From: Tannerella sp.
Lineage (GTDB): Bacteria; Bacteroidota; Bacteroidia; Bacteroidales; Tannerellaceae
Length of the DNA: 43,815 nucleotides
Assembly (NCBI GenBank): GCA_031283785.1
Contig: JAITBC010000282.1
Coordinates: forward strand, 1-43,815
Direction of reading: 5' to 3'
A model generated the notes under the pieces. It saw nothing but the letters and a program-made list of their open reading frames with translations, ran no database searches and was not told the DNA's origin. Below are positions 1 through 43,815 of this stretch, one piece after another. The first letter of the stretch is position 1. Each line of letters starts with the position of its first letter. The translations under genes and the position numbers were made by a program.

Positions 1-481
1 AGCTACGAATGTTGTGATGGCGGGGAAAGGGTTATCCGCAACGATGAACGAATATGGCCCCGTCTATACCCAGATGGCCGTTGACGTGCATATGCCGGGA
101 TTCGGGTCGGCATTTGTCGCCCTGGCGCTTTTCTTTTTTGCGTTTACGACGATTATGAGTTATTATTTTCAGGCCGAAACAAATATATACTTTCTGTTCC
201 GTAAGGAAAAAACGAGCTTTTATGCCGTGAACATGCTTCGGCTGTCGATGCTCGTCATCACTTATTTCACGGCAATTAACGAGATGACCCTGGCATGGGA
301 CATGGCTGATATAGGCGTCGGATTAATGGCATGGTTCAATATGATCGCCATCCTGTTATTGCAATCGATAGCCCTCCGAACATTCAATGATTATGAATCG
401 CAGTTAAGATCCGGAATCCGGCAACCCATATTTAAACCCGCATTATTAAACATCCGGCAAACAAAGGAGTGGGACAGCTAA
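1..481 (+). CDS. Sodium:alanine (AGCS) symporter, C-terminal part
   Basis: The reading frame is open from base 2, so the gene enters the window already in progress and only about the last 159 residues are seen. The segment starts TNVVMAG and contains three or four hydrophobic stretches, including one with FFFAFTTIMSYYFQAE and a late ADIGVGLMAWFN motif. These match the C-terminal transmembrane helices of the alanine/glycine:cation symporter family, which import small neutral amino acids with sodium across the inner membrane. The polar tail (from about QLRSGIRQP) is cytoplasmic in such proteins. The stop at 479-481 is followed by a hairpin at 642-662. The family call is fairly firm; the substrate is not knowable from a fragment. 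Confidence 0.82.
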   Translation, partial: ATNVVMAGKGLSATMNEYGPVYTQMAVDVHMPGFGSAFVALALFFFAFTTIMSYYFQAETNIYFLFRKEKTSFYAVNMLRLSMLVITYFTAINEMTLAWDMADIGVGLMAWFNMIAILLLQSIALRTFNDYESQLRSGIRQPIFKPALLNIRQTKEWDS

Positions 482-599
482 AACGACAAAAAAACATGGC
501 AGCCAACAGGCGGAAACAGGAAAATTGACAAGGGAAATATCTGTTTTGCAAATCATTACCTTCTGAAAAGTCCATACTTTTGCACCGGGAAATAAAATA

Positions 600-669
600 A
601 AAACTCATCCTTCTTTTAGATCTAAAAACGAGTTTTGAACAGGTATGCATTTTTTGCATACCGGATTTT
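600..669 (+). terminator. Two hairpins after the symporter gene
   Basis: A nested palindrome spans 600-636 (outer arms 600-606 and 630-636, inner arms 614-620 and 621-627). It is followed by a perfect 8-bp stem, 642-649 pairing with 655-662, with a T loop and a short T-rich run after it. The position between the symporter stop and the next gene suits transcription termination. The first palindrome could instead be a protein site. Confidence 0.45.
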
Positions 670-703
670 GTATGTCAAATTTTTATCAACAATTTAATTA
701 TTA

Positions 704-1393
704 ATGCTTATGGATGTAAATTTAAGAAAAACAGGTTTTAAAAAGGTAATGATTGTAATGCTGGTTGCGTTCGTCGGATGGATAAGTTGTCCTTCGGATG
801 GAATCGCCGGCATTAAGGAGAAAAGTAACGGTTGTGGAGAAAAGAACGACTTGAAGAATGTGACATTGAAAATTGCAGGTATATCGCCTGATGTACGTTC
901 GGAGGAAAATTCCGTCGCGGCGACGGAAACGGCGGCGGAAACGGCGGCGGACCTTAATGGCGGCTGGATTTTGTTTGCTTCCGTGCGGAATGACGTCACG
1001 AAAGTGATGGAAATAACAACGATGAATACAAATATATTAAACGGTTCTCAGGTAGATATCTCACTTTTGACCCGAATCGACGGGGTAGAAATTCGAAACG
1101 TCCCGAAATGTTCACAGTATGCTTACATTATCGTTAATCTGCCGGCCGTAAGAGGAATAACCGTTCCGGCGGTAAATATGAGCGTGACGGTGTTGATGCA
1201 AAACCTGGTCACATTCTCAGCCCGGAACGGTATTCACAACGCCGTACTGTTCGGCGAAAAAACGCTTATGGATGAAAACTCGAAGTATATTGTCCGGTTT
1301 GATCTCGCCCCTGTTGCAGATCACGACATGCGAGAAAATCATGGCGAAGGCCGGTCTCGCAAGCCTTTCCGCTACCTCCCCCGGTGTATATAA
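704..1393 (+). CDS. Exported protein of unknown function
   Basis: I do not recognise the family. The 229-residue frame begins MLMDVNLRKTGFKKV; ATG codons at 704 and 710 are both possible starts. A basic N-terminus followed by a hydrophobic core (VMIVMLVAFVGWI) and GIAG looks like a Sec signal peptide, so the product is probably periplasmic or surface exposed. Around residues 72-82 there is a low-complexity AATETAAETAAD stretch encoded by near-perfect repeats of GGAAACGGCGGC (about 916-950). The last 30 residues are highly charged and lack obvious structure, which may mean the true end has shifted by frameshift. No good ribosome binding site is visible. Whether the gene is functional is uncertain. 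Confidence 0.42.
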   Translation: MLMDVNLRKTGFKKVMIVMLVAFVGWISCPSDGIAGIKEKSNGCGEKNDLKNVTLKIAGISPDVRSEENSVAATETAAETAADLNGGWILFASVRNDVTKVMEITTMNTNILNGSQVDISLLTRIDGVEIRNVPKCSQYAYIIVNLPAVRGITVPAVNMSVTVLMQNLVTFSARNGIHNAVLFGEKTLMDENSKYIVRFDLAPVADHDMRENHGEGRSRKPFRYLPRCI

Positions 1394-1521
1394 GGGGATT
1401 TTGTATGACTGCAGGAGCGCTCCGGGTCAAAGCCTGGGGACTGCCTCCGTTACTGATGGGATGTTATAAAAAAACAAATGATTCGTCCCTCTCAATATTC
1501 CAGAAAATGATATGCGAGTGC

Positions 1522-1581
1522 CATTTTGTCGCATCAAATTGCCTCAATCAGGCTATTAATGGAGCTTATAGCGACAAAATG
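1522..1581. repeat. 11-bp inverted repeat upstream of hsp20
   Basis: CATTTTGTCGC at 1522-1532 is exactly mirrored by GCGACAAAATG at 1571-1581, with 38 bases between. It lies 112 bp before the Hsp20 start codon in a 299-base stretch (1394-1692) where I see no convincing gene. It may be an operator, a long hairpin in a leader RNA or a remnant of a repeat element. Confidence 0.5.
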
Positions 1582-1678
1582 TCATAAAAATATTTTGGCA
1601 TAAGATTTGAATTAATGAGAGCGTGAGTTTGAAAAAGAATTGAAAAAAAATCAGTTATTGAATTTAAAATTTAAAAAC

Positions 1679-1684
1679 AGGAGG
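1679..1684 (+). promoter_or_regulatory. Shine-Dalgarno site of hsp20
   Basis: AGGAGG sits eight bases before the ATG at 1693. Strong Shine-Dalgarno sites are uncommon in Bacteroidetes, so this one fixes the start and suggests high translation on induction. Confidence 0.65.
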
Positions 1685-1692
1685 ATTTAATT

Positions 1693-2130
1693 ATGACTGC
1701 ATTAGTAAGAAGAAATCAGAATCAAGGGTGGTTGCCGTTATTTTTTAACGACTTCTTTAAGGATGATTGGAGATTGGGGACGAGCGCTACGGCGCCTGCT
1801 ATTAATGTAAAAGAAACGGATGACGCCTATTGTGTGGAGGTCGCCGCTGCAGGAATGACAAAAGATGATTTCAACGTAAGCATTGACGAGGATAATGATT
1901 TGGTGGTTACGGTTGAAAAGAAAAACGAGGTGAAAGATGAAAATAAGGATGCACGTTATTTGCGTCGTGAGTTTTCATATTCGAAATTCCAGCAGACTTT
2001 GGTTTTGCCCGAAAATGTGAACAAAGATAAGATTGAGGCTAAAGTTGAACACGGCGTATTGTACGTCCGTCTGCCGAAGTTTGCTGAAAATGAAATTCAG
2101 AAAAAACAACGTTCGATTGAAATTAATTAG
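1693..2130 (+). CDS. Hsp20/alpha-crystallin small heat shock protein
   Basis: The 145-residue protein has the layout of bacterial small heat shock proteins: a short N-terminal arm, an alpha-crystallin beta-sandwich from about residue 35 to 130 (PAINVKETDDAYCVEVAAAG, then YLRREFSYSKF and the conserved AKVEHGVLYVRLPK), and a short tail. Such proteins are ATP-independent holdases that bind unfolding proteins in the cytoplasm and pass them to DnaK/ClpB. The late A-x-x-x-G-V-L motif that marks the family is intact (AKVEHGVLYV). The gene stands alone, with a strong ribosome binding site in front and a hairpin terminator behind. Length and motifs are normal for the family. Confidence 0.93.
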   Translation: MTALVRRNQNQGWLPLFFNDFFKDDWRLGTSATAPAINVKETDDAYCVEVAAAGMTKDDFNVSIDEDNDLVVTVEKKNEVKDENKDARYLRREFSYSKFQQTLVLPENVNKDKIEAKVEHGVLYVRLPKFAENEIQKKQRSIEIN

Positions 2131-2180
2131 AGGTTTTTTTTCATACAGGTACAGATAGGTATTAGTTAGTGGTAAGTGAA

Positions 2181-2214
2181 AAATCGGTGTGCGGCTCTGT
2201 TCGCACACCGATTT
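2181..2214. terminator. Hairpin after hsp20
   Basis: A perfect 13-bp stem (2181-2193 with 2202-2214, arm AAATCGGTGTGCG) closes an 8-base loop. It lies 50 bases past the hsp20 stop and is flanked by A and T runs on the two strands, so it could act in both directions. Confidence 0.75.
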
Positions 2215-2302
2215 GTCTGTCTTTGGGTTAGAAGCGGATGTTATTACTTTGTTATCGGAAGTAATTTGTATCGGAAGTAAAATGAAGATTCCCGTGCCGG
2301 CG

Positions 2303-2333
2303 TTTGTTTATTTTGAAAATGTTTGTATTTTTG
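2303..2333 (+). promoter_or_regulatory. Bacteroidetes-type promoter of the SDR gene
   Basis: TTTG at 2303-2306 and TATTTTTG at 2326-2333 are separated by 19 bases, matching the -33/-7 consensus of the Bacteroidetes primary sigma factor. Transcription would start near 2340, leaving a 5' leader of roughly 38 bases. Confidence 0.7.
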
Positions 2334-2377
2334 GACTGAAAATATGTATTAAAAGATTATAAACCCATAGTGAGCGT

Positions 2378-3103
2378 ATGAAAAAAGCGATTATTGTCGG
2401 GGCTACATCCGGTATTGGCAGGGAGGTTGCGTTATGTATGTTAAAAAGAGGATGGTTGCTTGGCGTGGCCGGCAGGCGCGAGGATGCGTTGGAGGAATTG
2501 AGAAGGAGCTATCCCGAAAATGTCATAGCGTATCCCATAGATGTTATGAAGGAAGATGCTGCGGAAAGACTGATGTGTTTGATCGGGCAAAGAGGGGGGA
2601 TGGATTTATTTTTTCTGGCTTCGGGAACGGGACGCCGGAATCTCTCGTTGGAAGAGGAAATAGAAGTGCGGACAGCGGAAACGAATGTGACCGGTTTTAT
2701 TCGTATGGTTGTTGCCGCTTACCGTTATTTCGAATCGGCAGGCGGGGGACATATTGCCGTAATCAGTTCTGTCGCCGGAACAAAAGGACTTGGCGCTGCG
2801 GCGGCATATTCGGCGACAAAGAGATTCCAGAATACATATATCGATGCGCTGGCGCAACTCTCACGAAGGAAAAACGCACTTGTCGGGTTCACCGATATCC
2901 GCCCCGGATTCGTCGATACGGCGTTGCTGAATAGTGAAGAATACAAGTATCCGATGCTGATGCGGGCGGATAAGGTGGCCGGAATCATTATGCGGGCGCT
3001 TGATAAAAAGAAGCGTGTTGTAATCATTGATTGGCGTTACCGGGCGCTTGTTTTCTTCTGGAAATTTATTCCGCAACGATTTTGGGAGAGGATGAAAATT
3101 TAA
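2378..3103 (+). CDS. SDR family NAD(P)-dependent oxidoreductase
   Basis: The 241-residue protein is a classical short-chain dehydrogenase. The Rossmann nucleotide-binding motif GATSGIG is at residues 8-14, a catalytic serine lies in the VISSVAGTKG strand near residue 130, and the catalytic Y-x3-K pair is in AYSATKRF near residues 145-152. IRPGFVDTAL after the active site fits the substrate-side loop. The C-terminal 20 residues (RYRALVFFWKFIPQRFWERM) are hydrophobic and basic and may attach the enzyme to the membrane, as in several SDRs acting on lipids or ketones. It has its own promoter and no operon partner to suggest a substrate, so the reaction stays undefined. Confidence 0.9.
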   Translation: MKKAIIVGATSGIGREVALCMLKRGWLLGVAGRREDALEELRRSYPENVIAYPIDVMKEDAAERLMCLIGQRGGMDLFFLASGTGRRNLSLEEEIEVRTAETNVTGFIRMVVAAYRYFESAGGGHIAVISSVAGTKGLGAAAAYSATKRFQNTYIDALAQLSRRKNALVGFTDIRPGFVDTALLNSEEYKYPMLMRADKVAGIIMRALDKKKRVVIIDWRYRALVFFWKFIPQRFWERMKI

Positions 3104-3287
3104 AAGTCAGCGGTTGTCATTGAAAGTTTTTTACATAAACGATATCATGCGACAACAAAATATCGGGATTATATGTTGATAAAGCACAATAAACAGAATG
3201 ACCGAATAACAGATAAAATGATTATCTTTATTCTATAAATTTTGCCGGACATTTTTATGGATCTGTATATATATAAGAACTTTTATG

Positions 3288-3295
3288 TATATTTG
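3288..3295 (+). promoter_or_regulatory. Candidate -7 box before the lipoprotein gene
   Basis: TATATTTG matches the TAnnTTTG -7 element and lies 22 bases before the chosen ATG at 3318. No clear TTTG is found at the usual distance upstream, so the call rests on the -7 box alone. Confidence 0.45.
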
Positions 3296-3317
3296 CAGCA
3301 ATTATATTTTGTTGCGA

Positions 3318-4490
3318 ATGAAAAAAGCAAATTCAATTTCAGCGATCATTCTGTTGTTAGCGGCGACGGCAGGATGCGGAGGGCAAAGACAGGCCGGCGA
3401 CGAGGAGTTCATCACAGTTGATGTTACGAAAGAATATTCTCCCAAAAAGGAACTGATTCTTCAGGACTTTATGGATGTGGAATATATTGCGCTGGAAACG
3501 AATGATGATTTTCTTAATCAGGGCTTTGTGCAGGCTATTGGGGAGAAATTCATATTAGTAAAAAACCGAAAAGACGACGGGGATATTTTTGTTTATGACA
3601 GGACAGGGAAAGCTTTAAGAAAGATAAACCGTAAGGGGGAGGGCGGCGAAGAATATACACGTGTTTATAACATAACTCTGGATGAGGATAGCGAAGAAAT
3701 GTTTGTCAACGACCTGCATAAAAGCGAAATTTTTGTATATGACTTACACGGGAATTTTAAAAGAAGTCTTAACCACAAGGACAGCGGCGGATCATTATTT
3801 TATACCGATATATTCAATTATGACGCCGATAATTTGATTTGCTATGATCAATACAATAAAGAGATAGCATTTGTACTCATATCCAAACAGGATGGCAGTA
3901 TTACCGAAGAAATTAAAATTCCGTTTAAGGAGAAGAAATTATTACAGCAGATGTTAAGGGATGGGGAAAAGACTCTTACAGTGTCTCCCGGTCCTTCCCG
4001 TTCAATAATTCCTTTTAAGGGCAATTGGCTGTTAGCAGAATTTTCGTCCGACACCGTATACGATTTTTTGCCTGATTACGGTTTGCGCCCGTTTCTTGTA
4101 AGAACTCCGTCTATACATTCCATGGATCCGGAAGTTTTTCTTCTGTTGAGGTTATTTTCCGAGCGTTATATTTTCATGGAAGCCGTAGAAAATAAATATG
4201 ACTTTGATAATAATAGTGGATTTAAGCCTGTTTTTTTTATGTATGACAAGCAGGAAAAGGCTGTTTTGGGATATACCGTATACAACGGCGATTTTTCAAT
4301 CAAAAAAGAAATGTATATGGTTGCAACAAGGCCTGTGAATCACGAAATCGAATCATGGTATCCTTTAGAAGCCCACCGGCTTGTTGAATCTTATGAGAAC
4401 GGGGAGCTGAAAGGCCGGTTAAAAGAAATTGCTGCGACATTGGATGAAGATTCAAATCCGGTGATTATGTTGATAAAGCACAAGAAGTAA
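3318..4490 (+). CDS. 6-bladed beta-propeller lipoprotein
   Basis: I chose the ATG at 3318 rather than an in-frame ATG at 3285, because it begins MKKANSISAIILLLAATAGC, a clear lipoprotein signal with the lipid-accepting cysteine near residue 20, and because the -7 box covers the earlier codon. The mature protein has the repeated beta-strand layout (FVYDRTGKALRKI, then FVYDLHGNFKRSL about 40 residues later) of the Bacteroidetes 6-bladed beta-propeller family. VEYIALETNDD near residues 44-54 is the usual opening blade of that family. Members are anchored in the outer membrane or face the periplasm; their ligands are mostly unknown. It appears to stand alone. Confidence 0.82.
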   Translation: MKKANSISAIILLLAATAGCGGQRQAGDEEFITVDVTKEYSPKKELILQDFMDVEYIALETNDDFLNQGFVQAIGEKFILVKNRKDDGDIFVYDRTGKALRKINRKGEGGEEYTRVYNITLDEDSEEMFVNDLHKSEIFVYDLHGNFKRSLNHKDSGGSLFYTDIFNYDADNLICYDQYNKEIAFVLISKQDGSITEEIKIPFKEKKLLQQMLRDGEKTLTVSPGPSRSIIPFKGNWLLAEFSSDTVYDFLPDYGLRPFLVRTPSIHSMDPEVFLLLRLFSERYIFMEAVENKYDFDNNSGFKPVFFMYDKQEKAVLGYTVYNGDFSIKKEMYMVATRPVNHEIESWYPLEAHRLVESYENGELKGRLKEIAATLDEDSNPVIMLIKHKK

Positions 4491-4685
4491 ATGGTTAATT
4501 GAACGCGGGTAAGAGAACTCACATTTGGAACAGAATTGCCGGTTGCTGCTCTTAACGGCCTGTTAACGGGGAATGTCCGGGGTTGGTGAAATGGTGAGAG
4601 CGACTTTTTTTCATTATGCACCGTTTACCGTGAGACAGCAAGAACATTTGGTATGTGATTAAGGGATTAATAAAAATAACTTTTT

Positions 4686-6536
4686 ATGAGGAGGCGTATT
4701 TTTTTGTCATTCATTATATTCGGTTTCTTTATACTTGTTTTCTTTTTGCAGAAAACGATATTCGTTCTTGTACACGGGAGTGTTAACGGGGGAGTTGGCG
4801 CGATAGAGATGTTGCAAATCCTTTATCACGGATTGTCGCTTGACATGGCGATGAGCGGATATCTGACCGTCATTCCTCTTTTTCTACTGATAGCGTCGGT
4901 TTGGTGGCCTTCCAAATTGGTGGTACGGATATTTAGCGTTTATTTTGGTATTATGCTATCCGTCGTTGTCGTCATGACGATTGTAGATATTACGCTTTAC
5001 GCTCATTGGGGATTCCACCTGGATTCAGCTGTGTTGTTATATCTGCGGAATCCGAAAGGCGTGTTTGCCGGCGTTTCCGGCTTTGAAATGTTTGTCGGTC
5101 TGTCGGCGATTGCTGTTTTTGCGCTTGTTCTCTGTTTCGGTTATGTGTTAACGGTTCGACGCGTATTGTATATGTTTTTGCCTTCCCCGCGGCATCGCGT
5201 GAAGGCATGTTTCGTATTGGTGTTATTAGCGGGCTTCCTGTTTTTGCCCATTCGAGGCGGGCTGACGGTTTCGACGATGAATGTAGGTCACGCCTATTTC
5301 AGCGATCGTATGTTCCTGAATCATGCCGCTATCAATCCGTTATTTAATTTTATGTATTCGCTTGGCAAGTCTGATAATTTTGCTTCTCAATATCAGTTCT
5401 ACGACAGGAACGAGGCGCAGCAGACGTTTAGTCGCTTGCACGAACATGGCGGGGATGTTGTCATACCTTGTTTGCTGCATACCGACCGGCCGAATATAAT
5501 CCTGTTCTTGCTTGAGAGTTTTTCGTACGATGTAGCTGTCGACTCTGTCGTAGCTCCGAATATGCACCGCTTTGCCGGAGAGGGCGTTATGTTTGATAAT
5601 TTTTATGCGAACAGCTTTCGTACCGACAGGGGATTAGTCTCCGTAATAAGCGGTTATCCGGCCCATCCTACAGTTGCCGTCATGAAATATCCGAAAAAGA
5701 CGGAAACGTTGCCGGCAATTCCCAAAAGTTTGGAACGGGTTGGATACGAAAATAAAACGATGTATTATGGAGGTGATATAAAATATGCCAATATGCGTTC
5801 TTATTTTGTGGGTACGTGTGGTATCCCGGATATTGTGTCGGACAAAGATTTCCCCATCAATGAGCGCTTGACAAAATGGGGCGTTCCCGACCGTGCACTG
5901 CTCAACCGCGTGTATCACGATCTCACGGTGAAAACACAGGATACGCCGTTCTTTAAAATAGTATTGACGCTTAGCAGCCACGAACCGTTTGATGTGCCTA
6001 CCCGTATGTTCGACGTTCCTTTTCTCAATTCGGTCAATTATGCTGACGAATGTATCGGCGAGTTTGTTAATCGTCTGAAGGCAACCGATTTGTGGGAAAA
6101 TACGTTGATTATATTCATTGCCGACCATGCCATGCAGGCTTATCCGCAAGGAGTGAATAATTACGAAAAGGCACGTTTTAAAATCCCGATGATATGGATT
6201 GGCGGAGCTGTAAGACAGCCTGTCGTTGTTCGTGATTACGGTTCGCAAAATGATTTGGCGGCAACGTTATTGTCACAACTTCGGGTTGATTATTCCGATT
6301 ATACATTCAGTAAAGATATGTTTAACCCTCAAAGTCGGAAGTTCTCGTTTTACTCGTATGTGAACGGATTTTGTATGATGGATTCGTCGGGTGTTTTTAT
6401 GTATGACAATAACCGACAAAAAGCGCTTGAACAGGTTGGCAATCCGGAAATGGAGAAACAGTCGAAAGCGTTCTTCCAGATGATGTATTATGATTTAGGG
6501 AACAGGAATGAACGTGTGGGAAGCCGTGAAGAATAG
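4686..6536 (+). CDS. LTA synthase-like membrane sulfatase/phosphoglycerol transferase
   Basis: The 616-residue protein has about five N-terminal transmembrane helices (residues 1-190) and a C-terminal alkaline-phosphatase-fold domain (about 260-590) facing the periplasm. Motifs of the LTA synthase family are visible: PNIILFLLESFSYD for the first metal-binding acid, SFRTDRG with the nucleophilic threonine, LSSHEPF with the substrate histidine, and IIFIADHAM with the metal-binding Asp-His pair. Gram-positive relatives polymerise lipoteichoic acid. Bacteroidetes have none, so this protein more likely transfers phosphoglycerol or phosphoethanolamine to a lipid or glycan of the envelope. All expected metal ligands seem present. 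It is monocistronic, with a terminator shared with the convergent rny. Confidence 0.85.
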   Translation: MRRRIFLSFIIFGFFILVFFLQKTIFVLVHGSVNGGVGAIEMLQILYHGLSLDMAMSGYLTVIPLFLLIASVWWPSKLVVRIFSVYFGIMLSVVVVMTIVDITLYAHWGFHLDSAVLLYLRNPKGVFAGVSGFEMFVGLSAIAVFALVLCFGYVLTVRRVLYMFLPSPRHRVKACFVLVLLAGFLFLPIRGGLTVSTMNVGHAYFSDRMFLNHAAINPLFNFMYSLGKSDNFASQYQFYDRNEAQQTFSRLHEHGGDVVIPCLLHTDRPNIILFLLESFSYDVAVDSVVAPNMHRFAGEGVMFDNFYANSFRTDRGLVSVISGYPAHPTVAVMKYPKKTETLPAIPKSLERVGYENKTMYYGGDIKYANMRSYFVGTCGIPDIVSDKDFPINERLTKWGVPDRALLNRVYHDLTVKTQDTPFFKIVLTLSSHEPFDVPTRMFDVPFLNSVNYADECIGEFVNRLKATDLWENTLIIFIADHAMQAYPQGVNNYEKARFKIPMIWIGGAVRQPVVVRDYGSQNDLAATLLSQLRVDYSDYTFSKDMFNPQSRKFSFYSYVNGFCMMDSSGVFMYDNNRQKALEQVGNPEMEKQSKAFFQMMYYDLGNRNERVGSREE

Positions 6537-6538
6537 CG

Positions 6539-6600
6539 AACGGGAGGAACAGGACTCGTCAAACGAATTCCTGCCTCCCCCCGTTTCGTTTTTCGTTTTT
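6539..6600 (+). terminator. Terminator between the sulfatase gene and rny
   Basis: An imperfect long stem pairs AACGGGAGG and CAGGA (6539-6554) with TCCTG and CCTCCC...CGTT (6569-6585). It is followed by a T-rich run to 6600. It lies between convergent genes and ends the plus-strand transcript. Confidence 0.6.
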
Positions 6601-8137
6601 ATTTTGCGTAGCTTACGGCGCGGGTTTCGCGGATAACGGTTATCTTCACCTGTCCGGGATATGTCATTTCGTCCTGAATCTTCTTCGCTATCTCGCCGGA
6701 GAGATTTTCGACATCCTTATCGTTTATTTTGTCGGCTCCGACTATCACGCGCAGCTCGCGACCGGCCTGTATGGCGTATGTGTTAATTACGCCGGGGTAT
6801 GACATTGCTAATTGTTCGAGGTCGTTAAGGCGCTTGATATATGCTTCCACGATTTCACGGCGTGCGCCAGGACGGGCGCCTGATATGGCGTCGCAGACCT
6901 GTACGATTGGCGCAATCATTGTCTGCATCTCCATTTCGTCATGGTGCGATCCGACGGCGTTGCATATATCGGGTTTCTCTTTATATTTTTCACAAAGTTT
7001 CATTCCTAATAATGCATGTGGCAATTCCGGTTCGTCGTCGGGCACCTTGCCTATGTCGTGCAGCAGCCCTGCACGGCGTGCTTTTTTGGGATTAAGCCCG
7101 AGTTCCGATGCCATCGTAGCGCATAAGTTTGCCGTTTCACGGGCATGTTGCAACAGGTTCTGACCGTACGACGATCGGTATTTCATTTTTCCTATCAGCC
7201 GGATCAGTTCCGGATGAAGTCCATGGATGCCGAGGTCTATCGCTGTGCGTTTTCCTGTTTCGATGACTTCTTCTTCGACTTGTTTTTTTACTTTGCCGAC
7301 TACCTCCTCGATGCGTGCCGGATGGATACGTCCGTCCTGTACCAGCTGATGAAGCGCGAGGCGGGCTATTTCGCGGCGAACAGGATCAAAACCCGACAGC
7401 ACGATCGCCTCGGGCGCGTCGTCGACGATTATTTCGATGCCGGTGACGCTTTCGAGGGCGCGGATATTACGGCCTTCACGCCCGATGATACGTCCTTTCA
7501 TCTCATCGGATTCTATGGGGAATACGGTTACGGAGTTTTCTATGGCCGTTTCGGTAGCCACCCGTTGAATTGATTGGATAACGATTTTCTTTGCTTCCAT
7601 GCCGGCCGTCATCTTCGCTTCTTCTATTATTTCGTTGATATAGGAAGACGCGTCGGTTTTAGCTTCGTCTTTCAGCGATTCGACGAGACGGTCTTTCGCG
7701 TCTTTAGCCGACAGGCCGGAAATCGTTTCCAGCTGTTCAACTTCACGTTGATGCATTTTTTCCAAGTCCTGCTGTTTCTTTTCCACAACAGCCAACTGCG
7801 ACATGAGATTTTCTTTAATGGCATCTATTTCCGCGTTTTTACGCTGTACTTCTTCCTGTCTTTGTAAGAATACCGTCTCGCGCTGTTTGAGTTTTGCTTC
7901 CGCAGACTGTATTTTTGCGTTTCGTGCCGTCACTTGTTTTTCCAATTCCGCTTTTAGTTGGATAAATTTCTCCTTCACTTCAAGCATTTTATTTTTCTTC
8001 ATCACTTCGGTCTCCTTTTCGATTTCCTTCAGCTTTTTTTCATGCTTTGATTTTGAAAGGATACGTATGATGACCCATGTCGACAGGCCGCCTGTTATAA
8101 ATGCGGCAATTATTGCTATTATATGCGTTACATCCAT
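6599..8137 (-). CDS. rny: Ribonuclease Y
   Basis: This 512-residue protein has the full RNase Y layout: an N-terminal membrane helix (residues 4-24), a long charged coiled coil (about 30-195), a KH RNA-binding domain with [15 protein letters not shown] (about 210-275), and an HD hydrolase domain with [10 protein letters not shown] and GSHHDE (about 325-420). RNase Y is a membrane-anchored endonuclease that starts mRNA decay. Both the HD metal-binding pair and the KH GxxG loop are intact and the length is standard. It lies downstream of zapA on the same strand behind a terminator-like hairpin, so it is probably expressed partly by readthrough or from a promoter I cannot recognise. Confidence 0.97.
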
Positions 8138-8173
8138 TTGTTATTTTAGTTATTAATTGTACATTATATATAT

Positions 8174-8216
8174 AAAAAAACACTGTTCCCAAAGACTTTT
8201 GTCTTCCGAATCAGTG
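8174..8216 (-). terminator. Hairpin with U-tract between zapA and rny
   Basis: Read on the minus strand, an outer stem (8212-8216 with 8181-8185, continued by GAA/TTC) encloses an inner stem (8201-8205 with 8192-8196, TTTT loop). Seven Us follow (8174-8180). This is a good intrinsic terminator for the zapA transcript. In many bacteria 6S RNA lies beside zapA, so the 3' end of a small RNA is an alternative reading, but I cannot show a 6S fold here. Confidence 0.7.
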
Positions 8217-8238
8217 CGTGAAATCTCATTTTTAATAG

Positions 8239-8547
8239 CTACTCCTCTTTCAAAAGATTTTTTAACTCCTCATTAAGCTGTTTTATCTTTGTCGAAAAAG
8301 GGACAGTATCATTTTTCTTCTCCAATCTCAGCAAGTCTGTCGTAATATCTAAAGCCGTCATAGCCATGAGATCTTTGTCGGACAGCCTCTTAGATCCGGA
8401 GAACGCTTGTTTGTATGCAATAAATTTCTGTCGCAACTGCCTGGCTGCTTCCCGTACTAAACTTTCATCTTCGGCTTTTATCGTTACCGGATAGTTTCGT
8501 CCTTCTCCCGGGAAAGCCTCCAGATTTATCAGTATTTCATCCGACAT
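8239..8547 (-). CDS. zapA: Cell division protein ZapA
   Basis: The 102-residue protein opens with a short beta-rich head (ILINLEAFPGEGRNYPVTIK) and continues into a helix with the ZapA signature of LVREAARQLRQKF, then DLMAMTALDITTDLL and a C-terminal coiled coil. ZapA binds FtsZ in the cytoplasm and bundles protofilaments at the division ring. Length and architecture are normal. It lies 3 bases after the coiled-coil gene at 8551-8844 and shares its promoter, an arrangement common in Bacteroidetes. Downstream is rny. Confidence 0.9.
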   Translation of the reverse strand: MSDEILINLEAFPGEGRNYPVTIKAEDESLVREAARQLRQKFIAYKQAFSGSKRLSDKDLMAMTALDITTDLLRLEKKNDTVPFSTKIKQLNEELKNLLKEE

Positions 8548-8550
8548 AAT

Positions 8551-8844
8551 TTATTCCTTTATCAGGTCAATACATATACCTAATTCCCGCACTAACTTGT
8601 CAACCCGTTTACGGACATTTTGAAATTCGCCTTCATCGCAGGCTAATCTGCATGCCGTATGCAGGTTTGTACATTTGGCCTGTAAAGCCTCAATGGTTTG
8701 TTTGTTTTGCTGTATTATTTCGTCTTTTTCTTTTAAAGACATCTTCAGATCTTCGATATGATGCTTTCTTTCATCATACAGCCGGATAAGTTCACGTATC
8801 CTCTCTTCAAATACAACTAACAATTTATATTCATTTTCAGTCAT
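8551..8844 (-). CDS. Small coiled-coil protein upstream of zapA
   Basis: The 97-residue protein is almost wholly helical and heptad-rich (DERKHHIEDLKMSLKEKDEI, then NKQTIEALQAKC), with no signal peptide. It is first in a two-gene operon with zapA. Similar small coiled-coil proteins precede zapA in other Bacteroidetes and are thought to belong to the divisome, possibly in a ZapB-like role; that role is inferred from context and fold, not from sequence identity. The C-terminal third (VRKRVDKLVRELGICIDLI) looks like a separate helical hairpin. It starts at an ATG just downstream of a consensus promoter. Confidence 0.75.
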   Translation of the reverse strand: MTENEYKLLVVFEERIRELIRLYDERKHHIEDLKMSLKEKDEIIQQNKQTIEALQAKCTNLHTACRLACDEGEFQNVRKRVDKLVRELGICIDLIKE

Positions 8845-8862
8845 TTACTTCCAAATTGTGTA

Positions 8863-8893
8863 CAAAAATACATCTCATTATTGTGATAAACAA
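8863..8893 (-). promoter_or_regulatory. Promoter of the coiled-coil/zapA operon
   Basis: On the minus strand GTTG (its TTG at 8893-8891) and TATTTTTG (8870-8863) are 20 bases apart, a clean Bacteroidetes -33/-7 pair. The leader is then only about 12 bases. Confidence 0.7.
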
Positions 8894-8933
8894 CTTTTTG
8901 GTATACTTTTTATAAATCTTTATGAATATGAGC

Positions 8934-8975
8934 AAAAAAAAGGCTGTCCGTCATATAAATGAGCAGCCTTTTTTT
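8934..8975. terminator. Bidirectional terminator
   Basis: AAAAAAAAGGCTG (8934-8946) faces CAGCCTTTTTTT (8964-8975), giving a stem with an A run on one side and a T run on the other. It ends the minus-strand winged-helix transcript just after its stop at 8987. Confidence 0.8.
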
Positions 8976-8986
8976 AATGTCTCCCT

Positions 8987-9190
8987 TTAAGCCAACCATA
9001 CGTATAAATCGTCATCTCTCTCGTCGAAGACAAGCTTGCCTTCTTTTGCCAACCATCCTAAAGCTGAGAATAATACTTTGTCTGCTTTGATTTTTGTAAT
9101 TTTCTTCAACTCTTTCACTGTCAATTCTCCGGAAGTGCTCAATGCAGTCCATACAATTCCGGCGTTTGTTCCAATCGTTTCACTTGTCAT
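8987..9190 (-). CDS. Small winged helix-turn-helix protein (DUF2582-like)
   Basis: This 67-residue protein is a single winged-helix domain: IVWTALSTSGELTVKELKKI forms the first helices, ADKVLFSALGWLAKEGKL the recognition helix, and VFDERDDDLYVWL the wing. This matches the short DUF2582-type winged-helix proteins that are widespread in Bacteroidetes. Residues 31-34 (IKAD) sit where DNA contacts are expected, but binding has not been established for the family. It has no operon partner and ends at a strong terminator, which suggests high or separate expression. Confidence 0.78.
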   Translation of the reverse strand: MTSETIGTNAGIVWTALSTSGELTVKELKKITKIKADKVLFSALGWLAKEGKLVFDERDDDLYVWLA

Positions 9191-9293
9191 GATAGTTAAT
9201 ATTTAAAACCCGGCACAAAGATAACCAAAACTAAATGAATTTACCCAATATTGTTGAACAAGTTTATAATTTTGCCTGTAAATCTTATGATAT

Positions 9294-9491
9294 TCATTTC
9301 CACTGTTTTTCAGTATAATCCTTGACGAATGTGTAATAGATGTCGTCTCCACAAAGTTTTAACGCATGTTCTTCCAGATTGGCCGGTTCTGTTATATGTT
9401 TGTACCTGTCGCATTGTCTGAAGATTAATGATCTGTACAAAAACAGGGGCAAATAGCCCTGAACCGACAATAAGGCGGTTATACATATCAA
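9294..9491 (-). pseudogene. Fragment of UDP-galactopyranose mutase (glf)
   Basis: The 65-codon frame contains EPANLEEHALKLCGDDIYYT then VKDYTEKQWK, which closely resembles the middle of Glf, where NLEE-x-A...G-x-D-x-Y and K-x-YT-x-KQW are strongly conserved. Glf is a flavoenzyme of about 370-390 residues that makes UDP-galactofuranose for surface glycans. Here the FAD-binding N-terminus and the whole C-terminal half are missing: a stop directly follows KQWK. I read it as a remnant of a deleted surface-polysaccharide gene. The first 20 residues do not resemble Glf and may come from unrelated DNA. Confidence 0.55.
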
Positions 9492-9515
9492 TTAAATATA
9501 AAAAATGAAATTCAT

Positions 9516-10616
9516 CTAACAGTCGTCCGGGTTATCCGTCTCTTCGATTACATCCTCATTATTGTTCGTATTAACAGTTATATCCATGTTTTTGTGGACG
9601 ATCTTTTCTTTATCCTGAAATGATTCTTTGTTTAGTTCCAGCCAGAGTAAGTCTTTCAATTTGTCGATACCCCGATGGGTAATCGATGAGATAAAAACAT
9701 AAGGTATATTTTTCGGCAGATTTCCGAGAATTGCGTCTCCCGGTTCTTCGTCTAATAGATCGCTTTTTGTAATGGCGAGAACGCGGCTTTTTTCGGCGAG
9801 ATCCGGATTATATTTTTCCAGTTCGTCGTTTAATATCTCATATTCTTTTTTGATGTCGCCGGTATCGGCCGGTATCATAAAAAGGAGGAGTGTGTTACGT
9901 TCGATATGTCTCAAAAACCGCAATCCTAATCCTTTACCTTCGCTTGCTCCTTCGATAATACCGGGTATGTCGGCCATAATGAAAGAGCGGTTATCGCGAT
10001 ATTTCACGATCCCGAGGTTCGGTTCCAGCGTTGTAAACGGATAATTTGCTATTTTAGGTTTTGCGGTAGTAATGACCGATAAAAGGGTGGATTTCCCGGC
10101 GTTAGGAAAACCTGCCAGTCCGACGTCGGCTAACAGTTTCAGCTGTAGGATTATGTTACGTTCTTCGTTGGGTTCACCGGGTTGGGCATATCGTGGCGCC
10201 CGGTTTGTAGAGGTTTTGAAATGAATATTCCCCCATCCGCCTTTACCGCCTTTCAGGAGACGTACGGTCTGGCCGTCTTCAGTGACGTCGCACAGGTATT
10301 CTCCCGTATCGGCGTCATAAACGACAGTTCCGCAAGGCACTTCGATGTAGCGGTCTTCGCCGTTTTTACCCGTACTGCCTTTGGCGCTTCCCGCTTCGCC
10401 CGGCGTAGCGATGATATGACGTTCATATCGCAGGTGGAGTAGCGTCCACAGATTGCGGTTCGCTTTCAATAACACATGCCCGCCGCGTCCGCCGTCGCCT
10501 CCGTCCGGCCCGCCTTTGGGTATGTACTTCGCTCTACGGAAATGTGAAGAACCTTTGCCTCCCTTTCCGGAACAGCAATATATTTTAACGTAATCGACAA
10601 AATTCGAATCGGCCAT
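9516..10616 (-). CDS. obgE: Obg family GTPase
   Basis: I start at the ATG at 10616 ([14 protein letters not shown]), because the longer frame would run into adk. The 366-residue protein has the glycine-rich Obg fold (residues 5-155, [20 protein letters not shown] and GGDGGRGG), then a G domain with P-loop GFPNAGKST, switch [18 protein letters not shown], and base-recognition TKSD in place of the usual NKxD. A short acidic tail follows (EETDNPDDC). Obg binds the 50S ribosomal subunit and links ribosome assembly to the stress response. It is the last gene of the hpt-adk-obgE cluster, 16 bases after adk. Confidence 0.97.
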
Positions 10617-10632
10617 TTGAATTTGATTATTT

Positions 10633-11208
10633 TTATAAACAACGCTCAATATCTTCGCTAATGCGGTTAAAAATCTCCTCTATCGTACCGATACCTTTTA
10701 TGGCTATGCGTTTATTCCTGTTTTTATAATAATCGGCAAGCGGAGCGGTTTGTGTGTGGTAGACCTCCAGACGCGATTTGATTGTTTTTTCGTTATCGTC
10801 GTCGCGGCCGGAGCTTTTCCCGCGTTCGAGGAGGCGTTTCAGTAATTCCTCGTCGTCAACCTGAAGATCGATTAATATTGTTACATCCCATCCGCGTTTT
10901 TGTAATATGCCTTCGAGAGCTTCCGCTTGCGGTATCGTGCGCGGGAAACCGTCAAAAATAACCCCTTTCATATCGGCGGGCAACCGGTCCAAAACGTTGT
11001 CGAGCATGTCGCAAATCAGGTTGTCGGGCAACAGCCGGCCTTTATTGATATATTCTTTGGCCACAGTCCCGAGTTCCGTCTCATTCTTCATTTCTTCACG
11101 TAGAACGTCGCCGGTAGATATATGCGCCAGGTGATAATATTTTTTTATCAAATCACTTTGTGTCCCTTTCCCGGAACCGGGAGCGCCGAAAATCACTATA
11201 TTTAACAT
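10633..11208 (-). CDS. adk: Adenylate kinase
   Basis: The 191-residue enzyme shows the P-loop [12 protein letters not shown] at residues 7-18, the AMP-site arginine in [10 protein letters not shown], the [13 protein letters not shown] motif near residues 84-96 and the LID-hinge [14 protein letters not shown]. The LID is short and lacks the four-cysteine zinc site of some homologues, as is usual in Bacteroidetes. It interconverts ATP+AMP and 2 ADP in the cytoplasm. It lies between hpt and obgE on the same strand with short spacers, an arrangement typical for Bacteroidales. Nothing is missing. Confidence 0.97.
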
Positions 11209-11235
11209 ATATTATGTATTATTATGATTTATATT

Positions 11236-11775
11236 TTATTTTACGATCCTGTAAATGTTGCGTAACGAGCGTCCGTATCCGTTGTAATCGAGGCCGAAGC
11301 CTACGATAAAATCATCATCTATCTCCATACCGACATAATCCGGCTGGATATTACATTTCAAAGAGCCGGGCTTGATAAGCATCGTCGCAAGACGAATGTC
11401 GTCGGCGCCGTCTTCGCGCAGGCGATTCATTATGTATTGCATGGTGATGCCCGTATCAATTATGTCTTCGAGCAGGACGATCGGGCGTTCTCTGTTCTCA
11501 ATGCGTACAGGCAGCAATTCTTTCACAGTGCCTTCCGATTTTGTGCCGTAATATGACGAGTATGCAGCGAAAGTGAGTTCGCAAGCAGGCGGCAGTCTGC
11601 TCATCAGTTCGGCGACAAACATATAAGCTCCGTTCAGGATGCCGACAAACAAAGGATTCCGTCCTTCCATGTCACGGATCACCTCATCCGCTATTTTTTT
11701 GATGGCTTCAAGGATTCGGTTTTCCGGAATATAGTGTTCGAAAGTCTTGTCTTTTAGTATGATACGTTCATTCAT
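11236..11775 (-). CDS. hpt: Hypoxanthine phosphoribosyltransferase
   Basis: The ATG at 11775 (MNERIILKDKTF) is preferred over the upstream one at 11805, because the predicted transcription start is near 11796. The 179-residue protein carries the PRPP-binding motif IVLLEDIIDTGITM, the flexible loop AYSSYYGTKSEGTV and the C-terminal base-stacking region VGFGLDYNGYGRSLRN. It salvages hypoxanthine (and usually guanine) to IMP/GMP in the cytoplasm. It opens the hpt-adk-obgE run, which links purine salvage, adenylate balance and ribosome assembly. Confidence 0.93.
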   Translation of the reverse strand: MNERIILKDKTFEHYIPENRILEAIKKIADEVIRDMEGRNPLFVGILNGAYMFVAELMSRLPPACELTFAAYSSYYGTKSEGTVKELLPVRIENRERPIVLLEDIIDTGITMQYIMNRLREDGADDIRLATMLIKPGSLKCNIQPDYVGMEIDDDFIVGFGLDYNGYGRSLRNIYRIVK

Positions 11776-11802
11776 AGTTGGATTATGCATTAAAAATTGT
11801 GA

Positions 11803-11834
11803 CAAACTTACATGAAAAAGTTCGGTTTTACAAA
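11803..11834 (-). promoter_or_regulatory. Promoter of hpt-adk-obgE
   Basis: Minus-strand TTTG (11834-11831) and TAAGTTTG (11810-11803) are 20 bases apart, a near-perfect Bacteroidetes promoter. It is back-to-back with the SNF2 promoter at 11859-11890. Confidence 0.75.
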
Positions 11835-11858
11835 TGAGGCAAGATAAAAAGACGAGAA

Positions 11859-11890
11859 TTTGTTTCGGAGAGAAATTCTGTGTAATTTTG
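11859..11890 (+). promoter_or_regulatory. Promoter of the SNF2 helicase gene
   Basis: TTTG (11859-11862) and TAATTTTG (11883-11890) are 20 bases apart. Transcription would begin near 11897, about 34 bases before the ATG. Confidence 0.75.
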
Positions 11891-11930
11891 CAAATTTGTT
11901 TATTATACTTATATTAATTTTACTACTCGT

Positions 11931-14900
11931 ATGGTTGCAACCGATCAACTTTTTTTTGCAGTGATCATTCACGAACACAGATTTTTCGGGTGGCTTTTTT
12001 CGGCGCATCTGATGACTGTTGACCCTGAGAGCGGCTTGTTGTCGTCTGTCGGGCGTTTGCAGCCGGAATCATTTCGGCAATATAATTATCCTTATTCCGA
12101 TGCGGAAATCAACATAGTAAAGATTACCGGGAATTATTCCGACAATAAGTTGTTGAATATGTTCAAAAGACGGGTAAGAAGTTTGCCTGAATTTTTCAAA
12201 TTGGCAGAGATGGACAGGGAAGTCGGTGATTATGTCCGGGATTATATCGAAAGGATGATGTTAAAAGTGTTTGATGTTGTATCGGCCGGTAAGATTCCGG
12301 CTTATCTGAAAGAAGAAAACTTTGATTATATTTCCGGCACGCGTCGTCTGGAATTTGTGCCTGAAGCTGCCGGGGCGGTATTCGAATATGAACTTGCGGA
12401 CAATGAACTCCGTTATCGTTTATCCGTCACATGCGGCGGAGATGATAAAAACCTTAATTTGCTGCATGCCCAGATAATATGTATAGATCCATGTCTGCTT
12501 CGTATAAAAAATAAGGTCTACAAAGTTTCTTCTATTGACGGCAAAAAATTGCTTCCGTTTTTGTCGAAACGATTTATTACGGTTCAAGGTGCTGCCGTGA
12601 AAAAATATATGGAGACGTTTGTTTTAAATTCCATATACTCTCAAAAAGTGATTGCAAAAGGTTTTTGTATCGAGAAGCAGCAGGAAAAGAACCGGCAAGC
12701 GGTGCTTTCGATAGAAGAACGTTTTTCGGGCGGATGGGCTTTTTTTCTGCGGTTGAGATACGGAGACAAAGATTTTATTTATGACTCTCTCCCTAATGTG
12801 AAAGTTTCGTTAGAAGAGAAAGACGGCAACTATTATTTCTATCGCTTTGAAAGAGACATGAAATGGGAGGAACGGCAGTTTGACACGCTTTTGCAATTGG
12901 GATTGATAAGATATACGGCGGATTCCGAATTTATTCCCGCCACGGGATATGATAAAAATATTTACAGTTTAATATGGTGGGTAAATGACAATATAGATGT
13001 TTTGCGCGACAGAAATATAACGGTCGAACAGCGGAACGGCAAGACACCGTATTATATGAATGGTTCAAGTTTGAATCTTCTCGGCGATCAGAAGGAAGAC
13101 TGGTTTGACATTTACGGAAAAGTGAAACTCGCGGATTACGAAATTCCTTTTTTACATTTTCGTTTGAATATTATGAACGGGGACAGAGAATTTATTTTGC
13201 CGGATAAACGTGTATTTGTGATTCCCGACAGTTGGTTTACACGGTATAAATCTTTATTCATTTTGAGTAAAGTCTCAGGGAATAAACTGCGACTGCCGCG
13301 CGTATTTTTTAATTTTATGGATGACGCCGGTATAAAGTCTCCGACGGTAGACGAACTCCGGCGACGGTTTTCAACTTCTCATACGGATGGAATTGCAATG
13401 CCGGCCGGCCTGAAGGCTTCGCTCAGAAATTACCAGAAGGAAGGTCTGTTATGGCTTAAAATGTTGCATATCAATCGTATCGGAGGATGTCTGGCGGATG
13501 ATATGGGACTGGGAAAGACTTTGCAGGCGCTTGCATTTTTTCAAATGTTAAAAGAAGAGGAGAGCGTTATCCGGCCGAGCGAACCGGAGTTGTCCAACCG
13601 ATCCGGCGAACCGGAGTTGCCGGGCGAACGGAGCGTTTCTGTTCAATCCGACAGGCCGGGGAGCGTACGGAGTAAAACGAATCTTATCATTGTTCCTACT
13701 TCCCTTGTACATAACTGGTTAAGGGAAATAGAGCGTTTTACGCCAGAGATGCAAGTATGTCTGTTCACCGGTCAGCAACGTACCCGGGATATGGAAACGC
13801 TGATGCAATACGATATGGTTATAACGACTTACGGCATCGTGCGTAATGATATAGATATGCTGAAAGATGTCGTATTTAATTACGTCGTGCTTGACGAAAG
13901 TCAAATCATTAAGAATCCGGATTCCAAAATATACCATTCCGTTCTTTTGTTGAGAGCTGCGGGATTCCTTGCGTTATGCGGGACTCCTATTGAAAATTCC
14001 CTGATGGATTTGTGGGCACAGTTGAACTTCCTGAACAGAGGCGTTTTGGGTAGCCGGAAATCATTCAGGGAAGAATTTGTTGTTCCGATTGAAAAAGACG
14101 ATGACCGTAAGAAGGGATTATTGCTGAAAAAAATGATAGAACCGCTTGTCCTCAGAAGGAAGAAGGACGATGTAGCAAAAGATTTGCCTGCGATAACGGA
14201 ACAGATTGTTTATTGCGAAATGACGGATTCGCAATCCGATATATATGAACGGGAAAAAAGTGTTGTTAGAAATTCCATATTGGAAAATATTGACAAACAG
14301 GGATTCGGGCAGTCGGCGATTTCTATTTTGCGAGGGCTGACACGGTTGCGTCAAATTGCGAATCACCCGCTGATGATTTATACTGAAAATCCTTCTTCCG
14401 AAATCGGCGTCGATGCGACGACGGACGGTTCGGGAGAGATCGCGCTTGATTCCGGTAAATTTGAAGAAATCGTCCGAAGTCTGGAAAATATTATTTCAGA
14501 AGGGCATAAAGTCCTTGTTTTTTCATCATTTGTGAAACATTTAAACCTCGTTGCGGCATATCTGGAAAAAACGGGCGTGGAATATCTGACGCTTACCGGT
14601 CGTACGGTTAATCGTAAAGAGATTGTCGATAAGTTTCAGCAGGACGAAAATATCCCGGTATTCCTCATATCAATAAAGGCCGGCGGGGTAGGGTTGAATT
14701 TGACGGCTGCCGATTATATCTTTATACTTGATCCGTGGTGGAATCCGGCGGTTGAGAATCAGGCCGTTTCACGGGCGCACAGGATCGGGCAGGATAAGCA
14801 TATTTTTGTTTACCGTTTCATCGCCGTCGGAACCGTCGAGGAAAAAATCGTCCGTCTGCAGGAACGGAAAGAGTTGTTAAGTAAGGATTTCACAGAATCT

Positions 14901-14954
14901 ATCAACCCTTTGCGATTATTGGGGAAACAAAATATAATAGACTTACTGAACTGA
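11931..14954 (+). CDS. SNF2 family DEAD/DEAH-type helicase
   Basis: The 1007-residue protein has a roughly 480-residue N-terminal region of unknown fold, followed by a complete Swi2/Snf2 ATPase: LADDMGLGKTLQAL (Walker A, about 520-533), IIVPTSLVHNW, the Walker B variant LDESQIIKN (about 652-660), LCGTPIENSLMDLW, and a second RecA lobe with ISIKAGGVGLNLTAADY and the arginine-finger motif QAVSRAHRIGQ (about 905-955). Such proteins translocate on double-stranded DNA to displace or remodel bound proteins. Between motifs I and Ia there is a Ser/Pro/Glu-rich insert (about 546-583) made of imperfect repeats. It is monocistronic, with its own promoter. Confidence 0.93.
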   Translation: MVATDQLFFAVIIHEHRFFGWLFSAHLMTVDPESGLLSSVGRLQPESFRQYNYPYSDAEINIVKITGNYSDNKLLNMFKRRVRSLPEFFKLAEMDREVGDYVRDYIERMMLKVFDVVSAGKIPAYLKEENFDYISGTRRLEFVPEAAGAVFEYELADNELRYRLSVTCGGDDKNLNLLHAQIICIDPCLLRIKNKVYKVSSIDGKKLLPFLSKRFITVQGAAVKKYMETFVLNSIYSQKVIAKGFCIEKQQEKNRQAVLSIEERFSGGWAFFLRLRYGDKDFIYDSLPNVKVSLEEKDGNYYFYRFERDMKWEERQFDTLLQLGLIRYTADSEFIPATGYDKNIYSLIWWVNDNIDVLRDRNITVEQRNGKTPYYMNGSSLNLLGDQKEDWFDIYGKVKLADYEIPFLHFRLNIMNGDREFILPDKRVFVIPDSWFTRYKSLFILSKVSGNKLRLPRVFFNFMDDAGIKSPTVDELRRRFSTSHTDGIAMPAGLKASLRNYQKEGLLWLKMLHINRIGGCLADDMGLGKTLQALAFFQMLKEEESVIRPSEPELSNRSGEPELPGERSVSVQSDRPGSVRSKTNLIIVPTSLVHNWLREIERFTPEMQVCLFTGQQRTRDMETLMQYDMVITTYGIVRNDIDMLKDVVFNYVVLDESQIIKNPDSKIYHSVLLLRAAGFLALCGTPIENSLMDLWAQLNFLNRGVLGSRKSFREEFVVPIEKDDDRKKGLLLKKMIEPLVLRRKKDDVAKDLPAITEQIVYCEMTDSQSDIYEREKSVVRNSILENIDKQGFGQSAISILRGLTRLRQIANHPLMIYTENPSSEIGVDATTDGSGEIALDSGKFEEIVRSLENIISEGHKVLVFSSFVKHLNLVAAYLEKTGVEYLTLTGRTVNRKEIVDKFQQDENIPVFLISIKAGGVGLNLTAADYIFILDPWWNPAVENQAVSRAHRIGQDKHIFVYRFIAVGTVEEKIVRLQERKELLSKDFTESINPLRLLGKQNIIDLLN

Positions 14955-15295
14955 TGCCGTGGTTGGACGGAATATGAACCACCCTTTTAACCGTCAAATA
15001 TTCAATATCTTGACAAAGTCCGAAAATCCGGTCCCACGATTTATCCCGAAATCAAACTGCGCCGAATTTCAGTCTTTTGTATCGTTTCAATGATGCTATA
15101 GGATAAAGTTACGAAATTTTTGGCAAATGACAACGGTTTTAGCAGTAGTTTTCAAATAAGTGAAGAAAATAGTTGATAATAATATGAATCTATAAACCAC
15201 AGATATAGAAATGCACAATAAATTCAACCCGCAATTTTGCCAATTCAAAAAAATGTCCTACTTTTACAGTTAGAAATATTTCTCTATTATATAAC
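14955..15295. other. Gene-free stretch after the SNF2 gene
   Basis: I see no convincing open frame, RNA gene or terminator in these 341 bases. Base composition shifts to AT-rich from about 15110. It borders the ybaK pseudogene and may itself be decayed coding sequence. Confidence 0.5.
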
Positions 15296-15854
15296 ATGAG
15301 TATAGAAAAAGCAAATAAAATAAACAGGTTGCTGTTGAACGCTTATCCCGGCAAACTGTATTAAACAAATGCCGCCCGCTTGTTAGACCAGGCAAAAATT
15401 CATTATGAACTCATTCCATACGAGTTCGATGATAACGATTTGAGCGCTCCGCATGTGGCGGAATCCTTGAATGAGCCGATAGAACAGGTTTTCAGAACGC
15501 TTATCCTGAAAAGCGATAAAAGCGGTTATTTCGTTTGCGTCATTCCGGGCAATAGCGAAGTAGATTTGAAAAAAGCGGCGAAAGTTTCCGACAGTAAAAA
15601 TTGCGATTTGATTCCGCAGAAAGACCTTTTACCCCTGACCGGATATATCCGGGGCGGTTGTTAGCCGATAGGAATGAAAAAAGCATTTTCCGACTTATAT
15701 TCGTGAAACTTGCCTGCTGCACGACCATATTTTCGTCAGCGCGGGACAACGGGGTTTGCAAGTGAAAATCGGAACGGCGGATTTGCCGGGGATTACGAAG
15801 GCAGAAACGGCAGGAAATCAGGCTGTCTGCAGAGGTGGTAAAAGACGTATTTAG
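15296..15854 (+). pseudogene. Broken Cys-tRNA(Pro)/Pro-tRNA deacylase (YbaK/EbsC type)
   Basis: Translated pieces read TNAARLLDQAKIHYELIPYE, FVCVIPGNSEVDLKKAAKVS, GYIRGGC and, in another frame, HDHIFVSAGQRGLQVKI. These are the expected order and motifs of the YbaK family, which hydrolyses mischarged Cys-tRNA(Pro). Lesions: after an MSIEK start there are 17 extra codons and a TAA at 15362; a TAG at 15662 replaces the serine of GGCSPIGMKK; and an extra T near 15693 shifts the frame. The inserted piece (ANKINRLLLNAYPGKLY) resembles the first residues of AbiEi-type antitoxins, which is a weak observation. The gene cannot make a full enzyme without recoding. Confidence 0.85.
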
Positions 15855-16057
15855 CTCTGATAGCCCCCGTATATATAATTTGGCAGGCCGAAAAAGTCGC
15901 TTGCAGACCCGGACAACATATAAGCGCATCTCTTTGCCGGCATCCGTTATAATGATAAAAATGTTTGCCGGGCTTTAATTCTTGACTTCTTATCCACAAA
16001 CAAAAGGGGAAAAAAGAAACAATACGATTATTTTTTGTTTTATAGTTAATAAATTTT
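15855..16057. other. Non-coding stretch after the ybaK pseudogene
   Basis: No supported gene. A short minus-strand open frame here overlaps the pseudogene and has no family features. Confidence 0.4.
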
Positions 16058-16501
16058 TTAATGATGTTGACTTACATTCAATGTAACACTCGCGTTTTGA
16101 GGTGTTTTAGGTGTTAATATCGCTATTATCCAACGTGGCGCATGTGTCGTCATATTTAAAGTAATATCAATATTCAGTTTGTACCTGTTCGACGCGACTT
16201 TTATTAGTTGTTTACTGAAACCTTTTATTCCGCTTGTTGTTCCTCCGCTTGTTAAGAGCAAAGAATGTGTCGAAAAATCTATTTCGGGAATATCTTTTTC
16301 AGCCTCTGTACAAGTGATATACTGTTCCATTTCGCTTTTGTTATTGATGATTATAACCTCCTTGTCATCAAATTTCAGATTTGTCCACTGATATGAACTG
16401 TTCAAAAAATAATCCGAAAACAAGACGTCTTCTTCGTTTTCAAATGAAACTGTTTTATCTTCACAGTTTACTGAAGAAAAAAGAAAGACAGAAGAACACA
16501 A
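16058..16501 (-). CDS. Secreted protein of unknown function, start uncertain
   Basis: The 147-codon frame opens with a hydrophobic leader (CSSVFLFSSVNC) and then a small beta-rich domain: IPEIDFSTHSLLLTSGGTTS, a KLNIDITLNMTTHAPRWIIAI core and VTLNVSQHH at the end. Similar short exported proteins occur in Bacteroidetes but I know no function. The only in-frame start at 16501 is a TTG. Upstream, ATG TAT GTA at 16540-16532 is followed by a TAA and then codes ELVNLISSLL, which would complete a normal signal peptide. Either translation starts at the TTG or a nonsense mutation has broken the leader. Confidence 0.5.
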   Translation of the reverse strand: MCSSVFLFSSVNCEDKTVSFENEEDVLFSDYFLNSSYQWTNLKFDDKEVIIINNKSEMEQYITCTEAEKDIPEIDFSTHSLLLTSGGTTSGIKGFSKQLIKVASNRYKLNIDITLNMTTHAPRWIIAILTPKTPQNASVTLNVSQHH

Positions 16502-16894
16502 AAGTGAACTTATTAAATTAACAAGTTCTTATACATACATCTTTTAAATTTTAATACTGCAATAACATGAAACTCGCATGGCATAAACACGCTTCATTCC
16601 ATATCCGTTATTTATCAATCTTTGATTTTCAGGGCAATGAACCCGAAATCCTTCTTATAGACGGCAGGACTGCTTTTACAGGCCAAACGCCGGTGAACAC
16701 TAACATTACGATTAAAATCGTAATAACGGAACAAATTTATCTCAATTTTTTCATAGCTCTTTAAATTTCAATGACACATAAAAAATTAATATGACAAAGA
16801 TATTAACAATGCCGTCTTTAGTTAAAAATACGCAATTCAAGATTCCAATACTATCCCTCCCATATAGATAAAGAAGGATAGTTTTGCGGGCATT
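16502..16894. other. Gene-poor stretch before tolC end
   Basis: No supported gene. On the minus strand around 16755-16650 a possible signal-peptide-like segment (SVITILIVMLVFTGVWPVKA) follows an ATG that hits a stop after five codons, so it looks like a dead small exported protein. A 9-bp inverted repeat (16705-16713 with 16716-16724, arm ATTACGATT) lies in the middle. Confidence 0.4.
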
Positions 16895-18316
16895 TTATTG
16901 TCGTTCGTAAAACTCGAGTATTTTTTTTCGCAGAATGAAGTCGTATTTTGCCTGGGTGCAGTTTAACAGCGTCCGTGTCATACTTGTTTTCGAATCGTTG
17001 TATTCGTACATGGTTGCCCGCCCGTTACCGAGTTTTTCCTGCATATAGCCGAAAGCTTTTTCGGCGGATTTGTATGCGGCTTCGGCCGACTTGTATTTCT
17101 CGCCCGATGTCACGGCGTTATAATATGCCTGCTGTATGTCTTTGTATAAAGATTTTTTTGTGTTTTCGAGTTGAAGTTCCTGCAAATATCTGTTTAGTTT
17201 CGCCGATCGTACATTATTACGGGTAGCGAAACGGGTGAAAATGGGGATACTGAGTGTCAGTCCGAGATACTCGTTCCTGTTATTTTTTAACTGATCGGAG
17301 AGCGAGATGTTATTAAAGCCGTTGATTGCGTAATAGTTATTGCTGTATCCGGCGTTAAAAGAAAGAGTGGGATAGTATACGCCTTTGGCAAGGTCGATGT
17401 TTTTTGTACGGCTTTTAAGGCGAAGCTCTTCTATCCGTATCGAAGCGCGTGCGGTTAATGCCGTTTCGAAAATGATATCCGGTTTGCGGGTGAGGATGAA
17501 ATCGGCGTTATCTGCCGGTTCTTCCACATCGAAACCTTCGGGGGCGGGCAGTTCCAGCAGCTGAGTGAGAGCGAGTGTAGCCATCTGTAGGTCGGATGCG
17601 GCTTGCACGACCGACAGCCTGTCGTTAGCTATCTGCGCCTCTACTTCGTATATTTGCGCTTCCGAAGCCCGTCCGTTGTTGTACAGCGTTTTTATCCGTT
17701 CCAGCTGTTCCTTGCTTAAATCGGCCTGTCTGTCGGCGATATCAAGCATTTCTTTGCAGTATAGTATCTGAAGATAGGAGGATGTGACGATGATTTCCAT
17801 GTCTTCTTTTGTCTTTTCGAGTTCGGTGGCTACGGCTTGCAGATCGAGTTTTGCCGCCGCAATTTCGTTATTTATCCGGAAACCGGTGAAGATCGGGATG
17901 GATGTTGACGCCGACCATTGTGTGGATCGCGAATTACGGTCCTGATAGGTATTATCGTAACCGGAAGCGGAACGTCCGAACGAATACGAATGTGAAACAT
18001 TCGCCGAGAGGTCGGGCAAGCGTCTGTTCCGCGCCGTATTCAGAACAATTTCCTGTTGGTCAATGCCGGCCTGCTTCATTTTTATGTCTATGTTGTGTTC
18101 GTGGGCATAATCAATACATTCTTGTAGCGACCATATCTTTGCTCCCTTTTCCGGTATGCCCTGCGGTCTTGTGGCGCTCTCCCGTTTATCCGGCGTAAAG
18201 TCCCGGTTGTTTTCCCGTTGTGCGGCATCGTCCGGTTTCATGTTCCCGTGCGCCTGCATAATTGCGGGAAACAGTAATGCAACGCTAACGGCATAGACTG
18301 TGATATTCGGTTTCAT
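16895..18316 (-). CDS. TolC family outer membrane efflux protein
   Basis: I start at MKPNITVYAVSVALL (18316); a second ATG three codons upstream is possible. The 473-residue protein has a signal peptide, then two homologous OEP repeats. These show the usual WSLQECIDYAHEHNIDIK opening, long helices rich in Ala/Gln/Leu, and the strands SANVSHSYSFGRS and LSFNAGYSNNYYAINGF that form the outer-membrane barrel. TolC proteins form trimeric ducts through which tripartite pumps export drugs, peptides or toxins. It is the last gene of the operon starting at 22745, 73 bases after the adaptor gene, so it should be the duct of that MacAB-like pump. Confidence 0.93.
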   Translation of the reverse strand: MKPNITVYAVSVALLFPAIMQAHGNMKPDDAAQRENNRDFTPDKRESATRPQGIPEKGAKIWSLQECIDYAHEHNIDIKMKQAGIDQQEIVLNTARNRRLPDLSANVSHSYSFGRSASGYDNTYQDRNSRSTQWSASTSIPIFTGFRINNEIAAAKLDLQAVATELEKTKEDMEIIVTSSYLQILYCKEMLDIADRQADLSKEQLERIKTLYNNGRASEAQIYEVEAQIANDRLSVVQAASDLQMATLALTQLLELPAPEGFDVEEPADNADFILTRKPDIIFETALTARASIRIEELRLKSRTKNIDLAKGVYYPTLSFNAGYSNNYYAINGFNNISLSDQLKNNRNEYLGLTLSIPIFTRFATRNNVRSAKLNRYLQELQLENTKKSLYKDIQQAYYNAVTSGEKYKSAEAAYKSAEKAFGYMQEKLGNGRATMYEYNDSKTSMTRTLLNCTQAKYDFILRKKILEFYERQ

Positions 18317-18389
18317 AATGTACATTAATTGGGTTCATAATTGGTTTGTTTTTATCATGCGCCGAGTTATATACTCGCCCGTATGATTT

Positions 18390-19508
18390 TTATTTTTCTT
18401 TATTAATGACGGCTCCCCGTATCTTATCCTTGTCTGTAAGGCCTTGGATAACTTCAATTTTTATGCCGTCGCTAAGGCCGGTTTTTATCGTGCGTTTCTC
18501 GAAAATCCGTTTCGGTTTTTCCTCTGTCAGCAGGTGGACAAATGCCGAATCGCCGTTGAACTCGACTGTGCTTTCGGGTATTGTCATCACATTTTCCGCA
18601 TGTTTGAGGACGATTTCGGCATTCGCGCTGTATCCGGCTCGTATGAAGATGCTGTCGGGGATTGTCACCGCCGCTTTAATTTCGAATTGGATAGCTCCGT
18701 TTTTTTCTTCTCCCTTAGGCGAAACATATTCGAGCACGGCGTCGAATGTTCGGCTTTCCAGCGCTCCGATTGTGAGTTTGGTGGGCATCCCTTCATGAAT
18801 GCGTCCGATCTCCGTTTCATCGACGTATCCTTTGAAAATCATGTCGTTCATATTTGCCACAGAAGCGATCGTCGTTCCTTCGTTGAAGTTATTACTTTGT
18901 ATGACGGAGTTACCGACTTTTACGGGGATATCGAGGATCATACCGGTAATTGTACTGCGTATTTGCGTAGTGCTTTCGACCTTTGAGTTCCTGGCGATAC
19001 CGTCGCGTACGATTTCGAGGGCGCTTTGGGCATTCTCAAATTCTTCCTTTACCTTGAGGTAATTGGATTTTGAGACGTCGTAATCTTCGGCCGTCATGAT
19101 TCCCTGTTTAAATAACCGTTCGTCGCGTGTGAATGTATTTTCCATCTGTGTGAGGTTTATTTTCGCGACGTTAACGCGCGACTCTGCGCTGTTCAACTGT
19201 ACCATTTCGGGTATAACTTTTACTTTGGCGATGATTTCGCCGCTTGTCGCATTTTGCCCGGCTTCCTTCAATAACTCGGAAATGATTCCCGATATTTGCG
19301 GTTTTATAAGAATCTCGTAACGGGGTTCCACATTTCCCGTTGCAACCGTTTTTGTCTCAACAGTTCCTGTTTCCGGGCTGACAATCTCATAAACGATCTC
19401 TACCGGCTGGGCTTTTTTCCATAAAAAGAAGAATGTGCCCAATACGGCCAGGCTTACAAACGACAGCAGAATAATCCGCATGATTTTTTTTACTACTTTA
19501 TTTTTCAT
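18390..19508 (-). CDS. HlyD/MacA-like periplasmic adaptor
   Basis: The start is set at MKNKVVKKIMRIILLS (19508). The 372-residue protein has one N-terminal membrane helix (about 10-30), a split lipoyl/barrel-sandwich domain (VEPRYEILIKPQISGIISEL and STTQIRSTITGMILDIPVKV), a coiled-coil hairpin between them (NSAESRVNVAKINLTQME...), and a C-terminal beta-barrel ending in a membrane-proximal domain with IKTGLSDGIKIEVIQGL. Such adaptors bridge the inner-membrane ABC permease and TolC. It lies between the two MacB-like permease genes and tolC on the same strand, with about 21 bases to the permease. Confidence 0.92.
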   Translation of the reverse strand: MKNKVVKKIMRIILLSFVSLAVLGTFFFLWKKAQPVEIVYEIVSPETGTVETKTVATGNVEPRYEILIKPQISGIISELLKEAGQNATSGEIIAKVKVIPEMVQLNSAESRVNVAKINLTQMENTFTRDERLFKQGIMTAEDYDVSKSNYLKVKEEFENAQSALEIVRDGIARNSKVESTTQIRSTITGMILDIPVKVGNSVIQSNNFNEGTTIASVANMNDMIFKGYVDETEIGRIHEGMPTKLTIGALESRTFDAVLEYVSPKGEEKNGAIQFEIKAAVTIPDSIFIRAGYSANAEIVLKHAENVMTIPESTVEFNGDSAFVHLLTEEKPKRIFEKRTIKTGLSDGIKIEVIQGLTDKDKIRGAVINKEK

Positions 19509-19529
19509 ATATATATCCAATTATCTGTT

Positions 19530-20789
19530 TTATTCGTCACGTATAGCGTCAATAGCTTTTATTTGCATGGCTCTCCATGCGGGAATCAGTCCGGCCAACA
19601 GTCCGCAAACGAGTAATACGACTGTTGAGGCGGCAGCGACGCCTATATTAACTCCCGGATTGAGCATCGCAATACCGTCGGACGGCCTTGATGATATGAG
19701 GCGGTTTACCATATCCAGCAGGAATACGCCCGCGCTTAATCCGAGTAGTCCTGCGAGCGCCGTAAGGACAAGGCTTTCCGCCATTACCTGCGAGATAATA
19801 TTCAGTGGTTTTGCGCCTAAAGCGCGGCGCACACCTATTTCACGCGTCCGTTCTTTTACCGTTACCATCATAATATTGCTTATGCCGATTATTCCGGCCA
19901 GTAATGTGCCAAGTCCAACCAGCCATACTAATATGTCGATGCCGGTAAAAAGATTCTCAAACATACCGAACTGTGCGGCAATATTCAGGACGCCTACGGC
20001 CTGCGGATCGTCGGGCGAGATTTTGTTCTGGCGTTTCAGTATGTTGTTTATGTCGTCAATCATTTGTTGTATCGGATGTCCCGGAATGGCGCTTACGCAT
20101 AAAAAATGCAGGATGTCGCCCTGGTTAAGCGTCTGTTGCATGGTGCTGAAAGGCAGGAACACAGACGCTTCCGCGCGTCCGCCTATGTTTACGCCGGATG
20201 CGATTTGTTTCACCACGCCTACTACCTGATAGTAAAGCCCGTTCACGCGGACGTATTGCCCGCAAGGGTCTTTGCTTTTGAAGAGTTCTTCGCATATTCT
20301 TGATCCTATCAGGCACACTTTGCGCCGTTCCTGTATGTCGATATCATTCAGCAGGCGTCCGAAGTGAAGATTTTGCCTTTCTATCCGGAAATATGCCGGA
20401 TATACGCCTTTCACGTTGTATGTTCCCGCTACCTGACCGTAAACGATATTTTTATCTCCCCTGTTGTTCCCCCATACGACGGGCGATATAGCGTCGATAC
20501 CCTTTACTTCATTTCGTATCGTTTCGACATCGCGGTTACGCATTTCCCAATAACGTCCTTTGTTGAATCCGCGATAAGGTTCGCTTGTCCGGTCGGCATA
20601 AAAAAACAGGGAGTTTGTTGCAAATCCGTCCACATTTTTGAAGATGGAATTTTTCAGTCCCGTGCCCGAACCAAGCAGGACGACAAGCATGAGGATACCC
20701 CAAAACACCCCGAAGCAGGTAAGCAGGCTTCGCGTCTTATTACGGGTGATGGTTACCCATATTTCTATCCATTTGTCCATATCAAACAT
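19530..20789 (-). CDS. MacB-like ABC transporter permease (second copy)
   Basis: The 419-residue protein has the MacB/FtsX-type permease layout: one helix near the N-terminus (TRSLLTCFGVFWGILMLVVL), a periplasmic domain of about 220 residues, then three helices at the C-terminus (WLVGLGTLLAGIIGISNIMM, then SLVLTALAGLLGLSAGVFLL and TVVLLVCGLLAGLIPAW). The coupling segment VKERTREIGVRRALGAKP is well conserved. Unlike classical MacB it has no fused ATPase; the ATP-binding subunit is separate at 22083-22745. It follows a paralogous permease by 14 bases, so the pump is probably a permease heterodimer, with both halves needed. Confidence 0.93.
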   Translation of the reverse strand: MFDMDKWIEIWVTITRNKTRSLLTCFGVFWGILMLVVLLGSGTGLKNSIFKNVDGFATNSLFFYADRTSEPYRGFNKGRYWEMRNRDVETIRNEVKGIDAISPVVWGNNRGDKNIVYGQVAGTYNVKGVYPAYFRIERQNLHFGRLLNDIDIQERRKVCLIGSRICEELFKSKDPCGQYVRVNGLYYQVVGVVKQIASGVNIGGRAEASVFLPFSTMQQTLNQGDILHFLCVSAIPGHPIQQMIDDINNILKRQNKISPDDPQAVGVLNIAAQFGMFENLFTGIDILVWLVGLGTLLAGIIGISNIMMVTVKERTREIGVRRALGAKPLNIISQVMAESLVLTALAGLLGLSAGVFLLDMVNRLISSRPSDGIAMLNPGVNIGVAAASTVVLLVCGLLAGLIPAWRAMQIKAIDAIRDE

Positions 20790-20803
20790 ATCGCTTCCGT
20801 TTT

Positions 20804-22081
20804 TTATTCGGTTCTCATGGCTTCAATCGCCGAAATTTTTACCGCTTTCCGTGCCGGGAAGTACCCGGCAAATACGCCTGCGATAATCAATAATATCGTT
20901 GAAGATATCGCAATGCCGAGGTCTACGGTAGGATGGCGAAACAGAGTCAGATTTTCTCCCTGGTGGCCTCCTGCCGGAGCACTGTTAGCGCCCGACATGG
21001 TCATTATGTAATCAATACCTTCCGTCAGTCCGATGCCCGAAACCATGCCGACATACCCGAATGTCGCCGTTATGAGTATGGATTCGAAAATGATAAGTTT
21101 CAGTATGGAGGAAGGTTTTGCACCGATTGCTTTTCGTATGCCTATTTCGCATGTGCGTTCGCGTACCGTCACCAGCATAATATTACTCACGCCGACGATT
21201 CCGGCCGTCAGTGTTCCTATTCCGACAATCCAGATAAACAGGAGGATGCCGTTCATCATATTGCCGTACATACGCATTTCATTGCCGGTGTTCCACATTC
21301 CAATAGCGGATTTGTCGGCAGGGTCGAATTTGTGCCGGCGGGCCAGGCGCGCGCGAAGGCGTTGTTCGAAAGCGTCGTTTTCGGCTTCGGTAGTCACGCC
21401 TTTTACCGTGAAGGAAAGGTCGTAAAAACCCCTTCCTTTATTATATAATAATTGAGCTGTTGAAAAGGGTATGTATGCCGGCGAATTATTACTCATATTT
21501 TTATCGTAATATATGCCGATAACCTGAAACATGATATGTCCGCAGCGGACATAGTCTCCGAGCGGGTTCCCGTCGCGGAACAACACTTCGGCCATACGCG
21601 GGCTTAACACGATAACCTTCCGCTTGTCGCGTATATCGGTATCATTTATGAATCGTCCCTTACCCGAATTAAACTGTATGAAATTAATTTTTGCATGATC
21701 GGGGAAAACGCCGCTCATATCGCCGGTAAAATATTCCTTATCATAAGTCAACGTATCGCTGTGGTATATGCTTGCGGAACATAAATCTACTTCGGGATGT
21801 TCCTTTTTCAGCATATAATAATCTTCGTCTTTGAATGACAGTCGTCTGTTCGGGCGCATTCCCTTCCACGGTTTTGATGTATATCGGGGCCATATTTCGA
21901 TACGATTGTCTGCCATGTCGCGGAAGTTGTACATGACGCCGTTCCGTAATCCGTTACCTGCGCCTAATAAGGCGACAAGCATGAAGATACCCCATGCGAC
22001 GGAGAAGCCTGTAAGGAATGTACGAAGTTTGTTTTTCTTCATCGTACTCCATATTTCAAGGAGATTGTCAAAATCAAACAT
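20804..22081 (-). CDS. MacB-like ABC transporter permease (first copy)
   Basis: The 425-residue protein is a paralogue of the next gene. Its first helix lies in KLRTFLTGFSVAWGIFMLVA, a periplasmic domain follows, then three C-terminal helices around GIGTLTAGIVGVSNIMLVTV and STILLIIAGVFAGYFPARKA. The coupling helix reads VRERTCEIGIRKAIGAKPSS. A Gly/Asn/Ala-rich loop (MTMSGANSAPAGGHQGENLT) near residue 365 is longer than in its partner. It starts 1 base after the ATPase stop, so the three inner-membrane genes are almost certainly cotranslated. The substrate is unknown; MacAB-like pumps export macrolides, peptides and lipoproteins. Confidence 0.93.
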   Translation of the reverse strand: MFDFDNLLEIWSTMKKNKLRTFLTGFSVAWGIFMLVALLGAGNGLRNGVMYNFRDMADNRIEIWPRYTSKPWKGMRPNRRLSFKDEDYYMLKKEHPEVDLCSASIYHSDTLTYDKEYFTGDMSGVFPDHAKINFIQFNSGKGRFINDTDIRDKRKVIVLSPRMAEVLFRDGNPLGDYVRCGHIMFQVIGIYYDKNMSNNSPAYIPFSTAQLLYNKGRGFYDLSFTVKGVTTEAENDAFEQRLRARLARRHKFDPADKSAIGMWNTGNEMRMYGNMMNGILLFIWIVGIGTLTAGIVGVSNIMLVTVRERTCEIGIRKAIGAKPSSILKLIIFESILITATFGYVGMVSGIGLTEGIDYIMTMSGANSAPAGGHQGENLTLFRHPTVDLGIAISSTILLIIAGVFAGYFPARKAVKISAIEAMRTE

Positions 22082-22082
22082 A

Positions 22083-22745
22083 TTATTTTTCTATCAGTCC
22101 GTCTTTTACATGTACGATACGATGGGTAGCCTCGGCAACGGATTTTTCGTGCGTTACGATGATCATCGACATTCCTTCCCTGTTTACCTCCTGCAGTAAT
22201 TCCATTACTTCGACCGTCGTTCTACTGTCGAGCGCTCCCGTAGGTTCATCGGCAAGTATTACTTGCGGCTTTGCTATAAGCGCACGTGCTATGGCCACGC
22301 GCTGTTTCTGTCCTCCCGACAGCTCGCCCGGCATATGGTTTGCCCAATCCTTTAGTCCTACTTTGTCTAAATATTCCATCGCGAGAGCGTTTCTTTTTTT
22401 TCGTGAAACACCTTGGTAATAAAGTGGCAAGGCAACGTTTTCCATTGCGTTTTTGAATGATATGAGATTAAATGACTGGAAAATGAAACCTATCATCCTG
22501 TTACGCAGTTCGGCGGCACGACTTTCGCTTAAATCTTTTATTATCTGATTATTAAGATAGTACTCTCCCGAATCGTAGGCGTCTAAAATCCCTAAAATGT
22601 TTAGAAGTGTACTTTTCCCGGATCCGGATGCCCCCATGATGGAAACCATTTCTCCTTTTTCTATATCAAGGTCAATACCCTTCAGTACATGTAACGGGGC
22701 GCCGTTATTGTATGTTTTATTGATACTTCTCAGTTTTATAATCAT
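22083..22745 (-). CDS. ABC transporter ATP-binding protein (MacB/LolD type)
   Basis: The 220-residue protein is a complete ABC ATPase: Walker A GASGSGKST near residues 38-46, Q-loop FIFQSFNLI, signature LSGGQKQRVAIARAL, Walker B VILADEPTGALD and the switch histidine in MIIVTHEKSVA. Sequence details (EPTGALDSRTTVEVMELL) place it in the MacB/LolD/FtsE group. It is the first gene of the five-gene export operon that ends with tolC, and the stop is one base from the next start. I could not find a consensus promoter upstream, in the 22746-23073 intergenic region. Confidence 0.95.
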   Translation of the reverse strand: MIIKLRSINKTYNNGAPLHVLKGIDLDIEKGEMVSIMGASGSGKSTLLNILGILDAYDSGEYYLNNQIIKDLSESRAAELRNRMIGFIFQSFNLISFKNAMENVALPLYYQGVSRKKRNALAMEYLDKVGLKDWANHMPGELSGGQKQRVAIARALIAKPQVILADEPTGALDSRTTVEVMELLQEVNREGMSMIIVTHEKSVAEATHRIVHVKDGLIEK

Positions 22746-23073
22746 TTATATACTTAATTTATTGGGAAAACAAGATTCACATTAGGTCTTTGTTTTCGGT
22801 TTTCGTTTATAATTATGACGGCAAATTTCTATTTTTGTTACGGATAAGACAAGAATTTATTTAATAAATTTCCGTGTATTTTGTTTTTTTAATATATACA
22901 AATAAAAATAATTGCCAATCCGAAAAAAAACAATATATATGTTGCGTTCCGATAATGCTTCCTGACATGGAGATGATGTTATGCGCCGTTCTTGCGACGT
23001 AGAGATCATAATAATAAATGAATTTGTTTTGTAATACGCTTGGCATGTATTAATTTTGTGGAAAAATTATAGT
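22746..23073. other. Intergenic region between the efflux operon and nnr
   Basis: About 330 AT-rich bases separate divergent genes. The plus-strand nnr promoter is at its right end. The left part must hold the efflux promoter and any operator, but I see no clear -33/-7 pair or palindrome. Confidence 0.5.
23028..23058 (+). promoter_or_regulatory. Promoter of nnr
   Basis: TTTG (23028-23031) and TAATTTTG (23051-23058) are 19 bases apart. Transcription would start near 23065, leaving a leader of under ten bases before the ATG at 23074. This also rules out the upstream GTG at 23056 as start. Confidence 0.72.
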
Positions 23074-24618
23074 ATGAAGAAGTTATTTGAAACCTCAAAA
23101 ATGCAGGAAATAGATAGGTATACGATTGATAATGAGCCTATTGACCCTATTGATTTAGTAGAGCGCGCGGCGTCTGTTTTTGTAAATGAGTTTTGTCGTC
23201 GGTATGCATCGCGTCAAAATCGTATATATGTTTTTGCCGGACAGGGAAACAATGGCGCCGACGCTTTGGCGATAGCCCGGATGCTGATTGAAAAAGGGTA
23301 TAATGTATTTACTTACCTTATCAACCCGTCGAACAGACTTTCGCCGGAATGTGAAGAAAACAGGCGACGGATAAAAGACGGCGATAATAAACAGTTTGTG
23401 GAGGTGGGTTCTTCTTTTGTCCCCCCGGCGCTTAAACGGCAGGATACCGTTATCGACGGCTTGTTCGGTTCCGGCCTTAACCGTCCTTTGGAAGGAGGGT
23501 TTGCTAAAATAGTCGAATATATAAATCGCTCGGAGTCTACGATTGTATCCATTGATATACCGTCGGGACTGTTCGGGGAGGATAATAAGGATAATAATTT
23601 GCAATATATCATTCAGGCCGACTTGACGCTAACATTCGAATTTCCCAAATTGTCGTTTTTATTACCGGAGAATGTCGGTTTTGTGGGCGAGTGGAAAACG
23701 CTTTCCATCGGGCTTCATCCCGACGCTTTACAAAAAACAAAAACGCCCTACGGGCTTATCGCAGACGAAGATATAGCGGCGCTTATTCATAAGCGGGAGC
23801 GTTTTTCGCACAAAGGCGATTTCGGTCATGCACTACTCATTGCGGGAAGCCATGGAAAGATGGGGGCGGCGGTATTATCCGCAGAAAGTTGTATGCGTAG
23901 CGGCGTGGGATTGCTTACCGTCCATACTCCGGAAAGAGGTGAATCCATTATGCAGATATCTTTGCCGGAGGCAATGACGGATGCGGATGCTCATCCTGAT
24001 TTTGTGACGGAACTTCCGGATATTTCCGGATATGACGCTGTCGGCATAGGCCCCGGTTTAGGCGTTAATGATAAGACAAAGGCGGTAGTTGGTAACTTGT
24101 TTGACGCTGCCGGCAGGAAGCCCATAGTACTTGACGCCGATGCGTTGAATATTATTGCAGCGAACAGCGAACTGCTGTACCGGTTGCCGCAGGGTGCCGT
24201 CATCACTCCGCACCCTAAGGAGTTCGACCGTTTGGCCGGTTCGAGCGGTAATGCTTATGAACGGATACAAAAAGCACGTTCGATGGCGGTCGAGCAGAAG
24301 ATATGTATAGTTCTTAAAGGAGCTTATACGGCTGTGTGTACGCCTTCGGGTAAAGTTTTTTTCAATACTTCGGGAAATCCCGGTATGGCTACGGCAGGCA
24401 GCGGGGATGTGCTGACCGGCATTATTTTAGGATTGCTGGCCCAGAGATACAGCCCGGAAGAATCGTCGGTCATCGCAACCTATATACATGGTATAGCAGG
24501 GAATCTTGCTGCTGCAAACATTTCGGAAGAGAGTATGATTGCCGGCGATATTACTTCCATGTTAGGAAAAGCGTTTAAACAGATGCACGACGAAGACTTG
24601 CCGTTCTTATCGGACTGA
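23074..24618 (+). CDS. nnr: Bifunctional NAD(P)H-hydrate epimerase/ADP-dependent dehydratase
   Basis: The 514-residue protein fuses the two NAD(P)HX repair enzymes. The N-terminal YjeF_N epimerase (about 1-215) shows GQGNNGADALAIARML, DGLFGSGLNRPLEGG and SIDIPSGLFGED. The C-terminal ribokinase-fold dehydratase (about 225-510) shows GHALLIAGSHGKMGAAVL, the substrate loop VITPHPKEFDRLAG and the nucleotide motif GNPGMATAGSGDVLTG. It repairs hydrated NADH/NADPH in the cytoplasm. It is monocistronic with an almost leaderless mRNA, and its stop is 7 bases from the convergent phospho-sugar mutase stop. Confidence 0.95.
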   Translation: MKKLFETSKMQEIDRYTIDNEPIDPIDLVERAASVFVNEFCRRYASRQNRIYVFAGQGNNGADALAIARMLIEKGYNVFTYLINPSNRLSPECEENRRRIKDGDNKQFVEVGSSFVPPALKRQDTVIDGLFGSGLNRPLEGGFAKIVEYINRSESTIVSIDIPSGLFGEDNKDNNLQYIIQADLTLTFEFPKLSFLLPENVGFVGEWKTLSIGLHPDALQKTKTPYGLIADEDIAALIHKRERFSHKGDFGHALLIAGSHGKMGAAVLSAESCMRSGVGLLTVHTPERGESIMQISLPEAMTDADAHPDFVTELPDISGYDAVGIGPGLGVNDKTKAVVGNLFDAAGRKPIVLDADALNIIAANSELLYRLPQGAVITPHPKEFDRLAGSSGNAYERIQKARSMAVEQKICIVLKGAYTAVCTPSGKVFFNTSGNPGMATAGSGDVLTGIILGLLAQRYSPEESSVIATYIHGIAGNLAAANISEESMIAGDITSMLGKAFKQMHDEDLPFLSD

Positions 24619-24624
24619 GAACGG

Positions 24625-26379
24625 TTATATGCCTAACGAGGCTTTTATCTTTTCTATTTTCACGGAAGCCGATCTTTCCGCTTCGAGTATGTCCTCTACG
24701 GATTTTACCGGCTCGTGAACTTCGATATAGAATTTGATTTTAGGCTCTGTTCCGGAAGGACGTATGGATACTTTTGTATTATCTTCCGTATAATATTGGA
24801 GTACGTTCGACGTCGTGGGCATATTTAATGAAAAATCTTCATCGTCTACAAAACTGTGTCCTTTCAGTGATGCGAAATCATAGGTCATTGTTACTTTGGA
24901 ACCTGCAATCTCTTTTAATGGGTTTTCACGGGAATTTTTCATCATCGCTTCGATTTCCTCAGCTCCGCTTTTCCCTTGCTTAACGACGGAAATACCCGTT
25001 TCTTTCGAATATCCGTATTCCGCATAAATACGATGAAGCAGTTGGAACACCGTCAGTCCACGGTCTTTTGCCCATGCAGCTATTTCGGCCAGGATGCAAC
25101 ATGCGGAGACGGCATCTTTGTCGCGTACAAAATCCTCACATAAGAAACCATAACTTTCTTCGCCGCCGCCAATGTATGTTTTCTTCCCTTCGTTTTTGCG
25201 CATGATGTCGGCAATCCATTTGAAGCCGGTGTATACATCATAAAGCCTTACTTCGTTTTGTTCGGCTATGGCACGTATTGTTTCCGTCGTCACGATAGTC
25301 TTTACGATATATTCGTCGCCTTTCAGTTTGCCGATATCTTTCCTGCGCATTATCAGGTAATAGACAAACAGGAGGGCAGTTTGATTCCCATTCAGGAGCG
25401 TCCATACGCCTTCGTTGTTTTTTACCGCCGCTCCGACCCGGTCGGCATCGGGGTCGGAAGCGAGTACCAGCTCGGCGTCCGTATCTTTGGCTTTCTCTAC
25501 TGCCATCGACAATGCGGCAGGTTCTTCGGGATTAGGCGATATGACAGTAGGGAAATCTCCGCTTACGACATCCTGTTCCGGCACATGGATGACATTTGTG
25601 AATCCGAACCGGTTCAGTGCCGCAGGGATGATATGCACTCCCGTACCGTGTATCGGAGTATAAACGATTTTCATATCATGGTGGCGGGAAATAATTTCCG
25701 GCGATAAGGTGATGGTTTTCAAGTCGTTGATGTACGCCTCGTCGATCTCCTTGCCGATAATTTCGATCAGGCTTTTATTGCCGTTGAATTTTATATCCGC
25801 GGCAGTACGCACTTTGTTCACTTCGGCAATCGTATTTTTATCGTGCGGAGCTATCATCTGCGCTCCGTCGTCCCAGTATGCTTTATATCCGTTATATTCT
25901 TTCGGATTGTGGGATGCGGTAAGTATGATACCGCTCTGGCATTTTAATTTGCGTATTACGTATGACATTTCGGGGGTCGGCCGCAAATCTTCGAACAGGT
26001 AAACCTTTATTCCGTTAGCCGAGAATATATCTGCGGATATTTCGGCAAACTCGCGGCTGTTATTTCGGCAGTCGTGCCCGATGACGACCTTTATCTCCTG
26101 TAAACCTGCAAATTCCTTTTTCAGGTAATTTGATAACCCCTGTGTCGCCGCACCTACCGTATATTTGTTTATGCGGTTGCTTCCCACTCCCATAATACCG
26201 CGCAAGCCGCCTGTCCCAAATTCCATATCTTTGTAGAATGATTCGACAAGAACGGTCGGATCGGAATTGTCCAGCATCGCCTGCACCTGGATACGGGTAG
26301 CTTCATCGTAATCTTTACCTAACCAGGTTTGCGCTTTTTTTCTTATTTTTTCAATTAATACCGTATTTTCTATATTCAT
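24625..26379 (-). CDS. Phospho-sugar mutase (phosphoglucomutase/phosphomannomutase)
   Basis: The 584-residue protein has the four-domain alpha-D-phosphohexomutase layout: catalytic serine loop TASHNPKEYNGYKAYW (about 143-158), metal loop SDPDADRVG (about 300-308), sugar-binding GGGEESYGF (about 395-403) and phosphate-binding RPSGTEPKIKFY near the C-terminus. Length and motifs fit the large Bacteroidetes/Firmicutes type (PgcA-like) that interconverts glucose-1-P and glucose-6-P, and perhaps mannose or pentose phosphates. All catalytic residues are intact. A -7-like box lies upstream at 26409-26416. Confidence 0.94.
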   Translation of the reverse strand: MNIENTVLIEKIRKKAQTWLGKDYDEATRIQVQAMLDNSDPTVLVESFYKDMEFGTGGLRGIMGVGSNRINKYTVGAATQGLSNYLKKEFAGLQEIKVVIGHDCRNNSREFAEISADIFSANGIKVYLFEDLRPTPEMSYVIRKLKCQSGIILTASHNPKEYNGYKAYWDDGAQMIAPHDKNTIAEVNKVRTAADIKFNGNKSLIEIIGKEIDEAYINDLKTITLSPEIISRHHDMKIVYTPIHGTGVHIIPAALNRFGFTNVIHVPEQDVVSGDFPTVISPNPEEPAALSMAVEKAKDTDAELVLASDPDADRVGAAVKNNEGVWTLLNGNQTALLFVYYLIMRRKDIGKLKGDEYIVKTIVTTETIRAIAEQNEVRLYDVYTGFKWIADIMRKNEGKKTYIGGGEESYGFLCEDFVRDKDAVSACCILAEIAAWAKDRGLTVFQLLHRIYAEYGYSKETGISVVKQGKSGAEEIEAMMKNSRENPLKEIAGSKVTMTYDFASLKGHSFVDDEDFSLNMPTTSNVLQYYTEDNTKVSIRPSGTEPKIKFYIEVHEPVKSVEDILEAERSASVKIEKIKASLGI

Positions 26380-26408
26380 ATTGATAACGTGATGTTATTT
26401 AGCCGTCG

Positions 26409-26416
26409 CAAAGATA
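26409..26416 (-). promoter_or_regulatory. Candidate -7 box of the phospho-sugar mutase gene
   Basis: The minus strand reads TATCTTTG, a full TAnnTTTG match 30 bases before the start codon. The nearest TTTG is 23 bases upstream, slightly beyond the usual spacing. Confidence 0.45.
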
Positions 26417-26520
26417 ACGCAAATTTATCGGAAATCACCCAAATAGAGGTTGAAGTTTTGCTTCATCAGGGAAAAATTAACGGAGGAAAATGATTAACGG
26501 ATCTGCAATCAATCATAATT

Positions 26521-28428
26521 TCACCACGTAAAAAAATATTTGTATTCCGATTTATTTCCTCGCTGGTCTGTGACTGTGAGTTTTAAGCGATGATAGCCGG
26601 GATGAAGCCGTTCGTCGTCAAAATCGTATGAGAGCGCCGCCTTTTTGCCGTCAAATTCGAATAATGCATATTTGCCGTCGATCTCTCCCCTATACATGGC
26701 AATGCCGCTCATATTGTCGGTTATACGAATTTTGATCTGTTTCCTTTCGTGCCATTTATCAGGGTCGACAGGCGTTATTACCGGAGGAATAGTATCGCAC
26801 ATGACGGCATATGTTCCTAACACGTTTATCTCGGTGTCCATCCATCCGTCGCGGTATGCGCCCCCAATCCATGAAATATTCCCGGTGAGGGTGTTTATGC
26901 GGACTATACCGAGTTGTTCCGTACTTGCATGCTCCGGCATGCGATTCGTATGAATGGATAATTGTGCCGGTTTGTACAGTGGCACCGGCGATTTATGGAG
27001 GGTATGAACCGCCGAATAATAAGGCTGCGAAACGGGAGTATGATAAAGTGGGGACGTATTGGATGAAAGTGCATTACCGCCGGGTAGAGTATCGTACGGG
27101 TCGGAGGATGTATAATGTATATAGACGTTGCTGTACAGGCTGTTGCGCGGTATTGTAAGAGAAATGTTTTTTGAACCGAACACATTGTCGTCGTACCATC
27201 GCGCCGTTTTTGCCCCAACGGTATCGGGAGGTGTGATTTCATGCTTCTTACCTTGTATTTTTATGAGAACGTTGCAGGCGTTGCCATAGAGGTCGGTCAA
27301 TTTTATATTTACGTGATAGATACGTTCTTCGTTGATCGTTATTATCCCGGAATGGCGGCTTGCCGTAAAACGGAGATTGCAGCCGGGTTCAACAAATGTT
27401 TTAATATAAAATGTACGGGAGTTATACCATTCTTCGTAGTCGATGTAACTGTTGATGTATTTTGATTCCTCAAATGAGAATCGGTCGGCATAACTGCGGT
27501 ATGTTTCCACGCTGTCTACTGTTTGCAGGACGTCTTTTATGCCGTAAGAAAAACCGGTCCCGTCCATCCGGTCGACGGCTCTTATTCCCAGTCCGATTTC
27601 ACCCCATGCTTCGACAGTTGTGACGATGAGGGGCTGATCGTTTTTATCAAGTTTAAATTCAATGTTTTGTGTACTGTTACTGCCGTTTACCATACCTTTT
27701 CCTTCGATGGGGTAGATTTTCAGTCCGCGTACCAGCGGTTTGCGCATATCGGGAATGTACGGTTTGTAAAAAACAAGCGGATCGATGGGTTCATTGTTTT
27801 GCATGTCGCGCACTTCAAAATGCAGGTGTGGCCCGCCGGAACTGCCGGAGTTCCCGCTATAACCGATTATTTCACCCTGTTTGACCGGTATAACCTCGGG
27901 ATTGAAATTGAAATCGACGGTATAACTTTCGTTATTATATTGTTTTTCCTTTACGGAATCGGTCAGGCGACGGTTGAAACGTTGCAAATGGCCGTAAACA
28001 GTGATGATACTGTCGTCCGGGTGAGCGATATAGACGGCAAGTCCGTATCCCCACGGACTGACCGATATGCGTTCGACATAACCCCCTCGTACGGCATGTA
28101 GGGCGTGGCCCTCGGAACCGTTTGTTCGTATGTCGATGCCGGCGTGGAAATGATCGGGGCGTAAATCACAAAAAGCCCCGGACAATTGCATCCGGAAGTC
28201 AAAAGGATTCGCCAAATGTAACGTATCCGTCCACGCCGTTAAATTGCCGTTTACGCCGGGATTCGTTCCGGTATCGGTATATGGGGCTCGTGCGGAGAGA
28301 AACCCCGGCAATATGATCGCCGGCAACAGGGAAAACCGGCAACGTAAGCATTTACTCGTATGGAACAATCTCCTGTATCTCATCAACAAAAATGTGATAC
28401 GATGCAATATGTTTGGAAATTTTGACAT
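26521..28428 (-). CDS. M23 family metallopeptidase, exported
   Basis: I start at the ATG at 28428 (MSKFPNILHRITF) and not at 28545, because a -7-like TACTTTCG lies between them (28451-28458); 28383 is another option. The 636-residue protein has an N-terminal hydrophobic export segment (about 35-47) and a LytM/M23 domain near residues 80-200, with zinc ligands in HFHAGIDI and HLHFEV and the intervening GYVERISVSPWGYG and VYGHLQRF. A long C-terminal beta-rich region with Ig-like strands (ITDNMSGIAMYRGEIDGKYA) follows. M23 enzymes cut peptidoglycan cross-bridges or act as regulators; both zinc ligand sets look intact, so this one is probably active in the periplasm. Confidence 0.9.
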   Translation of the reverse strand: MSKFPNILHRITFLLMRYRRLFHTSKCLRCRFSLLPAIILPGFLSARAPYTDTGTNPGVNGNLTAWTDTLHLANPFDFRMQLSGAFCDLRPDHFHAGIDIRTNGSEGHALHAVRGGYVERISVSPWGYGLAVYIAHPDDSIITVYGHLQRFNRRLTDSVKEKQYNNESYTVDFNFNPEVIPVKQGEIIGYSGNSGSSGGPHLHFEVRDMQNNEPIDPLVFYKPYIPDMRKPLVRGLKIYPIEGKGMVNGSNSTQNIEFKLDKNDQPLIVTTVEAWGEIGLGIRAVDRMDGTGFSYGIKDVLQTVDSVETYRSYADRFSFEESKYINSYIDYEEWYNSRTFYIKTFVEPGCNLRFTASRHSGIITINEERIYHVNIKLTDLYGNACNVLIKIQGKKHEITPPDTVGAKTARWYDDNVFGSKNISLTIPRNSLYSNVYIHYTSSDPYDTLPGGNALSSNTSPLYHTPVSQPYYSAVHTLHKSPVPLYKPAQLSIHTNRMPEHASTEQLGIVRINTLTGNISWIGGAYRDGWMDTEINVLGTYAVMCDTIPPVITPVDPDKWHERKQIKIRITDNMSGIAMYRGEIDGKYALFEFDGKKAALSYDFDDERLHPGYHRLKLTVTDQRGNKSEYKYFFTW

Positions 28429-28750
28429 ACTCAGATATTTTAATTTAATGCGAAAGTACGAATTATATTTGGTTAAATCTTTTTTTGAGGTGCTATGAAA
28501 AATAAGATTATCTTTACCGGGTAAAACAAAATCAGAAACCGCCATGGGAAGAAAACGATTATAACGTCCGGGCGCAGAGCAAATAAATACGATGATAAGC
28601 AGTATGCTTGAACCTGCGCATATTTTGATATATGGGGATGCTCATGAATATATAGCGACCTGACGTATATGATCTACGGTAACGGCGGCATGGGTTATCC
28701 GTCGGAATATCACGTGACGGCAACTGTTTAATAATGTCATCTTTTACGTC

Positions 28751-29617
28751 TCATTCCACTTCAATGACCAGATAATTGCTCAAGCTCCAAAATGTTTCCG
28801 GGTTTTTAATTTCTAGTGTAATATTTCCTTCGGTATCTTTGAAGAAATTATAAGATTTTTCAGGATGATTGGTTTTTATTTTCGCTTTCGAAGCATAGAG
28901 CGGTATGGCGGTTGCCTGACGTTTGTCGGCGGCTATGAAGTATTCTTTATTGAACTCCCCCTGTAATGCTTTAGACTTGGAGAATAACCCGCCTCCGATA
29001 AGGATATTCTGTTCTTTCAGTTCCTTTTTGGTCCCGAAACAATAATATACGATATTCAGGGCTTTATCCTGGTCGTCGATGCGTAAGTTTTGGCTTTCAT
29101 TGACTTCTTTGAGCGTTTCCATATCCGAATGAAGCGTTTCTACCTGTTCGGTCAGTTGCGTTATCTGTTTGTTTTTACGCTCTAATTCGGACTGGAATTT
29201 CACTATTTGTCGCGCTTTTTCGTCAATATCTTCGGTCAGGCGGTCGATCGTTTTTTGCAGTGCGGATGAACGGACATTACTTACATCCAGTTTTTTTTGA
29301 AGTTCCGACAGTTGTTGTCTGTTTTTTTTCAGCGTTTCCGCAATTACCGCCATCTCGTTTTTTATCTGTTCGCGTTTTGAACCGGAGAGTTCCGCATCTT
29401 CCTGTATATCAAGAAATTTTTCGGTATTCCGGATGGTTTTAATATCGTCTTCAATCGCGTTTAAGACACTCAACATTTCGTTCATTTCCACCTCGTTTTT
29501 TTTGATATGGAGTTTCAATGAATCGTTTTCTTCCTGAAGTTTCTTATTATCCGAAGAAAACTCCGTGCATGACATAAATAGAATGATGCATGAACATGCG
29601 ACTAAAAATTTTTTCAT
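28751..29617 (-). CDS. Coiled-coil lipoprotein of unknown function
   Basis: The start is MKKFLVACSCIILFMSC (29617), a lipoprotein signal with the acylated cysteine at about residue 17. A coiled coil of about 170 residues (LQEENDSLKLHIKKNEVEM through KNKQITQLTEQVETLHSDM) follows. The C-terminal 90-residue globular domain begins LNIVYYCFGTKKELKEQNIL and contains LEIKNPETFWSLSNYLVIEVE. The N-x-V-Y-Y-x-x-G-T-K-x-E-L stretch is familiar from Bacteroidetes envelope proteins that I cannot assign a role. It is downstream of rsmI with a 39-base spacer and probably expressed with it. Confidence 0.8.
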   Translation of the reverse strand: MKKFLVACSCIILFMSCTEFSSDNKKLQEENDSLKLHIKKNEVEMNEMLSVLNAIEDDIKTIRNTEKFLDIQEDAELSGSKREQIKNEMAVIAETLKKNRQQLSELQKKLDVSNVRSSALQKTIDRLTEDIDEKARQIVKFQSELERKNKQITQLTEQVETLHSDMETLKEVNESQNLRIDDQDKALNIVYYCFGTKKELKEQNILIGGGLFSKSKALQGEFNKEYFIAADKRQATAIPLYASKAKIKTNHPEKSYNFFKDTEGNITLEIKNPETFWSLSNYLVIEVE

Positions 29618-29656
29618 AATTGTTTTTATTATTAAATGGTTCAATTTTTTTTGTTA

Positions 29657-30337
29657 TCATTTCCGGCATTTCTTACCGGCAAGTACGATGACAAATTCGC
29701 CTTTCGGTTCTTCTGTCAAGAAATGGGTTACTACATCTTCAAGACTGCCGCGTATCGTTTCCTCAAAACGTTTTGAGATTTCGCGGGAAACGGAAACCGG
29801 GCGGTCTTTACCACATACGCCGGATAGTTGGACAAGCGTCTTCGGCAATCTGTACGGCGATTCGTAGATGATTGTCGTTCGATCTTCTTCCGCTATCTCA
29901 CAGAGGCGCGTTTGCCGTCCTTTTTTTACCGGCAGGAATCCTTCGAAACAGAACCTGTCGTCCGGAAGAGCGGATACTACTAATGCAGGAACGAAGGCCG
30001 TCGCTCCGGGAAGACATTCCACCTCGATGCCTTTTTGTACACATTCACGCACAAGCAGGAATCCGGGGTCCGAAATAGACGGTGTTCCGGCGTCCGATAC
30101 CAATACGACATTTTCGCCGGCTTCGATACGCTCCGTAATCTGTTCGACCGTTTTGTGTTCGTTGAATTTATGGTGCGACTGCAGCCGGTTTCGGATTCCG
30201 TAATGTTTTAGTAAAACGCTTGTCGTCCGCGTATCTTCGGCTAAGATTAAATCCGCTTCTTTTAGTATACGGATAGCCCTGAGTGTGATATCTTCAAGGT
30301 TTCCTACCGGCGTGGGGACAACAATAAGTTTTGCCAT
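29657..30337 (-). CDS. rsmI: 16S rRNA 2'-O-ribose C1402 methyltransferase RsmI
   Basis: The 226-residue protein begins with the RsmI signature (IVVPTPVGNLEDITLRA), followed by ILAEDTRTTSVLLKHYGI, LVSDAGTPSISDPGFLLVRE and LPGATAFVPALVVSALP. These SAM-binding segments define the tetrapyrrole-methylase fold of this family. It methylates the 2'-OH of C1402 in the 16S rRNA decoding centre. The protein is about 50 residues shorter than E. coli RsmI, as usual in Bacteroidetes, which lack the C-terminal domain. It begins 2 bases after the stop of the preceding gene. Confidence 0.96.
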   Translation of the reverse strand: MAKLIVVPTPVGNLEDITLRAIRILKEADLILAEDTRTTSVLLKHYGIRNRLQSHHKFNEHKTVEQITERIEAGENVVLVSDAGTPSISDPGFLLVRECVQKGIEVECLPGATAFVPALVVSALPDDRFCFEGFLPVKKGRQTRLCEIAEEDRTTIIYESPYRLPKTLVQLSGVCGKDRPVSVSREISKRFEETIRGSLEDVVTHFLTEEPKGEFVIVLAGKKCRK

Positions 30338-30339
30338 TG

Positions 30340-31248
30340 TTACAGAAATCTCATTTCTAATATTTTGATAAAATCTTTAACGGTAGGATTACTGAAATCC
30401 CAATGTAACTTTTCATCCAGAAAGCGGATGGATTCTTTGTATGATTCCTTGCCGTTAAGCACCGAAATCACTTTATTCATGATTTCTTCATCTCCTCCGA
30501 ACAGTTCGCGGCGATATCGGAAGCGGTCGTTCAAGCTGAACGCCCGGCGCAGATCCGATAAAGACCTTTTTTCTATCGCCTCGTTTAAAGACGGGGGAGG
30601 AGGGACGTTTTTCGCCGTAACAGCGTTGCTTTTCGCCGTAACAGCATTCGGTGTCGTGATATTCCGGCTTCCGGCTTCCGGCGTGTTGTTTTTTCCTACA
30701 CTTATTCCTTGAAGCGATAGAATTACCTCGATCTCGTTGTTCTCCGGCGTGTGAATTTTTTCCGCATCCTCTTTGGCAACCGCCGGGGATATTCCCGTCG
30801 GATTTTCCTCGATCGTTACAGGCCTTGTAATCGTAGATTCCCCTGTCGTTTTTGCAGTTTCAAAGACAGGCGGAGGATTGGGTATGGGCCTTGCGGGCCT
30901 CTTTGTCGTAGAGAATTTTACGGGTGGCGCCTCGACAGGATCGTCTGTTATCTTGACGGTTGGATTTCCGTGTGCATCCGGCGAGACGGCAGGAGTAACG
31001 CCTTCAATATTCCGCATTTGCCGGTGTATGGATAATATTAAAGCCTGATGTTTTTTCATCTGTGCGGCAAACATCTCAACCTGGTCCGCTTCGAGCATAT
31101 GGAAATCACTTTGTATTTTTTGCATTAAATCAAATGCCCGACTGAAGAAAGATACCGGATATATTTCGGAATCTTTCATGCTGTTTGTCAGATCGCACAG
31201 TATCTGAACGTTAGATAATATCTGTTGTAGTCTATCATTATTCGTCAT
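30340..31248 (-). CDS. Conserved Bacteroidales protein upstream of rsmI, unknown function
   Basis: The 302-residue protein has two conserved ends and a disordered middle. The N-terminal 90 residues are helical (ILSNVQILCDLTNSMKDSEI then HQALILSIHRQMRNIEG). Residues 95-215 are Pro/Thr/Lys-rich and low in complexity, including a duplicated NAVTAKS/NAVTAKN. The C-terminal 80 residues (SLNEAIEKRSLSDLRRAFSL then NDRFRYRRELFGGDEEIMNK) are the best-conserved part in Bacteroidales. No signal peptide is present. It is cotranscribed with rsmI; a role in RNA or translation is only a guess from that. Confidence 0.75.
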   Translation of the reverse strand: MTNNDRLQQILSNVQILCDLTNSMKDSEIYPVSFFSRAFDLMQKIQSDFHMLEADQVEMFAAQMKKHQALILSIHRQMRNIEGVTPAVSPDAHGNPTVKITDDPVEAPPVKFSTTKRPARPIPNPPPVFETAKTTGESTITRPVTIEENPTGISPAVAKEDAEKIHTPENNEIEVILSLQGISVGKNNTPEAGSRNITTPNAVTAKSNAVTAKNVPPPPSLNEAIEKRSLSDLRRAFSLNDRFRYRRELFGGDEEIMNKVISVLNGKESYKESIRFLDEKLHWDFSNPTVKDFIKILEMRFL

Positions 31249-31299
31249 AATCCTATAATATTAAAAATAATAAGATGTTGTGCACGATGCAGTTAGCGG

Positions 31300-31307
31300 C
31301 AAAGATA
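31300..31307 (-). promoter_or_regulatory. -7 box of the rsmI operon
   Basis: The minus strand reads TATCTTTG 52 bases before the ATG at 31248. The -33 region is AT-rich without a clear TTTG. Confidence 0.5.
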
Positions 31308-31344
31308 TAATTTATTTTTATAAAATACGAAGTATTAGTCATAA

Positions 31345-32766
31345 TTAATGGTTAATGATTTCACACAGTCTCCAGTTGACAAGGTAAAGACGTACGGTAG
31401 CGCGTGTAAAAGCTGTGTAAAGCCATCTGTAGAAGTCTTCTCCCAGAAGGTCTTTCGTCACATATCCTGCATCCAGGAATACGTTGCTCCATTGTCCTCC
31501 CTGCGCTTTGTGGCAGGTGACGGCATAGGCATACTTCACCTGTACGGCGTTGAAATAAGGGTCTTCTTTAATTTTTCTCATGCGTTCGGATTTGATGCGT
31601 ATATCCGCGTAATCTTCGGCTACGGACAAAAACAGTTTGTTGCTCAGTTCTTCGGGCAACGCCGGGGAAGGGCATTGAAGCGTATCCAGCAGTATTTTAA
31701 GTTCCATTTCCGTATCATAATCGTCGAAACGCGCCAGCACGTTACAAAATCGGGAGCCGTGTTTTTCTTCCGTATACCTCACGCGTAGCACCTGTATTGT
31801 TTCTCCGTTTGCAATAAAATCAAACTCCTGAAGCGCTTTACCCAGGGAGTAATTGTTTTTGACGACCATCAGCCGTTCTCCCGGCAATATTTCTTCTTCG
31901 TAACAGAGGATGCGGTTTCTTATGCCGTTGTTATAGATATTGGCATTTTTATTTGAACGGCATATGATCATTGTATCGTCGATGCCGTCGCGTCGGTATG
32001 CCGATGATAATTCTTCGATTAATTCGCTGCCGTCGATTTTCTTTATATCGGCGAATCGCTCCGTCAGGATTTCAGGATATATGCCGATATTTCCGTTACG
32101 CAGGGCTTCCCGTATATTTGTTGCGTTAAAGAGTATGCCTGAATCGTGGCATTGGCGGACGACTTGTGTAAGCTGTATTTCGGTGACATGCAGGTTGTAT
32201 CGCATAAGATACCCGGCGTTCAGCGCCGGACTGTAAGCGAGGGATACCGGTGGAAGCTGTGCGGAATCTCCCATAAGTATAAGTCGGCAGTTATCGCCGC
32301 TATATATATAATGTATAAGGTCGTCGAGCAGACGCCCGCTACCGAAAACGGAAGTTCCTGTCTCCCCGTTCGATATCATGGAAGCCTCGTCAACGATAAA
32401 AACAGTATCTTTATGAAGGTTTTCCGTGAGTGTGAAGTTGGAAAAGTCGTTGGAGAAACTCTTTTGGCGGTATATCTTTTTATGTATAGTGAATGCACTG
32501 TGACGGGCGTATCCGGAAAATACTTTAGCCGCCCTGCCCGTGGGCGCCAGGAGGATGGTTTTTTGCTGCAGCGAGGACATCATCTTTACTGTTGCGCCCA
32601 GCATGGTCGTCTTTCCTGTCCCGGCATATCCTTTCAACAACAAAAGCCTGCCGCTGTCGCGTGAAACAAGGAATTCCGACAGTGTTTGCAGCGCCGAAGA
32701 TTGTCCGGACGTAGGTTCAAAAGGGAAAAAATCCAATATCTTTTTCAGCACAAAATTATTTATCAT
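31345..32766 (-). CDS. RecD-like ATP-dependent DNA helicase
   Basis: The start is taken at MINNFVLKKILDFFPF (32766); the frame extends upstream but that part overlaps the neighbouring promoter. The 473-residue protein is a superfamily 1B helicase: Walker A KGYAGTGKTTML (about 40-50), DEAS box FIVDEASMIS, GDSAQLPPVSL, then a C-terminal lobe with YAYAVTCHKAQGGQWSNVF and the arginine motif WLYTAFTRAT. It lacks the RecD2 N-terminal helix-hairpin domains. Such stand-alone RecD-like enzymes unwind 5'-3' in repair. It is divergent from the membrane-anchored protein at 32867. Confidence 0.92.
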   Translation of the reverse strand: MINNFVLKKILDFFPFEPTSGQSSALQTLSEFLVSRDSGRLLLLKGYAGTGKTTMLGATVKMMSSLQQKTILLAPTGRAAKVFSGYARHSAFTIHKKIYRQKSFSNDFSNFTLTENLHKDTVFIVDEASMISNGETGTSVFGSGRLLDDLIHYIYSGDNCRLILMGDSAQLPPVSLAYSPALNAGYLMRYNLHVTEIQLTQVVRQCHDSGILFNATNIREALRNGNIGIYPEILTERFADIKKIDGSELIEELSSAYRRDGIDDTMIICRSNKNANIYNNGIRNRILCYEEEILPGERLMVVKNNYSLGKALQEFDFIANGETIQVLRVRYTEEKHGSRFCNVLARFDDYDTEMELKILLDTLQCPSPALPEELSNKLFLSVAEDYADIRIKSERMRKIKEDPYFNAVQVKYAYAVTCHKAQGGQWSNVFLDAGYVTKDLLGEDFYRWLYTAFTRATVRLYLVNWRLCEIINH

Positions 32767-32819
32767 AGAAAAAATGAAATTATTTTGGCGATAAAGATAG
32801 TTATTAAAATATTCTTTTT

Positions 32820-32827
32820 TATATTTG
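32820..32827 (+). promoter_or_regulatory. -7 box of the 32867-34867 gene cluster
   Basis: TATATTTG matches TAnnTTTG and lies 39 bases before the ATG at 32867. The -33 element is not clear. Confidence 0.5.
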
Positions 32828-32866
32828 CAGAGTGAAATAAATAAAGGAAAACAATATAAAATTATT

Positions 32867-33502
32867 ATGAAACTTGTACTTAAATTTTTACTGGTAGTAG
32901 CTATTGTAGCTCTCATTTACATGTGTGTGCAAAGTATTATGACGCCGATTGACTTTGAAAAACAACAGAAGATCCGCGAGAATGCGATCGTGGAGCGTTT
33001 AATTGATATCCGTGATGCTCAGATCGGCTATAAGAATGCAAATGGTATTTATGCGGCTAATTTTGGGGAACTTCAGCGGTTCCTTAATGAAGTGAAGATC
33101 CCTTTCATCATTAAAGAAGGGGAGTTGACTGACGATCAACTGAAAGAAGGCTTGACCGAACAGGAAGCAGTTAAGAAGGGGATTATCAGGCGTGATACGA
33201 ACTGGGTATTAGCGAAAGATACGCTTCTCGGTCGGAACTATGACGTGGCGTTGATCGGCAAAGTGCCGGGATTTGAAGATCATGCGTTTTTGCTTGATAC
33301 GGCAACGTTGACGTCTACATCCGGTTATACGGTGCCTGTGTTTGAGTGTGCCGTGCCTTACGACGTTTATCTTAACGATCTCGACAAGCAATTGCTTTTT
33401 AATCTGAAAGATAAAGGCACGAAGTTGAACCGTTATCTTGGACTTCGCATAGGTTCTGTTAAGGAGATCAACAATAACGCGGGAAATTGGGAGCAATTTT
33501 AG
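32867..33502 (+). CDS. Membrane-anchored protein of unknown function
   Basis: The start is MKLVLKFLLVVAIVALIYM (32867), because codons upstream overlap the promoter. The 211-residue protein has one N-terminal membrane helix (about 4-24) and a globular domain outside the cytoplasm. RENAIVERLIDIRDAQIGYK followed by NGIYAANFGELQRFLN looks like the start of a pilin-type or type II secretion pseudopilin-like helix and strand, but there is no prepilin cleavage motif. The gene heads the cluster with the DUF3822-type gene and rsmD, 10 bases before the former. Function unknown. Confidence 0.8.
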   Translation: MKLVLKFLLVVAIVALIYMCVQSIMTPIDFEKQQKIRENAIVERLIDIRDAQIGYKNANGIYAANFGELQRFLNEVKIPFIIKEGELTDDQLKEGLTEQEAVKKGIIRRDTNWVLAKDTLLGRNYDVALIGKVPGFEDHAFLLDTATLTSTSGYTVPVFECAVPYDVYLNDLDKQLLFNLKDKGTKLNRYLGLRIGSVKEINNNAGNWEQF

Positions 33503-33512
33503 ACAGAATACC

Positions 33513-34340
33513 ATGATGATACGTGTTCCTGACACGCTGGATGTTAATAATTCGGAAAACTATGATGTATCCATCCGGCTATGGCCGGATGGACTTTCTT
33601 TTTCCGGTTATATTCCTTCGGAAAGAGACAGTTTTTTTACGGATACTGTTGCCTTTAATAAGGATGTGCCGTTGGTAGAATCGCTGAAAGAGATATTTTT
33701 TAATAACGAATGTTTGTCATACATATATCGTTCGTTGCATGTAATTTTCGTTTCGGGGAAGTATACGTTAGTTCCCGACAGTGTTTTTATCGAAAAAAAT
33801 AAAGAAGCGCTTTTCCATTTTTGTTTTCAGGCCGACAAAGATTCGAAGGTATTGTTTCAACCTCTGAAGCAATTCGGGTCATTCTTATTATACAGTATGG
33901 ATAATGAGGTTTATGAATTCATGATCCGCTCCCTCGTCAATCCTCAGTTTATCCATTTCTTATCGCCAATGCTGTCGGTGTGGCGGAAGCAGAGCATTGC
34001 CTGTTATCCTAAACGGATATACGTCGTCATACATGATGCGATGCTGGATATCGTATGTTTCGTACAGGGAGAGATGTTGTTCGTCAATTCTTTTTCGTAT
34101 GAAACCGAAAGTGACATTGTATATTTTATTATGTACGTATGCAAACAGCTTTCATTGAATCAGTTTGAAGATTATGTCTCTTTTTGTGGCGACAAAATGA
34201 TGTGCCGGAAGGTTATGTCGGTCGTCAGGAATTATATAGCGCATGTCGATATCGTATCTCCTAAAATCAAGCAATATCAGGTCGCACTCGACCGGGATGT
34301 TCACGTGGATGTAATAACTTTGGTTGAATGCGGATTATAA
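33513..34340 (+). CDS. DUF3822 family protein
   Basis: The 275-residue protein is recognised mainly by context and shape: in Bacteroidales a DUF3822 gene regularly precedes rsmD and overlaps it. VSIRLWPDGLSFSGYIPSE at the N-terminus and a late Y-x-MYVCKQLSLNQFEDYVSF segment fit that family, which has an actin/ASKHA-like fold and no proven function. There is no signal peptide or membrane helix. Its last 13 bases overlap the start of rsmD, implying translational coupling and perhaps a link to ribosome maturation. Confidence 0.82.
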   Translation: MMIRVPDTLDVNNSENYDVSIRLWPDGLSFSGYIPSERDSFFTDTVAFNKDVPLVESLKEIFFNNECLSYIYRSLHVIFVSGKYTLVPDSVFIEKNKEALFHFCFQADKDSKVLFQPLKQFGSFLLYSMDNEVYEFMIRSLVNPQFIHFLSPMLSVWRKQSIACYPKRIYVVIHDAMLDIVCFVQGEMLFVNSFSYETESDIVYFIMYVCKQLSLNQFEDYVSFCGDKMMCRKVMSVVRNYIAHVDIVSPKIKQYQVALDRDVHVDVITLVECGL

Positions 34341-34867
34341 GCGGTATATACGGTCATCGCAGGTTTCAGGTCCCGTCGTCGTTTAAAGCCCGCCCTACAA
34401 CGGATTTTGCGAAAGAAAGTTTATTTAACGTACTGTCTAATCTTATTCAATGGGATGGTTTGGATGCACTTGATTTGTTTGCCGGTACGGGTAGTATTTC
34501 GTTCGAAATGCTTTCACGCGGATGCCGTTCGGTAATGACAGTGGAGCATGACCGATTCCATGCAGCGTTTATTGATAAAGTGCGTAAGACGTTAAACGCT
34601 AACGATATATCTCTTGTTTGCGGAGATGCGATGCGTGTCCTGAATGTTGCGAAAGAAAAATCTTTTGATTTCGTATTTGCTGATCCGCCGTATACCTTTG
34701 CATTGTTACCGGATATTCCGCGTATCGTTATCGAAAAAAATATCCTGCGGGATGGGGGAATATTGGTGTTGGAGCACTCGAAAGGGAACGATTTTTCGGA
34801 TATCCCTTTTTTCAGTCAGCGCCGCGTTTACGGAGCGGTGAATTTCAGTATTTTTATTAAGCCGTAA
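34328..34867 (+). CDS. rsmD: 16S rRNA G966 N2-methyltransferase RsmD
   Basis: The 179-residue protein opens MRIISGIYGHRRFQVP and has the RsmD hallmarks: RPTTDFAKESLFNVL, the SAM-binding DLFAGTGSISFEMLSRG, and the catalytic motif ADPPYTF. It methylates N2 of G966 of 16S rRNA during 30S assembly. The length is usual. Its ATG lies inside the end of the preceding DUF3822-type gene (13-base overlap), and its stop is 56 bases from the convergent cls stop. Confidence 0.95.
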   Translation: MRIISGIYGHRRFQVPSSFKARPTTDFAKESLFNVLSNLIQWDGLDALDLFAGTGSISFEMLSRGCRSVMTVEHDRFHAAFIDKVRKTLNANDISLVCGDAMRVLNVAKEKSFDFVFADPPYTFALLPDIPRIVIEKNILRDGGILVLEHSKGNDFSDIPFFSQRRVYGAVNFSIFIKP

Positions 34868-34922
34868 CCTTTATCGTGGAAGCGGTCAGCCGGGGTCTCT
34901 CATATCAGCCGGATTTTGTCCG

Positions 34923-36356
34923 TCACAAGAGCGGTGCGAACAGCCGCATGAACGATTCGGCGAGACGCCGGGTTATAGGTCGTTTACGCCATTCGGCGTA
35001 CGTAATTTCCCTGCAGTCATGGATATCCTGCCGGAATATCTCCTTCATTTTTACTGCAAAATCTTTTTGATATACAAACGCGTTTATTTCAAAATTATGT
35101 TCAAAACTGCGGAAGTCGAAGTTGGCAGAGCCAAAACAGGTCAGCATGTCGTCGGTCAGCAGCAATTTGGAATGAAGGAACCCTTTTTCGTACAAATATA
35201 CTTTAACTCCCGATTCGAGCATTTTATTCACATACGAGAACGTTGCCATCCGGGCGGATCGCGTATCCGAACGTTGCGGAATCATCAGGCGTACGTCGAC
35301 GCCTCCGAGGGCGGCCATCTGAAGCGTCAGATTGAGGGCTTCGGTAGGAAGGAAATAGGGGGTCTGAATGTAAATGTATTTTTTTGCATTAGAGATGCAA
35401 AAGATGAAAGCTTGCATCAGGCTCTGCCATTGGTTTGTCGGCCCGCTCATGACTATCTGCATCTTCATGTCCGAACATGTTTCTGTCCCGGGATAAAATT
35501 CCTTTCCCTTAATTAGTTGATTACTTGAAGAATACCAGTCTATCAGGAAAGATGACTGCAACCCGTATACGCCTGGCCCCGTAATTCTGAAATGAGTGTC
35601 GCGCCAGGGGCCTAACTTGTTGCCTTCATAATAACGGTCGGCGATGTTCATCCCTCCCATATAGCCGATCTTACCGTCTATGACCACGATTTTGCGGTGA
35701 TTACGGTAGTTGACTTTGCTTGTAAGGAGCGGGAAAACTACTTTAAGGAAGGAATATATTTCGATACCTTCTTTTTTCATTTCTTCAAAAAAACGTTTTT
35801 TTGTATCCCAACAGCCGACGTCATCGTATAATATGCGTATCTTGACGCCTTCACGTGCTTTTGCAATAAGGATGTCCCTGACCTTATTGCCGATTTTGTC
35901 GTCGTTAAATATATAGTATTGGAAATGGACGTAATGTTGTGCATGGCGAAGATCTTCCAGCAATGCACCGAATTTGTCTTTTCCACGAGTATATACGGAG
36001 ATATTGCTTCCGCAGAAGATCGCCGAGTAGTTGCTTTTGCTTAACAGTTGCGCCAAAGGGAGATAATGCGGCGGTACTTTACCAAGGTTATTCGGTAACC
36101 GGTATACGGGTACCTGTTTCATAAACCGCCTGTAAATTCTGCGGGAAATGATGCGCAAGCGGTGGTTGCTGCCTCCGAAAAAGTAGTAAACGATCAATCC
36201 TATAGCGGGTATGAAGATCAGTACGATAACCCAGGGGATGGTTTTAAGAGGGTTACGGTTTTCCAGCAGGATAAGTGACACTAATCCTATAATGGTAATG
36301 GTGTATATGATGAATATCGAACCTAAAACCGTTGAAAAACCTATATCTTCATTCAT
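34923..36356 (-). CDS. cls: Cardiolipin synthase
   Basis: The 477-residue protein has two N-terminal membrane helices (about 8-30 and 38-60) and two phospholipase D domains, each with an HKD motif: HRKIVVIDGKIGYMGG (about 220-235) and HSKLLLTDDMLTCFGSAN (about 395-412). It joins two phosphatidylglycerols (or a phosphatidylglycerol and another lipid) to make cardiolipin at the inner membrane. Both HKD motifs are intact and length is standard. A TATATTTG -7 box lies upstream. Past its start begins the decayed region that leads to the CRISPR locus. Confidence 0.95.
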   Translation of the reverse strand: MNEDIGFSTVLGSIFIIYTITIIGLVSLILLENRNPLKTIPWVIVLIFIPAIGLIVYYFFGGSNHRLRIISRRIYRRFMKQVPVYRLPNNLGKVPPHYLPLAQLLSKSNYSAIFCGSNISVYTRGKDKFGALLEDLRHAQHYVHFQYYIFNDDKIGNKVRDILIAKAREGVKIRILYDDVGCWDTKKRFFEEMKKEGIEIYSFLKVVFPLLTSKVNYRNHRKIVVIDGKIGYMGGMNIADRYYEGNKLGPWRDTHFRITGPGVYGLQSSFLIDWYSSSNQLIKGKEFYPGTETCSDMKMQIVMSGPTNQWQSLMQAFIFCISNAKKYIYIQTPYFLPTEALNLTLQMAALGGVDVRLMIPQRSDTRSARMATFSYVNKMLESGVKVYLYEKGFLHSKLLLTDDMLTCFGSANFDFRSFEHNFEINAFVYQKDFAVKMKEIFRQDIHDCREITYAEWRKRPITRRLAESFMRLFAPLL

Positions 36357-36386
36357 TGTATATCAATTACTGGTAAAACCTCACGA

Positions 36387-36394
36387 CAAATATA
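36387..36394 (-). promoter_or_regulatory. -7 box of cls
   Basis: Minus-strand TATATTTG lies 31 bases before the cls ATG, with a weak TTTA element 21 bases further upstream. Confidence 0.55.
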
Positions 36395-36559
36395 GGAAAG
36401 TTTTTTCGTTTACCTTAAATCCGCACACAAGAGTTATCAAAAAAAACAGAACGCTGATATAAATAAGTTACCCGACGTTCGTCCTGTGCAAGATTTTACC
36501 TGTTTTTGCGATAATAAAAAAACATACTTGCACATGGGTAAAATAACTCAAAACTCTCG

Positions 36560-37180
36560 CCTCACTGAGAGTGAAGGCAGGAACGGGACGGTCTTGCCGT
36601 CGAACGTCCTGTCGGTTTTCGGGAGTGTGTACGACAACATCGTATGGAAGCGCTTAAGTCACTGTGCGAAAATCTCCAGGCCGCGCGAACGACCGGTATC
36701 GGTACAGTAACCGCTGTGATGGTACATATAGCATTCCATGTTCAGGATATGGACGATGTTACGCATCTGCCTGAAGTAAACTTCGGCAGAGAGCGTCAGG
36801 TTCGGGAAGGGGCGGTTTTCCCAGCCTGCCGAAATCTGGTTGGTCACAGGTGTAGCCGGTCTTCTCGGAAAGGCATCCAGTAGTCGGAACTTTCGATGTG
36901 CGCCATGTCGTTGATCGAATGTACAGGTTGTCGCCATTCGACGATTCGCGGGTCAGCAACTCGGGGCGGTAATGCTGATATGAGACGTCAAAGCCTGCGA
37001 AGACCGTATTGGCATTGCCCGTTTTACGTTCAAAAGACGTCCGCCGGCCCATTTCCTGCATACGCATCGCCTTCCGTTGCGAGAAGCGGTAACCGGCAAA
37101 CTTGATATTGTAGGAATCGCAGTTATACTATCCTCTGTTATAATATGAGAAATCGTTCGCAGGATATGATTCGGCAGAGG
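36560..37180 (-). pseudogene. Remnant of a TonB-dependent receptor C-terminal barrel
   Basis: Pieces in shifting minus-strand frames read NDFSYYNRG, then DSYNIKFAGYRFSQRKAMRM, DMAHIESSDYWMPFREDRLH, NQISAGWENRPFPNLTLSAE with VYFRQMRNIV, GRSRGLEIFAQ and LSYTLPKTDRTFDG. In order these match the C-terminal strands of an outer-membrane TonB-dependent receptor. A TAG after YYNRG, a frameshift near 36860 after DRLHL, and a TGA after EIFAQ break it. The N-terminal plug and most of the barrel are gone. It is a fragment of a lost nutrient-uptake gene, lying between cls and the CRISPR locus. The rest of 36357-37205 has no supported gene. Confidence 0.78.
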
Positions 37181-37205
37181 AAGATTAACCATAACACGGC
37201 ACACT

Positions 37206-37283
37206 AAAAAAGCGAGGTTTAACACCCCGCCTTACATGTCTTCACAACGGAATAATCCTTATTGTGATTTGCTTCAGAATTTA
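37206..37283 (-). ncRNA. tracrRNA of the type II CRISPR locus
   Basis: Read on the minus strand, the predicted RNA begins after a consensus promoter. It contains an anti-repeat (CTGAAGCAAATCACAATAA, ending about 37259), whose complement TTGTGATTTGCTT resembles the 5' half of Bacteroidetes type II-C CRISPR repeats (from memory, GTTGTGATTTGCTTT-). Next come the nexus hairpin GGATTATTCC (37258-37249) and a 3' terminator: 7-bp stem 37230-37224 with 37218-37212, then six Us. The length of about 78 bases is short but complete. It would pair with pre-crRNA and load Cas9. It is divergent from cas9. The array is outside the window, so pairing is not shown. Confidence 0.78.
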
Positions 37284-37288
37284 TACGG

Positions 37289-37319
37289 CAAAGGTAGATA
37301 TATTTTTTTATATTGCAAG
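37289..37319 (-). promoter_or_regulatory. Promoter of the tracrRNA
   Basis: Minus-strand CTTG (37319-37316) and TACCTTTG (37296-37289) are 19 bases apart, a clean Bacteroidetes promoter. Transcription should begin near 37283, just before the anti-repeat. Confidence 0.7.
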
Positions 37320-37328
37320 TGTTTTTTT

Positions 37329-37336
37329 TAACTTTG
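37329..37336 (+). promoter_or_regulatory. -7 box of cas9
   Basis: TAACTTTG lies 19 bases before the cas9 ATG. A run of Ts (37303-37309) takes the place of the -33 element. This promoter sits back-to-back with the tracrRNA promoter, so the two could interfere or be co-regulated. Confidence 0.55.
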
Positions 37337-37355
37337 CCGAGAAAAATACAACAAA

Positions 37356-40300
37356 ATGAAAATAGTATTGGGTTTGGATATAGGCACAAACAGCATTGGC
37401 TGGGTGCTGGTCAACAAAGATGAAGAAGATAAACTGCTGCGAATAGAAGCTGCGGGAAGCCGCATTATTCCCATGAGTCAGGATATTTTGGGAAAGTTCG
37501 ACGAAGGAAATTCGGATTCCCAGACTGCTGACAGAACGAAATTTCGCGGAACACGAAGATTGCGCGAACGGCATTTGCTCCGGCGCGAACGGTTGCACCG
37601 CGTGTTGCACGTGCTGGGATTTCTCCCTGAGCACTACGAACAGTACATCGATTTTGAGAAACGCCGGGGCAAATTTGTGCAGGATACCGAACCTAAATTG
37701 CCATGGAAAAAGAACCCGGACGGCGAGATGACGTTTTTGTTTCAGGAATCTTTCAACGAAATGATGGCAGATTTTGCTCAAACCCAACCGCAACTGTTGA
37801 CCGATAATAAAAAAATTCCCTACGACTGGACGATTTATTATTTACGGAAAAAAGCCTTACAACAAAAAATAGCAAAAGAAGAACTGGCATGGATTCTTTT
37901 AAATTTTAATCAGAAACGCGGATATTATCAGTTACGTGGCGAGGAGGAAGAAGAAAATCCCAACAAATTACAGGAATATCACTCGTTGAGAATCGTCGAC
38001 GTTGTTGCAGACGAAAAGCCCAACAGCAAAGGAGAAACCTGGTATTCACTGCATCTGGAAAACGGGTGGATTTATCGCCGTTCCGGCAGGATTCCTTTGT
38101 ACGAATGGAAAGATAAAGTTCGGAATTTCATCGTTACTACCGAGTTGAACGACGACGGCACTGTAAAAACCGATAAGGAAGGCTATGAAAGACGATCGTT
38201 TCGCGCTCCCGGTGAAGATGACTGGACTTTGTTGAAAAAGAAGACCGAGGCGGATATTGAACGATCCGACAAAACTGTCGGAACATATATTTATGAAACT
38301 TTGCGTCAAAACCCAAGTCGGAAAATTCGCGGGAAACTGGTACGCACGATTGAACGCAAATTTTATAAGGACGAACTGAGGAAAATCCTTGAAAAGCAGG
38401 TAGAATTGCAGCCTGATTTGTTCGGCGAGGAATTATACGGCGATTGTGTCAGGGAGTTGTATAAAAATAATGAAGCGCATCAGCTTGTTTTGAGCAAAAG
38501 GGATTTCGTTCATTTATTCGTAGAAGATATTATTTTCTATCAGCGCCCGCTGCGAAGCCGGAAATCGGCTATTGGAAACTGTACGCTGGAATTTAGGAAA
38601 TATAACGACAGGGAAGGCAATGAAATAACGGAATATCTGAAGGCTACGCCCAAGTCGAATCCGCTGTATCAGGAATTTCGTTTGTGGCAATGGTTATTCA
38701 ACCTGAGAATTTATAGAAAAGACGATGATACGGATGTTACGGCTCAATTTCTGAACAGCAGGGAAGATCAGGAAAAACTGTTCGAGTTTTTGATGCAAAA
38801 GAAGGAGGTGAATCACAGGGATGTCCTTCAGTATTTCTTTACTTTACAAGGCCTGAAAGGGAAAACCTTAAATAATGAAATTGCAAAATACCGTTGGAAT
38901 TATGTGTTTGATGATTCTAAGGAAAAAGAAGATGAAAAATCGAAAAAATATCCCTGTAACGAAACCGGTTATGAAATCGGAAGAAGGCTGGGAAAGGTAG
39001 AAAATGTTCCCGCCGGTTTCCTGACGCCCGGAAGAGAGCAAAGTTTGTGGCATATTATCTATTCCGTGACCGATAAAACCGAGTTTGAAAAGGCATTAAA
39101 ATCTTTTGCGAATAAACAGGAATTGGACGAGAAGTCTTTTGTGGAGAATTTCAAGAAATTCCCGCCGTTCAAGAGCGAGTACAGTTCGTTTTCGGAGAAA
39201 GCCGTTAAAAAGTTGTTGCCTTTGATGCGCCTGGGGAAATATTGGAATTGGGACGCCATAGACACGAAGACGAAAGACAGGATATCCAAAATCCTTAGCG
39301 ACGAATATGATGAAAAAATCAAAAACCGCGTACGCGAAAAAGCCATTCATTTGACAGGCAAAAAAGACTTCCATGGTTTGCAGCTGTGGCTTGCCCAGTA
39401 TATTGTATATGACCGCCACTCCGAAGCCGGTACGGCGGACAAATGGAATACGGTTGACGGACTGGAACGATATCTGGAAGATTTCAAGCAACATTCATTA
39501 CGCAATCCGGTTGTCGAGCAGGTAGTTCTGGAAACGCTTCGTGTCGTCAGAGATATTTGGCGGCAATACGGGAACGGTGCGAAAGATTTTTTCAGCGAAA
39601 TCCATGTCGAACTGGGGCGTGAGATGAAAAATAATGCAGAAGAAAGAAGAAAAATAACGAACCGGGTATTGGAAAATGAAAATACAAATCTTCGCATAAA
39701 GGCGTTGCTTGCGGAGTTGCACGACGCCGGCATGGGAAATGTCCGCCCTTATTCGCCTACGCAGCAGGAAATCCTGAAAATTTATGAAGACGGCATCATC
39801 CATTCGGGAATGGAAATCCCTGATGATATTCTAAAAATCAGCAAAACGGCGCAACCGTCAACGTCTGACCTGCAACGCTATAAACTTTGGCTGGAACAGA
39901 AATACCGCTCGCCGTATACAGGAGCAATTATTACATTGAGCAAATTGTTCACTCCCGCATATGAGACAGAACATATTATCCCGCAAAGCCGTTATTTCGA
40001 CGACAGCTTTAGCAATAAGGTTATTTGCGAGTCGGCCGTAAATAAATTAAAAGACAGACAGTTAGGATTTGAATTTATTAAACATCATCATGGAGAAACG
40101 GTAGAAACAGGATTTGGCGATAAGGTAAGGATATTTAATGAAGAAGAATATCAGTCTTTTGTAAAAAAACACTACGCAAAAGATCGTTCCAAGCAGACTA
40201 AACTTTTACTGGAAGAAATACCCGATAAGATGATTGAACGGCAGATGAACGATACGCGCTATATCAGTAAGTTTATTTCTTCCGTTTTGTCGAATATTGT

Positions 40301-41876
40301 TCGTGAAGAGACGAATGATGATAGCGTTAATTCCAAAAATCTCCTGCTCGTAAATGGGAAGATTACTGCTGCTTTAAAGCAGGAATGGGGTTTGAACGAT
40401 GTGTGGAACGATTTGATTATGCCACGTTTTGAACGAATGAATCAATTGACAGGCAGTTCTGCTTTCACAGCTTGGAACGAGCAATATCAGAAATTTCTAC
40501 CAACCGTGCCGTTGGAGTTGTCAAAAGGATTTCAAAAGAAAAGGATCGACCATCGACACCACGCCTTGGATGCATTGATAATTGCTTGTACAACACGCAA
40601 GCATGTCCAGTATTTGAGTAACGAACATTCGCAATCAAAAAATGACGACGTTCGCTACGGGTTAAGACAAAATTTATGTGACAAAATCAAAGCAGACAAA
40701 AATGGCAATTACAGATGGCAGTTTCGCAAACCTTGTGATACCTTTACACAGGATGTACGGACTATACTGGAAAATATCATTATCAGTTTCAAACAGAATC
40801 TGCGAGTAATCAATAAATCGACCAACAAATACCAGGTTTACGAAAATGGGAAGAAAATCCTAAAATCGCAGGAAAAAGGTGATAACTGGGCTATTCGTAA
40901 ACCGTTGCATAAAGATACCGTTTTTGCAAAAGTTGCGCTGCGAAAAGTAAAAACAGTTCGCTTAAGTGAAGCCTTGAAAGATTGGCAATCTATCGTTGAT
41001 ACGAAATTAGAGCAAAAGATTAAAACCATTATTGCCGGATACGGCGGTAACGCCGATTTGGAAAAACTCACCAAATATTTCAAGGGAAGAAAATATAAGT
41101 TTGACGGTGTTGATATTTCAAAAGTGCAGATTTACTATTTTGAAACCGAAAATGCCGCAACACGCAAATCATTGGATACATCTTTTACGGAGAAAGTTGT
41201 CAAAGAATCGGTTACTGATACAGGCATCCAAAAAATCCTTTTGAATCATCTGCAAGCTAAAGGCAATAAATCCGAATTGGCTTTTTCGCCCGAAGGAATA
41301 GAAGAAATGAATAAAAATATCCTTTGGTTGAATGACGGAAAACAGCATCAGCCTGTTTATAAAATGCGCGTGTATGAGCCTGTCGGCAATAAATTTCCGG
41401 TAGGACATGTTGGAAATAAACAGAAAAAATATGTAGAGGCAGCCAAAGGAACTAACCTGTTTTTTGCCGTTTATGCAGACGAAGACGGCAACCGGACATT
41501 TGAAACGATACCATTAAATGTAGTAATAGAACGCTTGAAACAGGGCTTGCGGGAAGTTCCCGAATTTGACGAGAAAGGACATTCCTTGCTGTTCCATTTG
41601 TCGCCCAATGATTTGGTATACGTGCCTGCAACGGAAGATATTGAAAGTAAAGTGCCTGTTAATATGGAGAATCTTCGTCCGGATAGGGTATATAAAATGG
41701 TGTCGTCTTCAGGAAATCAATGTTTTTTTGTCCCGAATAATGTTGCAAGTCCTATTATGCAGACGAAAGAATTGGGTGCAAATAATAAATCCGAAAAATC
41801 GTGGGATGGATTAATGATAAAACAGGTCGGAATAAAAATTAAAGTGAATAGAATGGGTATGTTGATAAGTTGTTGA
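37356..41876 (+). CDS. cas9: Type II CRISPR endonuclease Cas9
   Basis: The intact 1506-residue protein shows every Cas9 landmark: RuvC-I IVLGLDIGTNSIGWVL with D8; an Arg-rich bridge helix about 60-88 (RRLRERHLLRRERL); RuvC-II HVELGREMK with E752; an HNH domain with TEHIIPQSRYFDDSF, H873 and N896; and RuvC-III HHALDALIIA with H1069 and D1072. The residue before the HNH histidine is E872 instead of the Asp of S. pyogenes Cas9, which I recall as common in Bacteroidetes homologues. Cas9 cuts DNA guided by crRNA:tracrRNA. Size and sequence suggest the large Bacteroidetes II-C group. A tracrRNA lies upstream and another tracrRNA-like RNA downstream. An 11-bp tandem duplication sets the stop codon. 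Confidence 0.97.
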   Translation: MKIVLGLDIGTNSIGWVLVNKDEEDKLLRIEAAGSRIIPMSQDILGKFDEGNSDSQTADRTKFRGTRRLRERHLLRRERLHRVLHVLGFLPEHYEQYIDFEKRRGKFVQDTEPKLPWKKNPDGEMTFLFQESFNEMMADFAQTQPQLLTDNKKIPYDWTIYYLRKKALQQKIAKEELAWILLNFNQKRGYYQLRGEEEEENPNKLQEYHSLRIVDVVADEKPNSKGETWYSLHLENGWIYRRSGRIPLYEWKDKVRNFIVTTELNDDGTVKTDKEGYERRSFRAPGEDDWTLLKKKTEADIERSDKTVGTYIYETLRQNPSRKIRGKLVRTIERKFYKDELRKILEKQVELQPDLFGEELYGDCVRELYKNNEAHQLVLSKRDFVHLFVEDIIFYQRPLRSRKSAIGNCTLEFRKYNDREGNEITEYLKATPKSNPLYQEFRLWQWLFNLRIYRKDDDTDVTAQFLNSREDQEKLFEFLMQKKEVNHRDVLQYFFTLQGLKGKTLNNEIAKYRWNYVFDDSKEKEDEKSKKYPCNETGYEIGRRLGKVENVPAGFLTPGREQSLWHIIYSVTDKTEFEKALKSFANKQELDEKSFVENFKKFPPFKSEYSSFSEKAVKKLLPLMRLGKYWNWDAIDTKTKDRISKILSDEYDEKIKNRVREKAIHLTGKKDFHGLQLWLAQYIVYDRHSEAGTADKWNTVDGLERYLEDFKQHSLRNPVVEQVVLETLRVVRDIWRQYGNGAKDFFSEIHVELGREMKNNAEERRKITNRVLENENTNLRIKALLAELHDAGMGNVRPYSPTQQEILKIYEDGIIHSGMEIPDDILKISKTAQPSTSDLQRYKLWLEQKYRSPYTGAIITLSKLFTPAYETEHIIPQSRYFDDSFSNKVICESAVNKLKDRQLGFEFIKHHHGETVETGFGDKVRIFNEEEYQSFVKKHYAKDRSKQTKLLLEEIPDKMIERQMNDTRYISKFISSVLSNIVREETNDDSVNSKNLLLVNGKITAALKQEWGLNDVWNDLIMPRFERMNQLTGSSAFTAWNEQYQKFLPTVPLELSKGFQKKRIDHRHHALDALIIACTTRKHVQYLSNEHSQSKNDDVRYGLRQNLCDKIKADKNGNYRWQFRKPCDTFTQDVRTILENIIISFKQNLRVINKSTNKYQVYENGKKILKSQEKGDNWAIRKPLHKDTVFAKVALRKVKTVRLSEALKDWQSIVDTKLEQKIKTIIAGYGGNADLEKLTKYFKGRKYKFDGVDISKVQIYYFETENAATRKSLDTSFTEKVVKESVTDTGIQKILLNHLQAKGNKSELAFSPEGIEEMNKNILWLNDGKQHQPVYKMRVYEPVGNKFPVGHVGNKQKKYVEAAKGTNLFFAVYADEDGNRTFETIPLNVVIERLKQGLREVPEFDEKGHSLLFHLSPNDLVYVPATEDIESKVPVNMENLRPDRVYKMVSSSGNQCFFVPNNVASPIMQTKELGANNKSEKSWDGLMIKQVGIKIKVNRMGMLISC

Positions 41877-41881
41877 TAAGT
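41860..41881 (+). repeat. 11-bp tandem duplication at the cas9 stop
   Basis: TGTTGATAAGT occurs twice in direct tandem (41860-41870 and 41871-41881). The second copy brings the TGA of cas9 into frame. Confidence 0.8.
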
Positions 41882-42007
41882 ATTATTAAATGCCATAAGC
41901 ATTATGTATACTAACATGATAAGATGCTGATAATTAATATCTTCATTGCTTAACGTATATTAGTGTATAGTGATTAATTTATATCTTTATATAGTTAGTT
42001 TTAGCAT

Positions 42008-42018
42008 TTGCAAGATGT
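42008..42018 (+). other. Exact copy of the putative guide segment
   Basis: TTGCAAGATGT here is identical to 42257-42267, the bases just 5' of the repeat-like arm of the second tracr-like RNA. It is followed by AAAAATAAT, where a PAM would lie, and ends 16 bases before the -33 element of the promoter at 42035. It could be a Cas9 target site, a regulator site or chance. Confidence 0.4.
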
Positions 42019-42034
42019 AAAAATAATAAGGAAA

Positions 42035-42065
42035 ATTGTTGGAAATAGAATAATGCTTATCTTTG
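42035..42065 (+). promoter_or_regulatory. Promoter upstream of the tracr-like RNA, zinc-finger gene and cas1
   Basis: ATTG (42035-42038) and TATCTTTG (42058-42065) are 19 bases apart. Transcription would begin near 42072 and could run through the structured leader into the second tracr-like RNA and, by readthrough, the zinc-finger gene and cas1. Confidence 0.6.
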
Positions 42066-42140
42066 TTGTCGGATACCAATTCCATTGTAAAAGACGGTAG
42101 AACCCAATTTCTATGAAAAAGTAATGGATGAAATATCAAA

Positions 42141-42181
42141 GTAATCAAAAGATTACGGCTAAAGCGTCCAACCCTTTAGTC
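42141..42181 (+). other. Two adjacent hairpins in the leader
   Basis: GTAATC-AAAA-GATTAC (42141-42156) is followed directly by an 8-bp stem with one G-T pair (42157-42164 with 42174-42181, 9-base loop). No U-tract follows, so they look like leader RNA structure and not a terminator. Confidence 0.5.
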
Positions 42182-42251
42182 TCGTGTAAGAAGAACCTTA
42201 TGCGTTTGATTTTTTACATTTTGTTTAAATAACTCGACAAGTTTGTTTGGT

Positions 42252-42259
42252 TATAATTG
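42252..42259 (+). promoter_or_regulatory. Possible internal -7 box of the second tracr-like RNA
   Basis: TATAATTG differs from TAnnTTTG at one position and has no good -33 partner. If used, the RNA would start near 42266 and lack the guide-like segment. Confidence 0.25.
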
Positions 42260-42350
42260 CAAGATGTGCTGTAATTTCCTGAAGAAGAAGTTACAAAAAG
42301 GATTATTCCGTGGCTGAAGCCATAAAGCGGGGATTATTCCTCGCTTTTTT
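42257..42350 (+). ncRNA. Second tracrRNA-like RNA with single-guide architecture
   Basis: From 5' to 3' it has a guide-like segment TTGCAAGATGT (42257-42267); a repeat-like arm TGTAATTTC (42270-42278) that pairs with an anti-repeat-like arm GAAGTTACA (42287-42295) across an 8-base loop; nexus hairpin GGATTATTCC (42300-42309); hairpin TGGC-TGAA-GCCA (42311-42322); and terminator stem 42327-42333 with 42338-42344 plus six Ts. AAGGATTATTCCGT and the terminator-stem plan (GCGGGG...CCTCGC) are shared with the tracrRNA upstream of cas9. The repeat-like arm resembles the complement of that tracrRNA's anti-repeat (TGTnATTTnCT core). The fold joins repeat and anti-repeat in one RNA, as in single-guide RNAs and the S. 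pyogenes long tracrRNA. It could also be a diverged duplicate tracrRNA. Confidence 0.6.
42327..42350 (+). terminator. Intrinsic terminator of the second tracr-like RNA
   Basis: A 7-bp stem with one G-T pair, TTAT loop and six Ts. It lies 46 bases before the zinc-finger gene ATG, so any transcript of zinc-finger gene and cas1 from upstream promoters must read through it. I see no consensus promoter between 42351 and 42395. Confidence 0.75.
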
Positions 42351-42395
42351 GAAAGAGATGTTAAATATAATATAATAAATTAAAAACAAAAAACA

Positions 42396-43190
42396 ATGGA
42401 ACAAAATCCGAAATCAGAAGGCAAGTGCCTTTTCTGTGGCAAAACATTTTTAAAGGCAGGTATTATCCGTCATTTGCAAAGCCACTTGAAACAAAAAACA
42501 AAAGAAAATGCGGCGGGGCAGTCGTATCTGGTAAAAGTGGAATCCGATCCGAAATGGGGTGCTTCACCTTATTTTCTTGCGCTTTGGATAGACAGTAAAG
42601 CAACACTGAAAAATATTGACCGGTTTCTTCGGGATATCTGGCTCGAATGTTGTGGACACATGAGCGCATTTACCAATCCGAAAAACCGTCGACAGAACGA
42701 TAGTATGTGGAGTTTTTTTGATGCAGAAGAATTGTTGGCGAAAGGCAAACAGAAAGAATACGAAAAACTCATGGAAAACATAAAAGGCGAAGTGCCTATG
42801 AGCCGTAGTGTTGACAAGATTTTTCATAAAGGGTTAAAACTGGAATATGAATATGATTTCGGCAGTTCAACCGAACTTTTATTGACTATTATGGAAGAAT
42901 ATCCTGTCAAAGCCGATGGAAAAATCGTTTTACTCTCGCGTAATGAACCGCCGGAATGGTTGTGCGAAGTATGCCAAAAAGAGCCGGCTACACAGATCTG
43001 TACTGTTCATGATTGGGATGAAGACAGTCTGTTCTGCGATAAATGCGCCAAGAAACATGCAAAAGAATGTGAAGATTTCAGAGATTATGCCGCCATGCCG
43101 GTGGTTAATTCGCCGAGAATGGGTGTTTGCGCATACACAGGCGGATGTATTGATACGGAAAGAGATGGCGTTTTTGTGAAAAAGTCATGA
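42396..43190 (+). CDS. Zinc-finger/pRiA4b ORF3-like accessory protein of the CRISPR locus
   Basis: The 264-residue protein has an N-terminal C2H2 finger (C11, C14, H26, H30), a central domain resembling the plasmid pRiA4b ORF-3 family (SYLVKVESDPKW, LKNIDRFLRDIWLECCGHMS, LEYEYDFGSSTELLL, about 43-165), and a C-terminal B-box-like zinc module (C190, C193, C202, H205, C214, C217, H221, C225) before a tail with RMGVCAYTGGC. There is no signal peptide. Its TGA overlaps the cas1 ATG as ATGA, so it is translationally coupled to cas1. It occupies the cas9-cas1 gap, where typical II-C loci have no extra gene. A role in spacer acquisition or in regulating the locus is plausible but inferred; nucleic-acid or protein binding is suggested by the fingers. 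Confidence 0.8.
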   Translation: MEQNPKSEGKCLFCGKTFLKAGIIRHLQSHLKQKTKENAAGQSYLVKVESDPKWGASPYFLALWIDSKATLKNIDRFLRDIWLECCGHMSAFTNPKNRRQNDSMWSFFDAEELLAKGKQKEYEKLMENIKGEVPMSRSVDKIFHKGLKLEYEYDFGSSTELLLTIMEEYPVKADGKIVLLSRNEPPEWLCEVCQKEPATQICTVHDWDEDSLFCDKCAKKHAKECEDFRDYAAMPVVNSPRMGVCAYTGGCIDTERDGVFVKKS

Positions 43191-43815
43191 TCAAGCGAAC
43201 GCTTTATTTTGGCAATTCCGCTTATCTAAGCATGAAGAATAAGCAGTTGATTATCAAACTCCCGGAAGTTGAAAAGAATGATTCTTTGCCTGAATCATTC
43301 AAAGAAAACAGCATTAAAACCATTCCTGTTGAAGACATTGGCGTTATCGTCTTGGATAACAGGCAAATTACCATTACCCATGGTTTGATGGAAACCTTGC
43401 TGGCAAACAATTGTGCCCTCATCACCTGCGATAGCAACCGGATGCCTGCCGGATTGCTCCTCCCGTTAAGCGGCAATACGCTTCAGAACGAACGTTTTAC
43501 GGCACAGATTGAAGCGTCGCTTCCATTAAAAAAGCAATTGTGGCAACAAACCGTTATTGCGAAAATCGAAAATCAGGCAGCAGTATTGAAACAATGCCGT
43601 AACGCCGAAATGCGTAATATGCTGGCATGGGCAAGTCAAGTCAAAAGTGGCGATACCGATAATCTGGAGGGACGGGCAGCAGTGTATTATTGGAAGACTG
43701 TATTCCCTGATATTGAGAGCTTTACACGAAATAGCGAAGGCGTTCCACCAAATAATTTATTGAATTACGGTTATGCGATTTTGCGAGCAGTTGTGGCACG
43801 CTCTCTTGTGGCAAG
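43187..43815 (+). CDS. cas1: CRISPR integrase Cas1 (3' end outside window)
   Basis: The frame from the ATG at 43187 stays open to the window end (209 codons). MIKRTLYFGNSAYLSMKNKQ is the usual type II Cas1 opening. It is followed by VEDIGVIVLDNRQITITHGL, the NNCALITCDSNRMPAGLLLP strand, the helical ERFTAQIEASLPLKKQLWQQ region and LEGRAAVYYWKTVFP, which carries the first metal-binding glutamate of the family. NLLNYGYAILRAVVARSL is the conserved helix before the second catalytic site. Cas1 with Cas2 inserts new spacers. The remaining third of the protein and cas2 lie beyond 43815. Confidence 0.95.
   Translation, partial: MIKRTLYFGNSAYLSMKNKQLIIKLPEVEKNDSLPESFKENSIKTIPVEDIGVIVLDNRQITITHGLMETLLANNCALITCDSNRMPAGLLLPLSGNTLQNERFTAQIEASLPLKKQLWQQTVIAKIENQAAVLKQCRNAEMRNMLAWASQVKSGDTDNLEGRAAVYYWKTVFPDIESFTRNSEGVPPNNLLNYGYAILRAVVARSLVA

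Follow-up and report, generated by a model that had tools for sequence, protein, structure and literature searches.

The single-guide RNA was an engineering invention before it was found in type II-A streptococci, and Cas9 cutting is expected to need a longer pairing than 11-13 nt. In type I CreTA modules, which are known with Cascade, the target lies at a promoter and is followed by a conserved stretch and then by the guide RNA. A natural single guide has been described as tracr-L in the type II-A system of Streptococcus pyogenes, where guide and tracr scaffold lie in one RNA; this RNA has an 11-nt match beside a PAM at a cas promoter, and cleavage of the target is apparently prevented (PMC8616872, PMC11417352). 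The former source places tracr-L in some II-A systems only (PMC8616872). CreRs are mini-CRISPR regulatory RNAs, crRNA-like molecules that guide Cas proteins to a cas promoter; they are described for types I and V-A, and CreTA as repressing through partial complementarity (PMC12737573). A further kind of extra small RNA linked to Cas9 is the scaRNA of Neisseria meningitidis (type II-C) and Francisella novicida. The meningococcal scaRNA has been proposed to resemble an sgRNA (PMC13431127), and the targets of scaRNAs are efeO mRNA or lipoprotein genes (PMC13431127, PMC8730458). Among the titles listed by literature searches, none concerned a natural single guide of type II-C that is aimed at a promoter.

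The DNA analysed here, called the window below, is a stretch of 43,815 nt from Tannerella sp. (GCA_031283785.1, contig JAITBC010000282.1, positions 1 to 43,815, forward strand), which stops within cas1, with the CRISPR array lying beyond it. Its probable assignment to type II-C is based on the NMENI-type cas1 in the window and on the cas9-cas1-cas2-sized gene order in relatives. A preliminary description had claimed a tracrRNA-like RNA, built as a natural single guide, between cas9 and the adaptation genes. The features of this region are as follows:

37206-37290, minus strand: canonical tracrRNA with anti-repeat, divergent from cas9 (inverted match, reading)
37356-41876, plus strand: cas9, 1506 aa (TIGR01865, RuvC and HNH domains)
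42008-42018, plus strand: candidate target, a second copy of the 11-nt guide (sequence match)
42019-42024, plus strand: PAM-like AAAAAT, or NNAAAT (flank comparison)
42058-42065, plus strand: presumed Bacteroidetes-type -7 box TATCTTTG, 39 nt 3' of the target (consensus match)
42090-42256, plus strand: conserved leader with hairpins and a T-run (comparison among loci)
42257-42267, plus strand: candidate guide (seed) TTGCAAGATGT, abutting the repeat-like arm on its 5' side (match to target)
42268-42278, plus strand: repeat-like upstream arm, of which 42270-42278 pairs with 42287-42295 (fold, covariation)
42279-42286, plus strand: loop between the repeat-like and anti-repeat arms (fold)
42287-42295, plus strand: anti-repeat arm (fold, covariation)
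42298-42311, plus strand: nexus AAGGATTATTCCGT (fold, match to the canonical tracrRNA)
42310-42323, plus strand: post-nexus hairpin with a GGC/GCC core (fold, covariation)
42324-42350, plus strand: intrinsic terminator, hairpin and T-run (fold, covariation)
42396-43190, plus strand: ZF, hypothetical protein without a Pfam or NCBIfam family
43187-43813, plus strand: cas1, cut by the window end (TIGR03639, NMENI type)

Folding of the region bears out the RNA that had been described. The predicted fold of 42268-42350 runs, in order, through repeat-like arm, loop, anti-repeat arm, nexus, hairpin and terminator, which is the order of a single guide, and 42250-42351 has a minimum free energy of -32.3 kcal/mol (z -3.9), which none of 200 shuffles equalled. 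The anti-repeat had been said to pair with the upstream arm of the same molecule, and the arms at 42270-42278 (TGTAATTTC) and 42287-42295 (GAAGTTACA) do form a 9-bp stem with one G-U pair. The 14-base nexus recurs, as claimed, on the minus strand upstream of cas9 within the canonical tracrRNA, as part of an inverted match of 24 nt (37247-37270 and 42288-42311, 88%), and the likeness of the upstream arm to the repeat implied by that first tracrRNA also holds (GCTGTAATTTCCT versus GTTGTGATTTGCT). Judged from these letters, the RNA is apparently a degenerate repeat fused to a copy of the tracrRNA. The Rfam tracrRNA model RF02348 is similar in layout and gives the best Rfam match, a full-length one at 42269-42351 that leads the five listed up to E 5, yet its 21.6 bits stay far below the cut-off of 70.

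Five homologues lie directly 3' of cas9 in other genomes (L001 and L429-L432). A covariance model made from the window and L001 was run on 82 sources (the window, 80 genome loci and one viral locus), where these two, which are the model's own training set, scored 103 and 110 bits and the next, a canonical tracrRNA, 61.9. In 393 genomes sampled from the order, 92 match at E <= 0.001, one of them, the genome of L001, with 110 bits and the rest with at most 60.4; among the 123 genomes of the family of L001, five match at E <= 1e-9, and here too a single one reaches 110 bits. The 299 genomes of the family of L002 yielded five matches at E <= 1e-10, read as four natural single guides (L420-L423, with L429-L432 as their wider stretches) and one ordinary tracrRNA near a repeat, and the 101 genomes of the family of L003 yielded five, none of the window type and two of the array-end type described below. 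With 62.0 bits under this model, the weakest of the four new single guides does not stand above canonical tracrRNAs, so the classes cannot be told apart by score. A search of 191 loci for hairpins of at least 8 bp before a nexus, which imperfect stems such as that of L431 escape, gave no further copy of the window type, and a Cas9 scan of viral contigs found one relative (L081), whose flanks, searched for 1.5 kb in each direction, hold a canonical tracrRNA and no second RNA of this kind. Three of the four belong to one genus, in which 3 of 11 genomes have the single guide and that of L002 is without it; in the genus of the fourth it is 1 of 13. One match to a looser nexus pattern is at L271, and L432 carries, on the same stretch as its single guide, two more nexus elements (1046 and 12956) with canonical-looking anti-repeats.

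By the preliminary description, a self-stem lost in relatives beside an anti-repeat that pairs perfectly with the array repeat would have spoken against its reading; this is not borne out, as the self-stem is kept in the relatives and the anti-repeat pairs only weakly with the implied repeat (see below). A covariance test was run on the stem. In the alignment of six sequences, two pairs have compensatory changes (C-G to U-A in three sequences, A-U to C-G in one) and 95.5% of the cells are paired, with 3 of 66 unpaired; the stem reaches 14 bp in L429, L430 and L432. The whole structure is 98.1% paired versus 94.2% in shuffles, a level reached by none of 500, and the covariation score was likewise reached by none. 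Two other statistics, the count of double-change pairs and that of further pair types, were reached by 13 and 152 of the 500 shuffles, respectively, and like the three unpaired cells they count against the explanation preferred below. When the partners are slid by one to three columns, pairing falls to 46-60%. Prediction and covariation agree that both arms pair inside one RNA with nexus and terminator and, together with guides and targets that covary beside a PAM-like flank, they strongly support the reading of 42257-42350 as a natural single guide.

In the whole 43.8 kb, the 11 nt in front of the repeat-like arm have a single further copy, at 42008-42018 and in the same orientation, where AAAAAT follows; the preliminary description had not named this target. 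Over the whole window, with one mismatch allowed, such a recurrence is unremarkable, two copies of the 11-mer being present in 16 of 100 shuffles. The exact 11-mer arose 5 times in 20000 shuffles of the intergenic region in the window and 3 times in 20000 for L001, in no case followed by NNAAA; PAM-anchored matches of at least 11 nt arose in 1 of 2000 intergenic shuffles. Guide and target are identical over 11-13 nt in five of the six loci, although the guides differ between loci (ttgcaagatgt in the window and L001, ttgcgaggtgt in L429, tgtgcaaggtgt in L430 and atttgtaagatgt in L432), and in these five the pairing stops there. The sixth, L431, has acttcaagatat versus acttcaagatgt, with one mismatch at the second seed position. 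A guide directed to the cas9 promoter was considered and rejected: TTGCAAG occurs at 37313, but its PAM-proximal end is mismatched.

Short guide/target matches are also found at solitary stray repeats without a fused RNA. These repeats, with short self-matching spacers, lie near cas9 or cas1:

L002, 12825-12849: solitary repeat, match of 11 nt
L052, 6913-6935: solitary repeat, match of 9 nt
L026, 9918-9941: solitary repeat, match of 10 nt
L315, 7963-7989: solitary repeat, match of 13 nt
L322, 7756-7779: solitary repeat with a weaker pair, match of 10 nt, two mismatches in the repeat and the least regular layout

They may be CreR-like elements in Cas9 loci, and L002, L052, L026 and L315 look like CreR; unlike in CreR, the protein here is Cas9 and the tracrRNA is separate or fused. 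A search for pairs adjacent to repeats gave 28, from which 7 canonical anti-repeat rows were set aside before counting (the window, L066, L287, this one with NNAAA, L282 twice, L332 and L362). NNAAA accompanies 5 of the 6 remaining pairs with at most two repeat mismatches, the exception being L019, which is in an array, and 1 of the 15 with three or four, namely that of the window. With the repeat reversed, complemented or rotated as a control, NNAAA accompanied 0, 1 and 2 pairs, each of which had four repeat mismatches. When 11 guides were compared with 11 regions, 10 of the 11 had a PAM-anchored exact match of 9-13 nt in their own region, and the 110 cells for other regions stayed at 8 nt or less, save two window/L001 cells in which the guides are identical. 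Without the anchor, six further cross cells of the 110 reach 10 of 11 nt, so the 10 of 11 in L431 is no better than the best cross-locus counts, which speaks against the explanation preferred below.

NNAAA stands beside 10 of the 11 targets, and position six is T in 9 of the 11. AAAAAT flanks the targets of the window, L430, L002, L052 and L026; the others have AAAAAG (L429), GAAAAT (L431), AGAAAT (L432), TGAAAT (L315) and ACAAAA (L322). The exception is L001 with AAAACT, which again counts against the preferred explanation. All three phage-matching spacers of the L037 array have NNAAAT at their best-matching sites (ACAAAT, CTAAAT and GCAAAT), and less similar phage copies of the third site have GTAAAT and GAAAGT. 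The PI region of L037 is 58% identical to that of the window Cas9, compared with 65% for L003 and 47% for L051; the single protospacers of L003 (ACATGT) and L051 (CAATAA) argue against NNAAAT, and the PI region of L003 is nearer to that of the window than is that of L037. Partial or locus-to-locus spacer matches (L026, L286, L308) gave no consistent flank. In the search of arrays against phages, L019 matched a tRNA in a Streptomyces phage, L007 and L032 matched a Riemerella phage, and the L005 array had no match; the 64 spacers of L026, searched against the three genomes of its genus, matched only their own array contig. Elsewhere, the PAM of Flavobacterium psychrophilum Cas9 is given as NNAAAG, refined to SNAAAG (PMC12609912), and type II-C PAMs are described as diverse (PMC8482600).

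By the Bacteroidetes consensus TAnnTTTG, the octamer at 42058-42065 is what we take to be a -7 box. A perfect box lies 22-39 nt 3' of the target in four of the six single-guide loci (the window, L001, L430, L432); L429 and L431 have a near match there by eye, and in L429 a perfect box overlaps the target. At L002, L052, L026 and L315 a -7 box facing the guide RNA lies 9-25 nt downstream of the target, an arrangement that L322 does not share. Because of these positions across the single-guide and solo-repeat loci, the usual partner of the target would be the promoter ahead of the guide RNA itself. The window thereby has, as expected of a natural single guide, a short guide with a PAM-adjacent target at a cas-locus promoter, where the promoter is called by consensus only and the PAM is supported from one relative.

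A leader with hairpins lies between promoter and single guide in five of the six loci. In the alignment of these five, from which L431 was left out as being without a leader on reading, 7 of 21 predicted pairs have double changes; L431 combines the absent leader with the guide mismatch. Compared with Rfam, the leader matched no family at gathering score. As to a possible coding role, each of the five leaders is crossed by an open frame whose end is hydrophobic; they have no common start codon, an in-frame ATG near the start of the frame being present only in the window and L430. The position before the adaptation genes, part of the preliminary description, stands for the window, where ZF and then cas1 follow, and fails as a general statement. 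ZF follows the RNA also in L429, where it is cut by the contig end, in L431 and, by its first codons, in L001; L430 and L432 have other genes there, which are not adaptation genes, and control of adaptation is therefore not established as the purpose. In L026, cas9 starts 73 nt past the guide on the same strand. As the adaptation genes follow the RNA in only some loci, they may not be its main object, which to judge by the conserved structure may be the leader RNA instead. ZF owes its name to one database entry that calls a relative C2H2-type; it has 4323 homologues at E <= 0.001 and a poor AlphaFold model (pLDDT 37). Of 82 loci, three (the window, L051, L052) have it between cas9 and cas1, some contigs ending too early to judge.

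It is likely that the RNA is a type II-C natural single guide which, pairing through its seed alone, steers Cas9 to the region of its own promoter and acts as a feedback repressor. The 11-nt seed would take Cas9 to 42008-42018, beside the NNAAAT PAM and just upstream of the 42058 box. Transcripts from there would cover the leader and the guide RNA and, through read-through, would extend into ZF-cas1. With pairing that stops after 11 nt, Cas9 is expected to bind but not to cut; it would repress this promoter in a negative feedback loop and probably sits at the promoter-side site as a switch. The predicted structure, its conservation, the guide-target covariation and the agreeing PAM-side flanks are observed, and from them we infer transcription, Cas9 loading, binding without cleavage and repression. 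Transcription from 42058 alone would give the guide a 5' extension of about 190 nt, which counts against this explanation.

A special case of the feedback reading, an unlikely one, is a CreTA-like guard in which Cas9 and the single guide would repress a harmful leader RNA or peptide encoded at 42090-42256. The order of target, promoter, leader and guide would fit such a guard, as would the conservation of the leader in the five aligned loci, its presence without an adjoining ZF/cas1 in L430 and L432, and the sixth locus, L431, which has neither a leader nor a perfect guide. The likeness to CreTA is one of layout only, the toxicity of the leader being putative and its five versions sharing no start codon; there are six loci in all, and the leader may be an attenuator or a 5' UTR. 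If the guard reading were true, cells that lose Cas9, or whose Cas9 is blocked by an anti-CRISPR, would be poisoned. The motif is similar across the six single-guide loci, which would also suit an operator placed before two promoters and bound by a regulatory protein such as ZF, with the RNA as a decayed duplicate of the tracrRNA; in L429, 17 of 20 nt agree between the guide region and the target region, which could therefore be duplicated promoter regions. This is very unlikely given that the copies agree within a locus and differ between loci, that the repeat-like arm directly adjoins one of the copies, with NNAAA behind the other in 10 of 11 loci, that unrelated sequences at the solo repeats behave alike and that the self-stem covaries.

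The RNA might instead be an alternative tracrRNA that serves array crRNAs and is no self-contained guide, and it has indeed kept nexus and terminator. Its anti-repeat pairs weakly, at -9.7 kcal/mol and with a bulge, with the repeat implied by the first tracrRNA (the array lying outside the window), which is close to the value for its own arm (-9.2 kcal/mol; -11.7 in L001); the -30.3 kcal/mol of the first tracrRNA with that repeat holds by construction, because the implied repeat was written from this tracrRNA itself. An alternative tracrRNA is highly improbable, since it leaves the guide-target matches unexplained and the unimolecular self-stem covaries over six loci. Least credible of all is a degenerate, non-functional relic, for which the narrow distribution would speak; structure, guide-target match and flank are all kept over diverged loci.

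Under the feedback reading, the RNA shares with tracr-L the union of guide and scaffold, but tracr-L is the long form from a II-A tracrRNA locus, whereas here a separate second gene lies 3' of cas9, and the promoter that precedes this gene carries a target of its own which covaries with the guide. It is not tracr-L proper, as the canonical tracrRNA is separate and cas1 matches TIGR03639. The scaRNAs differ in having no cas-locus promoter target with a covarying seed. If the feedback reading is true, this would be a second natural origin of the single-guide RNA, probably an independent one, and RNA-guided CRISPR self-control would extend to type II-C. The covariation of guide and target among species predicts the regulatory site with single-base precision, which makes it open to direct test. 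L002, with a solo repeat and a tracrRNA, shares its genus with three of the fused forms, which is possibly a before-and-after of the origin of a single guide.

Another fused type was also seen, in which a very small array ends in a repeat that is joined straight to the anti-repeat (e.g. GTTGTGATTTG-CTTT-CAAATCACAAT):

L433, 8054-8133: array-end fused single guide
L434, 8168-8247: array-end fused single guide
L284, nexus at 7922 of the reverse complement: array-end fused single guide

In L433 and L434 the fused repeat is preceded by a spacer of about 30 nt, and there is no cas9, ZF or cas2 match on the stretch. Array queries also matched Bacteroides phage BS162P1 (OP172706.1, 61795-61834) and Riemerella phage CRP19 (OR089151.1, 29278-29494); with 12 pieces on one 40-nt place, these matches seem to come mainly from the repeats, and they may represent solitary phage repeats. 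Type II-C arrays with promoters inside the repeats have been described (PMC8616872), and many of the array repeats seen here hold a -7 box of their own, such as TATCTTTG.
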